From Actinokineospora inagensis DSM 44258 (GTDB lineage: Bacteria > Actinomycetota > Actinomycetes > Mycobacteriales > Pseudonocardiaceae): a DNA stretch of 64,000 bases. The stretch spans positions 1 to 64,000 of the forward strand of contig NZ_AXWW01000029.1 in NCBI RefSeq assembly GCF_000482865.1, written 5' to 3'. This document shows, one piece after another, positions 1-64,000 of this stretch. The position numbers and the translations under genes were made by a program. Position 1 is the stretch's first letter. Every line of letters begins with the position of its first letter. The notes under the pieces were generated by a model. That model was given only the letters and a program-made list of their open reading frames with translations, did not search any database and had not been told where the DNA came from.

Positions 1-1
1 C

Positions 2-22
2 CCCCCCGGCGCGGCCGGGGGG
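2..22. terminator. hairpin terminator after the methyltransferase gene
   Basis: A perfect GC stem, CCCCCCGG paired with CCGGGGGG around a five-base loop, begins about 10 bases past the stop codon of the minus-strand methyltransferase. It has no obvious T tract, which is common for actinobacterial terminators. Its position suggests it ends that transcript. Confidence 0.5.
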
Positions 23-33
23 TACCACCGAGT

Positions 34-798
34 TCAGCGGACGCGGGCGACGAAGAAGACGCGGCGGAACGGGAACCAGGTGGTGCCGTCCGGGCGGCGG
101 GGGTAGGCCTCGGCCAGTCGCGGGGCGAGCTGGGACCGGAAGTCCGGCCACTCGTCGTCGGTGAGCTCGGCGCGGATGGGGCGCAGGGCGGTGCCGGTGA
201 TCCACTCCAGCACGGCGTCGTCGCCGTCGAGGCGCTGCAGGTAGGTGGTTTCCCAGGCGTCCACCTCGCAGCCCGCGGCGCTGAGGAGTTCGGCGTAGCC
301 GTCGGGGTTGAGGGTGGCGTCCTCCTCGCGCAGGCGCACCCGTTCGAGGCGGTCGTACCACTGGGGTTCGGCGACGAGCTCGCGGATCAGGGCGTGCGAC
401 GGGGCGTTGAAGTTGCCGGGGACCTGGACACCGAGCCAGGCGCCCGTGGGCAGCGCGGCGACCCACCGGGGCAGCAGGTCGGGGTGCTCGGGGACCCACT
501 GCAGGGCCGCGTTGCTGATCACCACGTCGGTCAGCTCGTCGGGAACCCACGCGCGCAGGTCGGACTGGCCGGCCGCGACCCCCCGGGACTGGGCCGCGGC
601 GACCATCTCGGCCGAGGAGTCGATCGCCGTAAGGCGGGTGTTCGGCCAGCGCTGGGCCATGGTGACGGTGAGGTTGCCGGGGCCGCAGCCGAGGTCGACC
701 ACCGCCCGCGGGCTCTCCGCGCGAACCCGGGCGAGCAGGTCGAAGAAGGGGCGGGCCCGGTGGTCGCTGAAGCTCAGGTATTTCGCCGGATCCCACAT
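34..798 (-). CDS. tam: trans-aconitate 2-methyltransferase
   Basis: A class I SAM-dependent methyltransferase of 254 aa, the usual length for Tam. It would methylate trans-aconitate, a spontaneous inhibitor of aconitase, in the cytoplasm. The SAM-binding motif I (VDLGCGPGNLT) lies at about residues 34-44, an acidic motif (AIDSS) follows at about 58, and ISNAALQWVPEH matches the Tam family post-motif. The ATG at 798 is preceded five bases upstream by GGGAGG, which fixes the start. It is a single gene, with a palindrome-rich promoter just upstream (818-840). Confidence 0.9.
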   Translation of the reverse strand: MWDPAKYLSFSDHRARPFFDLLARVRAESPRAVVDLGCGPGNLTVTMAQRWPNTRLTAIDSSAEMVAAAQSRGVAAGQSDLRAWVPDELTDVVISNAALQWVPEHPDLLPRWVAALPTGAWLGVQVPGNFNAPSHALIRELVAEPQWYDRLERVRLREEDATLNPDGYAELLSAAGCEVDAWETTYLQRLDGDDAVLEWITGTALRPIRAELTDDEWPDFRSQLAPRLAEAYPRRPDGTTWFPFRRVFFVARVR

Positions 799-817
799 GG
801 ACGCCTCCCAAATAAAC

Positions 818-840
818 CGTACGTACGTACTGTTACAGTA
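818..840. promoter_or_regulatory. overlapping palindromes upstream of tam (possible operator)
   Basis: GTACGTACGTAC (819-830) and TACTGTTACAGTA (828-840) are perfect palindromes sharing three bases, 20-42 bases ahead of the tam start. Alternating CGTAC palindromes are typical of TetR-family operators, so repression of tam by a TetR-like regulator is inferred. No such regulator gene is visible in the window. Confidence 0.4.
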
Positions 841-849
841 CCGCGTCGG

Positions 850-1377
850 TCAGACGTCCGCGAGCCCTTCACCCATCCGTTCGGCGACCTCGTGCGCGAT
901 GGACCGCACCAGGTCCAGGTCGGCCCCGGGATCGGGCCGGACCTGCAGCACCGTGCCGTCCCGACCGGGCACCTTGCGCTGCACGAACCACGCGCCCCCA
1001 CCGGGCAGATCGCGGTGGTGGCGGGACCGGATCGACCCGGTGACCCGCCGGTGCACGGCCTGCGGCAGCTTCCCGGGGCGCTCGACGACGAACCGCAGGG
1101 GCGCCCGGTCGGCGAGCACCACGGCCTCCCCGGCGGACTCCACCTCGTCCGCCTCGGTGATCACGAAGGTGCCGTTGTCCCAGGTCGCCTTGGACACCAG
1201 GTGCCAGCCGATCCGCCGCGGGCCGTCGTCGGTGGGCACCCACAGGCCCAGCGTGGACGCGGCCAGCAGCCCGCCGCCGCGCACCGGCGACCAGGACACG
1301 ATCGCCTCGGTGGGCGCCAGCGCGCCGGTGAACCCCGGGGGCGTGCCCCGGAACAGCCTGGCCAGCAACCCGCTCAC
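850..1377 (-). CDS. conserved actinobacterial hypothetical protein next to dnaG
   Basis: A 175-aa soluble protein starting with GTG four bases past the dnaG stop, so it is probably the second gene of the dnaG operon. It has no signal peptide and no membrane segment. The sequence is rich in Arg and Trp and has a beta-rich look in the middle (residues about 25-100), with a Pro/Gly segment near 120-145. I recognise no catalytic motif. It resembles the uncharacterised proteins found beside primase in Pseudonocardiales. No function is assigned. Confidence 0.75.
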   Translation of the reverse strand: MSGLLARLFRGTPPGFTGALAPTEAIVSWSPVRGGGLLAASTLGLWVPTDDGPRRIGWHLVSKATWDNGTFVITEADEVESAGEAVVLADRAPLRFVVERPGKLPQAVHRRVTGSIRSRHHRDLPGGGAWFVQRKVPGRDGTVLQVRPDPGADLDLVRSIAHEVAERMGEGLADV

Positions 1378-1381
1378 CGGG

Positions 1382-3286
1382 TCACTCCATGCCGCCGCGG
1401 GCCTGCATCCCCAACGCCTTGTGCCACTCCTCCATTGCTACCAGATCCCCCCAGAGCGCCCGCGCCTCGTCCGGCTGTTCCACCGGGGACACCCGCTGCA
1501 GCCGGGACTTGATGTCGGCGATCTGCCGTCCGACCAGTTCCCGCTGCAGCGCGGCGAGGATGGCGGCGGCGTAGCGCTCCGCGGCGGCGTTCTTGTTCGG
1601 CAGCGGCATCGGCTCCACGGCCAGTTCGCTGACCAGCCTGCGCACGGTCGGCGCGACGCAGTTCCTGGTGACCGCCTCCAACAGCTCCGCGCCCGCGAGC
1701 CCGCTGGCGGCGCCGCCCGCGTCGAGCACGGCCCGGTGCACCACGGTGTACGCCGGGTGGGTGAACGCGTCGACCGGGATCGAGTCGTACATCGGCCCAG
1801 CCAGCGCGGGCTCCTGCAGGGCCAGCTTGAGGACCTCCCGCTGGGCGCGCAGCAGCACGTCGTCCGGGGCGGGCCGCGGCGGGCCGTCGGCCTCGACGGC
1901 CAGGGCGCCCTGGTTCGGGTTCGCCGCGACGCGCGCCCGCCGGGCCGGGGCGACCCCGGCGGTCTCGCGGACCCGGCGGACCACGGTCAGCGGGTCGTCC
2001 CAGCCGACCCAGCCCGCGAGCTGGCGGGCGTAGTCGTCGCGCAGCGAGTGGTCCTTGATCCGGGCGACCAGCGGGACGGTGCGGCGCAGCGCCTCGACCC
2101 TGCCCTCGGCGGTCTCCAGGTCGTGGGTGGCCAACTCGGCGCGGATGGCGAAGGTGAACAGCGGCCGCCTGCGCGCCACCAGGTCCTTCACCGCCACGTC
2201 GCCCTTGGCCTGGCGCAGCTCGCACGGATCCATGCCGTCCGGGGCGATGGCGATGAAGGTCTGCGCGGCGAACTCCTGCTCGCCCTCGTCGAACGCCTTG
2301 CGCGCGGCCTTCTGACCGGCCTCGTCGCCGTCGAAGGTGAAGATCACCTCACCGCGGAAGGCGTCGTCGTCCATCAGCAGCCTGCGCAGCACCTTGATGT
2401 GGTCGACCCCGAACGCGGTGCCACACGAGGCGACCGCGGTGGGCACCCCAGCGGCGTGCATGGCCATCACGTCGGTGTAGCCCTCGACGACGACGACCTG
2501 GTGCCGCTTGGCGATCTCCCGCTTGGCCATGTCCAGGCCGAACAGCACGGTGGACTTCTTGTAGATCGGGGTTTCCCTGGTGTTGAGGTACTTGGCCTGG
2601 ATCTGGTCGTCGTCGAAGATGCGCCGCGCGCCGAAGCCGACCACGTCGCCGCCGATGTCCTTGATCGGCCACAGCAGCCGCCGGTGGAACTGGTCGATCG
2701 GCCCCTGCCTGCCCTCCTTGACCAGACCGCCCTTGATCAGCTCGTCCACCTCGAACCCGCGACCGAGCAGGTACTTGGTGAGCTTGTCCCAACCCACCGG
2801 GGCGAACCCGCAACCGAACGTGGTCGCGGCGGCCTCGTCGAAACCGCGCTGGGCGAGGAACTCGCGGGCCTTCACCGCTTCCGGGGTGCGCAGTTGCTCC
2901 GCGTAGAACTCCTGCGCGGCCTTGTGCGCGTCGACCAGCCGGGACCGGGTGCCGCGGTCGCGCTGAACGCTGGTGCCGCCGCCCTCGTAGGTCAACTGCA
3001 ACCCGACCCGCTCGGCGAGCCGCTCCACGGCCTCGACGAACGACAGGTGGTCCATCTTCATCACGAACGCGATGACGTCGCCGCCCTCACCACAGCCGAA
3101 GCAGTGGAAGGTGCCGTGCGTGGACCGCACGTTGAACGACGGCGTCTTCTCGTCGTGGAACGGGCACAGCCCCTTGAGCGCCCCCCCACCGGCGCGGCGG
3201 AGCTGCACGTACTCGCCCACCACGTCGTCGATCCGGCTGCGCTCACGGACCTGCGCGATGTCACTTTCCCGGATGCGTCCAGCCAC
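1382..3286 (-). CDS. dnaG: DNA primase DnaG
   Basis: Synthesises RNA primers at the replication fork. The protein is 634 aa. The N-terminal CHC2 zinc ribbon has Cys41, His44, Cys62 and Cys65. The catalytic TOPRIM core carries the Glu of VVVEGYTDV and the DGDEAGQKA acidic motif at about residues 255-345. A C-terminal helicase-binding region follows. The reading frame stays open far upstream, but family alignment places the start at the GTG encoding MAGRIRESDI at 3286. The gene is divergent from the sigma factor gene across 69 bases. Confidence 0.96.
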   Translation of the reverse strand: MAGRIRESDIAQVRERSRIDDVVGEYVQLRRAGGGALKGLCPFHDEKTPSFNVRSTHGTFHCFGCGEGGDVIAFVMKMDHLSFVEAVERLAERVGLQLTYEGGGTSVQRDRGTRSRLVDAHKAAQEFYAEQLRTPEAVKAREFLAQRGFDEAAATTFGCGFAPVGWDKLTKYLLGRGFEVDELIKGGLVKEGRQGPIDQFHRRLLWPIKDIGGDVVGFGARRIFDDDQIQAKYLNTRETPIYKKSTVLFGLDMAKREIAKRHQVVVVEGYTDVMAMHAAGVPTAVASCGTAFGVDHIKVLRRLLMDDDAFRGEVIFTFDGDEAGQKAARKAFDEGEQEFAAQTFIAIAPDGMDPCELRQAKGDVAVKDLVARRRPLFTFAIRAELATHDLETAEGRVEALRRTVPLVARIKDHSLRDDYARQLAGWVGWDDPLTVVRRVRETAGVAPARRARVAANPNQGALAVEADGPPRPAPDDVLLRAQREVLKLALQEPALAGPMYDSIPVDAFTHPAYTVVHRAVLDAGGAASGLAGAELLEAVTRNCVAPTVRRLVSELAVEPMPLPNKNAAAERYAAAILAALQRELVGRQIADIKSRLQRVSPVEQPDEARALWGDLVAMEEWHKALGMQARGGME

Positions 3287-3355
3287 GGTCGTCCAGTCTA
3301 TGCGTGCGGTGCGGCTCACCCCGACCAGGGCGGGGCCGCTCATTACGATGGCGGT

Positions 3356-4354
3356 GTGACGGTCACCGACGAGGCCATGGCCCGGGACTTCCAGGCGCAC
3401 CGCGACCACCTGATGGGCGTGGCCTACCGACTCACCGGCACCCGCGCCGACGCCGAGGACGCCGTCCAGGAAACCTGGCTCCGACTGTCCACAGTGGAGG
3501 AACCTGGCGCCATCCGGAACCTGCGCGCCTGGCTGACCACGGTGGTCGGCCGGGTCTGCCTCGACCGGTTGCGCTCCGCCACCGCCCGCCGGGAGAGCTA
3601 CGTCGGCCCGTGGCTGCCCGAGCCGGTGGTGACCCCGCTGGGCTCCCCGGTCGGCGAGGACCCGCTCGACGCCGCCGTCCGCGACGACGGCCTGCGCATC
3701 GCCGCCCTCCTCGTCCTCGACCACCTCACCCCGGAACAGCGGGTCGCGTTCGTCCTGCACGACGCCTTCGACGTGCCGTTCGCCGACATCGCGGGCACCC
3801 TGGGCTGCACCGAGGCGACCGCCCGCCAGCACGCCACCCGGGCCCGGCGGGCCATGGCCAAAGCCGATCCGCCCGCCAGGGCAACGCTCGACGAGCAACG
3901 CGCCGTGGTCGAACGCTTCGTCGCCGCCATCGCCTCCGGTGACATCAGCCGGGTGCTGTCGCTGCTCCACCCGAACACCGTCCTGATCGGCGACGGCGGC
4001 GGCAAGGCCCGCACCGCCCGCCACCTCATGGTCGGCCCGGACAAGGTGGCCCGGTTCTTCCTCGGCCTGTACCGCCTGCACGGCTTCCTCACCCTCGCGG
4101 GCCAACCGGTCCTGGTCAACGGTGACCTCGGTGTCCTGCTCACCGAGATCCCAGCGGGCCCGCACAACGGCGGCCGCGACCGCCGCATCACCACCTTCGC
4201 CCTCCGCGACGGCCTCATCACCGCCATCTACGACATCGTCAACCCGGACAAGCTGACCACCATCCCCGACCAGCCCGACGACTCGACTCCGACCACCCCG
4301 AACGGCAACCCGGCCGAACAGCCCCACCAGTCCCACGACCAGCCCGGCGACTGA
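3356..4354 (+). CDS. sigJ: ECF41-type RNA polymerase sigma factor (SigJ-like) with SnoaL-like C-terminal domain
   Basis: A 332-aa extracytoplasmic-function sigma factor. Sigma-2 is at about residues 12-75 and sigma-4 at about 115-170, followed by a SnoaL/NTF2-like domain. Three signatures of the ECF41 group are visible: WLPEP at 86-90, DGGGK at about 205 and NPDKL at 296-300. In this family the fused C-terminal domain controls sigma activity in place of a separate anti-sigma factor. No COE-type (decarboxylase/oxidoreductase/epimerase) partner gene lies next to it, although these usually do. GTG 3356 was chosen; ATG 3377 is an alternative. The last 30 residues are a disordered Pro/Gln/Asp tail. 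Confidence 0.9.
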   Translation: MTVTDEAMARDFQAHRDHLMGVAYRLTGTRADAEDAVQETWLRLSTVEEPGAIRNLRAWLTTVVGRVCLDRLRSATARRESYVGPWLPEPVVTPLGSPVGEDPLDAAVRDDGLRIAALLVLDHLTPEQRVAFVLHDAFDVPFADIAGTLGCTEATARQHATRARRAMAKADPPARATLDEQRAVVERFVAAIASGDISRVLSLLHPNTVLIGDGGGKARTARHLMVGPDKVARFFLGLYRLHGFLTLAGQPVLVNGDLGVLLTEIPAGPHNGGRDRRITTFALRDGLITAIYDIVNPDKLTTIPDQPDDSTPTTPNGNPAEQPHQSHDQPGD

Positions 4355-4721
4355 CGTCCAGCGATCACCCAGGCCAGACCACACTCGCCTGAAGACGCCC
4401 GGCAACCACGCCCAACGAGCCCCCTTTACCCAACGGTCTCCGCTTGCCCTACGGCTTCCGCCTGCCCTACCGACTCCACCCGGCCGGCCAGTCCCACCCG
4501 ACCATTGAGTTCCGCTCGCCCAACGGACTCTATCCCTCCAACGGGCTCCGACACGGACCCCGCTCGTCCAACAGGCTCTGCTCGTCCAACGACCTCCGCG
4601 CACCGGGTGACCATCCCGGCGCGAACGGTGCCCGGCGGACCGGGAGTCCACATGCGACGCTCGGAACGCGCCCAGAACCACCTCACTCATGATTGTCCCC
4701 CTTTTTCAGTCAACGATTCGG
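4355..4721. repeat. intergenic degenerate 18-bp repeat tract
   Basis: This 367-base gap lies between convergent genes. From about 4431 to 4610 it holds a loose tandem array with an 18-bp period and consensus near CCCAACGGNCTCCGCTCG. Clear copies start at 4431 and 4449, with more diverged ones between 4510 and 4610. The period keeps all frames open, so short spurious ORFs appear on both strands. I see no gene. The tract resembles in style the 15-bp repeats near 43.4 kb. Confidence 0.6.
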
Positions 4722-5801
4722 TCAAGACGGGTCGGTGACCCGGGCCAGGAAGTACACGGCGCCCGCCGTGCGGTGGCGGACGACGAGCAGGAACGGGCGG
4801 TCGACGGTGATGTCGATCGGCTTGGGCGGGATGGACATCAGGCCGATCAGACCCGCTGTCGCGGCGGCGCCCTCCAGGCCGTTCTCGTCCACGCGGAGCA
4901 CCGACTCGTGCAGGATCGACTGGGCGTACAGCGGCGCGGAACTGATCGCGGACAGGTCGGCCGCCGGGGTGAAGACGGTGGTGACACCGAGTTGGTTGAG
5001 CGGACCGGTGAGATCGGCCTGGGTCGAGATGTCCAGCTTCGGCATGCGGAGGTGGACCTGGGTCGGTTCGAGCGCGGCGAACAGCGCGGCCAGCGAATCC
5101 CCGGTCAGGTTTGCCTCGGCCGGGGCGAACGGGCCCTCGGGCAACAGGACGACGGCTTGGACGGCGCCGACAGCGGGGATGCCGATGGCCTGCCAACCTC
5201 CCCGGGACACGTACGGCAACTCGCCGGTGACCCGCATCATCGGCAGGTTGACGCTGCCCACCGGCGTGGCGAACGGGCTTTCGCCCTCCTCCGGGTCGAA
5301 CTTGTGCAGCCAGGAGGACTTCAGGTACAGCGCGTTGACCACTGTGGACACTGTGTCGGAGCGGATCGACCCGGCGGGCAGCAGTTCCGGGATGAGGCCG
5401 CGGGTGGTCTCGGCGACGTCGGCGTTGATGTCGGCGCGGGCCTTCTCCGGCTCGGCCAGGAACGGGGCGTTGCGGACCGTTCCCGCCAAATCCGCCAGGC
5501 GCTCGGTGAAGCCGGGGTCGATGTCGATGGCGGCGTCGGCCCACAGGGTGTTCGCCACCGCGATGGCCGGGGTTTCCTGGCCTTGCCAGGGCTCGTCGAG
5601 CGTGCTCGCGGCGGTGAGCACGCGGGTTGTCTCGTCGAGATCTCCGAGCAGGGCGCGCAACTCCGCCTCGGTCTGACCGCGGGCTCCCCTGGTCAGCAGG
5701 GTGAGCGCGCTCGCCGCCGAGAACGGTGACCAGCACACCTGCACGGTCGGGTTCTCGGCGACGACGCGGTGCACGGCGAGGGCGAAGTCCAAATGCGACA
5801 C
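4722..5801 (-). CDS. serpin family serine protease inhibitor
   Basis: A 359-aa serpin, the normal length of the core fold, with no signal peptide and so apparently cytoplasmic. The breach/shutter signature NALYLKSSW lies at about residues 178-186. The reactive-centre loop is at about 308-325: the hinge GLEGAAATAG leads to a predicted P1-P1' pair Met322-Ser323 followed by IPP. Spacing from hinge Gly (P15) to Met is exactly that of human alpha-1-antitrypsin, which also has Met-Ser-Ile-Pro-Pro. The hinge alanines indicate an inhibitory serpin. P14 is Leu rather than Thr or Ser, which could slow loop insertion. Target protease unknown. Confidence 0.93.
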   Translation of the reverse strand: MSHLDFALAVHRVVAENPTVQVCWSPFSAASALTLLTRGARGQTEAELRALLGDLDETTRVLTAASTLDEPWQGQETPAIAVANTLWADAAIDIDPGFTERLADLAGTVRNAPFLAEPEKARADINADVAETTRGLIPELLPAGSIRSDTVSTVVNALYLKSSWLHKFDPEEGESPFATPVGSVNLPMMRVTGELPYVSRGGWQAIGIPAVGAVQAVVLLPEGPFAPAEANLTGDSLAALFAALEPTQVHLRMPKLDISTQADLTGPLNQLGVTTVFTPAADLSAISSAPLYAQSILHESVLRVDENGLEGAAATAGLIGLMSIPPKPIDITVDRPFLLVVRHRTAGAVYFLARVTDPS

Positions 5802-5922
5802 TGTGTTCTCCCGCTGGTCGTGGCCGGTTCCTCCGGATGCCGACCAGTGTGCCGGCTCAGCGGGATTCGTCGCGGAAGTTGTCCACAGGCCCTTGACAAG
5901 GCTCCCCGTGGCGGAACACCGC

Positions 5923-7185
5923 CTAACAGAACGCGGAGTGCCAGCTCGCGGCCTGCGCGTCGGTCAGCGAGGCGACCTGGTCGACGACCACACGCAGCCG
6001 TCCGGCGTCGTCGGCGGCCGCGTGCCAGGCGGGTTGGAAGGCGGGTTCCAGCGCGGTCGGGGCGCGGTCGGCGAGGGTGGCGACCAGGTCGGCGATGACC
6101 TCGCGTTGGCGGGCCTGCAGGGCGAGCCGGTCGGGGTCGCTCATCACGTAGTGCACGGCCATCGCCTTGAGCAGGGCGACTTCGGCGGCGACCAGCGGTG
6201 GCACGACCAGGTCGGCGGCGTACCTCGTCAACGGGTCCGGGCCGTGGACCGAGCGGGTTCCGGTAACGGCTGCCGCTGCGAAGCGGCCGACCAGTTCACT
6301 GGTCAACCGCTTGAGCGCCACCTGCGCGCCGAGCGACCCGTCGTACTCTTGGCCGACCAACTCACGCACGACAGGTAGCGCCAACAGTCCCGTGGCCGCT
6401 TCTTCCAGCAGTGACAAGGGTTCTGTGGAGAAGTGCTTGGCAGCGAGCTCCGCGACAACTGCCCGTTCTACCGGATCTGCCAACGACGGCAGGGAGATCC
6501 GGCCGGAGCGCACTCCGTCTTCGACGTCGTGCACGGAGTAGGCGACGTCGTCAGACCAGTCCATTACCTGCGCCTCTAGGCACTGTCGGCCATCGGGCGC
6601 ACCGACGCGCATCCAGTAGAAGACAGGCAAGTCGTCGTCGTAAGCACCGAACTTGGCCATCCCGGGTCTACGCGGCCACGGGTACTTGGTGGCGGCGTCG
6701 AGGGAGGCTCGCGCGAGGTTGAGACCGTGCAGGGCACCGTCGTCGCCGAGGACCTTCGGTTCGAGGCGGGTCAGGATCCGCAGGGTCTGCGCGTTGCCCT
6801 CGAAGCCGCCGCAGGGCTCGGCGACCCGGTTGAGAGCCTGCTCCCCGTTGTGACCGAACGGCGGGTGACCGATGTCGTGCGCCAACCCGGCCGTGTCGAC
6901 GACGTCCGGATCGCAGCCCAGTTCATCGGCGATACCGCGACCGATCTGCGCCACCTCCAACGAATGGGTCAACCTCGTTCGGGGGATGCCGTGTACCTCT
7001 GAACCCTCGTGTGGTCCGACCACCTGGGTCTTACCCGCGAGCCTGCGCAACGCGGCCGAGTGCAGCACCCGCGCACGATCCCGGTTGAACGCCGTTCTGG
7101 CAGCGGGGGTCGACCCTGCCAGCACCGCACCCTTGGGCGGCTCGGCGAACAGGCGCTCAGTGTCCTGATCGGTATAACCGTGCAC
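5923..7185 (-). CDS. dgt: deoxyguanosinetriphosphate triphosphohydrolase (HD domain dNTPase)
   Basis: Hydrolyses dNTPs to nucleosides and triphosphate, contributing to dNTP pool control. It is 420 aa, typical of the type-2 dGTPase-like family. Metal ligands are His74 ([10 protein letters not shown]) and His103-Asp104 ([15 protein letters not shown]); a later acidic residue lies in the [13 protein letters not shown] segment at about 225. The start is a GTG. The stop of the upstream YdcF-like gene lies 18 bases away, so the two are likely co-transcribed. Confidence 0.94.
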
Positions 7186-7203
7186 AGACAGAGCCTACGT
7201 CCG

Positions 7204-7860
7204 TCAGCCGACTTCTTCGTCCAGAGCGATGCCGTCGGCGGAAGCGTTGGTCGAGCGGTAGTACAAGAGGGCCGCCGTCTCCCGCAGGATGTAGCGCGCC
7301 TGGGTCTCCCGCGTCTGGACGATCGGGCCCGAGTGTGTCGGCGAGGTCCAGGCGTCCAGGCCAGCGTCCTTGGCCATGGTGCGGGCGCGCAGCGAGTGCC
7401 ACGGGTCGCTGACGATCACCGCCGTCGACCAGCCGCTCTGCTTGGCCTTCTCGGCGACCGCCTTCAGCGTCCCGAGCGTGTCGTTGCCTTCCCCGACCGT
7501 GACGACCTTGTCGTCGGGGACCCCGTGCTCGACCAGCCACCGGCGACCGGCCTCGGCCTCGGTGAACCGATCACCGGCCCGACGCCCACCGCCGGTGACG
7601 ATGTGGTTCGCCACGCCCTGCTCGTAGAGGGCCTTGGCCTGGCGCAGCCGGGCCTCCAGCACCTTGGACGGTTTGCCCGCGTACTGCGCCGCGCCCAGGA
7701 CGACCACGATGTCGGCCCGGTCCCGGTTGTCGATGCGGGCGACCTGCCACACCCGGAACGCGGTACCGCCCACGACGAGGATCCCCATCAACAGCACGCC
7801 GATGAGCAGCCTGCGCAGGAACCGGCGAACCGGGCGGGGGTGGGGAGGCACGCGGAGCAT
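7204..7860 (-). CDS. YdcF family (DUF218) membrane-anchored protein
   Basis: A 218-aa protein with an Arg-rich N terminus followed by one membrane segment (about residues 17-36) and a DUF218/YdcF domain outside the membrane. The domain signature is visible: IVVVLGAAQY near 50, IVTGGG near 88, GNDTLGTL near 123 and VSDPWHSLRA near 150. Family members include SanA-type envelope proteins and a SAM-binding protein; the substrate here is unknown. The ATG abuts GGAAGG. Confidence 0.88.
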   Translation of the reverse strand: MLRVPPHPRPVRRFLRRLLIGVLLMGILVVGGTAFRVWQVARIDNRDRADIVVVLGAAQYAGKPSKVLEARLRQAKALYEQGVANHIVTGGGRRAGDRFTEAEAGRRWLVEHGVPDDKVVTVGEGNDTLGTLKAVAEKAKQSGWSTAVIVSDPWHSLRARTMAKDAGLDAWTSPTHSGPIVQTRETQARYILRETAALLYYRSTNASADGIALDEEVG

Positions 7861-7999
7861 CCTTCCAGAACGGTCGGTCGTCGCCCTGGGTCGGGCCGGT
7901 CAAGGCGAATCCCCGGAAGTTATCCACAATCGCCACGGCTGTACACAGGTCCGCGGCCGGGGGTTCCGAGTACTCGTGAACCAGGGTTACCTCGGTCCC

Positions 8000-8806
8000 A
8001 TGCGAACGAACCGCACGAACGCCGATGTGATCGTCCTGGCCGACTCCGGACCGGGCAGGCTCCGCCGACTCCGCGCCGCGCTGCACCTCGCCCACCCCGA
8101 CGCCGTTGTCACCGGGCGGGAAGCCCTGTGGCTCAACGGGGTGTCGGTGCCGCCGCGGGGCGCGGTGCACCTCGTCGTCCCGGTCGAACGGCCCAGCCGG
8201 GCAGACGGGTCGGTCATCGTGGAGCACTCCACGCGCATGCCGGACCCGTTGTGGCGGCGCGGCATCCCGACCGCCCCGGTGGCGCGGGCGACGGTCGACG
8301 CGTGTCGGCGGATGTCCGTGGCCGAGGAGGTCCGCGCGCTGATCCGGACCACCGAGGATCACGTGCCGATCGGGGATCTGCACGGGGAACTGGCTCGGGC
8401 GCCTGCCCGGGGGACCATGACGCTGCGCCGGGTGCTGGCGGACATCGATCGTGGGTTGCGCGCGGACTCGGCGCGGGCGGCGGCCGACCTGATCGCGCTG
8501 GCCGGGTTGCCGCCGCCGAGGTGGACAGCCCGGCTGAGCACCGTGGCGGACGTGCACCTGGCTGTGGTGGACGCGTGGTGGGACGACATCGGGCTGGCGT
8601 GGGACTGCGACCTGCACCAGCCCTGGAACCCGCGACCGGAGACCAGGGCACTCACCCGCGCGGCCCGGCTGACTGCGGTGGGCATCGTGCCGGTGCACAC
8701 CGATCCGGCGCGGGTGCTGCTGGAACCCCGAGCGGTGGCGGGCGAACTGCGCGGCGCCTACCAGTTGGCGACGGCTCGCCCGCGGCCGCGGGTGGTCATG
8801 TCCTGA
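8000..8806 (+). CDS. AbiEi/DUF559-like protein with degenerate nuclease-fold C terminus
   Basis: A 268-aa protein resembling the actinobacterial group that joins an AbiEi-like antitoxin N-terminal region to a DUF559 (Vsr-endonuclease-like) C-terminal region. Evidence is the order of segments: VTGREALWLNG near 36, LVVPVERP near 57, EHSTRMPDPLWRRGIP near 75, PVARATVDACRRM near 93, a helical middle, and AVVDAWWDDIGLAWDCD near 190-206 with an acidic motif. The start ATG at 8000 has no clear Shine-Dalgarno, so the transcript may be leaderless. The frame is open 366 bases further upstream, but that stretch lies antisense to the YdcF gene. Function uncertain. Confidence 0.75.
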   Translation: MRTNRTNADVIVLADSGPGRLRRLRAALHLAHPDAVVTGREALWLNGVSVPPRGAVHLVVPVERPSRADGSVIVEHSTRMPDPLWRRGIPTAPVARATVDACRRMSVAEEVRALIRTTEDHVPIGDLHGELARAPARGTMTLRRVLADIDRGLRADSARAAADLIALAGLPPPRWTARLSTVADVHLAVVDAWWDDIGLAWDCDLHQPWNPRPETRALTRAARLTAVGIVPVHTDPARVLLEPRAVAGELRGAYQLATARPRPRVVMS

Positions 8807-8976
8807 AGTGGAACGAGGTCCGGACCATGCCGTGTACACGAACCGAGGAGGAGACCATGGTTGAGATCACCCCGAGCGCCCGCCCTGAGCACCGGGGCAA
8901 GCGAGATCGCCGGAGGCACGCCCTAAGACCACCCCGAGCCCGCAGACCAGGAGAGCGCCGGGGTGCCCTGCTGGAG

Positions 8977-10371
8977 TCAGCAGCCGATGAGGTGGCCCGC
9001 GAGATAGGACTCGAGGTTGTCGATGGAGACGCGGTTCTGCGACATCGTGTCGCGTTCGCGGACGGTGACGGCGTGGTCGTTGAGGGTGTCGAAGTCGACG
9101 GTCACGCAGAACGGGGTGCCGATCTCGTCCTGCCTGCGGTAGCGGCGGCCGATGGCGCCCGCGTCGTCGAAGTCGACGTTCCAGTGCTTGCGGAGGGCGG
9201 CGGCGACGTCGCGCGCCTTCGGGGACAGATCCGCGTTGCGGGACAGCGGCAGCACGGCGACCTTGACCGGCGCCAGACGGCGGTCGAGGCGGAGGACGAC
9301 GCGCTTGTCGATGCCGCCCTTGGCGTTGGGGGCCTCGTCCTCGACGTAGGCGTCCAGCAGGAAGGCCATCATGGGGCGGCCGACACCGGCCGCCGGTTCG
9401 ATGACGAAGGGGCGGTAGCGGGAGTTGGTGGCCTGGTCGAAGTACGACAGGTCGACACCGGAGTGGTTGGAGTGCGTGGTCAGGTCGAAGTCGGTGCGGT
9501 TGGCGACGCCCTCCAGCTCGCCCCACTCCTGGCCGCCGAACTGGAAGCGGTACTCGATGTCCACCGTGCGCTTCGAGTAGTGCGACAGCTTCTCCCGCGG
9601 GTGCTCGTAGAGCCGCAGGTTGTCCTTGCTGATGCCCAGGTCGGTGTACCAGCGGGTCCGCTCGTCCACCCAGTACTGGTGCCATTCGTCGTCGGTGCCG
9701 GGCTCGACGAAGAACTCCAGCTCCATCTGCTCGAACTCGCGGGTCCGGAAGATGAAGTTGCCCGGGGTGATCTCGTTGCGGAACGACTTGCCGATCTGGC
9801 CGATGCCGAACGGCGGCTTGCGCCGCGAGGTGGTCTGCACGTTGAGGAAGTTCACGAAGATGCCCTGCGCCGTCTCCGGCCGCAGGTAGTGCATGCCCTC
9901 CTCGCTCTCGACCGGACCGAGGTGGGTCTTGAGCATCATGTTGAACTCGCGCGGCTCGGTGTACTGGCCGCGGGTGCCGCAGTTCGGGCACGGCACGTCG
10001 GACACGTCGTTCTCGGCGTTCTCGGCGACGTCCTTGCCGGTGCGGGCCGCGTACTCCTCCGCCAACTGGTCCGCGCGGAACCGCTTGTGGCAGGACGTGC
10101 ACTCCACCAGCGGGTCGTGGAACGCGTTGACGTGCCCGGAGGCCGCCCACACCTGGCGCGGGAGGATCACCGACGAGTCGAGCCCGACCACGTCCTCCCG
10201 GCCCTGCACCACGCTTTTCCACCACGCGCGCTTGATGTTGTCCTTCAGCTCGACCCCGAGCGGGCCGTAGTCCCAGGCCGACCGCGTCCCGCCGTAGATC
10301 TCCCCAGACGGGTAGACGAAGCCACGGCGCTTGCACAGGCTGACGACGGTGTCGATCCGGTCGGCTGGCAC
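8977..10371 (-). CDS. glyS: glycyl-tRNA synthetase (class II, single chain)
   Basis: Charges tRNA-Gly. It is a 464-aa alpha2-type enzyme, as in other actinobacteria. Visible features: GSARWDY-like motif [13 protein letters not shown] near residue 27; a CPNCG/CxxC zinc-binding insert at about 95-130 (CTSCHK and CPNCG); motif 2 [21 protein letters not shown] near 190; and motif 3 [14 protein letters not shown] near 330. The start GTG is preceded by GGAGGGG. No T-box leader is seen ahead of it. A small stem (CTGCTG-CAGCAG, 8968-8983) overlaps the stop and may contribute to termination. Confidence 0.97.
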
Positions 10372-10460
10372 GACCCCTCCTGCTCGGGACTCAACGGGCG
10401 AGGTAGCCAGCGTAGTCTCCGCGGCCCGCTGGGCCGTCCGGGGGACGCCTCCGCGCGAGA

Positions 10461-10835
10461 TCAGCGGGCGGTGGTAGGTCCCGACGCCTCACCGAGGCGC
10501 ACCGTGTCCGCGTCGGCGGCGAGCAGGCTGACGTGCTGCCGGACCTCGCCGGTCTGCGCCTCCAGCACGACCTCGTACGCGGCGGGTTCGGTGGTGTCGG
10601 CCCGGCCGAGGAACGGGATGACCTCGGTCCGCACGTCGAACGGCGACAGCGCCCGCCGGTACGCCGACACGGACGCGAACTCGACGGTCAGCACCCACGT
10701 GTCGGCCACCTCGGTGGAGCGCGCCAGCAGACCGCGCAGGCACCCGGGTTGGGCCAGCAGCAGTTCGAGCGCGCGGCGGGCCCGTTCGGTGAACGGCTCC
10801 GCCTCGGCGGCGGTGAACCTGGCGATCAGCAGCAC
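10461..10835 (-). CDS. antibiotic biosynthesis monooxygenase (ABM)-like protein
   Basis: A 124-aa single-domain protein of the dimeric ferredoxin-like fold found in ABM/YgiN proteins. [25 protein letters not shown] forms strand 1 and helix 1, and [22 protein letters not shown] forms the central strand and helix. The frame is open upstream, but the GTG at 10835 has GGAGAAGGG at correct distance and begins the conserved strand, so it is taken as the start. It lies just upstream of glyS on the same strand. Members act as cofactor-less oxygenases or as heme- or metabolite-binding proteins; the substrate cannot be told. Confidence 0.78.
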
Positions 10836-10906
10836 GTGGTGCGCCCTTCTCCGGCAACGGGATGCGAGGATGCGGCACCGTATACCCACCGAGCCGGGGA
10901 GGGATC

Positions 10907-11179
10907 GTGCGGCGGACGCGTGCGACGAGGACACCGCTGCTGGCGGGCAGCGGACCGCTGGCCAAGGTGCCCGCGGGCCTGGTTTTCCTGCTGGTCATCG
11001 CCCTGTTCACCACGGGGGTGCTGGTCGGCGGCCCGCTCGGGGCGCTCCTGCTCGGGGTGTTGGCGGCCGGGGTCGCCGTGTTGCTGGCCGCGACCTGGCG
11101 GGTGCTGGCGCCCGTGCAGCGGGTCGGGCGCGTGGTGATCCTGGTGCTGCTGGTGGCGATCGCGCTGAAAGTGCTGTGA
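10907..11179 (+). CDS. small two-to-three-helix membrane protein (DUF6703-like)
   Basis: A 90-aa protein with a basic N terminus and hydrophobic segments at about residues 20-38, 41-60 and 72-88. The GTG at 10907 has GGGAGGG upstream. Basic start residues (RRTRATRTPLL) suggest the N terminus is cytoplasmic. It resembles small actinobacterial membrane proteins annotated DUF6703 by length and helix pattern; this is a resemblance, not a firm assignment. Function unknown. Confidence 0.65.
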   Translation: MRRTRATRTPLLAGSGPLAKVPAGLVFLLVIALFTTGVLVGGPLGALLLGVLAAGVAVLLAATWRVLAPVQRVGRVVILVLLVAIALKVL

Positions 11180-11331
11180 CCGCACCGGATCCGCGCCATC
11201 GGGATGATCACTCGAACGGCCCGGCGAACTGTGTGTGAACGAGAGGTGGGAACAAGGGCCGCTGTCAGCGGGAAATACGCCTAAGATGAACACGGTAACC
11301 ATCACCCGTCCCCCGGGAAGAGGAGAGGACG

Positions 11332-11712
11332 ATGTCGATCGTGACCTCGGGAGAGCCGCGGGCAGCCGCCGAGCAGCACGAACACTCGTCCGACCGCCCG
11401 GTGGTCCAGACCGCGCACCGCCGCCCGACGGCGACCCTCGGCGCGGCGGGCGACCTGCTGCGCGCGTTGGCCGCGCCGGTGCGGATCGCCATCGTGCTGG
11501 AGCTGCGAGTGGCGAACCGCTGCGTGCACGAACTGGTCGACGCGCTCGGCGTGGCCCAGCCGCTGATCAGCCAGCACCTGCGCGTGCTCAAGTCGGCCGG
11601 GGTGGTCTACGGGGAGCGGCACGGCCGGGAGGTCGTCTACCGCCTTGTGGACGAGCACCTTTCGCATATCGTCGTCGACGCAGTTGCCCACGTGGAGGAA
11701 GGCGACCGGTGA
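11332..11712 (+). CDS. SmtB/ArsR family zinc-responsive repressor
   Basis: A 126-aa winged-helix repressor. The recognition helix region VAQPLISQHLRVLKSAG is at about residues 74-90. The C-terminal helix carries the complete alpha-5 zinc site of SmtB/CzrA: Asp and His in DEH, then His eleven residues later and Glu three after that (DEHLSHIVVDAVAHVEE). It overlaps zur by four bases (GTGA). This smtB-zur pair matches Rv2358-Rv2359 of M. tuberculosis, in which zinc release of SmtB turns on the operon. Shine-Dalgarno AGGAGAGG precedes the ATG. Confidence 0.92.
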   Translation: MSIVTSGEPRAAAEQHEHSSDRPVVQTAHRRPTATLGAAGDLLRALAAPVRIAIVLELRVANRCVHELVDALGVAQPLISQHLRVLKSAGVVYGERHGREVVYRLVDEHLSHIVVDAVAHVEEGDR

Positions 11713-12185
11713 CGACGGAACGAACATCGGCGACCGTGCCGGGCAGGCGGTCGACCCGACAGCGAACGGCGGTTGCCCACCTGCTCGACCAGCTCGACGA
11801 GTTCCGCTCGGCCCAGGAACTGCACGAGGAGCTGCGCAAACGGGGCGAGGGCATCGGGTTGACCACGGTGTACCGCACCCTGCAGTCGCTGGCCGACGCG
11901 GGCGAGATCGACGTCCTGCGCACCGACTCGGGCGAGGCGATCTACCGCCGTTGCTCCAGCCACCACCACCATCACCTGGTGTGCCGGGTGTGTGGGCACA
12001 CGGTGGAGGTGGAGGGCCCGGCGGTGGAGCGCTGGGCCGACCGGGTGGCGGCGGAGAACGGTTTCGCCGAGATCAGCCACACCGTGGAGATCTTCGGCAC
12101 CTGCGCGCGCTGCACCGGGCACCTCCCGGTTGGTCCCCTCACCGTGCACCTGACCGACGAGATCCCGGCCGATCCCCTGCCCTAG
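11709..12185 (+). CDS. zur: zinc uptake regulator Zur (Fur family)
   Basis: A 158-aa Fur-family repressor. The DNA-binding domain includes GIGLTTVYRTLQSLADAG at about residues 50-67. The His-rich hinge SSHHHHHLVCRVCG and the C-terminal CARC provide the structural zinc site (CxxC near 93-96 and 131-134). It starts with GTG overlapping the smtB-like stop by four bases, so the two regulators are translationally coupled. It is expected to repress zinc uptake genes when zinc is plentiful. It converges on the TIGR03943/permease pair, which may belong to the same regulon. Confidence 0.94.
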   Translation: MTTERTSATVPGRRSTRQRTAVAHLLDQLDEFRSAQELHEELRKRGEGIGLTTVYRTLQSLADAGEIDVLRTDSGEAIYRRCSSHHHHHLVCRVCGHTVEVEGPAVERWADRVAAENGFAEISHTVEIFGTCARCTGHLPVGPLTVHLTDEIPADPLP

Positions 12186-12205
12186 CCCGCGGTCGGCCGC
12201 CGACG

Positions 12206-12970
12206 TCACGTCTCGTAGGGGTTTTCCGGCTGGTGGATGCGGGTGATCGACCGGACGTCAAGGGTGGAGACGTACTCGTCGGTGAGGGTTCCGGTGCCGG
12301 GGCGGAGTCGGCCGACCACGTGCAGCCACGTGTCGTTGGTGAGCCCGGTGAGGTCGCCGCCCGCCAGTTTGACCTTGACCGGGAAGGCGTCCGCGGCGCA
12401 GCAGGCGATGACGAGGCGGGCGAGGTAGGTGTCCTTGCCCTGCACGGCGATGAAGCCGGTGAGCTGGACCTCGCGGTTGGTCAGCGAGTTGAGCGAGTCG
12501 AACGAGGCCCGCGCGGAGAAGTCGCTCATGGTGACCGGGACCGGGTTTCCCGGTGGTAGCGGGGAGAACGCCATCTTCGACGTGCCGCTCGCGACCCGGG
12601 TGGTGGCGACCCGGGTGTCCGCCCGGTTGATCGAGTCGGCGCCGAGGGCGGGTGGGGCGATCAGGAAGATGGCCAGCACCGGGACCACCAGCAGCCACGC
12701 GCTGCGGGCCTGGTGCTGGTGGCCGTCCACGTCATGGTCGTCATGGTCGTCAGCGTCATGGTGGGCGTGTTCGGGATCCTCGGTGGCGCGCTTGCCGAAC
12801 AGGTCGCGGGCGATGGAGACGAGGGCGAGGACCAGCATCACCGCGCCGCCGCCGAGCAGCCAGTACCGGTGCGACGGCTTGACGTACTGCAGGTAGGCGC
12901 CGGTGATGCTGATCTTGAGCAGCGCCCCGCCGACCAGCACCAGCAGGATGTTCTGGGTTTCCCGCCGCAT
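12206..12970 (-). CDS. TIGR03943 family protein, His/Asp-rich, partner of permease
   Basis: A 254-aa membrane-anchored protein. Two hydrophobic segments (about 7-27 and 36-54) are followed by a metal-binding-like loop rich in His and Asp (about 69-88), a third segment (about 92-112), and a soluble domain with FIAVQGKDTYLARLVIACCAADA, including a Cys-Cys pair. ATG 12970 overlaps the permease stop (ATGA). TIGR03943 proteins (YcgQ type) almost always pair with a DUF318/YraQ permease. Position beside zur and the His-rich loop suggest metal handling; this is inference. Confidence 0.88.
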   Translation of the reverse strand: MRRETQNILLVLVGGALLKISITGAYLQYVKPSHRYWLLGGGAVMLVLALVSIARDLFGKRATEDPEHAHHDADDHDDHDVDGHQHQARSAWLLVVPVLAIFLIAPPALGADSINRADTRVATTRVASGTSKMAFSPLPPGNPVPVTMSDFSARASFDSLNSLTNREVQLTGFIAVQGKDTYLARLVIACCAADAFPVKVKLAGGDLTGLTNDTWLHVVGRLRPGTGTLTDEYVSTLDVRSITRIHQPENPYET

Positions 12971-13995
12971 CACGCGCCCCCGAGGAAGACCAGGCCGGAC
13001 AACACGGCGCAGCAGACCGCGACCACCAGGGTGGCCGGGGCGAACCGGAGCGCGAACCGCTTGCCGAACGTGCCGACCTGCAGTGCGAACAGCTTCACGT
13101 CGATCGCCGGTCCGACCACCAGGAACACCAGTTTCGGCAGCAGCGGCATCCCGGCGATGGAGGCGGCGACGAACGCGTCCGCCTCGCTGCACAGGGCCAG
13201 GAACAGGGCGAGCACGGCCATCACGAACACGCCGAGCACGACCTGCGAGCCCAGCGAGTCGACCCACGCGCGCGGGATGACGACGTTGAGCACCGCCGAG
13301 GTGAGGCCGCCGATGACCAGGAATCCGGCCGCGTCGACCAGGTCCGCCCGGGACGACTCGAAGAACAGCCGCCACCGGGACCGACCGTCCAACTCGGCGG
13401 CGCGGCGCAGGGCGCGCTCCACGATCCACTCGGCCTTGCCGAACCGCGCCCACAGCCAGCCCATGACGATCGCCGTCCCCAGCGACCCGGCCAGCCGGGC
13501 GAAGACCATCCCGGGGTTGTTCGGGAACGCGACGCTGGTGGCGACCAGCACGACCGGGTTCACCGCGGGTGCCGCGAGCAGGAACGCCAGGGCCACCGAC
13601 GACGGCACGCCCTGCTGCATCAGCCTGCGGGCCACCGGGACGGCCGCGCACTCGCAGGTCGGCAGCGCCACCCCGGCCACCCCGGCGATCGGCACCGCGA
13701 ACACCTGGCGGCGGGGCAGCAGCCGGTTGAGCACCCGCCCCGGGATGAACGCGGCGATCGCCCCGCTGATCAGCACGCCGAGGACGAGGAACGGCAGCGC
13801 CTGCACGCAGACCGCCACGAAGATCGTCGACGCCGTGCGCACCGCCGGGGCGTCCAGCCACCGCACCAACTGGTCCTGCCCGAACAGGGCGACGACCAGG
13901 ACGACGCACAGCACCTCCAGCGAGGTCACCCGCCGCCCGGACGGTCTTCCCGCCCTCGGCGCCTCGGTGATCTCCGCACTGGTTCCCGTGCTCAT
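12970..13995 (-). CDS. permease, DUF318/YraQ (ArsP-like) family
   Basis: An integral membrane protein of 341 aa with about eight hydrophobic segments. The family hallmarks VPIAGVALPTCECAAVPVARRLM (the CECA-type cysteines, about residues 130-150) and FLLAAPAVNPVVL are present and repeat in the second half (LCSEADAFVAASI). The start was placed at ATG 13995, which has GGGGAGGGG upstream, rather than at a weaker upstream start. Relatives move methylarsenite or unknown substrates; with its TIGR03943 partner and neighbours it may move a zinc-related substrate. Confidence 0.88.
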   Translation of the reverse strand: MSTGTSAEITEAPRAGRPSGRRVTSLEVLCVVLVVALFGQDQLVRWLDAPAVRTASTIFVAVCVQALPFLVLGVLISGAIAAFIPGRVLNRLLPRRQVFAVPIAGVAGVALPTCECAAVPVARRLMQQGVPSSVALAFLLAAPAVNPVVLVATSVAFPNNPGMVFARLAGSLGTAIVMGWLWARFGKAEWIVERALRRAAELDGRSRWRLFFESSRADLVDAAGFLVIGGLTSAVLNVVIPRAWVDSLGSQVVLGVFVMAVLALFLALCSEADAFVAASIAGMPLLPKLVFLVVGPAIDVKLFALQVGTFGKRFALRFAPATLVVAVCCAVLSGLVFLGGA

Positions 13996-14153
13996 CCGCC
14001 CCTCCCCACTGGCCACCCAGCACACCCCCGGTTACTACGACGCCCGAGGGCATCCGGGGTGTAGCGGGCCGCCGAATTCCCCGACCGAGGTGAGCAGGCC
14101 CACTGCCTCACCCGTCGAATGATGCCGGCCCTGGCACCGCCGCGGGCGGCCGG

Positions 14154-14170
14154 GTTGAACTGCGTTCAAC
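14154..14170. promoter_or_regulatory. perfect palindrome upstream of the permease gene
   Basis: GTTGAAC-TGC-GTTCAAC is a 17-bp perfect inverted repeat about 160 bases upstream of the permease start, in the 235-base gap before the YbjN-like gene. It does not match the AT-rich Zur box I know (TGAAAAT..ATTTTCA type), and no T tract follows, so an operator for another regulator is more likely than a terminator. The rest of the gap shows no gene. Confidence 0.35.
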
Positions 14171-14230
14171 GGTCATACCAGCTCATTCACACCAATCGGG
14201 GGCGGTTTCCGACAAGCGGACCGGACCGGG

Positions 14231-14632
14231 TCAACCCTGGTCGAGCAGTTCCACGCGCAGTTGGGACGCGGTGGACACGACCAGCATCAGCAGGGTGCCC
14301 AGCGCGGGCAGCGCAAGCCCCTCAGCCGGGAAGGCGTAACGGAGGGTGACATCCATCCCCCGCTCGGTGTGCACCACGCCGAGGGTGCCGAACAGGCCCT
14401 GGCCCGCGCGTTCGGCGGCCGACACGGCCAGTTCGCGGTCGTCGGGCAGGTCCCACGCGACGACGCAGGTCAGGCTGAGCACGATCAGGCCCTCGACGAG
14501 CTCCATGGCCTGGACCGCGCACGGCACGTCGGCGTGCCGGAAGGTGAGCGCGCCGTCGCTGTCGACGGTGACGTCGTGGTAGCTCTCCAGGGCCTCGCGG
14601 GCGCGGCCGATGAGGTCGGTCTCGGTGGTCAT
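14231..14632 (-). CDS. YbjN-type peptide-binding chaperone-like protein (Rv2360c homologue)
   Basis: A 133-aa protein whose ATG overlaps the uppS stop (ATGA), as for Rv2360c after Rv2361c in mycobacteria. The fold pattern (two helices around a six-stranded sheet: [43 protein letters not shown]) fits the T3SS-chaperone/YbjN superfamily. The C-terminal hydrophobic stretch [16 protein letters not shown] is helical. No catalytic residues; a binding or chaperone role is likely but unproven. Confidence 0.82.
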
Positions 14633-15477
14633 TCGGCCTCGGTCTCCTCGGCGAGTTTGGCGGCGACCTCGGCGGAGTCGGCTGCCCCGCCGAACCGCCG
14701 GTCGCGACGGGCGTAGGTCTCGATGGCGTCCCACAGGTGCACCCGGTCGAAGTCGGGCCACAGGTGGTCCTGGAACACCAGTTCGGCGTACGCGGACTGC
14801 CACAGCATGAAGTTCGACGTGCGCTGCTCACCGGACGGCCGGATGAACAGGTCGACGTCGGGCATGTCCGGCCGGTACAGGTGGCGGGCGACGGTGCGCT
14901 CGTCCACCTTCTCCGGGTTGATCTTCCCGGCGGCGACCAGCCTGGCGATCTCCCTGGCGGCGTCGCCGATCTCGGCGCGGCCGCCGTAGTTGATGCACAT
15001 CGCCAGGTTGAGCACCGTGTTGTGCTGGGTGCGCTCCTCGGCGACCTCGAGCTCGGTGATCACGCTCTGCCACAGCCGGGGGCGTCGACCGGCCCAGCAG
15101 ACCCGCACGCCCATCTCGTCGAGCTCGTCGGTGCGGTGCCGGATGACGTCGCGGGAGAAGCCCATCAGGAACCGGACCTCCTCCGGGCTGCGCCGCCAGT
15201 TCTCCGTGGAGAACGCGTAGAGCGAGAGCCACTTGACGCCCATCTCGATGCAGCCGCGCGCGGCCTCGACGACCCTGGCCTCGCCCCGTTTGTGGCCCTC
15301 GACCCGGGTCAGCCCGCGCTGGTTGGCCCAGCGGCCGTTGCCGTCCATGACGATGGCGACGTGCCGGGGGACGAACTCGGCGGGGATGGCGGGGGGTCGG
15401 GCGCCGGAGGGGTGCGGCTCGGGGGGCGAGATCGGTCGCCCCGCGCTGTGCCTGCTGGTGCGCCGCCGTCGCAGCAT
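14629..15477 (-). CDS. uppS: isoprenyl transferase (undecaprenyl/decaprenyl diphosphate synthase, Z-type)
   Basis: A cis-prenyltransferase of 282 aa that makes the lipid carrier for peptidoglycan and arabinogalactan. The catalytic Asp45 sits in [23 protein letters not shown], the NYGGRAEI motif and [17 protein letters not shown] complete the family signature. It corresponds to Rv2361c, the long-chain Z-decaprenyl diphosphate synthase. The 30-residue basic N-terminal extension is typical of the actinobacterial form. Confidence 0.96.
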
Positions 15478-15550
15478 CGGTCCCGCAACCTCCCCATTCC
15501 CACCGGAATCCAGCCGCCGATGCTACCCGGCGGTCCACTGCGGACCGGGG

Positions 15551-16333
15551 TCAGCCCTCGCCTGCCTCGACCGGGGTCGGCCGGGGCGCCGGACCGGTGA
15601 ACGGGCGGCGTTCCACCAGCGGGAGCGACCGCAGTTGCCGTTCCAGGTGCCACTGCAGCAGGGCGGCGACCAGGCCGCTCGCCTCGCGGCGGGTCGAGTC
15701 GGTGGCGGCCTCCGCGTGCGCCCAGCGGCCGTTGGCCAGGGCGTCCAGCAGCCGCAGCACATCGATCGGGGGGCTGGCCGAGCCCGGCGGTTTGCAGCGC
15801 GGGCACACCGAGCCGCCCGCGTGCACGTTGAACGCCCGGTGCGGACCCGGTTCACCGCACCGGGCGCACTCGGTGACGGCGGGCGACCAGCCCGCGAAAG
15901 CCAAGGCGCGCAACAGGAACGCGTCGAGCACCAGGGAGGCGTCCCGCTCGCCGTCGGCCAGTGCCCGCAGCGCGCCCGCCACCAGCAGGTACAGCCGCAG
16001 CACCGGCTCGCCCTCCTCGGCGGACATCCGGTCGGCGGTCTCCAGCACCGCGCACCCGGCGGTGTAGCGCTGGTAGTCGCCGACGATGCCGGCGCCGAAC
16101 GCGTCCAGGGTCTGCACCTGGGTGATCACGTCCAGCGTGCGGCCGGTGTAGAACTGCACGTCGACGTGCGCGAACGGCTCGACCCGGGCGCCCAGCCGGG
16201 AGGTGGTGCGGCGCACGCCCTTGGCGACGGCGCGGACCTTGCCGTGCTTCTGGGTGATCAGCGTGATGATCCGGTCGGCCTCGCCGAGCTTCTGCACGCG
16301 CAGCACGACGCCGGTGTCGCGGTACAGGCTCAT
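15551..16333 (-). CDS. recO: DNA repair protein RecO
   Basis: A recombination mediator that loads RecA in the RecFOR pathway. It is 260 aa. The N-terminal OB-fold starts with YRDTGVVLRVQKLGEADRIITL, and a zinc finger is formed by CARC and CPRC at about residues 165-190. Placed as Rv2362c, between uppS and era. Confidence 0.95.
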   Translation of the reverse strand: MSLYRDTGVVLRVQKLGEADRIITLITQKHGKVRAVAKGVRRTTSRLGARVEPFAHVDVQFYTGRTLDVITQVQTLDAFGAGIVGDYQRYTAGCAVLETADRMSAEEGEPVLRLYLLVAGALRALADGERDASLVLDAFLLRALAFAGWSPAVTECARCGEPGPHRAFNVHAGGSVCPRCKPPGSASPPIDVLRLLDALANGRWAHAEAATDSTRREASGLVAALLQWHLERQLRSLPLVERRPFTGPAPRPTPVEAGEG

Positions 16334-16361
16334 CGGCGCATCCTCCCACGTCGACCGGGGT

Positions 16362-16655
16362 TCACACGTACAGACCGGCGGCCGGGATGTTGCGCACCAC
16401 GAACCACACCGCGACCACAGCCAACGTCGCGTACCGGCTCCACGTCCAGTCCAGCCACGTCGACACCTTCCTCGACCGGACCCGGCCCACCACCCAGGCG
16501 GCGCCGACCCAGCCGAACAGCACCAGGAACACCAGGCTGACCGCGTTGTAGTGCACCGCGTCGGCCCAGCGGCCGCGCAGCAGGCTCAGCAGCATCCGCG
16601 TTCCGCCGCAGCCGGGGCAGCACAACCCGGTCAACGCCTTGACCGGGCACTCCAC
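16362..16655 (-). CDS. DUF2752 small membrane protein
   Basis: A 97-aa protein with the DUF2752 signature CPGCGGTRML at about residues 13-22 and two or three hydrophobic segments (about 38-58 and 72-92). Cysteines in the signature suggest metal binding or thiol chemistry near the membrane face. It starts with GTG 18 bases after the era stop codon and precedes recO on the same strand. Role unknown. Confidence 0.8.
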   Translation of the reverse strand: MECPVKALTGLCCPGCGGTRMLLSLLRGRWADAVHYNAVSLVFLVLFGWVGAAWVVGRVRSRKVSTWLDWTWSRYATLAVVAVWFVVRNIPAAGLYV

Positions 16656-16672
16656 GTCAGCACCGCCCCACG

Positions 16673-17581
16673 TCAGAACCCGAGGCGGCGCAACTGCTTC
16701 GGGTCGCGCTGCCAGTCCTTGGCGACCTTCACGTGCAGGTCGAGGTAGACCCGGCTGCCGAGCAGACCCTCGATCTGGCGACGGGCGGTCGACCCGACGT
16801 GCTTGAGCCGCTCGCCGCGGTGACCGAGCACGATGCCCTTCTGGCTGGCCCGCTCCACGTACAGCAGGGCGTGCACGTCGACCATGTCGTCGCGTCCCTC
16901 GCGCGGGACGATCTCCTCGATGGTGACCGCGATGGAGTGCGGCAACTCGTCGCGCACCCCCTCCAGCGCGGCCTCCCGGATCAGCTCGGCGACCAGCGTG
17001 GCCTCCGGCTCGTCGGTCAGCTCGCCGCCCGGGTAGAGCTGCGGGCCCTCCGGCATCCGGGCCACCAGCAGGTCGGTCAGGGTGGTCACCTGGAACCCGT
17101 CGACCGCCGACACCGGCACCAGTTCGGCGAACTCCATCACCTCCTGCAGCGCCAGCAGTTGCGCGCCCACCTGGTCGGGGGACACCAGATCGGTTTTGGT
17201 GATGATCCCGATGACCGGGGTGCGCCGGGCCACCTTGGTCAGCTCGGCGGCGATGAACCGGTCACCCGGGCCGACCTTCTGGTCGGCGGGCACGCAGAAG
17301 CCGACCACGTCGACCTCCGACCAGGTCTCCCGGACGATGTCGTTGAGCCGCTGCCCGAGCAGGGTCCGCGGCCGGTGCAGGCCCGGGGTGTCGACGATCA
17401 CCAACTGGGCGTCGTCGCGGTGCACGATGCCGCGGATGGCGTGCCGGGTGGTCTGCGGCTTGTTGGACGTGATGGCGACCTTGCCGCCGACCAGCGCGTT
17501 GGTGAGTGTCGACTTCCCCGCGTTGGGCCTGCCGACGAAGCAGGCGAAACCGGAACGATGGCCCTGGGCGGTGCTTGTCAC
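16673..17581 (-). CDS. era: GTPase Era
   Basis: An essential GTPase binding 16S rRNA in 30S assembly. It is 302 aa. G1 is GRPNAGKST near residue 18, G3 is DTPGLHRP near 64 and G4 is TKTD near 128. The C-terminal KH domain includes EEIVPREGRDDMVDVHALLYVER and the GxxG-like region GHRGERLK. GTG 17581 fits the family start; the open frame upstream is chance. It occupies the Rv2364c position, close to ybeY and the CNNM/CBS gene as in many actinobacteria. Confidence 0.96.
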   Translation of the reverse strand: MTSTAQGHRSGFACFVGRPNAGKSTLTNALVGGKVAITSNKPQTTRHAIRGIVHRDDAQLVIVDTPGLHRPRTLLGQRLNDIVRETWSEVDVVGFCVPADQKVGPGDRFIAAELTKVARRTPVIGIITKTDLVSPDQVGAQLLALQEVMEFAELVPVSAVDGFQVTTLTDLLVARMPEGPQLYPGGELTDEPEATLVAELIREAALEGVRDELPHSIAVTIEEIVPREGRDDMVDVHALLYVERASQKGIVLGHRGERLKHVGSTARRQIEGLLGSRVYLDLHVKVAKDWQRDPKQLRRLGF

Positions 17582-17631
17582 CAGGTCATTGTGCCCCTGG
17601 TCGCCCGGTCGGGGGTGACCGGTGCGGCCTG

Positions 17632-17961
17632 CTACCGCGTACCGGCGGGCGCGACCCGGTTGAGGGCGAGGGTGGCGGGCAGGTCGGTGCCGGGGCCACC
17701 GGCGGCCAGCCAGGCGTCGATGTCGTCGAGCACGGTGTCGTCGAGGACGAACCCGAGCCACACCGGTTTGGCGCCCTTGACCTGCACGACGACCACGTTG
17801 GACGTCTCGCAGGTGTCCAGGCACTCGGCGACGCGGACGGTGCCGCCGTGCCTGGCCGCGATCTCGCGGAGCCTGGTCAACTGCCTGCCGTGGTCGACCG
17901 TGGGGTGCTTCTTGACCGTCCCGCAGCAGCAGTCGCGACAGACGGTGATGAGCGGGCTCAC
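17632..17961 (-). CDS. (2Fe-2S) thioredoxin-like ferredoxin domain protein
   Basis: A 109-aa protein with an N-terminal cysteine cluster (CRDCCCGT, residues 8-15) and a second pair (ECLDTC, about 46-51), the spacing of thioredoxin-fold 2Fe-2S ferredoxins. Its ATG overlaps the stop of the deaminase-like gene (ATGA), so it is the next gene of that operon, before era. An electron-carrier or iron-sulfur role is inferred. Alternative: a structural zinc protein. Confidence 0.72.
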   Translation of the reverse strand: MSPLITVCRDCCCGTVKKHPTVDHGRQLTRLREIAARHGGTVRVAECLDTCETSNVVVVQVKGAKPVWLGFVLDDTVLDDIDAWLAAGGPGTDLPATLALNRVAPAGTR

Positions 17962-18299
17962 CTGATGGTGTCGACGACGGTGCCCGCCGCGTCCGCGCGC
18001 AGCACGGGGGCGTCGGGGGCGAGGTCGTGCACGGCGGCCAGCGACTCGGAGTCGACGGCACCCGCGTCGGTGACGACGGCGGCGGCCTCCAGGCCAGTGG
18101 CCCCGCTGGACACGGCCGCGGCGACGGCGGCCTGCAGCGCGGTCAACCGCAGCGACGGGAGGGCGACGGTGACGGCGGCGTACGTGCGGCCGTCGGTGTC
18201 GCGGACCGCGGCACCCTCGGCGGCACCGGTCCTGGCCCGGCTGGACCGGGCCAGGGTGACGATCTTGGCGTCCTCCGGGTCGAGCTCAGCCACGCTCAC
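17958..18299 (-). CDS. cytidine-deaminase-like protein without active-site cysteines (Rv2365c homologue)
   Basis: A 113-aa protein, the same length as Rv2365c, overlapping the CNNM/CBS gene by four bases (GTGA). ARTGAAEGAAVRDTDGRTYAAVTV and LRLTALQAAVAAAVSSGATGLEAA match the N-terminal half of the cytidine deaminase fold, including the usual His-Ala-Glu position replaced by non-catalytic residues. The PCxxC zinc motif is absent. Databases often label it cytidine deaminase, but this chain should be inactive as a deaminase. Confidence 0.82.
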   Translation of the reverse strand: MSVAELDPEDAKIVTLARSSRARTGAAEGAAVRDTDGRTYAAVTVALPSLRLTALQAAVAAAVSSGATGLEAAAVVTDAGAVDSESLAAVHDLAPDAPVLRADAAGTVVDTIR

Positions 18300-19636
18300 C
18301 GCTCCTCTCCCACTCCGGTGCGCTCCCAGTCCTGGTCGTCGACCGGGACCTCGTCGACCGGGGGCGGCGGGTCGACCTGGCGCACGACCACGGAGGTGAT
18401 CCGCACCCGGCCCCGGTTGTCCTTGCCGCCCTCGGCCCGGAACCGTAGCCCGGTGATCTCCGCCTCCGCCCCGGGAAGTGGCACACGTCCCAGCCGCTGG
18501 GCGAGCAGACCGCCGACGGTCTCCACGTCCTGACCCTCCAGCCGCAGCCCGAACAGCGCGCCGAGGTCCTCGACCGGCAGCCGGGAGGACACCCGCACGG
18601 CGCCGTCGTCGAGGTGCTCGACCGGGGGGCGGTCGTCGGTGTCGGACTCGTCGGTGATCTCGCCGACGATCTCCTCCAGGATGTCCTCGATGGTGAGCAG
18701 GCCCGCCGTGCCGCCGTACTCGTCGACCGCGATGGCCAGGTGGTTCTTGGAGACCTGCATCTCGCGCAGCAGGTCGTCGACGCGTTTCGTGTCGGGCACG
18801 AACGAGGCGGCGCCCATCACGTCGGCCACGGTGGCGGGCCGGTCGCGGTTGTCCAGGGTGGTGCGGACCAGGTCCTTGAGGTTGACCACGCCGACGATGT
18901 CGTCGACGCTCTCGCCGATCACCGGGATGCGGGTGTAGCCGGTGCGCAGGGACAGCGCGAGCGCCTGCCGGACGGTCTTGGTCTGCTCGATCCACACCAT
19001 CTCGGTGCGCGGCACCATGACCTCGCGGGCGATCGTGCCGCGCAGCTCGAACACCGAGTGGATCATCTCGCGCTCGTCGGCGTCGACAACGCCGCGTTCC
19101 TCGGCCAGGTCGACCAGCTCGCGCAGCTCCACCTCGGAGGAGAACGGACCCTCGCGGAAGCCCTTACCGGGAGTGATGGCGTTACCGACGAGGATCAGGA
19201 ATCGAGAGAGAGGACCCAGTACGGATCCAAGAGCGCGTACCGGTCCAGCGGCGATGAGCCCGACGCCGTAAGGATGTTGACGGCCGATGGTGCGCGGCCC
19301 GACACCGACCAACACGTACGACACGACGATCATGCCGACAGCGGCAACGAGCCCGGACAGCCACGGCGGGTTGATCGAGCGGGCGCAGACGAAGGTGACC
19401 ATCACCGTCGCCGCCAGCTCGCAGCCCAACCTCAGCAACAGCAACAAGTTGATGTGCCGCGGCCGCTCCGAGACGACCGCCAGCAGTTGCCGCGCCCCCG
19501 CCCGACCGGCGCGGACCAACCCCTCGACCCGGGCCTTCGACACCGCTGAGAGCGACGCGTCAGCCGCGGCGAAACTACCCGCGGCCAGGACCAGCAGGAC
19601 GGCGATGACCAGCAGACCGGCCGAATCGGCGGACAC
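18296..19636 (-). CDS. hemolysin-family CNNM/CBS/CorC_HlyC membrane protein
   Basis: A 446-aa protein matching Rv2366c. The N-terminal CNNM transmembrane domain (about residues 1-190) has four hydrophobic segments. Two CBS domains follow (VMVPRTEMVWIEQTKTVRQAL and the segment ending MQVSKNHLAIAVDEYGGTAGLLTIEDILEEIVGEI). The C-terminal CorC_HlyC domain starts near 355. Family members are linked to magnesium or cobalt efflux. It sits directly after ybeY. Confidence 0.93.
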   Translation of the reverse strand: MSADSAGLLVIAVLLVLAAGSFAAADASLSAVSKARVEGLVRAGRAGARQLLAVVSERPRHINLLLLLRLGCELAATVMVTFVCARSINPPWLSGLVAAVGMIVVSYVLVGVGPRTIGRQHPYGVGLIAAGPVRALGSVLGPLSRFLILVGNAITPGKGFREGPFSSEVELRELVDLAEERGVVDADEREMIHSVFELRGTIAREVMVPRTEMVWIEQTKTVRQALALSLRTGYTRIPVIGESVDDIVGVVNLKDLVRTTLDNRDRPATVADVMGAASFVPDTKRVDDLLREMQVSKNHLAIAVDEYGGTAGLLTIEDILEEIVGEITDESDTDDRPPVEHLDDGAVRVSSRLPVEDLGALFGLRLEGQDVETVGGLLAQRLGRVPLPGAEAEITGLRFRAEGGKDNRGRVRITSVVVRQVDPPPPVDEVPVDDQDWERTGVGEER

Positions 19637-19642
19637 CTCGGG

Positions 19643-20182
19643 TCAGTCCTCGGGTTCGGCGAGACCGACCGCGCCGAGCAGCTTGTCGTCCTCCACCCGC
19701 TGCGCGGCCCGGCGGCGGGCGTCGGCGGCGGCGGTGCGGAAGTCGGCCAGGATCCGCTTCTGCAGGGTGAACATCTCCCGCTCCTCGGCGGGCTCGGCGT
19801 GGTCGTAGCCGAGCAGGTGCAGCACGCCGTGCACGGTCAGCAGGTGCAGCTCGTCGAGCAGGCTGTGCCCGGCGGTGCGGGCCTGGTCCTTGGCGAACGC
19901 CGGGCAGAGCACGATGTCGCCGAGCAGCGCCGGACCGGACTCGGAGGCGTCCGGGCGGCGGGCCGAGTCCAGCTCGTCCATCGGGAACGCCATCACGTCG
20001 GTGGGGCCGGGCAGGTCCATCCACCGCTCGTGCAGGTCGGCCATCACGTCCAGCTCGACCAGCAGCACGGACAGCTCGGCGAGCTTGCTGACGTTCATCC
20101 GGTCCAGCGCGAACCGGGCGGCGGCGACGATGGACGCCTCGTCCACCGCCACCCCCGACTCGTTGGCGATCTCGATGCTCAC
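19643..20182 (-). CDS. ybeY: endoribonuclease YbeY (rRNA maturation)
   Basis: A 179-aa metal-dependent RNase needed for 16S rRNA 3' end maturation and 70S quality control. The three-histidine zinc site [11 protein letters not shown] lies at about residues 115-125. The N terminus [10 protein letters not shown] is the actinobacterial form. It sits between phoH and the CNNM/CBS gene, the same order as Rv2366c-2368c. Confidence 0.95.
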
Positions 20183-20204
20183 CGGGTCATTGTCCCCGTT
20201 CGCC

Positions 20205-21269
<1,065 letters not shown>

Positions 21270-21368
21270 GTGCCCTCGGTCCTGCCTTCTGCGCCCACGC
21301 GCCTCCGGTGCTCCAGCCCCACCGATGCTAGTCCCCCCAGCACCGCCGCCGCACCGGAAAAACCCCCG

Positions 21369-21710
21369 TCACCGCCCAAACCCGCTCAACCGCTCCCCAC
21401 CCAACACGTGCATGTGCGCGTGGAACACCGTCCGCCCCGCGTCGTCCCCCGTGTTGAACACAAACCGATACCCCGACTCCACAACCCCCTCCCGCCGAGC
21501 CACCTCACCCCCACCCCTCAGCACCGACGCCAACAACCCCGCATCCCCCGCCAACTCCAACGCCCCTTCGTAATGCACCTTCGGCACCACCAGCACATGA
21601 ACCCTCGCCAACGGCGAGATGTCCCGAAACGCACAAACCTCCTCATCCTCATACACCACGTCCGCCGAAATCTCCCCCGCCACAACCCCGCAAAACACAC
21701 ACTCAGCCAT
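21369..21710 (-). CDS. HIT family nucleotide hydrolase
   Basis: A 113-aa HINT-like protein. The N-terminal CVFCGVVAGEI includes the CxxC zinc ligands, and the histidine triad HAHMHVLGG is at residues 97-105. Such proteins split AMP from phosphoramidates or acyl adenylates. The start was set at ATG 21710, where the family begins (MAECVFC). The segment at 21369-21810 is poor in G on the plus strand and uses more A-ending codons than neighbours. Confidence 0.93.
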   Translation of the reverse strand: MAECVFCGVVAGEISADVVYEDEEVCAFRDISPLARVHVLVVPKVHYEGALELAGDAGLLASVLRGGGEVARREGVVESGYRFVFNTGDDAGRTVFHAHMHVLGGERLSGFGR

Positions 21711-21811
21711 AACCCCCACCCTATCCACCCACCGATCCCCCAGAACACCAGCAACCCAAGGCACAACAGAGAAGCAGCCCAAGAAGACGCCTCCACCACC
21801 AGGCCCTCACC

Positions 21812-22087
21812 CACCATTGGCGACACAAGCCCATTGGATACCCACCCGACGTGAGGGCCGACAGGCCCACACGAGCAAACGCCGGGTCCGCCGCCCCCCG
21901 CACCACGGGCGACACAAACCCATTGGATACCCACCCGACGTGAGGGCCGACAGGCCCACACGAGCAAACGCCGGGTCCGCCGCCCCCCGCACCACGGGCG
22001 ACACAAACCCATTGGATACCCACCCGATGTGAGGGCCGACAGGCCCACACGAGCAACGCTGGGTCCGGCGCCTACCGCACCGTGGGG
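21812..22087. repeat. three tandem copies of an 89-bp repeat
   Basis: The motif CATTGGATAC recurs at 21832, 21921 and 22010, exactly 89 bases apart, and flanking sequence is nearly identical between copies, with a few changes in the first and third. Each unit contains GGGCC-GACA-GGCCC, a perfect stem-loop, and ends in a C-rich run. The period is not a multiple of three, so the open frames through it are not coding evidence. The array lies in the 603-base gap between the HIT gene and rsmE. Confidence 0.9.
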
Positions 22088-22089
22088 GT

Positions 22090-22108
22090 CCGGGGGGTCG
22101 CCCCCCGG
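22090..22108. terminator. strong GC hairpin downstream of rsmE
   Basis: CCGGGGGG-TCG-CCCCCCGG forms an eight-base-pair stem with a three-base loop. It lies about 200 bases past the rsmE stop and is followed by two shorter hairpins (22120-22133 and 22135-22148). Likely a terminator for the hrcA-dnaJ-rsmE transcript, possibly acting both ways. Confidence 0.55.
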
Positions 22109-22166
22109 GTATGTGGCGGCTTCCCGGGGGAAGGAGAGCTTCAGCTCTACGAACACGGGGGAGGAA

Positions 22167-22214
22167 GCCGCGCGGGCGGTGAAGCCTGGGGGTCGCTCCA
22201 CCGCCCCGCGCGGC
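22167..22214. terminator. 15-bp GC stem-loop, terminator or structured RNA
   Basis: The arm at 22167-22181 (GCCGCGCGGGCGGTG) pairs with 22199-22214, which has one extra base, around a 17-base loop. It is the fourth hairpin in a row in this gap. It could be part of a terminator block for rsmE or of a small structured RNA. Confidence 0.5.
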
Positions 22215-22313
22215 GCCGCCGGACCGAGGGGGGAGGTGTCCGGCGGTAGTCAGGCGAATGCGCTTCGGAATAACTGAAACGCTTTGCGGATAAAGGGTAA
22301 ACCCTGGGCCTGG

Positions 22314-23048
22314 CTAGCGCCAGCGGGCGGTGAGGGCGCCCAGGGCGCCCAGGGCGACGGCCGCGGCGGTGGAAGTCCGCAGTACTGCGGGTCCGAGCCG
22401 GACGGATCTGGCCCCGACCTGCTCAAGGGCGGTCAGTTCGTCGGGGGTGATGCCGCCTTCCGGGCCGACCACGAGAACAAGATCACCCGATTCGGGTAGT
22501 GGGACATCGACCAATCGGGTGGCGAGGTGGGCTTCCAGGACCAGGGTGAGGGCGCTGGTCCTGGCCAGGGCGACCAGGTCCGGGAGCGCCGCGGGCGCGG
22601 TGACCTCGGGGACCCAGGGGCGGCGGGCTTGTTTGGCCGCCTCGCGGGCGGTGCCGCGCCACCGGGCGAGCGCTTTGTCGCCGCGGGGGCCGTCTTCCCA
22701 GCGGGCGATGCTGCGGCCCGCGCGCCAGGGGACGACGGTGTCGACACCGGCCTCGGTGGCGAGTTCGACGGCGAGTTCGCCGCGGTCGCCTTTGACGAGG
22801 GCTTGGGCGACGGTGATCCGCAGGTCGGGGCGGGGTTCGGTCCAGCGCCGGTCGATCAGCAGGTCGAGGTGGTCCTTGCCAGCCGACTCGACGACGCATT
22901 CGGCGAGTTCGCCGCGGCCGTCGCCGACGCGGAGGCGTTCGCCCGCGCGCAGCCGTCGCACGGCCGCGGCGTGCCTGCCTTCCGGGCCGTCCAGGGTGAA
23001 CGGCCCGGCGGCGGGCAGCGCGTCGACCAGGAACTGGGCCAGGGTCAT
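22314..23048 (-). CDS. rsmE: 16S rRNA (uracil1498-N3)-methyltransferase RsmE
   Basis: A 244-aa SPOUT methyltransferase that modifies U1498 of 16S rRNA. The knot motifs [12 protein letters not shown] and [13 protein letters not shown] are at the C terminus (about 193-232). A PUA-like N-terminal domain starts [12 protein letters not shown] 23048 overlaps the dnaJ stop (ATGA); the open frame far upstream is antisense or alternate-frame noise. Same position as Rv2372c. Confidence 0.95.
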
Positions 23049-24199
23049 CGACGGGAGCGGAACTTGGCGAACAGGCCGCCGGTGCGGCTGTTCGCCGTGG
23101 CGAGCGAGTGCTGTTCCTCGCCGCGCAGGGTGGCCAGTTCGCGGACCAGCTCGGCCTGGCGGGCGTCGAGCCGGGTGGGGATGTCCACCTCGACGTGCAC
23201 GTGCAGGTCGCCGCGGCCGTCGACCCGGCCGGTGGAGCGCAGCCGGGGCAGGCCGCGGCCGGTCAGCAGCAGTTCGGCGCCGGGCTGGGTGCCGGGTTCC
23301 AGCTCCAGTTCGATGCGGCCGTCGATGGCGTCGAGCGGGACGACCGCGCCGAGGACCGCGGTGGTCATCGGGATGCGCAGGGTGCAGTGCAGGTCGGCGC
23401 CCTCGCGTTCGAAGGTGGCGTGCGGCAGCTCCTCGACCTCGATGTAGAGGTCGCCGGCCGGGCCGCCGCCGGGGCCGACCTCGCCCTGGCCGGACAGCCG
23501 GACCCGGACGCCGTCGGCGACGCCCGGCGGGATCTTGGCGGTGATGGTGCGCCGCGCCCGGACCCGGCCCTCGCCCGCGCACTGGCGACACGGGTCGGGG
23601 ATGACCTCGCCGAGGCCGCGGCAGGTGGGGCAGGCGCGGGCGGTGACGACCTGGCCGAGGAACGAGCGCTGCACGGACTGGATCTCGCCGCGGCCGCCGC
23701 AGGTGTCGCAGGTGACCGGGCTGGTGCCCTCGGCGCAGCCGGAGCCGCGGCACAGGTCGCACAGGATCGCCGTCTCGACCGCGATCTCCCGGCTGATGCC
23801 GGTGGCGCACTCCTCCAGCGACATCTGGACGCGCAGCAGCGCGTCGGACCCCGGCTGGACCCGGCTGCGCGGGCCGCGACCGCCGCCGCCCGCACCCGCG
23901 GCGCCGAAGAAGGCGTCCATGATGTCGCCGAGGCCGAACCCGCCGAACGGGTCCCTGGCACCGCCGCCCCCGCCGCCGCCGTTGCCGAGCGGGTCGCCGC
24001 CCATGTCGACGATCTTGCGCTTCTGCGGGTCGGAGAGGACCTCGTAGGCCGCGGTGACCTCGCGGAACCGGGTTTGCGCCGCCTCGTCCGGGTTGACGTC
24101 GGGGTGCAGCTCGCGGGCCAGCTTGCGGTAGGCGCGCTTGATCTCCTCGGAGGTCGCGTCCCGACCGACCCCGAGAGTGCCGTAGTAGTCCCTCGCCAC
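23045..24199 (-). CDS. dnaJ: chaperone DnaJ (DnaJ2 type)
   Basis: A 384-aa co-chaperone of DnaK. The J domain has the HPD triad (ELHPDVNP, about 32-36), followed by a Gly-rich linker. Four CxxCxGxG zinc repeats follow ([32 protein letters not shown]; about 148-215), then the C-terminal substrate domain. Encoded after hrcA, matching dnaJ2 (Rv2373c). Confidence 0.96.
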
Positions 24200-24259
24200 C
24201 TGTCCAGTCCTCCTGCCCCGGGCACGCCGGGGCGCGTTGATGCCTGTTCGACCGACCCT

Positions 24260-25282
24260 CTACCGACCGAGGATCTCTCCGACGTAGTTCGCCACCGCGC
24301 GGACCGCGGCGATGTTCGTGGGGTAGTCCATCCTGGTCGGCCCGACGACACCCATCCCACCCAACAGCGTGGCACGGGTTCCGTAGCCGATGGAGACCAC
24401 CGAGGTGGAGCGCATCTCCTCGGCCTCGTTCTCCTCGCCGATGCGCACCGTGATGGTGCCCGGGTCGGCGGTCGCGGCGAGCAGTTTGAGCACCACGACC
24501 TGCTCCTCCAGCGCCTCCAGGACCTGGCGCAGCGAGTGGGGGAAGTCGGCGACGCTGCGGGTGAGGTTCGCGGTGCCGCCGAGCACCAGCCGCTCCTCCG
24601 GGTGCTCCACGAGCGACTCGACCAGCACGGTGGCCACCCGGATGACCACGTCGCGCAGGTCGGCGGGCGCCGCCTCCGGCAACTCGGCGACGCTGGCGGC
24701 CGCGTCGGCCATCCGCTTGCCCGCCAGGGTCGTGTTGAGCATGCCGCGCAGCCGGGCGACCGACTCGTCGGTGACGACCTCGCCGAGGTCGACCATCCGC
24801 TGGTCGACCCGGCCGGAGTCGGTGATCAGCACCAGCATCAGCCGAGCCGGGGTGATCGCCACCAGTTCGAGGTGGCGGACGGTGGACGTGGTCAGCGTCG
24901 GGTACTGGATCACCGCGACCTGGCGGGTCAGTTGGGCGAGCAGCCGGACGCTGCGGCGCATCACGTCGTCGAGGTCGATGGCGCCGTCGAGGAAGCTCTG
25001 GATGGCCCGGCGCTCGGCGGTGGACAGCGGCTTGACCTCGCTGAGCCGGTCGACGAAGAGCCGGTAGCCCTTGTCGGTGGGGATGCGGCCCGCGCTGGTG
25101 TGCGGCTGGGTGATGTAGCCGTCCTCCTCCAGCGACGCCATGTCGTTGCGCACGGTGGCGCTGGACACGCCGAGGTTGTGCCGCTCCACGATGGCCTTGG
25201 AGGCCACCGGCTCGTGGTCGCGGACGTAGTCGGCGACGATCGCGCGCAGCACCTCGAAGCGCCGCTCGTCGGCACTGCCCAC
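24260..25282 (-). CDS. hrcA: heat-inducible transcription repressor HrcA
   Basis: A 340-aa repressor of CIRCE-controlled chaperone genes. The N-terminal winged helix includes [31 protein letters not shown] at about residues 39-68. The C-terminal GAF-like domain ends with [29 protein letters not shown] start with GGGAGGTGACC just upstream. It forms an operon with dnaJ and rsmE. I found no CIRCE element in front of it. Confidence 0.96.
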
Positions 25283-25348
25283 CGGTCACCTCCCTGGACG
25301 GTTCGGGTCTCCCGACCAAGTTTACGGAGCACGGGCGGGCGCCGGTGG

Positions 25349-25630
25349 TCAGCGGGTGCGGCCCGCTTGGCGGAGGTTGCGCAACGCGGCCGACGCGGCG
25401 ATCCGGACGATGGGGTCGGTGTGCTCGGTGGCGCCCGCGATGATCTCGTTCGAGCGCGGTCCGCCGATCAGGCTGACCAGGTAGAGGGCCTTGCAGGCGA
25501 GCACCGTGTCGGTGTCGCCGACGAGCTCGGCGAGGTGCGGTAAGGCGTCGTCGCCGAGCTCGGCGGCGGACTCGTAGTCGACGGCGGCGGTGGACAACCG
25601 CTGCCGGACGTGCTGGAGGGTGACCGGCAT
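25349..25630 (-). CDS. small HEAT-repeat protein
   Basis: A 93-aa all-helical protein with two HEAT-like repeats (GDDALPHLAELVGDTDTVLACKALYLVSLIG and EHTDPIVRIAASAALRNL). It lies 66 bases upstream of hrcA on the same strand and may share its promoter. HEAT repeats mediate protein contacts; partner unknown. Confidence 0.75.
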   Translation of the reverse strand: MPVTLQHVRQRLSTAAVDYESAAELGDDALPHLAELVGDTDTVLACKALYLVSLIGGPRSNEIIAGATEHTDPIVRIAASAALRNLRQAGRTR

Positions 25631-25735
25631 CCTGGGGACTCCTCGCGCTCGGGCGTGCTGCCCAGAAGAGGAGCGGCCCGGGGTCCAGATACGCCCGCTG
25701 CCGAAGTCGGGTCGAAGGTCCCCACCCGACCAAGA

Positions 25736-25861
25736 TCAGCTACGAGCCGATTGACCCATTGTCCGGACATTCATCAGCTCGGTCGTCGAGTTTTCTGGTG
25801 ACCGCACCCGCGACGCGATTTCCGCTGTATGAACATTCGCCAATGTCAATTGTTCGGACAT
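25736..25861 (-). CDS. possible 41-codon ORF in the promoter region (uncertain)
   Basis: An ATG at 25861 opens 41 codons (MSEQLTLANVHT...) ending at a TGA at 25736. The stretch is more AT-rich than its surroundings and lacks a good Shine-Dalgarno. Both copies of the operator-like motif lie inside it, so it may simply be promoter DNA. Reported because it fills an otherwise empty 251-base gap between the HEAT gene and hemW. Confidence 0.2.
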   Translation of the reverse strand: MSEQLTLANVHTAEIASRVRSPENSTTELMNVRTMGQSARS

Positions 25862-25862
25862 T
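25758..25862. promoter_or_regulatory. two copies of a near-palindromic operator-like motif
   Basis: ATTGTCCGGACATT (25758-25771) and ATTGTTCGGACATT (25849-25862) are direct repeats of a motif that is itself nearly palindromic (core TGTCCGGACA). They are 91 bases apart, in the region upstream of the HEAT/hrcA operon and just past the hemW stop. A dimeric regulator binding both sites is plausible; identity unknown. Confidence 0.4.
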
Positions 25863-25881
25863 AACTGACGTGAGCCGCGGG

Positions 25882-27087
25882 TCAGGTCAGGCGTCGGACC
25901 ACGGCGTCGGCCAACAGGCGGCCCCGGTCGGTCAGCACGCACCGGCCCGCGGCGAGGGAGTCCGCGTCGAGGAGCCCGTCGTCGACCGCGGCCCGCGCCT
26001 CAGCGGTGTCATCGAGGAGGTCCACCGAGATGCCCTCGGCGAGGCGCAGTTCCAGCAGCACTCGCTCGAAGCGCTGGTCGGCGAGGGTGAGGACCTCCCG
26101 GGCAGCCGCGGGCGACTTCCCCGAAGCGAGGAGTTCCGCGTAGCGGGCGGGGTGCTTCACGTTCCACCACCGCACACCGCCGACGTGGCTGTGGGCACCG
26201 GGGCCCGCGCCCCACCAGTCGCCGCCGAGCCAGTAGCCGAGGTTGTGGCGGCAGCGGGCCGCGTCCGACGACGCCCAGTTCGACACCTCGTACCAGCGCA
26301 GACCCACCGCGGACAGGGCCTGGTCGACCTGCTCGTACCGGTCGGCCAGGACGTCGTCGTCGGGCATGGGCAGTTCGCCGCGGCGGACGCGGCGGGCCAG
26401 GGCGGTGCCCTCCTCGACGATCAGCGAGTACGCCGACACGTGGTCGACCCCGGCGGCCAGGACGGCGTCCAGCGAGGCGGCCAGGTCCTCGGGTCGCTCC
26501 CCCGGCGTCCCGTAGATCAAGTCCAGGTTGACGTGCGCGATCCCGGCCGCTCGGGCCTCCAGGGCGGCGGCGACGGCGCGGCCGGGGGTGTGGGTCCGGT
26601 CGAGGACGGCCAGCACGTGCCGGGCCGCGGACTGCATGCCGAGCGAGACCCGGGTGTACCCGGCGTCGGCGATGCCCGCGAAGAACTCCGGCGATGTCGA
26701 CTCCGGGTTCGACTCGGTGGTGACCTCGGCGGTGCCCGCGAGCCCGAACACGGACCGGACGGCGTCCAGCACCTGGGACAACCCGTCGGCGCCGAGCAGT
26801 GACGGTGTGCCACCGCCGACGAACACGGTGTCCGCGACCGGCGGCGACCCGAGCACCCCGGCGGCGAGGTCGAACTCCCGCCGCAGCCCCGCCAGCCACG
26901 ACTCTGGCGACGCCGAAGTCCCCAACTCGCCCGCCGTGTAGGTGTTGAAGTCGCAGTAGCCGCAGCGCGTGGCGCAGAACGGGACGTGCACGTAGACGCC
27001 GAAAGGGCGCGTGCCGAGGCCCGCGAGCGCGGACGCCGGGAGGGCTCCGTCGTCGGGCGCGGGGTCGCCGTCCGGGGTAGCCGCCAC
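25882..27087 (-). CDS. hemW: HemW, radical SAM heme chaperone (HemN-like)
   Basis: A 401-aa radical SAM protein. The cluster motif CATRCGYC gives Cys38, Cys42 and Cys45, the HemW type, and it is followed by GGGTPSLL. It lacks the extra features of true coproporphyrinogen dehydrogenase and is best taken as the heme chaperone HemW (Rv2388c position). GTG 27087 has GGAGG nine bases upstream; an in-frame ATG at 27108 is the alternative. Confidence 0.93.
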   Translation of the reverse strand: MAATPDGDPAPDDGALPASALAGLGTRPFGVYVHVPFCATRCGYCDFNTYTAGELGTSASPESWLAGLRREFDLAAGVLGSPPVADTVFVGGGTPSLLGADGLSQVLDAVRSVFGLAGTAEVTTESNPESTSPEFFAGIADAGYTRVSLGMQSAARHVLAVLDRTHTPGRAVAAALEARAAGIAHVNLDLIYGTPGERPEDLAASLDAVLAAGVDHVSAYSLIVEEGTALARRVRRGELPMPDDDVLADRYEQVDQALSAVGLRWYEVSNWASSDAARCRHNLGYWLGGDWWGAGPGAHSHVGGVRWWNVKHPARYAELLASGKSPAAAREVLTLADQRFERVLLELRLAEGISVDLLDDTAEARAAVDDGLLDADSLAAGRCVLTDRGRLLADAVVRRLT

Positions 27088-27237
27088 CTGTCCGCACCTC
27101 CGAGTCATCCACACCGACCAGGCCAGTGTCCCAGGTCCGCCGGACGCCGTCGGTGACACCCGCGCACACCTGGTGACCTGCGTCCCAGCATGCGGATGGC
27201 GGTAGACCACACCGTGGACGCGTGGCACGCTGAGCCC

Positions 27238-27324
27238 ATGTCCGCGACCGAAGTCTTCCTGGTGGCCCGCCGCCACGTGGACTTCCAGCGCGTGTGCAGC
27301 GCGATGTGCCGTCAGTCCCACTGA
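27238..27324 (+). CDS. leader peptide of the sulfur assimilation operon
   Basis: A 28-codon ORF, ATG 27238 to TGA 27324. The peptide ends LVARRHVDFQRVCSAMCRQSH. It matches the RRHVDxxRxxSAxC pattern of the small putative leader peptides found before cysteine and sulfur genes in actinobacteria. Two Cys codons near the end could stall ribosomes when Cys-tRNA is scarce. It is 117 bases ahead of sulfite reductase, with a hairpin between them. No strong Shine-Dalgarno is visible, so the mRNA may start close to the ATG. Confidence 0.75.
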   Translation: MSATEVFLVARRHVDFQRVCSAMCRQSH

Positions 27325-27391
27325 CCCACCGCGCCCCAGTCGCATTCAGCAGGCGTCGGGTGTGCCGCTGAGTGATCCCCCGCACCGCCGC

Positions 27392-27430
27392 CCGGGGTCG
27401 TCGCGGCGCGCACGAGCGCCCCGACCCCGG
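27392..27430 (+). promoter_or_regulatory. attenuator-like hairpin touching the sulfite reductase Shine-Dalgarno
   Basis: CCGGGGTCG (27392-27400) pairs perfectly with CGACCCCGG (27422-27430). The last GG of the stem is the start of the ribosome-binding site GGAGG (27429-27433) for the GTG at 27442. Closing the hairpin would hinder initiation. Together with the leader peptide it suggests translational attenuation by cysteine supply; this mechanism is inferred. Confidence 0.5.
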
Positions 27431-27441
27431 AGGAACCACCG

Positions 27442-29130
27442 GTGTCCCCCACCACACCCCCCACCTCCCGTAAGCCCGCCCCGCAGCGCCGGGGTGAGGG
27501 CCAGTGGGCGCTCGGCTACCGCGAGCCGCTGAATCCGAACGAGCGGTCCAAGAAGGACGACAACCCGCTGAACGTGCGGGCCAGGATCGAGAACATCTAC
27601 GCCAAGGGCGGGTTCGACAGCATCGACCCCGGTGACCTGCGCGGCCGGTTCCGCTGGTACGGCCTGTACACCCAGCGCAGGCAGGGCATCGACGGCGGCC
27701 GGACCGCGACGCTGGAGCCCGAGGAGCTCGACGACGAGTACTTCATGCTGCGGGTGCGCATCGACGGCGGCGCCGTCACCACCGAGCAGCTCGCGGTGAT
27801 CGGCGAGGTGTCGCAGACCTACGCGCGCGACACGGCGGACATCACCGACCGGCAGAACATCCAGTACCACTGGATCCGGGTCGAGGACATGCCCACGATC
27901 TGGCAGAAGCTCGAAGGCGCGGGCCTGACGACCATGGAGGCCTGCGGCGACAGCCCGCGCGTCATCCTCGGGTCGCCGGTGGCGGGCATCGGCGTGGACG
28001 AGGTCATCGACGGCACCCCCGCGATCCACGAGATCACCCGCCGCTACGTCGGCGACAAGGCGTTCTCGAACCTGCCGCGCAAGTTCAAGACGGCCGTGTC
28101 CGGCCTGCCGGACGTGGCGCACGAGATCCACGACATCGCGTTCGTCGGCGTGGTGCACCCCGAGCACGGGCCGGGGTTCGACGTGTGGGTCGGCGGCGGG
28201 CTGTCCACCAACCCGATGATCGGGCAGCGGCTGGGCGCGTGGGTGCCGCTGGACGAGGTGCCGGACGTGTGGGCCGCGGTGATCAGCGTGTTCCGCGACT
28301 ACGGCTACCGGCGGCTGCGGCACCGGGCCCGGATCAAGTTCCTGGTCAAGGACTGGGGCCCGGCGAGGTTCCGCGAGGTCGTGGAGCAGGAGTACCTGAA
28401 GCGGCCGCTGATCGACGGACCGGCGCCCGAGGTCCCGGCCGTGCCGTACGACCACATCGGCGTGCACAGGCAGAAGGACGGCAAGTTCTACGTCGGCGCC
28501 GCCCCGATCGCGGGCCGGGTGTCCGGGTCGACGCTGGTGGAGATCGCCAAGGCGGCCGAGCGGGTCGGGTCGAACCGGGTCCGGTTCACCCCGCAGCAGA
28601 AGCTGGTCGTGCTGGACGTGCCCGAGGCCGAGGTCGCCGGGCTGCAGGCGGAGCTGGCCAAGCTGGGGCTGCAGACCGAGCCGTCGCCGTGGCGGCGCGG
28701 GGTGATGGCCTGCACCGGGATCGAGTTCTGCAAGCTGGCCATCGTCGAGACCAAGGCCCGCGCGCACGACCTGGTGGCGGCGCTGGAGACCCGGTTGGTC
28801 GACATCACCGCGGGCATCACCGCCCCGATCGCGGTGCACATCAACGGCTGCCCGAACTCGTGCGCCCGGATCCAGACCGCCGACATCGGGCTCAAGGGCC
28901 AGATCGTCACCGACGACGACGGCAACCAGGTCGAGGGCTTCCAGGTGCACCTCGGCGGCGGGCTCGGCCTGGACGCGGGCTTCGGCCGCAAGCTGCGCGG
29001 GCACAAGGTGACCGCCGCCGAGCTGTCGGACTACGTGGAGCGGCTGGTGCGCAACTTTGTCGCCCAACGGGAGCCGGACGAGCGGTTCGCCCAGTGGGTC
29101 GGCCGGGCCGCCGAGGACGACCTGCGATGA
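27442..29130 (+). CDS. nirA: ferredoxin-dependent sulfite reductase (NirA/SirA type)
   Basis: Reduces sulfite to sulfide with siroheme and a 4Fe-4S cluster. It is 562 aa, the usual length. The two cluster/siroheme cysteine pairs are CTGIEFC (about 424-430) and CPNSC (about 470-474). Duplicated NIR_SIR ferredoxin-like half-domains (YTQRRQGIDGG, YGYRRLRHRARIKF) are present. Context with CysH, CysD and CysN supports sulfite rather than nitrite as substrate, as shown for the Rv2391 product. GTG start with GGAGG upstream. Confidence 0.94.
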   Translation: MSPTTPPTSRKPAPQRRGEGQWALGYREPLNPNERSKKDDNPLNVRARIENIYAKGGFDSIDPGDLRGRFRWYGLYTQRRQGIDGGRTATLEPEELDDEYFMLRVRIDGGAVTTEQLAVIGEVSQTYARDTADITDRQNIQYHWIRVEDMPTIWQKLEGAGLTTMEACGDSPRVILGSPVAGIGVDEVIDGTPAIHEITRRYVGDKAFSNLPRKFKTAVSGLPDVAHEIHDIAFVGVVHPEHGPGFDVWVGGGLSTNPMIGQRLGAWVPLDEVPDVWAAVISVFRDYGYRRLRHRARIKFLVKDWGPARFREVVEQEYLKRPLIDGPAPEVPAVPYDHIGVHRQKDGKFYVGAAPIAGRVSGSTLVEIAKAAERVGSNRVRFTPQQKLVVLDVPEAEVAGLQAELAKLGLQTEPSPWRRGVMACTGIEFCKLAIVETKARAHDLVAALETRLVDITAGITAPIAVHINGCPNSCARIQTADIGLKGQIVTDDDGNQVEGFQVHLGGGLGLDAGFGRKLRGHKVTAAELSDYVERLVRNFVAQREPDERFAQWVGRAAEDDLR

Positions 29131-29285
29131 GCGAGCGGGCGACCCCCTTCTACTGCCCGTACTGCGGTGACGAGGACCTGCGGCCGCAGGAGGAGCCGCA
29201 CGCGGCGTGGCTGTGCGCCGGGTGCAGGCGGGTTTTCACGGTGAAGTTCGTCGGACTGAATCTCTCCGGGGAGGCAGCGAAATGA
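29127..29285 (+). CDS. 52-aa zinc-ribbon protein between sulfite reductase and CysH
   Basis: A short gene, ATG overlapping the sulfite reductase stop (ATGA) and its own stop overlapping the cysH start (ATGA). The peptide has two CxxC pairs, CPYCGDEDLRP and CAGCRR, spaced as a rubredoxin-like zinc ribbon, then VFTVKFVGLNL. Tight coupling on both sides implies it is translated with the pathway. It might deliver electrons or stabilise the reductases; no experiment is known to me. Confidence 0.8.
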   Translation: MSERATPFYCPYCGDEDLRPQEEPHAAWLCAGCRRVFTVKFVGLNLSGEAAK

Positions 29286-29968
29286 CCACCACGTACCAGG
29301 CGCTGGCGGAGCGGGCCGAGCACGAGCTGGCCGAGGCGAGCGCGGCGGAGGCGCTGGCCTGGACCGCCGAGACCTTCGGCGACGGGTTCGTCGTCGCCTC
29401 GAACATGCAGGACGCCGTGCTGATCGACCTGGCGTACCGGGCGAAACCGGACATCGACATCCTGTTCCTGGAGACCGGCTACCACTTCGCGGAGACGATC
29501 GGCACCCGCGACGCGGTGGAGCTGGTCTACCCGCGGGCGCGGATCGTCAACGCCGCGGCCGAGCAGTCGGTGGCCGACCAGGAGGCCGAGTTCGGGCTGT
29601 TGAACAAGACAGACCAGACAAAGTGTTGCTTCCTGCGCAAAGTGGTGCCACTGCGGCGAACCCTCGCGAACTACGACGCCTGGGTGACCGGCGTTCGTCG
29701 GGTTGACGGGCCGACCAGGGCGGACACCCCCGTCGTGCAATGGGATTCACGCAACAACCTGGTAAAAATCAATCCCATCGCGGCGTGGAGCGATGACGAG
29801 TTCAACCGCTATATTTCCGACCACAGCATTCTCGAAAACCCGTTGGTGCAGGCCGGTTACCCGTCCATCGGGTGCGAGCCGTGCACGTCCAGGCCACTGC
29901 TGGGGCAGGACGCTCGCAGCGGCCGCTGGGCTGGCACGAGCAAGACCGAATGCGGACTGCACGGCTGA
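29282..29968 (+). CDS. cysH: adenylyl-sulfate (APS) reductase, 4Fe-4S type
   Basis: A 228-aa reductase converting APS to sulfite. The four cluster cysteines are CC at about 114-115 (KTDQTKCCFLRK) and the pair in GCEPC at about 198-201. The catalytic Cys is in the C-terminal KTECGLHG. The presence of the CC...CxxC motif marks it as an APS rather than PAPS reductase, consistent with no APS kinase in the cluster. It ends at 29968 within TGATG, shared with the cysD start. Confidence 0.95.
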   Translation: MTTTYQALAERAEHELAEASAAEALAWTAETFGDGFVVASNMQDAVLIDLAYRAKPDIDILFLETGYHFAETIGTRDAVELVYPRARIVNAAAEQSVADQEAEFGLLNKTDQTKCCFLRKVVPLRRTLANYDAWVTGVRRVDGPTRADTPVVQWDSRNNLVKINPIAAWSDDEFNRYISDHSILENPLVQAGYPSIGCEPCTSRPLLGQDARSGRWAGTSKTECGLHG

Positions 29969-30900
29969 TGGCGACGGGAAACACGACCTTGACATCACTG
30001 CGAACACAGCCCCTTGACGCGTTGGCGCGCCTGGAATCCGAGGCCATTCACATCTTCAGGGAGGTGGCTGGCGAATTCGACCGACCGGTGATCCTCTTCT
30101 CCGGCGGCAAGGACTCAACTGTACTGCTTCACTTGGCGGTAAAGGCGTTTTGGCCCGCACCCGTCCCATTTCCGCTACTGCACGTGGACACCGGGCACAA
30201 TTTGGACGAGGTGATCCGGTTCCGCGACCACACCGTGGCGCGCTACGGCCTGCGCCTGGTGGTGGCGAACGTGCAGGACTACATCGACGACGGTCGACTC
30301 GAGGAACGTCCGGACGGGACGCGAAATCCTTTGCAGACAGTCCCGCTGCTCGACGGCATCACGAGCAACCGCTTCGACGCGGTGTTCGGCGGCGGTCGGC
30401 GTGACGAGGAACGGGCCAGGGCCAAGGAACGGATCTTCAGCTTACGCAACTCCTTCGGCCAGTGGGAGCCGCGCCGCCAGCGTCCCGAACTGTGGAACCT
30501 CTATAACGGCAGGCACCGCGCGGGCGAACACGTCCGTGTGTTCCCGCTGTCCAACTGGACCGAACTCGACGTCTGGCGCTACATCAAGCGCGAGGCGATC
30601 GAGCTGCCGTCCATCTACTTCGCGCACCGCCGAGCGGTGTTCCAGCGCGACGGGATGTGGCTGACGGCAGGTCCGTGGTTCGGACCGCGCCCCGGCGAGC
30701 CGGTACGGGAGTTGACCGTGCGCTACCGGACGGTCGGCGACGGTTCGTGCACGGGCGCGGTGCTGTCCGAGGCGGCGACCCTGGACGAGGTGATCGCCGA
30801 GGTGTCGGCGAGCCGCCTGACCGAGCGCGGGGCGACCCGCGCGGACGACCGGCTGTCCGAGGCCGCCATGGAAGACCGCAAGCGGGAGGGCTACTTCTGA
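29968..30900 (+). CDS. cysD: sulfate adenylyltransferase subunit 2
   Basis: The 310-aa catalytic subunit of ATP sulfurylase. The PP-loop SGGKDST lies at about residues 44-50, followed by LLHVDTGHNLDEVI and GGGRRDEERARAKERIFS. TGATG overlap with cysH. The first third is slightly richer in A and T than neighbouring genes. Confidence 0.96.
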   Translation: MATGNTTLTSLRTQPLDALARLESEAIHIFREVAGEFDRPVILFSGGKDSTVLLHLAVKAFWPAPVPFPLLHVDTGHNLDEVIRFRDHTVARYGLRLVVANVQDYIDDGRLEERPDGTRNPLQTVPLLDGITSNRFDAVFGGGRRDEERARAKERIFSLRNSFGQWEPRRQRPELWNLYNGRHRAGEHVRVFPLSNWTELDVWRYIKREAIELPSIYFAHRRAVFQRDGMWLTAGPWFGPRPGEPVRELTVRYRTVGDGSCTGAVLSEAATLDEVIAEVSASRLTERGATRADDRLSEAAMEDRKREGYF

Positions 30901-32255
30901 TGGGTTCCACCACGCAGGACCTGTTGCGCCTGGCCACCGCGGGCAGCGTCGACGACGGCAAGTCGACCCTGGTCGGCAGACTCCTCTACGACACGAAGTC
31001 GGTCCTCGCCGACACCCTGGACGCGGTGCACCGGGCGAGCGTGGACAAGGGACTGTCCACTCCGGATTTGTCGCTGCTGGTCGACGGGCTGCGCTCGGAG
31101 CGCGAGCAGGGCATCACGATCGATGTGGCGTACCGCTACTTCGCGACCCCCAAGCGGTCGTTCGTGCTCGCCGACACCCCGGGGCACGTGCAGTACACCC
31201 GCAACACCGTCACCGGCGCGTCAACGGCGCAACTGGCCGTGTTGCTGGTGGACGCGCGCAAGGGCGTGCTGGAGCAGACCCGCCGCCACGCCGCGGTGCT
31301 GGCGCTGCTCGGCGTGCCGCGGTTGGTGCTGGCGGTCAACAAGATCGACCTCGTCGACTACGACGAGGCCGGTTTCGAGGTGATCGCCAAGGAGTTCACC
31401 GACCACGCGACCGCGCTGGGCTACCCGGTCGGCTCGGTGCTCTCGATCCCGGTGTCGGCGCTCGTCGGCGACAACGTGGTCGACCGTTCCACCCGGACAC
31501 CGTGGTACGTCGGCCCGACATTGTTGGAACATTTGGAGACGGTCCCGGTCGAGCCCGACCCGCACGACGCGCCGTTCCGGTTCCCCGTGCAGTACGTCAT
31601 CCGCACCAACACCGCCGAGCACACCGACTACCGCGGTTACGCCGGTCAGATCGCGGCGGGCACGGTGCGCCCCGGCGACGAAATCGTTGTGCTGCCGTCG
31701 GGTCAGCGCAGCACGGTCGCCCGGATCGACACCCCCACAGGCGAACTGGCCGAGGCTGAAGCCGGTCGCTCGGTGACCCTGGTGCTGACCGACGAGATCG
31801 ACGTCTCCCGCGGCGACCTCATCGCCGAGGTCTCCGGCGCCCCCGTCGCGGTGGACGAGTTCGACGCCACAGTGGCGTGGCTGTCGGACAAACCGCTGCG
31901 CCCGGGTGCCCGCGTGCTGGTCAAGCACGGCGCCCGAACGGTGCAAGCCGTTGTGCCCGAGTTGACCTCGCGGTTCGACGAGCAGCGGCTGACCACGGTG
32001 CCCGCCCCGGACTCGTTGTCGCTCAACGAGATCGGCCGCGTGATCGTGCGCACCGCGGAACCGCTGCCGGTCGACGACTACGCGGTTAACCGACGTACTG
32101 GCGCGTTCTTGGTGATCGATGCCGCCGATGGGTCCACTCTGGCCGCTGGACTGGTCGGGGCCGGACTGCAGGCGTTGTCCGCGAACCCAGATGACAACGG
32201 CGGTGCCACCACCGCCACACCGACCGCGGGGGACTTGGTCTCCCCCGGCCCGTAA
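30900..32255 (+). CDS. cysN: sulfate adenylyltransferase subunit 1 (GTPase)
   Basis: A 451-aa GTPase that drives APS synthesis with CysD. G1 is GSVDDGKSTL (about 15-24), G3 is DTPGHVQYTRN (about 95) and G4 is NKIDLVD (about 148). EF-Tu-like beta barrels follow. It ends without the C-terminal APS kinase domain seen in CysNC of mycobacteria. TGATG overlap with cysD. Confidence 0.96.
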   Translation: MGSTTQDLLRLATAGSVDDGKSTLVGRLLYDTKSVLADTLDAVHRASVDKGLSTPDLSLLVDGLRSEREQGITIDVAYRYFATPKRSFVLADTPGHVQYTRNTVTGASTAQLAVLLVDARKGVLEQTRRHAAVLALLGVPRLVLAVNKIDLVDYDEAGFEVIAKEFTDHATALGYPVGSVLSIPVSALVGDNVVDRSTRTPWYVGPTLLEHLETVPVEPDPHDAPFRFPVQYVIRTNTAEHTDYRGYAGQIAAGTVRPGDEIVVLPSGQRSTVARIDTPTGELAEAEAGRSVTLVLTDEIDVSRGDLIAEVSGAPVAVDEFDATVAWLSDKPLRPGARVLVKHGARTVQAVVPELTSRFDEQRLTTVPAPDSLSLNEIGRVIVRTAEPLPVDDYAVNRRTGAFLVIDAADGSTLAAGLVGAGLQALSANPDDNGGATTATPTAGDLVSPGP

Positions 32256-32288
32256 GAAACCGTCCCCACCCCCGAAAGGCCCTCCCCC

Positions 32289-33377
32289 GTGAAGCGATCC
32301 CGCAGTTCCCGCCTCTTGGCCGCCGCCGCGGTTGTCCTGTCCCTCTCCGCGGTCCTCGCGGGGTGCTCCCGCGCCGACTCCGGTGACAGCGGCAGCAACG
32401 CCGCGGGCGGCACGACGGCGGCCGACAAGGGGCCCGCCACGGAACTGCGGTTGGGGTACTTCCCCAACATCACGCACGCGCCCGCGCTGATCGGGCTGGA
32501 GAAGGGCCTGTTCACCAAGGAACTGGGCTCGACGAAGCTGGTGCCGACCAAGTTCAACGCCGGACCCGAGGCGGTGAACGCGCTCTACGGCGGCTCGCTG
32601 GACGCGACCTTCATCGGGTCCGGACCGTCGATCAACGCCTACGGCAAGTCCGACGGCAAGGCGGTCCGGTTGGTCGCGGGCACCGCTTCGCGCGGCGCGC
32701 AACTGGTGGTCAAGCCGGACATCAACTCCGCGCAGGACCTGGTCGGCAAGACCGTGGTGACCCCGCAACTGGGCAACACCCAGGACATCTCGCTGAAGAA
32801 GTGGCTCGACCAGCAGAAGCTGACCGACCAGGTCAAGGTCCAGAACACCGAGAACTCGCTGGCGCTGGAGGAGTTCAAGAAGGGCAACGTCCAGGGCGCG
32901 TGGCTGCCCGAGCCGTGGTCGTCGCGGCTGGTGCTGGAGGCCGGGGCGAAGGTCCTGGTCGACGAGAAGGACCTGTGGCCCAACGGTGAGTTCCCGACCA
33001 CGGTGCTGATCGTGTCCACCACCTTCCTCAACGACCACCCGCAGACGGTCAAGGCGCTGCTCAAGGGCCTCGTCGCCAGCGTGGACTACGCCAAGCAGGA
33101 CGTGCCGGGCGCCAAGGACGCGGTCAACAAGCAGCTCAAGGCACTGACCGGCAAGGACCTGACCGGCCCGACGACCGACCGCGCGTTCGCGAACCTCAAC
33201 TTCACGCTCGACCCGTACGCGGCGCTGCTGCCGCAGCTCAGCAAGGACTCGGTGACCGCGAAGATCTCCAAGACCGAGACCGACGTCAAGGGCTTCCTGG
33301 ACCTCAAGCTGCTCAACGAGGTGTTGGCCGAGTCCGGCAAGCCCGCGGTGGACGCCGCGAACCTGGACAAGAAGTAA
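32289..33377 (+). CDS. substrate-binding lipoprotein of an SsuA/nitrate/taurine-type importer
   Basis: A 362-aa periplasmic-type binding protein. The signal peptide ends in the lipobox LAGC (Cys about 26), so it is membrane-anchored outside the cell. NITHAPALIGLEKGLF and VVTPQLGNTQDISLKKWL are typical of the SsuA/NMT1 family that binds sulfonates, taurine or related anions. The setting in the sulfur operon favours a sulfur compound. GTG start. Confidence 0.9.
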   Translation: MKRSRSSRLLAAAAVVLSLSAVLAGCSRADSGDSGSNAAGGTTAADKGPATELRLGYFPNITHAPALIGLEKGLFTKELGSTKLVPTKFNAGPEAVNALYGGSLDATFIGSGPSINAYGKSDGKAVRLVAGTASRGAQLVVKPDINSAQDLVGKTVVTPQLGNTQDISLKKWLDQQKLTDQVKVQNTENSLALEEFKKGNVQGAWLPEPWSSRLVLEAGAKVLVDEKDLWPNGEFPTTVLIVSTTFLNDHPQTVKALLKGLVASVDYAKQDVPGAKDAVNKQLKALTGKDLTGPTTDRAFANLNFTLDPYAALLPQLSKDSVTAKISKTETDVKGFLDLKLLNEVLAESGKPAVDAANLDKK

Positions 33378-33405
33378 GCAGCGGGGCGCGAGGGAGGGGC
33401 TCGAC

Positions 33406-34194
33406 ATGGCAGTCGCACTGCAGGACCCGGTGGACACCGACGTGGCGGTCAGGCTGACCGGTCTGCACAAGGTCTTCGGCCAGGGTCGCCGGGCGGTCAC
33501 CGCGCTCGACGGCATCGACCTGTCGGTCGGACCGGGCGAGTTCGTCTGCCTGGTCGGCGCGTCCGGTTGCGGCAAGACGACACTGCTGAACCTGATCGCC
33601 GGGCTGGAGACCCCGTCGTCGGGCCGGATCGAGCTGACCACCTCGCGCCCGGCGGTGATGTTCCAGGAGCACGCGCTGATGCCCTGGCTCACCGTCAACC
33701 GCAACATCGAACTGCCGCTGCGGCTGGCCGGGGTCGGCCGGGCGGAGCGGCAGGCCAGGGTCGCCGAGCTGCTGCGGCTGGTGAAGCTGGAGGGCACCGG
33801 CGGCAAGCGGCCGCACGAGCTGTCCGGCGGCATGCGGCAGCGGGTGTCGCTGGCCCGCTCGCTGGCGTCGGCGGTGCACGGCGCCGCGGACGGCAAGCAG
33901 GCGCTGCTGCTGATGGACGAGCCGTTCTCCGCGCTGGACGCGATCACCCGCGACCTGCTGCAGTCCGAGCTGCTGCGGGTGTGGCGGGCGACCGGCACGG
34001 CCGTCGTCTTCGTGACCCACGACGTGCGGGAGGCGGTCCGGCTGGGACAGCGCGTGGTGCTGCTGTCCTCGCGCCCCGGCCGGGTCGTCGACCAGTGGGA
34101 CGTCGAGGGGCTCGGCGGCGCCGACGAGCTGACCGCGGTCGACACGATCAGCGCGAAGCTGCGAGAGGTGATCAGCTCCCATGCCGCGGCTTGA
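33406..34194 (+). CDS. ABC transporter ATP-binding protein (SsuB/TauB type)
   Basis: A 262-aa ATPase. Walker A is GASGCGKTTLL (about 49-59), the Q-loop is FQEHALMPW, the signature is LSGGMRQR and Walker B is LLLMDEPFSALD. VTHDVREAV is the H-loop. FQEHALMPWLTVNRNIELPL is characteristic of nitrate/sulfonate/taurine importers. Shine-Dalgarno GAGGGAGGGG. Overlaps the permease gene by 14 bases. Confidence 0.93.
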   Translation: MAVALQDPVDTDVAVRLTGLHKVFGQGRRAVTALDGIDLSVGPGEFVCLVGASGCGKTTLLNLIAGLETPSSGRIELTTSRPAVMFQEHALMPWLTVNRNIELPLRLAGVGRAERQARVAELLRLVKLEGTGGKRPHELSGGMRQRVSLARSLASAVHGAADGKQALLLMDEPFSALDAITRDLLQSELLRVWRATGTAVVFVTHDVREAVRLGQRVVLLSSRPGRVVDQWDVEGLGGADELTAVDTISAKLREVISSHAAA

Positions 34195-35167
34195 CCAGGA
34201 CGACCCCGTGTCCACTGAAGACGTGACGACCGGGAACGGCACCCCGGGCGAGAACGGCGCGGAACCGTTGAGCGCCAACGGTTCGCACAGTCCACAGCAG
34301 ACTCCTGAGGTGGCCGACGCCGACGCCGCGATCGGTGGTCTCGACGCGCTCGACGCGCCGGACACCAGGCCGACCCGGTCGGTGCCCGCGCGGATCCTCA
34401 GCTCGGTGGGGCCGCCGGTGCTGGCACTGGTGCTGCTGATCGGGGTGTGGCAGGCGATCTGGGCGTCGGCGGTGCTGGAGGAACAGCAACTGCCCTCGCC
34501 GCTGACCGTCGCCAAGGTCACCTGGGACCTCATCCAGACCGGCCAGGTGTGGGAGTTCCTGTGGACCTCCATCCACCGCGCGGTGATCGGGTTCTTCATC
34601 GCGCTGGCCGCGGCGACCCCGCTGGGGCTGGCGCTGGCCAGGGTGAAGGTCGTCCGCACCGGGCTCGGCCCGCTGGTGTCCGGTCTGCAGAACCTGCCGT
34701 CGGTGGCGTGGGTGCCCGCCGCGGTGATCTGGTTCGGCCTGACCGACACGTCGATCTACTTCGTGGTGCTGCTCGGCGCGGTGCCGTCGATCGCCAACGG
34801 CCTGGTCGCGGGCATCGACCAGATCCCGCCGATCCTGCCCAGGGTGGGCAAGGTGATGGGCGCGGGCACCTGGGCCTCCGCCCGGCACATCCTGCTGCCC
34901 GCGGCGCTCCCGGGGTACCTGGCCGGGATGAAGCAGGGCTGGGCGTTCTCCTGGCGGTCGCTGATGGCCGCCGAGTTGATCGCGTCCTCGCCGGAGCTCG
35001 GCAACGGGCTCGGCCAGTACCTGCACAACGGCATGTCGCTGTTCGACATGCCGATGGTGATCACCGGCATCCTGTTGATACTGCTGGTCGGCATCGGCAT
35101 CGAACTGCTCGTGTTCGCGCCGCTGGAGCGGATCACGCTGTCCGCCCGCGGTCTCCGGAAGTCCTGA
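34181..35167 (+). CDS. ABC transporter permease (SsuC/TauC type)
   Basis: A 328-aa permease with an unusually long, polar N-terminal extension of about 70 residues before the first membrane helix, then about six helices. The EAA-type coupling loop includes GAGTWASARHILLPAALPGYLAGMKQG. ATG 34181 has GAGAGGTGA upstream; GTG 34208 is an alternative. With the two preceding genes it forms a complete importer. Confidence 0.92.
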   Translation: MPRLDQDDPVSTEDVTTGNGTPGENGAEPLSANGSHSPQQTPEVADADAAIGGLDALDAPDTRPTRSVPARILSSVGPPVLALVLLIGVWQAIWASAVLEEQQLPSPLTVAKVTWDLIQTGQVWEFLWTSIHRAVIGFFIALAAATPLGLALARVKVVRTGLGPLVSGLQNLPSVAWVPAAVIWFGLTDTSIYFVVLLGAVPSIANGLVAGIDQIPPILPRVGKVMGAGTWASARHILLPAALPGYLAGMKQGWAFSWRSLMAAELIASSPELGNGLGQYLHNGMSLFDMPMVITGILLILLVGIGIELLVFAPLERITLSARGLRKS

Positions 35168-35171
35168 TCCC

Positions 35172-35900
35172 GTGATCCCACTGCTCGGTGTGGCCCACGG
35201 CAGCCGCGACCCCAGGTCCGCGGCCACCGTGGGCCGCCTGCTGTCCGGCGTCCGGTCACTGCGCCCGTCGTTGCTCGTGCGCGGGGCGTTCCTGGACCTG
35301 TCGTCGCCGCGGGTGTTCGACGTCCTCGGTGAGCTCTACGCGGACGGGCACCGCGAGGTCGTCGTCGTACCGCTGCTGCTCGGGCGGGCCTATCACGCTC
35401 GGGTGGACCTGCCGGGGCTGCTGGACGAGGCCCAGGGCGCCCTGCCGCACCTGTCGACGACGGTGACCGACGTGCTCGGGCCGGACCCGAAGCTGGAAGA
35501 CGCCCTGCTGGCGCGGCTCGGGGAGGTCGGCGTCGAGCCGGGCGACCCGGAATTGGGGGTCGTGCTGGCCGCCACCGGGTCGTCGCACGCGCGGGCCAAC
35601 GCCCGGGTCATCGATATCGCCGAGCGGTGGGCACATACGCGGGGCTGGGCTGGGGTCCGGGCCGCGTTCGCGTCGACCGCCACACCGGACGTCGCCGCCG
35701 CTGCCGCCGCGCTCCGCGCCCGTGGCGCCCGCCGGATCGCGGTCGCGTCGTACTTCTTGGCCCCCGGGCTGCTGCCCGACAGGGTCCGCGCCCAAGCGGG
35801 GCCCAACGCCGTCGTGGCCGAGCCGCTGGGTACCGCGGTCGCCGGTGTCGTGCTGGACCGTTACGACGAGGTCACCGCCATGGCCCAGCGCACGGCCTGA
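35172..35900 (+). CDS. sirohydrochlorin chelatase (CbiX/SirB family)
   Basis: A 242-aa chelatase with two CbiX half-domains. The metal-binding His is in GVAHGSRDPRSAAT (about residue 7), with a second motif YFLAPGLLPDRV near 194. Placed at the end of the sulfur operon like Rv2393, it most likely inserts iron into sirohydrochlorin to make siroheme for the sulfite reductase. GTG start four bases after the permease stop. Confidence 0.9.
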   Translation: MIPLLGVAHGSRDPRSAATVGRLLSGVRSLRPSLLVRGAFLDLSSPRVFDVLGELYADGHREVVVVPLLLGRAYHARVDLPGLLDEAQGALPHLSTTVTDVLGPDPKLEDALLARLGEVGVEPGDPELGVVLAATGSSHARANARVIDIAERWAHTRGWAGVRAAFASTATPDVAAAAAALRARGARRIAVASYFLAPGLLPDRVRAQAGPNAVVAEPLGTAVAGVVLDRYDEVTAMAQRTA

Positions 35901-36198
35901 TCGCATCAGCCGGTGGGAAGTCGGGCACTGCATTAGCGCGTGCCGACAACCACCCGGGCGGCCTCCCCGATCGCGCTGGGGAGCGCCGGTTCCGCCGTGT
36001 GAGTGCGCGCGGAGAGCCCCGACGACGGAACCGGGTCGCCCGCTCGGTCGGCCCACGTGACACATCGGGTCGCGACGGGCGGGGTCACGGAAAACCGAAC
36101 GATGTGGGGAATGTTTGCCGGGTAGGCCGAACAGCGCAACCATGGACTCGCCGCGCGGCCGAATCCCCTTCAGACACACTCCTTGTCGAGGTGCTCAG
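35901..36198. other. intergenic region after the sulfur operon
   Basis: 298 bases without a convincing gene. CCGGTTCCG (35986-35994) can pair with CGGAACCGG (36026-36034) across a 31-base loop, possibly an operon terminator. The remaining 150 bases ahead of the secreted protein should hold its promoter; I see no clear motif. Confidence 0.4.
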
Positions 36199-36816
36199 AT
36201 GAAGCCCACATTGCGCCGAGCCCTGTCCGCCGTCGCCCTCGCGGCGCTACCGGTGGTGGCGTTCGCCCCGCCCGCGTCCGCCGTGGCCGTCAACTACTCG
36301 TGCCAGGCCACCGCGCTCGGCTCCACCTACCCCTTCACCCTGTCCCAGCCCGCCACCGTCACCGCGCCCGCCAGTGTCGCGTCGGGTGGGTCGCTCAGCG
36401 TCGTGGTCGACCCGGACCCGGCGATCCTCCCGTCCACCGTGGGCACGTACACGTTGAAGCGGGTGGAGAACCTGGTGTTCAAGGTGCCGATCCCGGCCAA
36501 CTCCACATACGTCTCGGGTTCGCTGTCCGGTGGCTCCGGTGTTGGCACTACGAGCCTGTCGGTGACCGGCGGTGTCGCGACTCTTACCGCGAACGGATCG
36601 GTGAACGGCGGAGCGACGTTCGAACTGCCCACGATCACGCTGAACCTGACCGCGGGCTCGCCGGGAACGATCCAGACGTCGTTGTACGGCAGCGGATACA
36701 GCGACCCCGGCCTGACCGCGACCGGCGTGGTGCACGTGGTCTTCGTGGACGTCAACGTGCCCGCGGCCTGCTACCCCAACCCGAACCCGGTACTGACCAC
36801 GACAACCGTCGTGTGA
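36199..36816 (+). CDS. secreted beta-rich protein of unknown function
   Basis: A 205-aa protein with a classical signal peptide (positively charged MKPTLRRAL, hydrophobic core, cleavage near ASA-VA at about 30). The mature chain is Ser/Thr/Gly/Val rich with repeating beta-strand patterns and only two cysteines (about residues 35 and 193), which could form one disulfide. I do not recognise the family; it resembles small secreted beta-sandwich proteins of Pseudonocardiaceae. A 15-bp terminator follows directly. Confidence 0.75.
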   Translation: MKPTLRRALSAVALAALPVVAFAPPASAVAVNYSCQATALGSTYPFTLSQPATVTAPASVASGGSLSVVVDPDPAILPSTVGTYTLKRVENLVFKVPIPANSTYVSGSLSGGSGVGTTSLSVTGGVATLTANGSVNGGATFELPTITLNLTAGSPGTIQTSLYGSGYSDPGLTATGVVHVVFVDVNVPAACYPNPNPVLTTTTVV

Positions 36817-36827
36817 CGGTGTGACCG

Positions 36828-36862
36828 AGACCGCGGGGTGAGACCTCCTCATCCCGCGGTCT
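36828..36862 (+). terminator. 15-bp stem terminator
   Basis: The arm 36828-36842 (AGACCGCGGGGTGAG) pairs with 36848-36862 around a five-base loop, with one G-T pair. It lies 12 bases after the secreted protein stop and ends three bases before the CsoR-like operator, insulating the next gene from upstream transcription. Confidence 0.75.
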
Positions 36863-36864
36863 TG

Positions 36865-36881
36865 ATACCCCCCAGGGGTAT
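36865..36881. promoter_or_regulatory. CsoR-type operator overlapping the promoter of the DUF4396 gene
   Basis: ATACCCC-CCA-GGGGTAT is a perfect 17-bp inverted repeat of the form bound by copper-sensing CsoR and related repressors (TACCCC...GGGGTA). It overlaps a TATAGT -10-like box (36879-36884) that ends seven bases before the ATG at 36892, so the transcript could be leaderless and directly blocked by the repressor. Confidence 0.65.
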
Positions 36882-36891
36882 AGTCGGCGGC

Positions 36892-37344
36892 ATGGAACAG
36901 CACACCCCGTCCCCTTGGCGGCAAGCGGCCGCCGCGACCCTGCACTGCCTCACCGGCTGCGCGATCGGCGAGGTGCTCGGCATGGTCGTCGGCACCGCCC
37001 TCGGCTGGTCGAACCCCCCGATCGTGGTCCTGTCGACCGTCCTGGCCTTCCTGTTCGGCTACAGCCTGACCATCATCCCGGTCCTGCGCGCGGGCGTGCC
37101 GTTCCGCCGGGCCCTGCCGATCGCGCTCGCCGCCGACACCGTGTCGATCGCGGTGATGGAGGTCCTGGACAACGCCGTCATGGTCACCGTCCCCGGCGCG
37201 ATGGACGCGGGCCTGGGCACGGCGCTGTTCTGGCTGTCCCTGGCGTTCTCGCTCGCCGTGGCGTTCGCGGTGACCGTGCCCGTGAACAAGTGGCTCATCG
37301 GCAAGGGCAAAGGCCACGCCGTCATGCACCACTACCACCATTAG
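36892..37344 (+). CDS. DUF4396 membrane protein, probably metal-regulated
   Basis: A 150-aa protein with about four hydrophobic segments (roughly 18-38, 44-64, 75-95, 103-130). The N-terminal HCLTGCAIGEVLGM with His and Cys is the DUF4396 signature, and LAADTVSIAVMEVLDN is the conserved middle. The C terminus GHAVMHHYHH is His-rich. The CsoR-like operator directly upstream suggests induction by copper or a related ligand, and a role in copper handling is inferred. Confidence 0.85.
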   Translation: MEQHTPSPWRQAAAATLHCLTGCAIGEVLGMVVGTALGWSNPPIVVLSTVLAFLFGYSLTIIPVLRAGVPFRRALPIALAADTVSIAVMEVLDNAVMVTVPGAMDAGLGTALFWLSLAFSLAVAFAVTVPVNKWLIGKGKGHAVMHHYHH

Positions 37345-37354
37345 GGTGGGCGAC

Positions 37355-38131
37355 ATGGCCGACGAGTTGGTGCACTACGCAGAGGACAAGGGTGTCGCAC
37401 GGATCACCCTCGACTCCCCGCACAACCGCAACGCCCTGTCCGCCCAACTCCGCCGCGAACTCCGCGACCACCTGACGAGGGCGACCGACGACCCCACCGT
37501 CCGGGTCGTCGTGCTGGACCACACCGGCCCGGTCTTCTGCGCGGGCATGGACCTCAAGGAGGCGGGCGGCGCGTCCTCGTCCGCCCAGGGCGTCAACGAG
37601 TTCCCGTCGATCCTGCGCCAGATCTGGGAGTGCCCCAAGCCGGTCGTCGCCGCGCTGGCGGGCCCCGCCCGCGCGGGTGGCGTCGGCATCGTGGCGGCCG
37701 CCGACATCGCCGTCGCCGCCGACACCGCGACGTTCGCCTTCACCGAGGTGCGCATCGGCATCGTCCCCGCCGTCATCTCGGTCACGGTCCTGCCGCGCCT
37801 GCTCCCCCGGGCCGCCCACGAACTCTTCCTCACCGGCGAACAGTTCTCCGCCGCCCGCGCCGTCGAGATCGGCCTGCTCAACGCCACCGTGCCCCCGAAG
37901 GCGCTGGCGAACGAGGTCGCCCGCTACACCACCATGCTCTCGCTCGGCGGCCCCATCGCCCTGGCCGCCACCAAGGCCATGCTCCGCCGCCCCCGCCCCA
38001 CCGACATGGCCGACGACTTCACCGAGATGCTCGCCCTGTCCGCCGGTTTCTTCGCCAGTCCCGAGGGCCAGGAGGGCATCACCGCCTTCGCCCAGAAGCG
38101 CAAACCCCACTGGGTCCCCAACACAGACTGA
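37355..38131 (+). CDS. enoyl-CoA hydratase/isomerase family protein
   Basis: A 258-aa crotonase-fold enzyme. The oxyanion-hole regions are VFCAGMDLKEAG (about 61-72) and AALAGPARAGGVGIVAAADIAVAAD (about 99-123). The usual catalytic Glu region reads TFAFTEVRIGIVPAVIS, keeping one Glu. ATG 37355 was chosen over the earlier in-frame start because AGGGTGGG lies upstream. It begins 11 bases after the DUF4396 gene, so it may be co-expressed, though function appears unrelated. Confidence 0.9.
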   Translation: MADELVHYAEDKGVARITLDSPHNRNALSAQLRRELRDHLTRATDDPTVRVVVLDHTGPVFCAGMDLKEAGGASSSAQGVNEFPSILRQIWECPKPVVAALAGPARAGGVGIVAAADIAVAADTATFAFTEVRIGIVPAVISVTVLPRLLPRAAHELFLTGEQFSAARAVEIGLLNATVPPKALANEVARYTTMLSLGGPIALAATKAMLRRPRPTDMADDFTEMLALSAGFFASPEGQEGITAFAQKRKPHWVPNTD

Positions 38132-38161
38132 CCCGGCGAACTCTTCGGCCCATCACGAACA

Positions 38162-38191
38162 GACAAATAAGAGATCGCGACGGACAAATAA
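38162..38191 (+). repeat. direct repeat GACAAATAA, 21-bp spacing
   Basis: GACAAATAA occurs at 38162-38170 and 38183-38191, two helical turns apart, in the 263-base gap ahead of the secreted protein gene. AT-rich direct repeats stand out in this GC-rich DNA and could be regulator or sigma contact sites. Nothing else is recognised in the gap. Confidence 0.35.
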
Positions 38192-38394
38192 AGGGCGCCG
38201 AAAGTCCGCACCGGAACGGACTCCCCGGCAACGAGCTGCTCCGAAGGAGTGCTCCCGCACCTTTTCCTTGCGCACCTCGGGATATGTCGGCAACCTTGGG
38301 TACGCACCACCCGAGAAAAAGTCGACGCGCCGCAGGCAAATTGTAGATGCCACGACACCGACAACATTCGGACAAACTCCACGAGGAGCGGCCC

Positions 38395-39267
38395 ATGTTG
38401 AAACGTGTGTTCACGACCACCGGGATCGCGGTGGCGGTCCTGCTACTGGGAGCCACAGCGGCGACAGCGGAAACCACCGGGATCAACTCTTCCGCCGACT
38501 TCACCGGAAAACTGACGAAGAACCAGACGACCTGGTACGAGGTCCCGCGGACCATCACGGTCAGCGGCAGCAACATCTACGTGCAGAAGTCGGACGGCCC
38601 GGCCGTCGACGTCATGTGGTACAAGTGCGGCGACCACAACACCCACGGCGCCTGGTACCCGCTCGCCAATCCTGACCCCACGCCGAGGATCCGGATCGGG
38701 ACCGATTTCGCCGCCAACACCAGATTCTGCCTCGCCGCCAAGGACCACGGCAGCAATTCGACCGACACCTGGTCCGGCACCGTGTGGTGGAACGTCAAAT
38801 CCCGACCCGCGAATTCCGCGACAAGGGCCACGACCCCGCACCCCGGCCGGGGCCGTGGCTGTTCACCGAATTCCCGCCAGGTCCGCCACCGGCCCCCGTC
38901 GATGTGTCACCCGAGGCGCGTTTCCCGGCAGGCGGCAAGGTCAGCGGATGTCGATGGTGAGGGTGCGGTCGGGCGTGGCGAACGCCGTGACGGCGTCGGC
39001 GCAGGACTGGCGGATGGCCGTGTGGGCGGCGGGGTCGGCGGTGGCGAGGGCGGCCGAGTGGGTCCACACCACGTGGATCTCGCCCGCCGGGAGCCAGCCG
39101 AGGTCGGTGAGGCAGTCGTGCAGGGCGTCGAGGTTGTGGCCGAACCAGTCCGGAAAGGACAGCGCGTCGGCGAAGGCGGTCAGCACGGCCGCCTTGGTGC
39201 GCAGGGGCGCGCCGTCGATGGTGTAGTCGGTCATCGGGCGGGGTCCACGGGCACGAAGGTGGCGTAG
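38395..39267 (+). CDS. secreted small protein with an aberrant, probably non-native C-terminal read-through
   Basis: ATG 38395 with ACGAGGAGC upstream starts a protein with a clear signal peptide (MLKRVFTTTGIAVAVLLLG, cleavage near ATA-ET). About 115 mature residues follow with two cysteines (YKCGD, RFCLAAK), ending naturally around WSGTVWWNVKS (38800). No stop follows: the frame continues 465 bases as Arg/Gly-rich sequence antisense to the barstar gene and into the RNase gene. Either the stop was lost or a frameshift occurred. The secreted domain is credible; the tail is not. Family unknown. Confidence 0.5.
   Translation: MLKRVFTTTGIAVAVLLLGATAATAETTGINSSADFTGKLTKNQTTWYEVPRTITVSGSNIYVQKSDGPAVDVMWYKCGDHNTHGAWYPLANPDPTPRIRIGTDFAANTRFCLAAKDHGSNSTDTWSGTVWWNVKSRPANSATRATTPHPGRGRGCSPNSRQVRHRPPSMCHPRRVSRQAARSADVDGEGAVGRGERRDGVGAGLADGRVGGGVGGGEGGRVGPHHVDLARREPAEVGEAVVQGVEVVAEPVRKGQRVGEGGQHGRLGAQGRAVDGVVGHRAGSTGTKVA
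38941..39234 (-). CDS. barstar family ribonuclease inhibitor
   Basis: A 97-aa protein of the barstar fold. It begins with a strand, then a helix and the conserved inhibitor segment FPDWFGHNLDALHDCLTDLGWLP (about 27-49), where the Asp/Trp/Asn residues plug the nuclease active site. Its ATG overlaps the stop of the RNase gene (ATGA), so toxin and inhibitor are translated together. Cytoplasmic; protects the producer. Confidence 0.93.
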   Translation of the reverse strand: MTDYTIDGAPLRTKAAVLTAFADALSFPDWFGHNLDALHDCLTDLGWLPAGEIHVVWTHSAALATADPAAHTAIRQSCADAVTAFATPDRTLTIDIR

Positions 39268-39617
39268 TGGTCGGCGGTGTAGAAGAGTTCGTGGGCGGCG
39301 CCGGTGATGAGGCGGCGGGCACCGCGGTCGCGGCTGCCGGGCGTGGGCACGGTGTACTCCCGGTAGTAGTCGGCGGCGCGGGCGGGCAGGTGACGCTCCC
39401 GGTTGCCGAACACGACGCCGTCGTTGGCCGGGTACGGGAACGGGCCACCGCGTTCGATGAGGTGCCAGGTGGCGGCGGCCTCGGCGGGGAGGGTCGACAG
39501 GGCAACGGGGCCCGCGTTCCCCTGGTCGGAGTGGCCGAGGCCGCGGATCACCCAGCCCGCGACGACCAGCAGGACCAAGCCCACCAGGGCGACGGTGATG
39601 CGTCTGCGTGAACCCAC
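39231..39617 (-). CDS. secreted or membrane-anchored guanyl-specific ribonuclease (RNase Sa/barnase type)
   Basis: A 128-aa protein with one N-terminal hydrophobic segment (about residues 7-26), acting as signal or anchor, and a microbial RNase domain. The family core is visible: LPAEAAATWHLIERGGPFPY, NDGVVFGNRERHLP with the catalytic Glu region, YYREYTVPTPG, RGARRLITG and the catalytic His in ADHYATFVPV. GTG start. The immunity gene follows in the same operon. Likely an extracellular nuclease used in competition or phosphate scavenging. Confidence 0.93.
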   Translation of the reverse strand: MGSRRRITVALVGLVLLVVAGWVIRGLGHSDQGNAGPVALSTLPAEAAATWHLIERGGPFPYPANDGVVFGNRERHLPARAADYYREYTVPTPGSRDRGARRLITGAAHELFYTADHYATFVPVDPAR

Positions 39618-39626
39618 CCGGTCAGC

Positions 39627-39842
39627 CTACGAATCGGTGTCGGGCCGCGAGCCGAGGGGCGGCTCGTCCCCGGACCCGCCGAGCTTGGCCGACGCGTAGT
39701 CGACCACCCGGTCGATGAACCAGGCGACCACCACGCACAGCGGCAGCAGGATCGCCATCACCAGGGCGAACTGGAGCGGGAACGACAGTTGGATCAGCCA
39801 CAGCTCCACGTCGTTCCACCAGTCGGACAACCCTTGCACCAC
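39627..39842 (-). CDS. small single-pass membrane protein
   Basis: A 71-aa protein with a Trp-rich amphipathic start (QGLSDWWNDVELWLIQL), one strong hydrophobic segment (about 20-42) and a charged tail. Nine bases separate it from the RNase gene, so it may head that operon. GTG 39842 was chosen because upstream codons run into the divergent promoter. Unknown function. Confidence 0.6.
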   Translation of the reverse strand: MVQGLSDWWNDVELWLIQLSFPLQFALVMAILLPLCVVVAWFIDRVVDYASAKLGGSGDEPPLGSRPDTDS

Positions 39843-39909
39843 GAAACCGAGAGTAGACCTTGGCCACGTCCGTGCGGCGCGGACCACCCGACATGGTTAG
39901 GTTCGTCGC

Positions 39910-40875
39910 ATGTTCGCCGTCTACGCCGCCGCGCCGAGCCCGGACGACCCGCTGACCACCCTCAGCACCGGGGAGCGGCCGGAACCCGAGGTGCCGGACG
40001 GTTTCGTCGCGGTCACGGTGCGGGCGGCGAGCCTGAACATGCACGACCTGTGGACGCTGCGCGGCGTGGGCATCAAGGCGGACCAGTTCCCGATGATCCT
40101 GGGCTGCGACGGCGCGGGCGTGCTGGCCGACGGCACCGAGGTCGTGCTGCACTCGGTCATCGGCGACCCGTCGTGGTCGGGTGAGGAGACCCTCGACCCG
40201 CGGCGGACGCTGCTCACCGAGAAGCACCAGGGCACGTTCGCCGAGACGGTCGTCGTGCCCGCCCGCAACGTGCTGCCCAAGCCCGCCGCGCTGAGCTTCG
40301 CCGAGGCGGCGTGCATGGGGACGGCCTGGCTGACCGCCTACCGGATGCTGTTCGTGAAGTCCGAGCTGCGGCCCGGCCAGACCATGCTCGTCCAGGGCGC
40401 CTCCGGCGGCGTCTCGACCGCGCTCATCGAGCTCGGCAAGGCAGCGGGCATGCGGGTGTGGGTCACCGGCCGCACCGAGGAGAAGCGCGCGCTGGCCAGC
40501 GAGCTGGGCGCGCACCAGACGTTCGAGTCCGGCGCCCGCCTCCCCGAGCGGGTCGACGCGGTCTTCGAGACGGTCGGCAAGGCGACCTGGGCGCACTCGA
40601 TGAAGGCCCTCAAGCCGGGCGGCGTCATCGTGGTCTCCGGCGCCACCAGCGGCCCCGACCCCAGCGCCGACCTCCAGCGGCTGTTCTTCCTCCAACTGCG
40701 GGTGGTCGGCTCCACCATGGGCACCCGCGACGAGCTCGCCGACCTCCTCCGCTTCTGCGACCTGACCGGCGTCCGGCCGCGGATCGGCACCCAGCTCCCG
40801 ATGGAGCAGGCCCGCACCGGTTTCGAGCGGATGCTCGCGGGCGACACGGCCGGGAAGATCGTCTTCACCCGCTGA
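39910..40875 (+). CDS. medium-chain zinc-binding dehydrogenase/quinone oxidoreductase family
   Basis: A 321-aa MDR-superfamily enzyme. The GroES-like N-terminal domain contains ILGCDGAGVLADGTEV and GTFAETVVVPARNVLPKP. The Rossmann NAD(P)-binding motif LVQGASGGVSTALIELGKAAG is at about 160-180. The catalytic zinc Cys/His set is not obvious, so a zinc-free NADPH:quinone reductase-like activity is more likely. Its stop overlaps the convergent hydrolase gene by 11 bases. Confidence 0.88.
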   Translation: MFAVYAAAPSPDDPLTTLSTGERPEPEVPDGFVAVTVRAASLNMHDLWTLRGVGIKADQFPMILGCDGAGVLADGTEVVLHSVIGDPSWSGEETLDPRRTLLTEKHQGTFAETVVVPARNVLPKPAALSFAEAACMGTAWLTAYRMLFVKSELRPGQTMLVQGASGGVSTALIELGKAAGMRVWVTGRTEEKRALASELGAHQTFESGARLPERVDAVFETVGKATWAHSMKALKPGGVIVVSGATSGPDPSADLQRLFFLQLRVVGSTMGTRDELADLLRFCDLTGVRPRIGTQLPMEQARTGFERMLAGDTAGKIVFTR

Positions 40876-41914
40876 CGGTGGCGTGGAACCGGTCGATCAG
40901 CGGCCACGTGCCGTCCCGGGCGGCCCGACCGGTGAGCACCCCCAGGTGACCGCCCGCAGCGGTGACGAAGCTGGTCGTCGCGGCCGCCGGTAGCAGGTCG
41001 ACCAGGGCCCGCGCCGCCCTCGGCGGGGCGATCGCGTCGTCCCGACCCGCGATGACGAGTGTGGGCTGCTTGACGGCGGCCAGGTCGATCTCAGTGGCAC
41101 CGAGCGCGAGGCTGCCACGGGCAAGGGCGTTGGCCCGGAAGAACGAGTGGTAGATCTGGGCGACCGCGCGCCCGGGGTAGGCGATCATCGCGGCGGTGAA
41201 CCGGTCGACCGCCTCGATCTGGGCCAGGAAGTCCCGGTCACCCAGGTTCCGCGCGATCGCGAACGGCTTGGTGAGGTGCTTGTCGAGAGCGCTGATCTGG
41301 AACGCCCGCCGCACCAACGGCGCCGGGATACCGCCGAAAGCCCGGTACAGCGCGGGAAACAGCACCCGACCGGTCACCGCGTCGAGCGGCCGCAACGGAA
41401 CCAGCAACCCGATCGCGTCGAAGTCGAACGGGCTGGCGACAACCGTCAACGACGCGATCGGACGCGCTCCCATGCGGGCGGCGGTGAGCACGGACAAGAT
41501 CCCGCCCAGGCACCACCCGACCACGTGCACCGGTCGACCGCCGGAATGCTCGTGCACCCGGTTCACCGCTGCAGGCAGGACGTCCTCGACCCAGTGCTCC
41601 AGCCCGAGCCCCCGGTCCGCGAACCCGATCTCGCCGTACTCGACCCCGTAGACCCGGCGCCCGCCGGTGACCAGGTGCTCGACCAGACTGCACCCCCGCC
41701 GCAGGTCGAAGCAGGAGTCCGGCACGGCCAACGGCGGGATGAGCAGCACCGGGTCACCAGTGGCACGGACACCCTTGGGCCGGTGGTAGGCGTACACAGC
41801 CCGCGTCCGCCCCGCGTCGACCCGGGTCCGCGGCACCCGCCGACAATCGGCGAGCCCCCCGAACAACACCCGCTCCGCCACGTTGCCCGCCGCCCTGGCC
41901 ACGAACCCGGCCAT
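40865..41914 (-). CDS. alpha/beta hydrolase resembling PHA synthase (PhaC-like, Cys nucleophile)
   Basis: A 349-aa alpha/beta hydrolase. The nucleophile elbow reads GWCLGG (about 132-137), with Cys where lipases have Ser, as in polyhydroxyalkanoate synthases. The acid is in IAGRDDAIAPP (about 296) and the His in GGHLGVLTG (about 322). LLIPPLAVPDSCFDL gives the oxyanion region. It is shorter than canonical PhaC and stands alone without phaA/B/P genes, so substrate is uncertain: PHA-like polymer or long-chain acyl transfer. Confidence 0.82.
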   Translation of the reverse strand: MAGFVARAAGNVAERVLFGGLADCRRVPRTRVDAGRTRAVYAYHRPKGVRATGDPVLLIPPLAVPDSCFDLRRGCSLVEHLVTGGRRVYGVEYGEIGFADRGLGLEHWVEDVLPAAVNRVHEHSGGRPVHVVGWCLGGILSVLTAARMGARPIASLTVVASPFDFDAIGLLVPLRPLDAVTGRVLFPALYRAFGGIPAPLVRRAFQISALDKHLTKPFAIARNLGDRDFLAQIEAVDRFTAAMIAYPGRAVAQIYHSFFRANALARGSLALGATEIDLAAVKQPTLVIAGRDDAIAPPRAARALVDLLPAAATTSFVTAAGGHLGVLTGRAARDGTWPLIDRFHATVSG

Positions 41915-41996
41915 TCGACACCCCCTTACCTACTCCGGAGTCAAGTAAGCCTGACCGCCCACCCACCTGCCCACCGCCTGTGGGAAACCGCACAGG

Positions 41997-43073
41997 TCAC
42001 CCGGTGACGCCGAGCCTGCGGGCCAGCACGGTCGCGGCGGCCTTCGCATCGGTGATGAGTTCATGGATCAGGTCGGCGACCGGGATGTCCTTGGCGAGGC
42101 GGTACGCCTGTCCCGCCCACAGCGACATGCCGTCCGCGTCACCCGCCTTGCCCGCGGCGGCGCGGACCGGGCGGGTCAGGTTGTGCAGGTCGGGATACGC
42201 GCTGGGAGCGCCTTGGTGCTCCACGATGAACCGGTTGACCAGGCCCCGCGCAGGACGACCGGTGAACGCCCTGGTCAACGTTGTTTCCCGCTCGCCCGCG
42301 GCCAGCGCCGCCCGCTGGGTCGCGTTGGTCCCGGCCTCAGGACACCGCATGAACACCGTGCCCAGTTGGGCCGCCACCGCCCCCGCCGCCACCACGGCCG
42401 CGATGTCCGCGCCCGTGGTGAGCCCACCGGCCGCCACCAACGGCAGGTCGACATCGGCCGCGATCAACCGCAGCGCGGGCAACAGGTCGTACAACGGAGC
42501 ACCACCCGGATGAGCCGGGTCGTCGGTGAACACACTCCGATGCCCACCGGCCGCCCCACCTTGAACGCACAGCACATCCGCCCCGCGCTCAGCCGCCGCC
42601 CTCGCCTCACCCGGCGTGGTGACGGTGACGACCACCGACGCCCCCGCCTCCTTCAACCGGGCCACGTCCTCGACCCCGGGCAGCCCGAAGGTGAACGACA
42701 CCACCGGAATCCCGGTCTCCACCACCACATCGACCTTCGCCGCGTAGTGGTCGTCATCCCACGACGCCGTTCCCGCCTCAACCCCGTACCGCTCCCGGGC
42801 TTCGGCGCCGACCAACTCCCCATACCCCGAAAGGTCCTCAGTGGACTTCACACTCGGCACGAAGATGTTGACCCCGAACGGTTTCCCGGTCAGCTCCCGA
42901 GTCCTGGCGATCTGCTCCCGCAACACCCCCGCCGTCACATACCCGGACGGCAGGAACGCGAACGCCCCCGCCTCCACCGCCCCCGCCACCAACTCGGGCG
43001 AACTCACCCCACCCGCCATCGGGGCGACGACAATCGGAACGGCCAACTCCGCGATGGGATCAGTGATCACCAC
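41997..43073 (-). CDS. nitronate monooxygenase family FMN enzyme
   Basis: A 358-aa TIM-barrel flavoprotein (NMO/2-nitropropane dioxygenase family). IVVAPMAGGVSSPELV starts the barrel. GADVLCVQGGAAGGHRSVF holds the FMN phosphate and catalytic His region (about 170-190), and LVAAGGLTTGADIAAVVAAGAVAAQLGTVFM follows. Oxidises propionate-3-nitronate or related compounds. Two adjacent GTGs (43073, 43070) are possible starts; everything upstream is repeat DNA. Confidence 0.92.
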   Translation of the reverse strand: MVITDPIAELAVPIVVAPMAGGVSSPELVAGAVEAGAFAFLPSGYVTAGVLREQIARTRELTGKPFGVNIFVPSVKSTEDLSGYGELVGAEARERYGVEAGTASWDDDHYAAKVDVVVETGIPVVSFTFGLPGVEDVARLKEAGASVVVTVTTPGEARAAAERGADVLCVQGGAAGGHRSVFTDDPAHPGGAPLYDLLPALRLIAADVDLPLVAAGGLTTGADIAAVVAAGAVAAQLGTVFMRCPEAGTNATQRAALAAGERETTLTRAFTGRPARGLVNRFIVEHQGAPSAYPDLHNLTRPVRAAAGKAGDADGMSLWAGQAYRLAKDIPVADLIHELITDAKAAATVLARRLGVTG

Positions 43074-43772
43074 CCGACCGTACCGCCCCCTCCCGTCCAG
43101 ACCCGCCCCACAACCCCCATTCCCCGCCGACATCACACACACCCCACCAAGCCGGATCACCCCGCCCACCCGACACGCCGCCAGACCGCCCCAGCCCCGC
43201 CGCCGATCTCCGCCATCCGATCTCGGAGACCAGCAGCCAGTCGTTCGCCAGCCCCGCCTCAACCGAGCCATCCGACCCGAGCCAGGCACACCCAAGCCCA
43301 GCCCAACCAAGGCCCGGCTCACCCAACCCCGACACGCTGAGTTCTGTCGGCCCAAGCCCACCCAGCTCAACCAAGTCCCCGGCTCACTCGAACCCAGCAC
43401 GCGGAGTCCTGTCCACCCAAGCCCGTCCCGAGCCCGGCTCACCCGAACCCGGCAGGCTCAAGCCCGGCTCACCCAAGCCCGGTTCACCCAAGCCCGGTTC
43501 GCTCAAGCCCGACCCGCCCACGCAGGCACGCCCGAGTCCGTCCGGCCAGCCTGAAGCCTTCCGCGTCGCTGCCAGGGGCGAGCGCGCCGATGCCATAGCC
43601 CACAAAGGACGTACCGACGAACACGCCCGCCCGGCTTCCCCGCCGAACGGCCACATCCAGGCCCGAGCTCACCAAGCCGAGCCCACCCAAGCCCGTCCCA
43701 CCCAGCCAGGCCCGTCCCGTCCCGTCCGAGCCCAGGCCGCCCCGGTCCCGGCGCGCCCACCGGGCGAGTGGG
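43074..43772. repeat. long intergenic tract of degenerate 15-bp repeats
   Basis: A 699-base gap with no convincing gene. From about 43250 to 43750 it is built of variants of CAAGCCCGGCTCACC. Best-preserved tandem copies run at 43459-43518 with 15-bp period. On the minus strand this reads as Gly-Leu-Gly-Glu-Pro repeats in one frame. It has a strong strand bias (C-rich, G-poor on the plus strand). Similar in character to the 18-bp tract at 4.4-4.6 kb. Confidence 0.7.
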
Positions 43773-44693
43773 TCAGCCGCCGCAGCCGCCTCCGCCGCAA
43801 CTGCTGCCACAGCTACTGCCGCAACTGCTGCCCGAGCTGCAACTGCTCCCGCTGCTGCAACTGCTGCTTCCCGAGCTGTCGGTCCAGGAGCCCGAACCGC
43901 TCATCGGCTGGCGGACGTGCTGGGCGAAGATCGAACCCAGGTCGTCGTCCGGGTAGGCCATGAGGCCGTAGAGGGCGACGGGGGCGAGCACGCCCACACC
44001 GAACAGTCCCGCCGCGGCCGCGCCGCCGGTGCGCGGGTTGGTGACCCGGGCGCGGGTGAGCGCCGCCTTGCCGTATCGGGTGGCGCGCCGCCCGCGTCCG
44101 GTGCTGCCCAGGACGATCCTGGCGATGATCCACACGAACAGGGTGCCGACCAGCGACAGGGCCAGGTAGGTGACCGGGCGGTTGTGCGAGACGCCGTTGG
44201 CCAGCCGGACGGCGCCGACGACCAGGACCACGGGGAACAGCAAGTGGACGCGGCGCAGGGCGCTGCCCCTGGTCGAGGTCAGGTAGCCCCGCTCGACCAG
44301 GCCGTCGGCTAATCGCCTGCCCAGGTCGCTGGTCGCGAAGCCGAGGCCGCCGCGGGACGAGAGCTTGTGCGACCGGCCGATCCCCCGCAGGACCTCGGCC
44401 TGCACCGGGTCGCCCGGTGAGCCGGAGCCGGTGGGGGTGACTGTGCCGGACCGGTTGACCCGGACGGCGCCACGGGCCACCAGGCCCGCGAGGGCGGTGT
44501 CCTCCACCCGGCCGGGGCCGCCCGCAAGGTACGCGAGCTCGTACGAGTCGAGCTGCCCGGCGTCGCGCGCGGCCTGCCCGCCGGTGCCCGCGACCAATCG
44601 GACGGCGATGGTCATGGCGAACACCGCCGCGACCACCACCCAGTAGACGACCAGGAACTGCGGGCCGGTCAGGCCCCACGGCTCACCCATCAC
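43773..44693 (-). CDS. TIGR04222 domain membrane protein with Cys/Ser/Gly-rich tail
   Basis: A 306-aa protein. The TIGR04222 N-terminal region has a first membrane helix (about 12-32), the soluble segment ELAYLAGGPGRVEDTALAGLVARGAVRV, then further helices near 150-200 and 225-245. The last 40 residues are almost only Ser, Cys and Gly in repeated SCGSS/SCGGG units. Such tails are typical of this family and may bind metal or be modified. Function unknown. The gene ends directly against the repeat tract. Confidence 0.85.
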   Translation of the reverse strand: MMGEPWGLTGPQFLVVYWVVVAAVFAMTIAVRLVAGTGGQAARDAGQLDSYELAYLAGGPGRVEDTALAGLVARGAVRVNRSGTVTPTGSGSPGDPVQAEVLRGIGRSHKLSSRGGLGFATSDLGRRLADGLVERGYLTSTRGSALRRVHLLFPVVLVVGAVRLANGVSHNRPVTYLALSLVGTLFVWIIARIVLGSTGRGRRATRYGKAALTRARVTNPRTGGAAAAGLFGVGVLAPVALYGLMAYPDDDLGSIFAQHVRQPMSGSGSWTDSSGSSSCSSGSSCSSGSSCGSSCGSSCGGGGCGG

Positions 44694-44783
44694 CCCTCCT
44701 CACCAGCACGCGCGACGCGCTCAGTGTGCAACACGATCGTGTGACCGCCGCGCGGTTTCGCGCGCACCGGTTAGATTCCGGAC

Positions 44784-45209
44784 ATGTTCACCCTGGACGA
44801 CGCCATCCGGATCGCCACCGCGGCGCACGGTGACCAACTCGACAAGTCCGGCCGCCCGTACATCGAGCACCCGCTGCGGGTGATGGCGCGGGTCGACACC
44901 GAGGACCAGCGGATGACCGCGGTGCTGCACGACGTCGTCGAGGACACCCCGGTCACCCTGGCCGACCTGGCCGCTGCGGGATGCCCGCCCACGGTCGTGG
45001 CCGCGGTCGACGCGATCAGCAAGCGGCCGGACGAGTCGCAGACCGACTACCTGACCCGGGTGGTGGCCGACCCCATCGCCCGCGTGGTCAAGCACGCCGA
45101 CATCGCCGACAACTCCTCCCCCGCCCGGCTGGCCCAGCTCGACCCGCCGACCCAGGCCCGGCTGGCGGCCAAGTACGCCGCCGCGCTGCAGTTCCTCGCC
45201 ACCCACTGA
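44784..45209 (+). CDS. HD-domain small alarmone hydrolase-like protein (MESH1/SpoT-hydrolase type)
   Basis: A 141-aa single HD domain. Ligands are His (AAHGDQLDKSGRPYIEHPLRV, about 14 and 29), HD in AVLHDVVEDTP (about 49-50) and Asp in KHADIADN (about 109). KSGRPYxxHP and HDxxEDT are the signature of the ppGpp hydrolase half of SpoT and of stand-alone SAHs. It would remove (p)ppGpp; other nucleotide substrates are possible. Confidence 0.9.
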   Translation: MFTLDDAIRIATAAHGDQLDKSGRPYIEHPLRVMARVDTEDQRMTAVLHDVVEDTPVTLADLAAAGCPPTVVAAVDAISKRPDESQTDYLTRVVADPIARVVKHADIADNSSPARLAQLDPPTQARLAAKYAAALQFLATH

Positions 45210-45396
45210 GCCTCCCCTCGTCAACGCCTGCCCCGAACCACCACCTGCCCCGATCCGCGTCCCACAGCGGCCGGGCACGACTACGACCACCGCGACCGCG
45301 GCTCGGTTCCACCGAACCGCCCCGGAGCCGCGCGCGATCCCAGCCGTCCACCGGAACCGGACACATCAGACCCTCGATCGGGTCCACTGCGGACGG

Positions 45397-45771
45397 TTAC
45401 GTCGACCGCGCGTCCAGCTCCGCCACCAACTGCTTCGGCGCGATCACCCGGTACCCCTCGTCGACGATCTCGGCGATCTCCGCCCAGTCGACGTCGACGT
45501 CCAGGTACACGCCTAACCACCCGCGGTGACCGACGTACGGCGGCCGGTAGAACCGCTCCGGGTCCTCGGCCACCAACTCCGCCTGCACACCAGGGGGCGC
45601 CGGGCACCAGAACCCGATCCGGTTGCTGTCGTGGTGGTTGTGCGCGTACGTGGTGAACATCTTCTTGTCCCGCACGAACCACGACGGTGAGCCGTGGCTG
45701 ATCCGCTCAGTGGCCGCGGGCATGGCCAGGCAGATCTCGCGCAGCTCGCGAAGACCGATCTGGATGTCCAT
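45397..45771 (-). CDS. MmcQ/YjbR family DNA-binding-fold protein
   Basis: A 124-aa protein. RELREICLAMPAATERISHGSPSWFVRDKKMFTTY and YLDVDVDWAEIAEIVDEGYRVIAPKQLVAEL are the MmcQ/YjbR (CyaY-like fold) signature. ATG 45771 has GGAGGGACC immediately upstream. The family is abundant in actinobacteria; molecular role unclear. Confidence 0.9.
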   Translation of the reverse strand: MDIQIGLRELREICLAMPAATERISHGSPSWFVRDKKMFTTYAHNHHDSNRIGFWCPAPPGVQAELVAEDPERFYRPPYVGHRGWLGVYLDVDVDWAEIAEIVDEGYRVIAPKQLVAELDARST

Positions 45772-45868
45772 GGTCCCTCCTTCCGCTCGACGTCCGACAC
45801 GGACAAGAATCGCGCATCCGGCCGAAACGCGTCGGAAGTTGTCCACAGGCTCCGGGGAGGACCTTGAT

Positions 45869-46261
45869 ATGCAGGCGAGTGGGACGTTCACAGTGGACGC
45901 GTGGGAGCCGGAAACCCCGTACGACCAGCACGACGGCATCGACCTGGGCCACACCACACTGCGCAAGACGTTCGCCGGTGACCTGGTCGGCACCAGCGAG
46001 GTGCACATGGTGTCGGCCATGGTTGCCGGTACGCGGTCAGCCGCCTACGGCGCGATCGAGCGGGTCGATGGCACCCTGGCGGGCCGCACCGGCACCTTCG
46101 TGCTCCAGCACTCCGCGACCGCCACGGCTGACAGCCAGTCGTTGACCATCACCGTGGTGCCGGACACCGGAACGGGTGAGCTGACCGGGATCGCGGGCAC
46201 GCTGACCATCGACCGCACCGACGGTCAGCACAACTGGACCTTCGACTACACGATCGGCTGA
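45869..46261 (+). CDS. DUF3224 protein (allene-oxide-cyclase-like barrel)
   Basis: A 130-aa beta-barrel protein. [41 protein letters not shown] and [14 protein letters not shown] are the DUF3224 signature. ATG 45869 has GGGGAGGACC upstream. No catalytic residues recognised. Stop lies one base before the lepA stop. Confidence 0.9.
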
Positions 46262-46262
46262 G

Positions 46263-48110
<1,848 letters not shown>

Positions 48111-48205
48111 TCAGGTCCTCGCATAATCAGGGGTGCCCCCATCGTCCCATGCCCCGGCGCCGGGTTCGCCCGTTGCCCTGTATATGCCTGCTCGGTAATG
48201 TCGGG

Positions 48206-48502
48206 GTGGTGGCGACCACATTCACCGTGTTGGCCGAGCCGACCCGCAGGCGGATCCTCGACCTGTTGCGGGAGCGGCCGCGGTCGGTCGGCGAGCTGGT
48301 CGGGGCCCTGGGGCTGACCCAGCCGGGCACGTCCAAGCACCTGCGCGTGCTGCGCGAGGCAGGGCTGGTCCGGGTCCGCCGGGACGCCCAGACCCGCTGG
48401 TACGAACTGCGCGCGGAACCGCTCGCCGAGGTCGACGAGTGGTTGGCGCCCTACCGGCGGTTGTGGTCGAGCGGCATCCACCACCTGGACGCGGTGGACT
48501 AG
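48206..48502 (+). CDS. ArsR-family helix-turn-helix regulator
   Basis: A 98-aa winged-helix protein. FTVLAEPTRRRILDLLRERPRSVGEL and LTQPGTSKHLRVLREAGLV form the DNA-binding core (recognition helix about 46-58). No metal-binding cysteines or alpha-5 site; it belongs to the PenI-like/SdpR-type ArsR group. Two adjacent GTGs could start it. Divergent from lepA; a TATATG box lies in the gap. Confidence 0.85.
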   Translation: MVATTFTVLAEPTRRRILDLLRERPRSVGELVGALGLTQPGTSKHLRVLREAGLVRVRRDAQTRWYELRAEPLAEVDEWLAPYRRLWSSGIHHLDAVD

Positions 48503-48511
48503 CCGGATTGC

Positions 48512-48892
48512 TCAGGGTGTGCGCGAGTCCAGCCGCATCGGGTGATCGGCGGGAACCTCGACGAGCACGATCCGCACCCCGTCCGGGTCGGCCAGCCACG
48601 CCTCCCGCAGCCCCCACGGCTCCAGCCTGGGCTCACGTGCCAACTCGACGCCCCGGTCCGCCAGTTCCGCCGCCGTCGCCGCGAGGTCGCGCACCTGCAG
48701 CCACAGCGCGAGGTCGGGGCTCGCCGCCGAACCGCCCTGGCCGGAGAGCTCCAGGTAGCCGCCGCCGAGGAAGAACACGGTGCCGCCCGGGAACTCGCGG
48801 AACACCGCCAGCCCCAGTCCGTCGCGGTAGAACGCCAGGGATCGGTCACGGTCGCGCGGGTGGACGATCACCCGGCAGCTCAGGAACTCCAC
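48512..48892 (-). CDS. VOC/glyoxalase superfamily protein
   Basis: A 126-aa protein of two beta-alpha-beta-beta-beta modules. HPRDRDRSLAFYRDGLGLAVFREF and WGLREAWLADPDGVRIVLVEVP are the VOC signature with a Glu ligand near the C terminus. Substrate unknown. It converges on the ArsR gene, which may control it in analogy with SdpR-VOC pairs (inference). Confidence 0.87.
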   Translation of the reverse strand: MEFLSCRVIVHPRDRDRSLAFYRDGLGLAVFREFPGGTVFFLGGGYLELSGQGGSAASPDLALWLQVRDLAATAAELADRGVELAREPRLEPWGLREAWLADPDGVRIVLVEVPADHPMRLDSRTP

Positions 48893-48974
48893 ACCTACCA
48901 GTACTACCGACCGGTCCGCGACACCGCAGCGCAAACTCTGCGCGGGGTGCCCAACCGGCATTACGCTCCCAGCC

Positions 48975-49412
48975 GTGCGAACCTCCTCAGACGACCCGCG
49001 TCCCGCGACCGGCGCGGTGTGGCAGGTGCCCACGAGCGACCGCCCGGACAGCATCAGCTACGCCCCCGACCTCGACGGCGACGCCGACCCCGGCGAGATC
49101 GTGTGGGCCTGGGTGCCCTTCGAGGACGACCCGGAGCGCGGTAAGGACCGGCCGCTGCTGGTCGTCGGCAGGCACGGGGCGACACTGCGGGCGCTGATGC
49201 TGACCAGCAAGCAGCCGCACCACCACGCCGACCACGACTGGCTGGAGCTGGGCGCGGGCGGCTGGGACCAGGACGCCCGGGTGTCCTACCTGCGGTTGGA
49301 CCGGCTGTTCGAGCTCGGCGAGCACGACATCCGGCGGGAGGGCTCGATCCTGGAGCCGGACCGGTTCGCCCTGGTCGCCGACGCCCTGCGCGACCGCTAC
49401 GGGTGGCGCTGA
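48975..49412 (+). CDS. PemK/MazF family toxin-like protein, no adjacent antitoxin
   Basis: A 145-aa protein resembling the actinobacterial MazF-like family: ISYAPDLDGDADPGEIVWAWVPFEDDPERGKDRPLLVV includes the GE.VW and GKDRP loops, and SYLRLDRLFEL the C-terminal strand. Classical MazF cleaves mRNA. No antitoxin-like ORF overlaps or precedes it; the 5' neighbour is divergent. It could be a domesticated member. It overlaps the convergent gene by 16 bases. Confidence 0.8.
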   Translation: MRTSSDDPRPATGAVWQVPTSDRPDSISYAPDLDGDADPGEIVWAWVPFEDDPERGKDRPLLVVGRHGATLRALMLTSKQPHHHADHDWLELGAGGWDQDARVSYLRLDRLFELGEHDIRREGSILEPDRFALVADALRDRYGWR

Positions 49413-49885
49413 CCGCCCGACTCGATGACGCTGCGGCTGCGCGCCATCCGACGGATGGCGTTGACCAGGCACAGCGCCGCCATGACGACCACGAGGCCGC
49501 AGAACACGCCGACCGGCCACTCGTAGTTCTCGGCCAGCTCCCAGGTCTCCTTGACGGCCAGGAACAGGCCGCCCGTGCCGACGAACATCCACGCCGCGCC
49601 GGTGTCGATGAACCACACGAGTTGGCCGCGCTGCTCGGGGGACAGGGCCGCCATCACCATCGCGCGCTGCCGCTCGGAGCGGCGCCTGCCCAGCCAGTAC
49701 CGGACCGGCGGCAGCAGCCACCACCAGGGCGAGACCTTCGGCAACCGTTCGACATCGGCTCGGGCGGACTCGAACTCCTCCTGCTCGAGATTCTGCTCGT
49801 TGAGTTCGAGGGCGGCTTGGTAGACGGGTCCCGCGACCAGCAGCCAGGCGCCGAAGAAGCCGAACCAGGCGATCACCGAATGCAC
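49397..49885 (-). CDS. three-helix membrane protein of unknown function
   Basis: A 162-aa protein with hydrophobic segments at about 5-22, 92-112 and 123-143 and a charged cytoplasmic loop rich in Glu and Arg (about 28-85). GTG 49885 has GGCAGG nine bases upstream; a TTG nine bases earlier is less likely. It sits downstream of the ImmA gene on the same strand with a 33-base gap and may belong to that transcript. Confidence 0.72.
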   Translation of the reverse strand: MHSVIAWFGFFGAWLLVAGPVYQAALELNEQNLEQEEFESARADVERLPKVSPWWWLLPPVRYWLGRRRSERQRAMVMAALSPEQRGQLVWFIDTGAAWMFVGTGGLFLAVKETWELAENYEWPVGVFCGLVVVMAALCLVNAIRRMARSRSVIESGGQRHP

Positions 49886-49918
49886 GCGGTACAACCTGCC
49901 ACGGACGAACCGGACACG

Positions 49919-51052
49919 CTAGACGAGCCGCAGTACCGGTTTGTGTTCGCGCACTCCGAGCAGTTGCCTGGTACGCGGCACGCTCCACGCCAGTTCGTGT
50001 GCCAAGTCCGGGACGGACAGTCCTGACAGGGTGAACGCCTCGGACAGCAGAACCGGTTGCTCCCCGGGGTAACCGCCAAGAGGGTCTGGCGCAAACCCGG
50101 GCTGTTCCTTGAGTTCGTTAAGACGCTGGTAGGCCCGTCCGGCTGAAGAGTCCGACAGCAGTCCCAGCTCGCGACAGCGGTATACGAGCGAGTGCACTGA
50201 GACGCCCCACACGTCCCGTAGTTGCGACAACCTGCGTAGGTCGAGCCGCTTGGGCAGCTCTGGGCCGATCGATGCGCGGGGGGTGAGGAATTCCGCCGCG
50301 AACGCGTTGGCCTCACGTTCCTGAGTGGAGTCACCGGGAGTGGTTTCTCCGTGCAGGACAAGGTGACCCAGTTCGTGCGCCGCACTGAACCGGTGTCGGT
50401 AGACGTCGTCGGTGAGGTTGGGGGTCAACACGATGACGGGACGGGGCAGCACGGACGTCGAAAACGCGTCAACCGTGCGGAGATCCTCGTCGCGCTCGGG
50501 CGTGTGCACGACGATGCCGTGCGCTTCCAGTCGTCGCACGAGGTGGGTCACCGGGCCGGCGCCGAGCCCCCACGCGGCTCTTAGCGCGCGCGCTGCCTCG
50601 GCGGGACGGCCGGGCAACTCCGGGTGGATTTCCCCACCGGCGAAACCAGGGAGATTGACCAACGGGAGCTGCACACGCTTCTCCAGCGCATAGGTCAACT
50701 CCCAGACCTGCTCGGTTAGCGCTACCGCCTTCGCTCGCTGGTACGCGCGTGTGCTGCGCAAGCTGCGGAAGTGCGCGGACGAGGGATCCAGACGCGCTAA
50801 GGGCCTCCCAGCTAGGAAGAAGGACAGCGGTACCTCAAGCGCGTTGGCCAACCGCGGCAGTAGATCCGGGCGAGGACGATTGGTTCCCATCTCGTACTGG
50901 CTCACCGCCGCGGGAGTGACACCGAGTTGCTCAGCCAACCAGCGCTTGGTTTTCCCCGTCAGATTGCGCGCCTGGGTGAGCCGGGCCGGGTCGAATGCCT
51001 CGTGCACGGCGGCGGGTGAAGGTGTTCCTGTCAGCCTGGTGTGCTCACTCAT
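49919..51052 (-). CDS. XRE regulator fused to ImmA/IrrE metallopeptidase
   Basis: A 377-aa protein. The helix-turn-helix TKRWLAEQLGVTPAAVSQYEMG is at about 35-56. An ImmA/IrrE peptidase domain follows, with the zinc motif HELGH at 226-230 and a third ligand Glu in EREANAFAAEFL (about 247). C-terminal winged-helix-like regions complete it. Such fusions cleave a partner repressor or autoregulate on stress or phage cues. Its ATG overlaps the stop of the upstream 238-aa gene by eight bases, so the two are a coupled module. Confidence 0.92.
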   Translation of the reverse strand: MSEHTRLTGTPSPAAVHEAFDPARLTQARNLTGKTKRWLAEQLGVTPAAVSQYEMGTNRPRPDLLPRLANALEVPLSFFLAGRPLARLDPSSAHFRSLRSTRAYQRAKAVALTEQVWELTYALEKRVQLPLVNLPGFAGGEIHPELPGRPAEAARALRAAWGLGAGPVTHLVRRLEAHGIVVHTPERDEDLRTVDAFSTSVLPRPVIVLTPNLTDDVYRHRFSAAHELGHLVLHGETTPGDSTQEREANAFAAEFLTPRASIGPELPKRLDLRRLSQLRDVWGVSVHSLVYRCRELGLLSDSSAGRAYQRLNELKEQPGFAPDPLGGYPGEQPVLLSEAFTLSGLSVPDLAHELAWSVPRTRQLLGVREHKPVLRLV

Positions 51053-51761
51053 CGCCGTCCGCTGCGTCACTGTGGTCAGGTTCCGGTTCCGCGGCGGGGT
51101 GTTCGGTGGCGGCCCCGCGCGGACGGAGGTCAAGGCTAGGCTGCGCACCCTGGGTGAAGGTGGCGGCGTCCACGACCGACCCGATCGGGGTGCCACCCAG
51201 GTCGATCCTCTCCGGCGCCCAGAGCAGCCTGCCGTCGTCGTCCAACGCGGACGCGACGCCCCACCACGCGCCGAGGACCTCGTCGCTGTCGGCGTTCGCG
51301 GCGTAGGCGACGTAAACCACGGTCAGGTTCGACGCTAAGTCCACATCCAACTCGTCGAACAGGGTGACCGGCGGCCGCACGCCCTGCTCACGGGACACCT
51401 GGCGCGGGATCTTGGCGTCGAGCCTGGCCAGGGTGACCGGCGTCTGCAGCGAGTCGGCGAACCGGAACGGGATGATCACGCGGCCGTTGACCACCGCCAA
51501 CGTGTACGGCGCGCCCTTGGGGTGGAACGGCTCATACCCGGGCAGACCCGCGAACTGCTCGGCGAAGAGGCGGTGACGGGCGACCCAGGCACTGCCGTAC
51601 GGGTGGTTGTCGACAACACCGACACCGCGGCCCGCCTCGCCCACCGTGCGCGCGGCCCGCTGTCCCAGCGTCAGACCCGCGGCCACGCACCGGACCACCT
51701 CGACGGCCTGCGCCCCGAACTGCTCGACCGCCCAACTCGACGGCGTGATCACACCGGCCAC
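51045..51761 (-). CDS. partner protein of the XRE-ImmA peptidase, unknown family
   Basis: A 238-aa soluble protein with a largely beta N-terminal domain (YTLAVVNGRVIIPFRFA, LTVVYVAYAANADSDEVLGAWWGVAS) and an acidic disordered tail rich in Glu, Asp and Pro. GTG 51761 is preferred because GGGAGG stands five bases ahead; an in-frame GTG at 51809 is the alternative. It is translationally coupled to the ImmA-like peptidase and may be its sensor or substrate. No family recognised. Confidence 0.7.
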   Translation of the reverse strand: MAGVITPSSWAVEQFGAQAVEVVRCVAAGLTLGQRAARTVGEAGRGVGVVDNHPYGSAWVARHRLFAEQFAGLPGYEPFHPKGAPYTLAVVNGRVIIPFRFADSLQTPVTLARLDAKIPRQVSREQGVRPPVTLFDELDVDLASNLTVVYVAYAANADSDEVLGAWWGVASALDDDGRLLWAPERIDLGGTPIGSVVDAATFTQGAQPSLDLRPRGAATEHPAAEPEPDHSDAADGDE

Positions 51762-51872
51762 GACACCCTCCCGCGAACGTGACTTACGCGACGTCGTCCA
51801 CAGTAGCACTTCAGCTTAACTTCTCAGCTCATTTATCCCACTTGATGCACGCGAGTCGCCCTCCGGCCAGAA

Positions 51873-51888
51873 AAAGTGATATCACTTT
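51873..51888. promoter_or_regulatory. 16-bp perfect palindrome in the divergent promoter region
   Basis: AAAGTGATATCACTTT is a perfect inverted repeat centred 38 bases before the SPFH gene ATG and 112-120 bases from the divergent XRE module start. Extra CACTT half-sites occur at about 51807 and 51839. The AT-rich palindrome is a good candidate operator for the XRE regulator encoded in the module. Confidence 0.55.
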
Positions 51889-51918
51889 GCTAATCCAGAG
51901 CTAGCCCAAGGGGGACTC

Positions 51919-52863
51919 ATGAACGCCACCCACGTCGAACACCCGCTGATGCCCGCGCCGCACGTCCGCGAACGGCCCGCGTTCGGCGCGGCGGGACTGC
52001 CGATCGCCTTGGCCGCCTTCGTGCTCGGGCTGGCGGGCCTCGCGCTGATCGCGACCGGCCTGGCGGTGGTCACCGACCACCTCGGCGGCGCCCACGGACT
52101 GGGGGTGGCCGCGATCGTCGTCGGGGTGCTCGTCACGATGGGCGCGGGCCTCACCGGGGGCGGTCTGGTGGTGGTCGCCCCCGGCGAGGCCAGGGTCGTG
52201 CAGTTCCTCGGCCGCTACACCGGCACCGTGCGGCTCGACGGGCTGCGCTGGGTCAACCCGTTCACCACCCGGCTCAAGGTGTCCACCCGGATCCGCAACC
52301 ACGAGACCGCCGTCATGAAGGTCAACGACGCCGAGGGCAACCCGATCGAGATCGCCGCCGTCGTCGTGTGGCAGGTCCAGGACACCGCCCGCGCCATGTT
52401 CGAGGTGGACAACTTCGTCGGGTTCGTCGCCATCCAGACCGAGACCGCGGTCCGGCACATCGCCGTCACCTACCCGTACGACTCGCACGGCGCCGAGAAC
52501 ACGCTCTCGCTGCGGGACAACGCCGAGGAGATCACCCAGCGGCTCTCCGCCGAGATCGCCGCCAGGGTCGAGGCCGCCGGGGTCGGCGTGATCGAGTCGC
52601 GGATCACCCACCTCGCGTACGCCCCGGAGATCGCGGGCGCCATGCTGCGCAGGCAGCAGGCTGGCGCGGTGGTCGCGGCCCGGCAGCGGATCGTGGAGGG
52701 CGCGGTCGGCATGGTCGAGCTCGCCCTGGACCGGCTGGCCAGCCGCGAGGTGGTCGACCTGGACGAGGAGCGCAAGGCGGCGATGGTGAGCAACCTGCTG
52801 GTGGTGCTGTGCGGTGACCGTGACGCGAGTCCGATCGTCAACGCGGGTTCGCTCTACCACTGA
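51919..52863 (+). CDS. SPFH/band-7 (stomatin-like) membrane protein
   Basis: A 314-aa protein with two membrane segments (about 27-50 and 58-78), then an SPFH domain: [29 protein letters not shown] and [21 protein letters not shown]. The helical C-terminal region ends at about 300. Such scaffolds form membrane microdomains. Shine-Dalgarno AAGGGGGA. A TGATG overlap couples it to the ribbon-helix-helix gene. Confidence 0.9.
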
Positions 52864-53069
52864 TGGCCGAGCGGAAGAAGGTCCTGCTCCGGCTGGACCC
52901 GGCCGTGCACGACGCGGTGGCCCGGTGGGCGGGCGACGAGCTGCGCAGCACCAACGCGCAGATCGAGTTCATGCTCCGCCGGGCCCTCGCCGAGGCCGGA
53001 CGGCTCCCGGACGCCGCGGGTGGTCTGCCCAGGCGGGGGCGGCCCGCGAAGGAACGGCCCGAGGAGTAG
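52863..53069 (+). CDS. small ribbon-helix-helix (Arc-like) protein
   Basis: A 68-aa protein. [42 protein letters not shown] fits an Arc/MetJ strand-helix-helix: strand 5-10, helices about 12-24 and 30-45. The tail is basic and Pro/Gly rich. Coupled by TGATG to the SPFH gene. It could be a DNA-binding regulator of its own operon or a small partner of the SPFH protein. Confidence 0.8.
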
Positions 53070-53211
53070 CCGCCGGTCGCGGACTGTTAGCCTTGACCGT
53101 CGCGCCGTGCGGCACTCCGCCCAGGAGGAGACCTGCGCAAGCAGGGCCACTGACCGGTCCCCGGTCCACACGCGGCGCGACGATCCGGTACTGACCTCGA
53201 GGAGAACCCCT

Positions 53212-53475
53212 ATGGCGAACATCAAGTCCCAGTTGAAGCGGATCAAGACGAACGAGAAGGCGCGCCTGCGCAACAAGTCCGTCAAGTCCTCGGTCAAGAC
53301 CGCGATCCGCAAGTTCCGCGAGGCCGCCGAGTCCGGCGACCAGGCCAAGGCCCAGGAGCTGCTGCAGGTCGCCAGCCGCAAGCTGGACAAGGCCGCAGGC
53401 AAGGGTGTCATCCACCCGAACCAGGCCGCCAACAAGAAGTCGGCCATGGCGCAGCGGGTCAACAAGCTCGGCTGA
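53212..53475 (+). CDS. rpsT: 30S ribosomal protein S20
   Basis: An 87-aa ribosomal protein. [26 protein letters not shown] is the S20 start, and it ends [25 protein letters not shown] with GAGGAG upstream. The 140-base leader has no recognised autoregulatory motif. Position matches Rv2412, divergent from holA except for the inserted thioesterase. Confidence 0.97.
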
Positions 53476-53488
53476 GCCCAGACTCACA

Positions 53489-53522
53489 CGACGGCGCCGT
53501 CCCCGCGGGGGCGGCGCCGTCG
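53489..53522 (+). terminator. rpsT terminator
   Basis: CGACGGCGCCG (53489-53499) pairs perfectly with CGGCGCCGTCG (53512-53522) with an internal CCCC/GGGG loop, 14 bases after the rpsT stop. It lacks a U tract but is typical for ribosomal protein genes of GC-rich bacteria. Confidence 0.8.
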
Positions 53523-53544
53523 CTGTGTGCGCCAGACTGCCGAC

Positions 53545-54045
53545 ATGGACCCGAAACCCACGTCGGCGGCGAGGACCTCGCTGTCGCACATCATGACCTC
53601 GGTGGACACCAACCTGCTCGGCACCGTCCACGGTGGAGTCATCATGAAACTGGTCGACGACGTGGCGGGCGCCGTCGCCCAACGCCACGCGGGCGGCCCC
53701 GCCGTGACCGCGGCCATGGACGGCATGACCTTCCTGCACCCGGTCCGGGTAGGTGACCTCGTGCACGCCCACGCCCAGGTCAACTGGGCGGGCCGCTCGT
53801 CGATGGAGGTCGGGGTCCGCGTCCTCGCCGAGCCGTGGGACCGCGCGGGCGTCCCACCCACCCGCGTCGCCACCGCCTACCTGGTCTTCGTCGCCGTGGA
53901 CGACCAGGGCGCCCCCCGCAGTGTCCCCCCGGTCGTCCCGGAGACCCCCGAGGACGAACGCCGCATGCGCGAGGCCGAGATCCGCCGTCACCACCGCCTC
54001 ACCCGCCGCGACGAGATCCTGGCCAGCCGCACCGCCACCCACTGA
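53545..54045 (+). CDS. hotdog-fold acyl-CoA thioesterase
   Basis: A 166-aa thioesterase of the BFIT/YciA type. HIMTSVDTNLLGTVHGGVIMKLVDDVAGAVAQRHAGG holds the catalytic helix and Asp (about 14-50), followed by AMDGMTFLHPVRVGDLVHAHAQVNWAGRSSMEVGVRV. ATG 53545 chosen; GTG 53527 possible. The last five codons, including the stop, lie inside the left arm of the inverted-repeat element. Confidence 0.9.
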   Translation: MDPKPTSAARTSLSHIMTSVDTNLLGTVHGGVIMKLVDDVAGAVAQRHAGGPAVTAAMDGMTFLHPVRVGDLVHAHAQVNWAGRSSMEVGVRVLAEPWDRAGVPPTRVATAYLVFVAVDDQGAPRSVPPVVPETPEDERRMREAEIRRHHRLTRRDEILASRTATH

Positions 54046-54387
54046 CCCACCCCGCGCCAAGATCAACCGCCACAAGAGCCCCCGAATACACAGGGTAGGC
54101 AGGGAGGCCGACAAGATCGCCGCTGATGGCCACCGGCAACCGTGTTCGCGCCCGCCCGGACCTTTGCCTCGGCACCGTCGACCAAGGGCCAGCCACGGGA
54201 CGGCGCAGGCAGGGCCCCGTCGACGGTGGCCGTCGAGTACGTCGGCATCACCGTCACCACTCGCAGGCCCAGACCGCTCCGCGCGTCCCGGCTTCCCGAT
54301 CTTGTCGGTCCCCGCGCCTACCCTGTGTATTCGGGGGCTCTTGTGGCGGTTGATCTTGGCGCGGGGGGTGGGTCAGTGGGCGGCGGT
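54031..54387. mobile_element. 357-bp inverted-repeat element (MITE-like) between convergent genes
   Basis: An 89-base arm at 54031-54119 is the reverse complement of 54297-54387 with only about five mismatches and one two-base gap. 49 bases (54052-54100 against 54316-54364) match perfectly. The 177-base centre has no gene-like ORF. The left arm takes in the last codons of the thioesterase gene and the right arm ends at the last base of the holA stop. No target duplication is obvious. It could be a miniature transposable element or a giant bidirectional terminator. Confidence 0.7.
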
Positions 54388-55364
54388 CAGTCGCGGTCGT
54401 GGGCGCGGGCGAGGCGGAGGACGGCGCGTTCGAGGGCGTAGTCCGGGTCGGCGGCGACGCCCTTGACGTCGGCGTTGACCTCGGCGGCGGCGCGCATGGC
54501 TTCGGCGAGACCGGCGGGTTTCCAGCCGCGGGACTGGGCCAGCGCCTTCTTGACCTTCCAGGCGGGCATGCCGAGCTCGCCAGCGAGCTTGAACGGGTCG
54601 GCGCGGCCCGCGCCGGCGACCCTGGCGACGGTGCGGACCGCGTCGGCGAGGGCGTCGGCGACCAAGACGTGCGGGACGCCGAGCTGCATGGCCCAGCGGA
54701 GGGCCTCCATGGCGCCCGGGATGTCGCCGGTGATGGCCTTCTCGGCGACGGCGAACCCGGTGACGTCGGCGCGGCCGCGGTGGTAGCGGCGGACCGCCTC
54801 CTCGGTGACCTCGCCCCCCGCGTCGGCGACGAGCTGCGCGGCGGCGGCCGCCAGCTCCCGCAGGTCCGAGCCGACCGAGTCGATCAGCGCGGCGACCGCG
54901 CGCGGGTCGGTCTTGCCGCCCGCGTGACGGATCTCGTTGCGCACGAACGCTTCCCGCTCGGCCGCCTTGGTGATCTTGGGGCACTCGGTGACGACGGCGC
55001 CCGCCTTCTTCATGGCGGCGACGATGTCCTTGCCCGCCTTGCGGCCGCCGCCGTTGTGCACGACGGTGAGGACGATCCCGTCGGCCGGGGCCTTGGCGTA
55101 GCCGATCACCAGGGCGGCGATGTCCTGGGTGGCGTCGTGCGCGGCGTCGAGGACGATCACCCGGCCCTCGGCGAACAGCGACGGGCTGACCATCTCGGCC
55201 AGTTCGGGGGCTGTGAGATCAACCACCCGGGTCCTGGTGAGGTCCGCGGCCGGGTCGGCCAGCCGGGCGGTGTCCAGCACGGCCCGGATGGCGCGCTCGA
55301 CGAGCAGTTCCTCTTCTCCCAGCACCAGTTGCAGCGGCGGCGGGGTGACCGCGGGGGAGTTCAC
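54387..55364 (-). CDS. holA: DNA polymerase III delta subunit HolA
   Basis: A 325-aa clamp-loader subunit. PLQLVLGEEELLVERAIRAVL is the N-terminal Walker-like region, GIVLTVVHNGGGRKAGKDI and KKAGAVVTECPKITKAAEREAFV follow, and the C-terminal collar domain includes MPAWKVKKALAQSRGW. GTG 55364 is the family start. Corresponds to Rv2413c. Confidence 0.95.
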   Translation of the reverse strand: MNSPAVTPPPLQLVLGEEELLVERAIRAVLDTARLADPAADLTRTRVVDLTAPELAEMVSPSLFAEGRVIVLDAAHDATQDIAALVIGYAKAPADGIVLTVVHNGGGRKAGKDIVAAMKKAGAVVTECPKITKAAEREAFVRNEIRHAGGKTDPRAVAALIDSVGSDLRELAAAAAQLVADAGGEVTEEAVRRYHRGRADVTGFAVAEKAITGDIPGAMEALRWAMQLGVPHVLVADALADAVRTVARVAGAGRADPFKLAGELGMPAWKVKKALAQSRGWKPAGLAEAMRAAAEVNADVKGVAADPDYALERAVLRLARAHDRD

Positions 55365-55470
55365 GCCCGCGATCCTGCCACGGTGGGCCGACGTGGGCGG
55401 TACCGGCGCGCGGCGGTCGCCCGCTGGCCGAGGGGGCCGCGCGTGCCGTACCGTTGCCGTCACGTCTTAG

Positions 55471-55484
55471 GCCCAGGCCTGGGC
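55471..55484. promoter_or_regulatory. 14-bp palindrome ahead of the SAM riboswitch
   Basis: GCCCAGGCCTGGGC is a perfect palindrome 16 bases upstream of the riboswitch P1 helix, where the thrC promoter should lie. A GAATAC -10-like box follows at about 55492. It could be an operator or a chance hairpin. Confidence 0.35.
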
Positions 55485-55499
55485 GACAACTGAATACCG

Positions 55500-55625
55500 C
55501 TCATCCAGAGGGGCAGAGGGATCGGCCCGAAGAAGCCCCGGCAACCGGCGTACGCGCCACTTCCTCATCGCGAGGAGGCGGACGACCACGGTGCCAATTC
55601 CGACCCGCGTAGCGGGATAGATGAG
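55500..55625 (+). ncRNA. SAM-I (S-box) riboswitch
   Basis: The S-box core is plainly present: AGAGGGATCGGCCCGAAGAA, CCCCGGCAACC, and GGTGCCAATTCC, in order and spacing. P1 is CTCATC (55500-55505) with GATGAG (55620-55625). The gene's Shine-Dalgarno GAGGAG (55623-55628) overlaps the 3' strand of P1, so SAM binding should stabilise P1 and block translation. TCCTCATC at 55562-55569 can also pair with GATGAGGA. It controls the thrC-like gene downstream. Confidence 0.94.
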
Positions 55626-55638
55626 GAGACACCTCGCG

Positions 55639-56898
55639 ATGACTTCTGTCGACGTCCAGACCGGCACCATCGACCTCGGCCCCGCTCGGGCCCTGTCCTG
55701 TCGTGAGTGCGGCCACCGGATCCCCCTCGCCGCCGAGTTCGCCTGCGCCGAGTGTTTCGGCCCCCTCGAGGTGGCTTACGACTTCGGCACCGTGACCCGC
55801 GCGGACATCGAGGCGGGCCCCAGGTCGATCTGGCGCTACCGCGCGCTGCTGCCGGTGCCGCCGGACGTGGAGCGCCACCCGAACACCGACCCCGGCCTGA
55901 CCCGCCTGGTGAAGGCCGACCGCCTGGCCGCCGCGCTCGGCGTGAAGTCGTTGTGGGTCAAGGACGACACGGGCAACCCGACGCACTCCTTCAAGGACCG
56001 CGTGGTCGCCGTGGCGCTCGCCGCCGCCCGCACCCTCGGGTTCAGCGTGTTGGCGTGCCCGTCGACCGGCAACCTCGCCAACGCCGTCGCCGCCGCCGCG
56101 GCCCGCGCGGGCTGGGAGTCGGTCGTGCTGGTCCCGTCGTCGTTGGAGCGCGCCAAGATCCTGACCACCGCGGTCTACGACGGCGCCCTGATCGCGGTCG
56201 ACGGCAACTACGACGACGTGAACCGCCTGGCGACCGAACTCGCCGCCGAGCACGAGGACTGGGCGTTCGTGAACGTCAACGTCCGCCCCTACTACGCCGA
56301 GGGTTCGAAGACGCTGGGCTACGAGGTCGCCGAGCAGTTGGGCTGGCGGCTGCCGCAGCAGGTCGTGGTACCCGTCGCGTCGGGCTCGCAGTTGACCAAG
56401 GTCGACAAGGCGTTCCGCGAACTCGGCGAGCTGGGCCTGGTCGAGCCGACCCCATACCGGGTGTTCGGCGCGCAGGCCACCGGCTGCTCCCCCGTGTCGG
56501 CCGCGTTCAAGGCGGGCGAGGACGTGATCCGCCCGGTGAAGCCGGACACCATCGCCCGCTCGCTGGCCATCGGCGCCCCCGCCGACGGCCCGTACGTGCT
56601 CGACTCGGTCCGCCGCACCGGCGGCGCCGTCGAGGACGTCACCGACGCCGAGGTGGTCGAGGGCATCCGCCTGCTGGCCCGCACCGAGGGCATCTTCGCC
56701 GAGACCGCCGGTGGCGTGACCGTGGCGACCGCCAAGAAGCTCATCGAGACCGGCCAACTCGACCGCGACGCCGAAACCGTCCTCCTGATCACCGGCGACG
56801 GCCTCAAGACCCTGGACGCGGTCCAGGACCACATCGGCCCGCGCGCCACCATCCCCCCGTCGGCCGCCGCCGTCCACGAGGTCCTCAACCGGGGCTGA
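55639..56898 (+). CDS. thrC: threonine synthase-like PLP enzyme under SAM control
   Basis: A 419-aa fold-type II PLP enzyme. An N-terminal zinc ribbon (CRECGH and CAECF) precedes the catalytic Lys in HSFKDR (about 119) and the phosphate-binding loop. It uses O-phosphohomoserine in the classical reaction to make threonine. The SAM-I riboswitch upstream is unusual for threonine synthesis and raises the possibility that this paralogue serves methionine or cysteine branch chemistry. ATG 55639 has GAGGAG ten bases upstream. Confidence 0.9.
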
Positions 56899-57045
56899 CC
56901 CGCCCCCACCTCCTCTCTGACTCTCTCCAATCCTCTGACTCTCTCCAACCAGCCTGATCTCCCAACCTGCCTTCCCCGACCGGCGGCGCAGTGACATCCC
57001 ACCGCGCCGCCGGTCGACCCGGCTGCTCCCCCCAACTCAGCGGCG

Positions 57046-57114
57046 CACGCCACGCCACGCCACGCCACGCCACGCCACGCCACGCCACGCCACGCCACGC
57101 CACGCCACGCCACG
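57046..57114. repeat. pentanucleotide microsatellite (CACGC, 13.8 copies)
   Basis: CACGC is repeated without error from 57046 to 57114 in the 282-base gap between the convergent thrC-like gene and comEC. Five-base units can slip, but the array is not inside a gene, and the Trp-Arg-Gly-Val ORFs across it are spurious. The rest of the gap, including a CTCTGACTCTCTCCAA imperfect repeat near 56925, shows no gene. Confidence 0.9.
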
Positions 57115-57180
57115 GAAGCGGAGACCGACAAACCGGTGGCAGTCAACCCGGGCGGTCGCGGTCGGACAGTGGACCGGTGG

Positions 57181-59538
57181 TCAGTGCCGGGGCGGTGCTC
57201 TCGGCTCGCCCCGGGTCAGCAGGGTCAACGCGTCCGCCGGACCGATGATCGCCGTGTCGCCGTCCTGGTCGGTGCGGGTGACCCGGATCCCCCGCCGCCG
57301 CAGGTCCAGCACGGTCATCGGGCTGGGGTGCCCGTACGGGTTCCCCGCCCCCACACTGATCATCGCGAGGCGGGCACCCACGGCGGTGATGAAGTCCGGT
57401 GTCGTGTACCGGGACCCGTGGTGCGGCACCTTGATCACGTCCGCGCGCAGGTCGACCCGGGCGGTGAGCAGATCGGCCTGCGCGGCCAACTCCACGTCAC
57501 CGGTGAGCAGGACCCGCCCCGCCCGCGTTGTCGCGCGCAGCACCACCGACCCGTTGTTGATCGATGTCCCGTCCCGCGCCGATGTCTCCTCTCGTTCGTC
57601 GTCGATCTCCTTCCGTTGCGGCCCAAGCACTTCCAGGGTCAAGCCGGGCCACGTCAACCGCTGCCCGGCGGCGATGCCGACCAGCGGTACGCCCGCGGCC
57701 GAAGTCTGACGGCGTACCTGCCGCCAAGCCCAGTCCGGCGATCGCCCCGGTCCCACGGCGACCGCGCCCACCGACCGGTCGGCCAACACCGCGGCCAACC
57801 CGCCGACGTGGTCCGCGTGCAGGTGGCTGAGGATCACCATCGGCACCCGGTCGATCGCCAGCCGGTCCAGGCATTCCCGCACCGGCACGGGATCGGGCCC
57901 TGTGTCGACGACCACCGCCCGCCCACTGTCCGCTGTGGACAGGACGATGGCGTCGCCCTGCCCGACGTCGCACACCACCATGGCCCAACCGGCGGGCGGC
58001 CACCTCGGTGCCAGCACGCGCACCGGCACCAGGACGAGCAGCAGCCCGACCACCACAAGCCCGACCACGACGCGCGTGCGCCGCCACCGCAGCCCGACCA
58101 CCAGTGCCGCCAGCAGCACCCCGCCCCACCAGCCCGAGGGCCAGTCGAGGGCCGCCCCGGGCACACCGGCCGCCGTGTGCCCGACCAAGACCAGCCAGTC
58201 GACCGCCGGACCTGCGGCCCGCACAAGCCACCCCGCCAGCCATGGCGCGACCGGCATGACCAGCGCCGCGAGCAGCCCCTGCACCGTGGCGGGCGCGACC
58301 ACCGGGACCGCCACCAGGTTGGCGACGACCGCGACGAGGCTCACCTGCCCGCTGATCCCCGCGACCACCGGCGCCGTGGCGAGGTGCGCCGCCGCCGGTA
58401 TCGCGACGGCCTCGGCGAGCAGCCGGGGCACCCGCCGCCGGGTCAGTCGATCCACCCACCGCGGCGCGACGAGCACCAAGGCGGCGGTCGCCAGGACCGA
58501 CAGCACGAACCCCAGGCTGACCGCCATCTCCGGGTCGATCGCCACCAGCACGATCACCGCCGTCGACAGCGCCGGGAGCACCGCCCGTTCCCGCCCGAGG
58601 GCCAGGGCCAGCAACCCGATCGCGCCCATCACGCCCGCCCGCAGCACGCTGGGCTCCGGCCCGACCAGCACGACGTACCCGAGCAGCGCCGCGAACGCCG
58701 CCACCGCCGACCCACGTGGCCCGATCCGCACCAGCCGCGCCAGGAACAGCACCGCGAAGCAGACGATCGCCAGGTTCGCCCCGGACACCGCCAGCAGGTG
58801 GGTCATCCCCGCGGTCCGGAACTCGTCCGCGACGGACTGGACCATCCGGTCGGTGTCGCCGACCACGAGGGCGGGCAGCAACCCCCTGGCCTCGTCGTCG
58901 AGAACCGACGACGCCTCCCGCAGCCCGTCGCGCAGTGACTGTGCGACCCGCTGCCACACGGGCGCCGCACTGACATCCCTCGGTGGCCCCCGCACCCGCA
59001 GCACCGCGACCGTCAACCCCCCGGAGTCCGCGGGCCCCAACGCTCCCTTGACCGTCACCTCCTGTCCTGGCAGCAACGCCGCCCAGTCATCCACCGGTGC
59101 CAGCACCAGCACGCGACTCCCGTCCAACAGCGCCGGGACGACCACCGACCGAGCGCCCGAGGGCACCGCCCCAAACCCGGTCGACGTGACCTTCTTGGGC
59201 CGCTCCGCGACCTCCACCCGAGCCTCGACCACGGCACCCCGCGCGGCCGCCACCCTCAGCGGATCCGCAGCCGCGACCCAGATCCGCGCCGCGACCGGGC
59301 ACACGGCCAGCACCCCGCACACCACCAACGGCCATCCGGCCCCGACCACCGTGAACCGCTTCGGCGCACCGCGGAGGTGCAGGACTCCCGCGGCAACCGC
59401 CACCCCACCGACCACCGCGGCCAACACCCAGTGCCCCAGCAACCCCAGCAGGGCGGCCAACCACAGCGCGAGAGCCCCGGGCACCAACCGGACATCCTGC
59501 GTGCCCCCGTTCACCACCACGACAATCCCCCATACCAT
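57181..59538 (-). CDS. comEC: ComEC/Rec2 DNA-uptake channel protein
   Basis: A 785-aa integral membrane protein. N-terminal helices and the DUF4131 region come first. The competence channel domain (FRTAGMTHLLAVSGANLAIV at about 245) follows with many helices. The C-terminal metallo-beta-lactamase-like nuclease domain contains SHLHADHVGG (about 568) and KVPHHGSRYTTPD. It would carry single-stranded DNA across the membrane. ATG 59538. Corresponds to Rv2414c. Confidence 0.94.
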   Translation of the reverse strand: MVWGIVVVVNGGTQDVRLVPGALALWLAALLGLLGHWVLAAVVGGVAVAAGVLHLRGAPKRFTVVGAGWPLVVCGVLAVCPVAARIWVAAADPLRVAAARGAVVEARVEVAERPKKVTSTGFGAVPSGARSVVVPALLDGSRVLVLAPVDDWAALLPGQEVTVKGALGPADSGGLTVAVLRVRGPPRDVSAAPVWQRVAQSLRDGLREASSVLDDEARGLLPALVVGDTDRMVQSVADEFRTAGMTHLLAVSGANLAIVCFAVLFLARLVRIGPRGSAVAAFAALLGYVVLVGPEPSVLRAGVMGAIGLLALALGRERAVLPALSTAVIVLVAIDPEMAVSLGFVLSVLATAALVLVAPRWVDRLTRRRVPRLLAEAVAIPAAAHLATAPVVAGISGQVSLVAVVANLVAVPVVAPATVQGLLAALVMPVAPWLAGWLVRAAGPAVDWLVLVGHTAAGVPGAALDWPSGWWGGVLLAALVVGLRWRRTRVVVGLVVVGLLLVLVPVRVLAPRWPPAGWAMVVCDVGQGDAIVLSTADSGRAVVVDTGPDPVPVRECLDRLAIDRVPMVILSHLHADHVGGLAAVLADRSVGAVAVGPGRSPDWAWRQVRRQTSAAGVPLVGIAAGQRLTWPGLTLEVLGPQRKEIDDEREETSARDGTSINNGSVVLRATTRAGRVLLTGDVELAAQADLLTARVDLRADVIKVPHHGSRYTTPDFITAVGARLAMISVGAGNPYGHPSPMTVLDLRRRGIRVTRTDQDGDTAIIGPADALTLLTRGEPRAPPRH

Positions 59539-59636
59539 TTAGTCCTTTGAGGACAAACAAGCCGCAATGTCGATGTCGACCCGGCCACCGCGTCCAAGCA
59601 CCTCAGGTGATTCCGCTCGAAGAGCCCTGCCGGAGG

Positions 59637-59777
59637 TCAGGACTGACCGCTCCACACCGCGCCGAGCACGCAGGCGGCCACGCTCATGACGACGATGAGC
59701 GACCAGTGGGCGTACAGCCCGAGGAAGATCCCGACCCCGATGGCCGTGGCGCCGATGGTCACCGTGTGCGCGGTCAT
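59637..59777 (-). CDS. 46-aa membrane microprotein coupled to comEA
   Basis: ATG 59777 overlaps the comEA stop (ATGA) and opens 46 codons ending TGA at 59637. The peptide is almost wholly hydrophobic: MTAHTVTIGATAIGVGIFLGLY, a His-Trp turn, then SLIVVMSVAACVLGAVW, giving two short membrane helices. Coupling to comEA and position before comEC suggest a small subunit or stabiliser of the uptake machinery. Too short for standard gene calling; family unknown. Confidence 0.7.
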   Translation of the reverse strand: MTAHTVTIGATAIGVGIFLGLYAHWSLIVVMSVAACVLGAVWSGQS

Positions 59778-60427
59778 TGGACGGTCACCAGGTCGCGGAG
59801 GTGTTCGAAGCGGGCCTGGCCGATCCCGTCGACATCGCGCAGTTGCTCGACCCGGCTGAAGCGGCCGTGTTGGCCGCGCCAGTCCAGGATGCGCTGGGCC
59901 GTGACGGCGCCGACCCCGGGCAGCGTGTCGAGCCGGGCCAGGGTCGCGGTGTTCAGGTTGACCTTGCCGGGCGGGCCGGGCGGGTCGTCAGCCGGTGGCG
60001 CGGGGACGCCGACGTGGATCTGCTCGCCGTCGACGAGCTTGCGGGCCAGGTTGAGCGGGGTCAGGTCGGCGCCGGGCAGGGCTCCGCCGCTGGCGCGGAG
60101 CGCGTCGTCGACCCGGGAGCCGTCGGGTAGGGAACGCAGGCCGGGGTTGGCGACCTTGCCGACCACGTCGACCACGATGGTCGGCACGGTGTGCTCGACC
60201 GCGGCGGCGGCCAGGGTCGGCGCTTGCTCGGGGGGTGGTGGCGATCCGGAGAGCGTTGACGTGGCTATGACCGCGGCGAGGACAACGGCGAGTCCGGCGA
60301 GGACGGGTATCCGCGACCGCCGCCGCGCCGGTTGCTCCGCCGGTTCGCGATCCCAAGGGCGACCGGCGACGGTGGCGAGGCGGGCGAGGACGGCGTCGAT
60401 GTGCTTGGCACGCTGTGAGTTGGACAT
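59774..60427 (-). CDS. comEA: ComEA-type DNA-binding competence protein
   Basis: A 217-aa protein. One membrane anchor (about 43-62) is followed by a Pro-rich linker, an SLBB domain (VDVVGKVANPGLRSLPDGSRVDDAL, about 85-135) and a C-terminal helix-hairpin-helix pair (VNLNTATLARLDTLPGVGAVTAQRILDWR). It binds DNA outside the membrane for ComEC. ATG 60427 chosen; GTG 60436 possible. Corresponds to Rv2415c. Confidence 0.94.
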   Translation of the reverse strand: MSNSQRAKHIDAVLARLATVAGRPWDREPAEQPARRRSRIPVLAGLAVVLAAVIATSTLSGSPPPPEQAPTLAAAAVEHTVPTIVVDVVGKVANPGLRSLPDGSRVDDALRASGGALPGADLTPLNLARKLVDGEQIHVGVPAPPADDPPGPPGKVNLNTATLARLDTLPGVGAVTAQRILDWRGQHGRFSRVEQLRDVDGIGQARFEHLRDLVTVQ

Positions 60428-60537
60428 GGGACCCACGCTAGGAACCCGCGGCGACCTGGGACAGCGCTGATCATCTTGTGTGGACGGGCGCGGCGAGTGT
60501 GGACAACCCGCCTACCGGTAGCCGGATTGCAGGCGGC

Positions 60538-61374
60538 TCAGCGCGGGCTGACGATGATGCCGAGCACGCCCGGTCCGGTGTGCGCGCCGATGACCGCGCC
60601 CAGCTCGGCGACCAGGCACTCGGCCGAGGGCAGCCGTTCCCGCAGCCGGTTCGCGACCTCGACTGCCCGGTCCGGGTCGGCGAGGTGGTGCACGGCGATG
60701 TCCACCGCAGACCCGCCTGCGGCCTCGACCGCCAGGTCGACCAGGCGGGCCACCGCGCGGCCGGTCGTGCGGACCTTCTCCAACGGCACGATCTGCCCGT
60801 CGTGCACGTGCAGGATCGGCTTGACGGACAGCGCGGTCCCCAGCAGCGCGGCCGCGGCACCGATCCGGCCCCCGCGCCTCAGGTACTCCAGCGTTTCGAC
60901 CACGAAGAGACTCCGGCTCGCCGCCGCCGACTCGACCGCGGCGGCCTCGACGTCCGCTCCCCCGCCTCCCCCTGCGGCGACCTCCGCGGCGCGAACCACG
61001 GCGAACCCGAGGCCCATCGCGGTGGTCCTGGAATCGACCACACGCACCGCGGAACCGAACTCGGCGCCCGCCAGCCGGGCGGACTCCCAGGTGCCGGACA
61101 GGTCGCGGGAGAGGTGCACGGAAAGCACTCCGTCGGCGCCCCCGTCGAGCAGTTCGCGGTAAGTGGCGGCGAACTCGGCCGGGTTGGGTCGGGACGTGGT
61201 CACCATCCGCCGGTCGCGCAGGGCTGCGGCCAACTGGGTGGGGCCGATGTCCAGCCCGTCGCGACCTTCCCGACCGTCCACACGCACCAGCAGCGGGACG
61301 ACCCGCACGCCGTGCCGGTCGGCGAGGCCCTCCGGCAGGTACGCGGTGGAGTCGGTCAGCACGGCGAACGGCAC
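60538..61374 (-). CDS. DegV family fatty-acid-binding protein
   Basis: A 278-aa protein of the FakB/DegV family. VLTDSTAYLPEGLADRHGVRVVPL, TTSRPNPAEFAATYREL and VVDSRTTAMGLGFAV are signature segments for binding a fatty acid for FakA phosphorylation. Actinobacterial members are of unknown use. GTG start. Corresponds to Rv2417c. Confidence 0.93.
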   Translation of the reverse strand: MPFAVLTDSTAYLPEGLADRHGVRVVPLLVRVDGREGRDGLDIGPTQLAAALRDRRMVTTSRPNPAEFAATYRELLDGGADGVLSVHLSRDLSGTWESARLAGAEFGSAVRVVDSRTTAMGLGFAVVRAAEVAAGGGGGADVEAAAVESAAASRSLFVVETLEYLRRGGRIGAAAALLGTALSVKPILHVHDGQIVPLEKVRTTGRAVARLVDLAVEAAGGSAVDIAVHHLADPDRAVEVANRLRERLPSAECLVAELGAVIGAHTGPGVLGIIVSPR

Positions 61375-61392
61375 GTGATGGGAGCGTAGTGG

Positions 61393-62121
61393 CTAGCAGG
61401 CGGGCGGCCGACCCAACAGCGGTGCCAGGTGCTCCACAAGCCCTTCCGCGACCAATTTGTGTCCGTCCCAGCCCCAGTGGATGCCATCCGGGTTGCCGTG
61501 GCCGTTCATGACATGGTCACCGATTACAGCGGTCACGTCGAAGGTGACCACACCTGTCCGCTCGGCCCACGCACGCATGAGGTTCACCGTGCGGAGGCGA
61601 CCGGTGTGCACGTAACCGTAGGCGGGTGCGCGGTGCACGGAAGGCAACATGGCCACGACAGGTAGGTCCGGCCGCAACGCGCGCACAGCGACGACTATGT
61701 CGTTGAGGTACCGCACGGTGAGTGCAGCCGGTAGCGCTACCGGCCACCCACCCATCACGCGCGAAGCCCACGGTTGGGCGGCCAGGTAGGTCTTACGAAC
61801 ACGACGACGCAACCAGTCGGGCCGGAGGTACCGGATTCCCTGACGCAGGTAGGTCGGCAACGGCGAGGGCAACGTGTCCATACCGCTCACGGCAAGCACC
61901 AGGACGTCGACCTTGGGCATGTGTGTCCACACGCGAGGATCACCCGTCAGCGCCCAGTACGCGTCACGAGCCGTCCACCCGAGTCCCGCGAACAGCTCGG
62001 TACGGCCACCTACCGCGGTGGCGGCGAGGTTCGGCCAGAGACGCGGGTCGTCCGCGGGATGGGGACCGTCGGGGCCGTGGAAGCTCAGCGAGTCGCCGAA
62101 CACCAGCACGGTCGGCGCCAC
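61393..62121 (-). CDS. octT: diglucosylglycerate octanoyltransferase (SGNH family)
   Basis: A 242-aa SGNH hydrolase-fold protein. Nucleophile Ser11 is in FGDSLSFHG, Gly in LFAGLGWTARD, Asn in the middle block, and Asp/His in NPDGIHWGWDGHKLV near the C terminus. It corresponds in position and length to Rv2418c (OctT), which acylates diglucosylglycerate in methylglucose lipopolysaccharide synthesis. Next to gpgP, this supports production of such polysaccharides. Confidence 0.88.
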   Translation of the reverse strand: MAPTVLVFGDSLSFHGPDGPHPADDPRLWPNLAATAVGGRTELFAGLGWTARDAYWALTGDPRVWTHMPKVDVLVLAVSGMDTLPSPLPTYLRQGIRYLRPDWLRRRVRKTYLAAQPWASRVMGGWPVALPAALTVRYLNDIVVAVRALRPDLPVVAMLPSVHRAPAYGYVHTGRLRTVNLMRAWAERTGVVTFDVTAVIGDHVMNGHGNPDGIHWGWDGHKLVAEGLVEHLAPLLGRPPAC

Positions 62122-62125
62122 CGGG

Positions 62126-62740
62126 CTATCCGGTGATGCCCACGTTGTAGGCGACCAGACGCCAGGCCAGCCCGCTGGTGTCGCGGCGGGCGAGCACCGT
62201 CCAATGACAGTTGCCGATGCCGCCGAGCTGCCACCAGTTGGCCACCGGTAGCTCCAAGAGGCTGCCTGCCAACGCCGTGATCAGGCCGCCGTGCGCGCAC
62301 AGCACCGCGGTCTCGTCGGTCCCCTCGTCCAGCGCGGCGACCACCTCGACCGCGCGGGCGGCGACCTCGACCCGGGACTCACCGCCCGGTGGGGCCCACG
62401 TGGCGTCGGTCTGCCACTCGGCACGACCGCCCGGCCACTCCTGGTCGATCTCGGCACCGGTTTTGCCCTGCCAGAGGCCGAGGTGGGTCTCGCGCAAACG
62501 CTTGTCGAACCGCAGCGGCACGCCGACGGCCTCGCTGAACACCGTGGCCGTGTCGGTCGCCCGGCGCAGGTCGGAGGCCACGACGACGTCCGGTGAGAAC
62601 CGGGCCAGCGCCGGGACGGCGAACCGGGCCTGGTTCCACCCGATCTCCGTCAGGTGCGAGTCGATGTGGCCCTGCATCCGCCCGGAGGCGTTGTGGTCGG
62701 TCTCGCCGTGGCGCCAGAGGACGAGCCGCCGCAGCGTCAC
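62126..62740 (-). CDS. gpgP: glucosyl-3-phosphoglycerate phosphatase (histidine phosphatase family)
   Basis: A 204-aa phosphoglycerate-mutase-like phosphatase. RHGET at 10-14 holds the phospho-histidine; the second catalytic His is in VLCAHGGLI (about 157) and RETHLGLWQGKTGAEI is the acid region. Rv2419c in the same slot is GpgP, which dephosphorylates glucosyl-3-phosphoglycerate. GTG 62740 overlaps the rsfS stop by four bases. Confidence 0.9.
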   Translation of the reverse strand: MTLRRLVLWRHGETDHNASGRMQGHIDSHLTEIGWNQARFAVPALARFSPDVVVASDLRRATDTATVFSEAVGVPLRFDKRLRETHLGLWQGKTGAEIDQEWPGGRAEWQTDATWAPPGGESRVEVAARAVEVVAALDEGTDETAVLCAHGGLITALAGSLLELPVANWWQLGGIGNCHWTVLARRDTSGLAWRLVAYNVGITG

Positions 62741-63120
62741 TCGGCGTCCTCGTCGGCGGGCGGGTCGGCGTCGAACGCGATCCGCGGGCAGTCCTTCCAC
62801 AGCCGCTCGATGCCGTAGAAGGAGCGTTCCTCGGCGTGCTGGATGTGCACCACGACGTCGACGAAGTCGAGCAGCACCCAGCGCCCCTCACGGGCGCCTT
62901 CGCGGCGGACCGGCTTGGTGCCCGCCTCGCGCATCTTCTCCTCGACGTTCTCCACGATCGCGCCGACCTGCCGCTCGTTCGCGGCGGAGGCGATCACGAA
63001 GCAGTCGGTGATCACGAGCTGGTCGGACACGTCCAGCACGATCACGTCCGCCGCCTTCTTGTCGGCGGCCGCCCCGGCCGCGACCAGCGCCAGTTCGCGT
63101 GCCTCGTGCGTCGCTGCCAC
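62737..63120 (-). CDS. rsfS: ribosome silencing factor RsfS
   Basis: A 127-aa RsfS/Iojap protein that binds L14 and blocks subunit joining under starvation. DVIVLDVSDQLVITDCFVIASAANERQVGAIV and GRWVLLDFVDVVVHI are conserved. GTG 63120 has GAGGAG six bases upstream. Located between nadD and gpgP as in Rv2420c. Confidence 0.95.
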   Translation of the reverse strand: MAATHEARELALVAAGAAADKKAADVIVLDVSDQLVITDCFVIASAANERQVGAIVENVEEKMREAGTKPVRREGAREGRWVLLDFVDVVVHIQHAEERSFYGIERLWKDCPRIAFDADPPADEDAE

Positions 63121-63180
63121 TTCACTCCTCGATCCGGTCCACGGGCCAACCAGTCGAGGGTACCGGGTCGCGCACATCAC

Positions 63181-63771
63181 TTACTGCTCGGCAGCGTAGA
63201 GACCGCGCTTCGATATGTACTGCACCACACCATCCGGTACGAGGTACCAAACGGGCATACCGGTGGCTACGCGAGCGCGGCAGTCAGTGGAGGAAATCGC
63301 GAGCGCGGGAACTTCGATAAGACTCACAGTTCCCGACGGCAGGTGAGTGTCCGCGAGGCTGTAACCGGGCCGGGTGACGCCAACAAAGTGTGCCAGCGTG
63401 AACAGCTCCTCGGCTCGGTGCCAAGACAGGATCTGTTCGAGCGCGTCGGCGCCGGTGATGAAGTACAGGTCCGCGCCAGGGTACCGTTCCCGCAGGTCAC
63501 GCAGGGTGTCGACGGTGTAGGTGACCCCGGTGCGGTCGATGTCGACCCGGCTGACCGAGAACCTCGGGTTGGACGCGGTGGCCACCACCGTCATCAGGTA
63601 GCGGTCCTCCGCGGCGCTGACCCCCTTGGCGCCCTTCTGCCAGGGCACCCCGGTCGGGACGAACACGACCTCGTCCAGCTCGAACCGGGCCTGCACCTCG
63701 CTGGCGGCCACGAGGTGACCGTGGTGCACCGGGTCGAAGGTGCCGCCCATGATGCCAATCCGGCGAGCCAT
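63181..63771 (-). CDS. nadD: nicotinate-nucleotide adenylyltransferase NadD
   Basis: A 196-aa NAD biosynthesis enzyme. [14 protein letters not shown] (6-19) is the nucleotide-binding motif with the HxGH, and [28 protein letters not shown] is the C-terminal ISSTxxR signature. ATG 63771. Corresponds to Rv2421c. Confidence 0.96.
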
Positions 63772-63943
63772 GTCCAGGAGCCTACGGGCGCCCGGTCTGA
63801 CATGCGCGGACGTCCCACGGGGGCTATGAGTTTCGTCTCCCCCCGCGGCCGACTTTCGGACACCACCGTTCGGGCCATGACATGGGCCCTATGACCGGAT
63901 CGGTATGACCGTGGGCGGGCGTCCGACCGGGAGACTGCCGGAC

Positions 63944-64000
63944 ATGGCTTGGATACCGATCCACGATCAGCCGTACGACCCGGTGCCTTACCGGCCTGCC
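63944..64000 (+). CDS. start of a gene running off the window (unidentified)
   Basis: ATG 63944 with GGGAG about ten bases upstream opens 19 codons, MAWIPIHDQPYDPVPYRPA, to the window edge. The divergent position from nadD and the Shine-Dalgarno make a real gene plausible. The visible part is Pro/Tyr rich and gives no family. The 170 bases before it hold several short palindromic stretches such as GGGCCATGACATGGGCCC. Confidence 0.4.
   Translation, partial: MAWIPIHDQPYDPVPYRPA

Follow-up and report, generated by a model that had tools for sequence, protein, structure and literature searches.

The window that we analysed, a 64,000-nucleotide stretch of the Actinokineospora inagensis DSM 44258 genome, holds two genes that run towards each other: a thioesterase-superfamily gene (4HBT; 53545-54045, + strand, with a start codon chosen by us) and a holA-like gene (DNA polymerase III delta, C-terminal domain; 54387-55364, - strand). 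The junction between them is spanned by a large inverted repeat that reaches into the coding end of the former and touches the stop codon of the latter. A domain search placed a ribosomal S20 gene upstream in the neighbourhood, and a SAM riboswitch (RF00162, 78.9 bits) lies at 55498-55627 (+), upstream of an ORF that we take to be threonine-synthase-like.

A repeat search of the window returned two inverted pairs, 54050-54119 with 54297-54366 (94%) and 54031-54057 with 54361-54387 (93%), which join to give the element, with inner arms 177 nt apart. The left arm (54031-54119, +) opens with the final 15 bp of the thioesterase gene (54031-54045), its last four codons and the stop codon with which the ORF ends at 54045, and continues as one repeat unit oriented in the same sense as that gene. 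The right arm (54297-54387, -) is an inverted copy whose first base, 54387, is also the final base of the holA stop codon. The arms align with five substitutions and one 2-bp gap, and a BLAST search of the element against its own genome matches arm to arm at 92% (E 9.5e-31). The longest perfect stretch common to both is 51 bp (54050-54100 on the + strand, partnered by 54316-54366 on the - strand). An earlier sequence-only reading had described arms of about 89 bp around a 177-bp centre, one supplying the last codons of the thioesterase gene and the other ending on the last base of the holA stop; all of this is borne out, as is its perfect core, which measures 51 bp rather than the 49 bp it had given.

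The centre (54120-54296, assigned to no strand) is found once in the genome, as the earlier reading had held, apart from one match of 37 bp at 83% (40 candidates scored; among the matches listed). The matched gene is presumably glyS, of which the centre may hold a captured piece. Folded as RNA, the element reaches -265.5 kcal/mol, compared with -164.5 +/- 5.9 for 100 dinucleotide shuffles (z -17.3). Read from the alignment, the arm mismatches would form G-U pairs in only one of five cases in + strand RNA and three of five in - strand RNA, and thus give no clear sign of selection for pairing, such as the strong selection for a hairpin that had been considered earlier. The same differences, five substitutions and an indel, make an assembly artefact unlikely. 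Rfam had no match above the gathering threshold at the element or in 13 other loci. A scan for a hairpin with a T run gave no site in 53500-55500, with loops of 3-8 nt, a range that a 177-nt loop would escape, and the sequence has no T run 3' of either arm.

Judged by its likeness to copies elsewhere, each arm corresponds to a single ~68-bp unit of a repeat family that is interspersed in the genome. The element has at least 91 BLAST matches in its own genome, itself included, and all but the self-match fall in the arms; a second whole arm-centre-arm copy is absent there (40 candidates scored; among the matches listed). Of the mobile element suggested earlier, the repetition at many other sites is borne out for the arms but not for the arm-centre-arm element. 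To follow the unit across species we used model R1, a sequence-only profile built on 37 units from five species chosen by similarity to the arms. It scores repeat unit 1 (54054-54119, +) at 60.5 bits and repeat unit 2 (54297-54362, -) at 62.5 bits, both of which are themselves in its alignment. With 150 candidates scored per genome, the model has at least 148 matches in the own genome (G000), at least 150 in G015, 66 in G006, 60 in G005 and 58 in G011; there are 10 in G008, two each in G004 and G009, and none in 8 of the 16 genus genomes. The five unit-rich Actinokineospora genomes form a clade with a bootstrap of 90 in a tree of thioesterase and holA (G001 entered without holA). In a family-wide sample of 120 genomes, searched under stricter filters, one further genome, from a different genus, had two weak matches. 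At the level of titles and listings, the literature on Actinokineospora repeats, convergent-gene repeats and Pseudonocardiaceae repeats yielded no description of this repeat. The family appears to be new.

We took 37 stretches around element matches in the own genome and read 34 of them for layout. Most share a common design, in which a GC-rich header of ~170-200 bp precedes one to three units built as AAGATCAACC-N-AGCCCCCGAATACACAGCCTA-N-CACCGACA. The header consensus recurs at 90-97% identity in at least 41 places, over at least 165 of its 202 bases; a 31-bp part of it recurs inverted ~50 bp upstream, and 28 headers yield a consensus that folds into a large hairpin with a long stem. We considered an autonomous parent of the header and set it aside: the inverted 31-bp piece occurs only ~50 bp from the header (40 candidates scored; among the matches listed). 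In the unit itself, 17 of ~68 columns are invariant across the 37 units of five species while the others vary, and RNAalifold predicts no pair for these 37 units, with which we dismissed a conserved RNA structure. Together, the invariant columns and the lack of a predicted structure point to recognition of the sequence and suggest that something recognises the unit, perhaps a mobilising enzyme. In the smaller context sample described below (29/41 convergent), any overlap of a unit site with a called gene was 40 bp or less, and the repeat, judged by its length, would have no gene of its own.

The window element differs from the other copies in its arrangement. The best 120 of at least 148 own-genome units make up 66 sites (some at contig ends and possibly cut), comprising 25 single units, 28 tandem pairs, 11 tandem triplets, one back-to-back group and one facing inverted pair, which is the window element. 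Tandem units start 67-81 bp apart; in the window the two starts are 243 bp apart and the units face one another, and no header is present in the sequence around them. The sequence CCCCGAATACACAGGGTAGG, allowing one mismatch, occurs only in the two window arms among the 16 genomes scanned. With gaps excluded, the left arm is 92.8% identical to the right arm (69 columns) and 93.1% identical to one G015 unit (58 columns), so that identity alone is no proof that the arms are sisters.

Comparing the thioesterase-holA junction among relatives, as had been proposed earlier, we found holA convergent within the stretch in 14 of the 15, separated from the thioesterase gene by 7 to 1090 bp, and did not find it in the stretch from G001. 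No unit stands above noise at this junction in any of the 15 (best hit 4.9 bits, E 1.2, in G004), which removes a hairpin conserved at the orthologous junction from the candidates. Two relatives carry other repeats at this place: G014 (L068) an unrelated large near-palindrome, CGAGTTCGACATTCGCG...CGCGAATGTCGAACTCG, and G003 (L063) a run of CCGGTCCGGTCC-type repeats of ~200 bp. The thioesterase gene of G003 ends in CGCACCGCCAACCCACTCTGA, which resembles the outer part of the left arm; because such C-terminal ends are found in relatives free of the element, we read the outermost 15 bp of the left arm as probably native to the gene. A copy of this 15-bp gene end, with one difference, stands in the right arm beside the holA stop, which fits an inverted duplication or a conversion from the thioesterase side. 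Other copies have a header whose end (GCCCAGTGACCCC, for instance in L023) is also partly similar to the left outer end, so part of this 'gene end' could be repeat-derived.

On balance, we think it probable that the element is a local inverted copy of a member of this clade-specific repeat and that it probably hinders read-through, and we hold this with somewhat better than even confidence. The simplest account is that the 3' end of the thioesterase gene, together with the unit beside it, underwent a local inverted duplication or gene conversion. A repeat unit would first have arrived immediately 3' of the thioesterase gene, oriented towards holA; a segment of ~89 bp comprising the gene's final 15 bp and the unit would then have been copied in inverted orientation next to the holA stop, either by template switching during replication or by gene conversion of an older unit already there. 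Afterwards the arms would have diverged slightly outside the conserved core of the unit. Both the copying mechanism and its direction, from the thioesterase side, we infer. A transcript of either gene that crosses the junction would contain the unit and then its complement, and the resulting ~90-bp stem would probably hinder read-through into the opposing gene.

The arms could instead descend from two units that entered the junction independently, one behind each gene, and were later homogenised by a conversion that extended into the thioesterase end. Units are plentiful and lie at convergent junctions more often than anywhere else, and a conversion tract could explain the variant common to both arms; yet this history requires two insertions plus a conversion, and no other facing pair exists among the 66 sites. 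Nor does sharing a site make units more alike on average: the 68 within-site pairs of the own genome have a mean identity of 0.843 (the highest reaching 96%) against 0.854 for 786 pairs from different sites. We regard independent entry as a doubtful, though possible, origin. Far less credible is the non-autonomous MITE, one of the two possibilities named in the sequence-only reading, with 89-bp terminal inverted repeats around the 177-bp centre. Long, near-identical inverted arms, their repetition elsewhere and their absence from the junction in all 15 relatives are what such an element would leave. Its centre and its entirety are nonetheless found once (among the matches listed), 64 of the 66 sites carry the arm sequence as a single unit or in tandem and one as a facing pair, and the left arm begins with 15 bp that appear to be the thioesterase gene's own. 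A target duplication is missing, as had been noted before: the near-match of the flanks, CAGCCGC/CAGTCGC, is coding and is also present in relatives without the element, such as G006. Copy number, the missing duplication and a gene end within the arm led us to reject the MITE as very improbable.

The genomic context of the family bears on what a local inverted copy might do. Unit sites lie between convergent genes in 45 of 69 cases, compared with 25 of 250 unit-free neighbour pairs (Fisher p 9e-20), and a stricter cut-off gives 43/68 against 21/228. This sample comprised 80 stretches from G000, G005 and G006 plus the window, itself one of the 69 sites; 16 further unit sites lacked a called neighbour and lie outside the 69, and the gene calls are home-made, from a codon score trained on the window. 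By genome, the convergent share is 11/13 in G006, 13/15 in G005 and 21/41 in the own genome, where 21/187 other pairs are convergent (p 7e-8). The bias holds in the own genome in weaker form, and about half of the sites there lie elsewhere. The samples grew along the way: the earliest gave 22/28 convergent (28 of 68 sites being fully called), and a first smaller version of the present one gave 29/41 against 20/157, with 5/13 in the own genome, after which we enlarged the own-genome sample by 40 stretches. Orientation follows the same trend, the gene 3' of the unit running towards it at 12/13 sites in G006, 15/15 in G005 and 28/39 in G000.

Given this placement, a role of the inverted pair as a bidirectional barrier to transcription is plausible from its sequence and position, and the bidirectional terminator named in the sequence-only reading is possible. 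Convergent bias alone is no proof of function, since the BOX, RUP, SPRITE and IS elements of pneumococcus have the same bias, which in their case has been taken to mark them as parasitic (PMC3049150). Accordingly, both the repeat and the inverted pair may be functionless, neutral or parasitic passengers tolerated between convergent genes where nothing is disrupted, and to this we give a substantial chance, though one short of even. The variation of the junction from 7 to 1090 bp in 14 relatives agrees with it; the 17 invariant columns suggest recognition and speak against it, with the reservation that selecting units by similarity to the arms favours invariant columns.

Rho acts at sites on RNA that are rich in C and poor in G and that are not known to need an invariant sequence. 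Units could serve as such loading (rut-like) sites, halting transcription before the opposing gene, and an inverted pair would then serve both genes. Apart from their position between convergent genes, the units have a suitable composition on their own strand, with C at 0.41 and G at 0.15 over 73 own-genome units and C exceeding G in all 73 as well as in 45/45 units of other species; the coding strand is unskewed by comparison (C 0.358, G 0.357). The two window units are less skewed, however (C 0.36, G 0.29), and the invariant sequence of the unit is not something that Rho would need, which leaves this an unlikely explanation. A broader proposal, also rather unlikely in our estimation, would make the unit a boundary signal, recognised by a protein or by Rho, that one Actinokineospora lineage has spread into convergent gaps, that is coupled in some species to a phased pair of DnaA-box-like 9-mers, and that was mirror-duplicated here and so serves both genes.

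The 9-mer in question, TGTGGAYAA, which we take to be DnaA-box-like, occurs in pairs exactly 19 bp apart in 15 of the 16 genus genomes (148 pairs in G015, 65 in G005, 34 in G000), and the reversed pair pattern has no occurrence in the 16. In G015, 19 of 33 units have two such 9-mers within 90 nt downstream and the other 14 have one, and five boxes stand in register at G015:C14:128200-128284; none of 96 own-genome units has one in that range. We considered the pairs as the key to convergent placement and found no support for this in the own genome, where two of the nine loci with called genes on either side (12 loci in all) are convergent. A clear unit precedes the pair at none of the 11 readable own-genome loci (within L180-L191). 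Rather, the pairs there follow other recurring sequences, such as CCGGGGCCCATTCCTGACGATA...TGTCAAG, candidates for a second intergenic repeat family of similar layout. At L108 and L112 in G015, units without a header are embedded in runs of another repeat (CCTGGACACTCGGACCC...GGTGCCA...).

These results place a striking hairpin in the context of a clade-limited repeat family concentrated at convergent junctions. The relatives that lack the repeat at this junction make it a good natural system for telling parasites in safe places from working transcription boundaries, and the locus is a candidate case of a long hairpin that arose by a local copying event. Such an event has a parallel in template-switch quasipalindromes, where a reverse-complement repeat that can fold into a perfect stem may arise in a single event (PMC8794818); here the 177-bp spacer and the ~89-bp arm are long, and the event itself we infer.

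Among dispersed repeats, REP sequences are likewise of high copy number, mostly intergenic and found predominantly between co-directional and convergent genes (PMC3733652), and in BIMEs they alternate in orientation (PMC2817692), as the two window units do. Our unit differs in its length of ~68 bp and in having no consensus structure (the header does fold). The tyrosine transposase domain Y1_Tnp (PF01797) is absent from all five unit-rich genomes and present in two of the 16 genus genomes, both without unit matches; with a unit that is not palindromic, this led us to discard a RAYT-driven REP. By its many dispersed intergenic copies and its convergent bias (45/69 against 25/250), the family ranks with small interspersed repeats of the BOX/RUP kind. 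The closest layout is that of BOX in Streptococcus pneumoniae, which is modular, dispersed and over-represented between convergent genes, and is built of fixed parts and a variable number of tandem internal modules (PMC3049150). In our family, one to three units ~78 bp apart stand at one end, behind the header, and we recognised no closing module. The likeness to the boxA-(boxB)n-boxC arrangement is one of layout, and we claim no kinship between the two.
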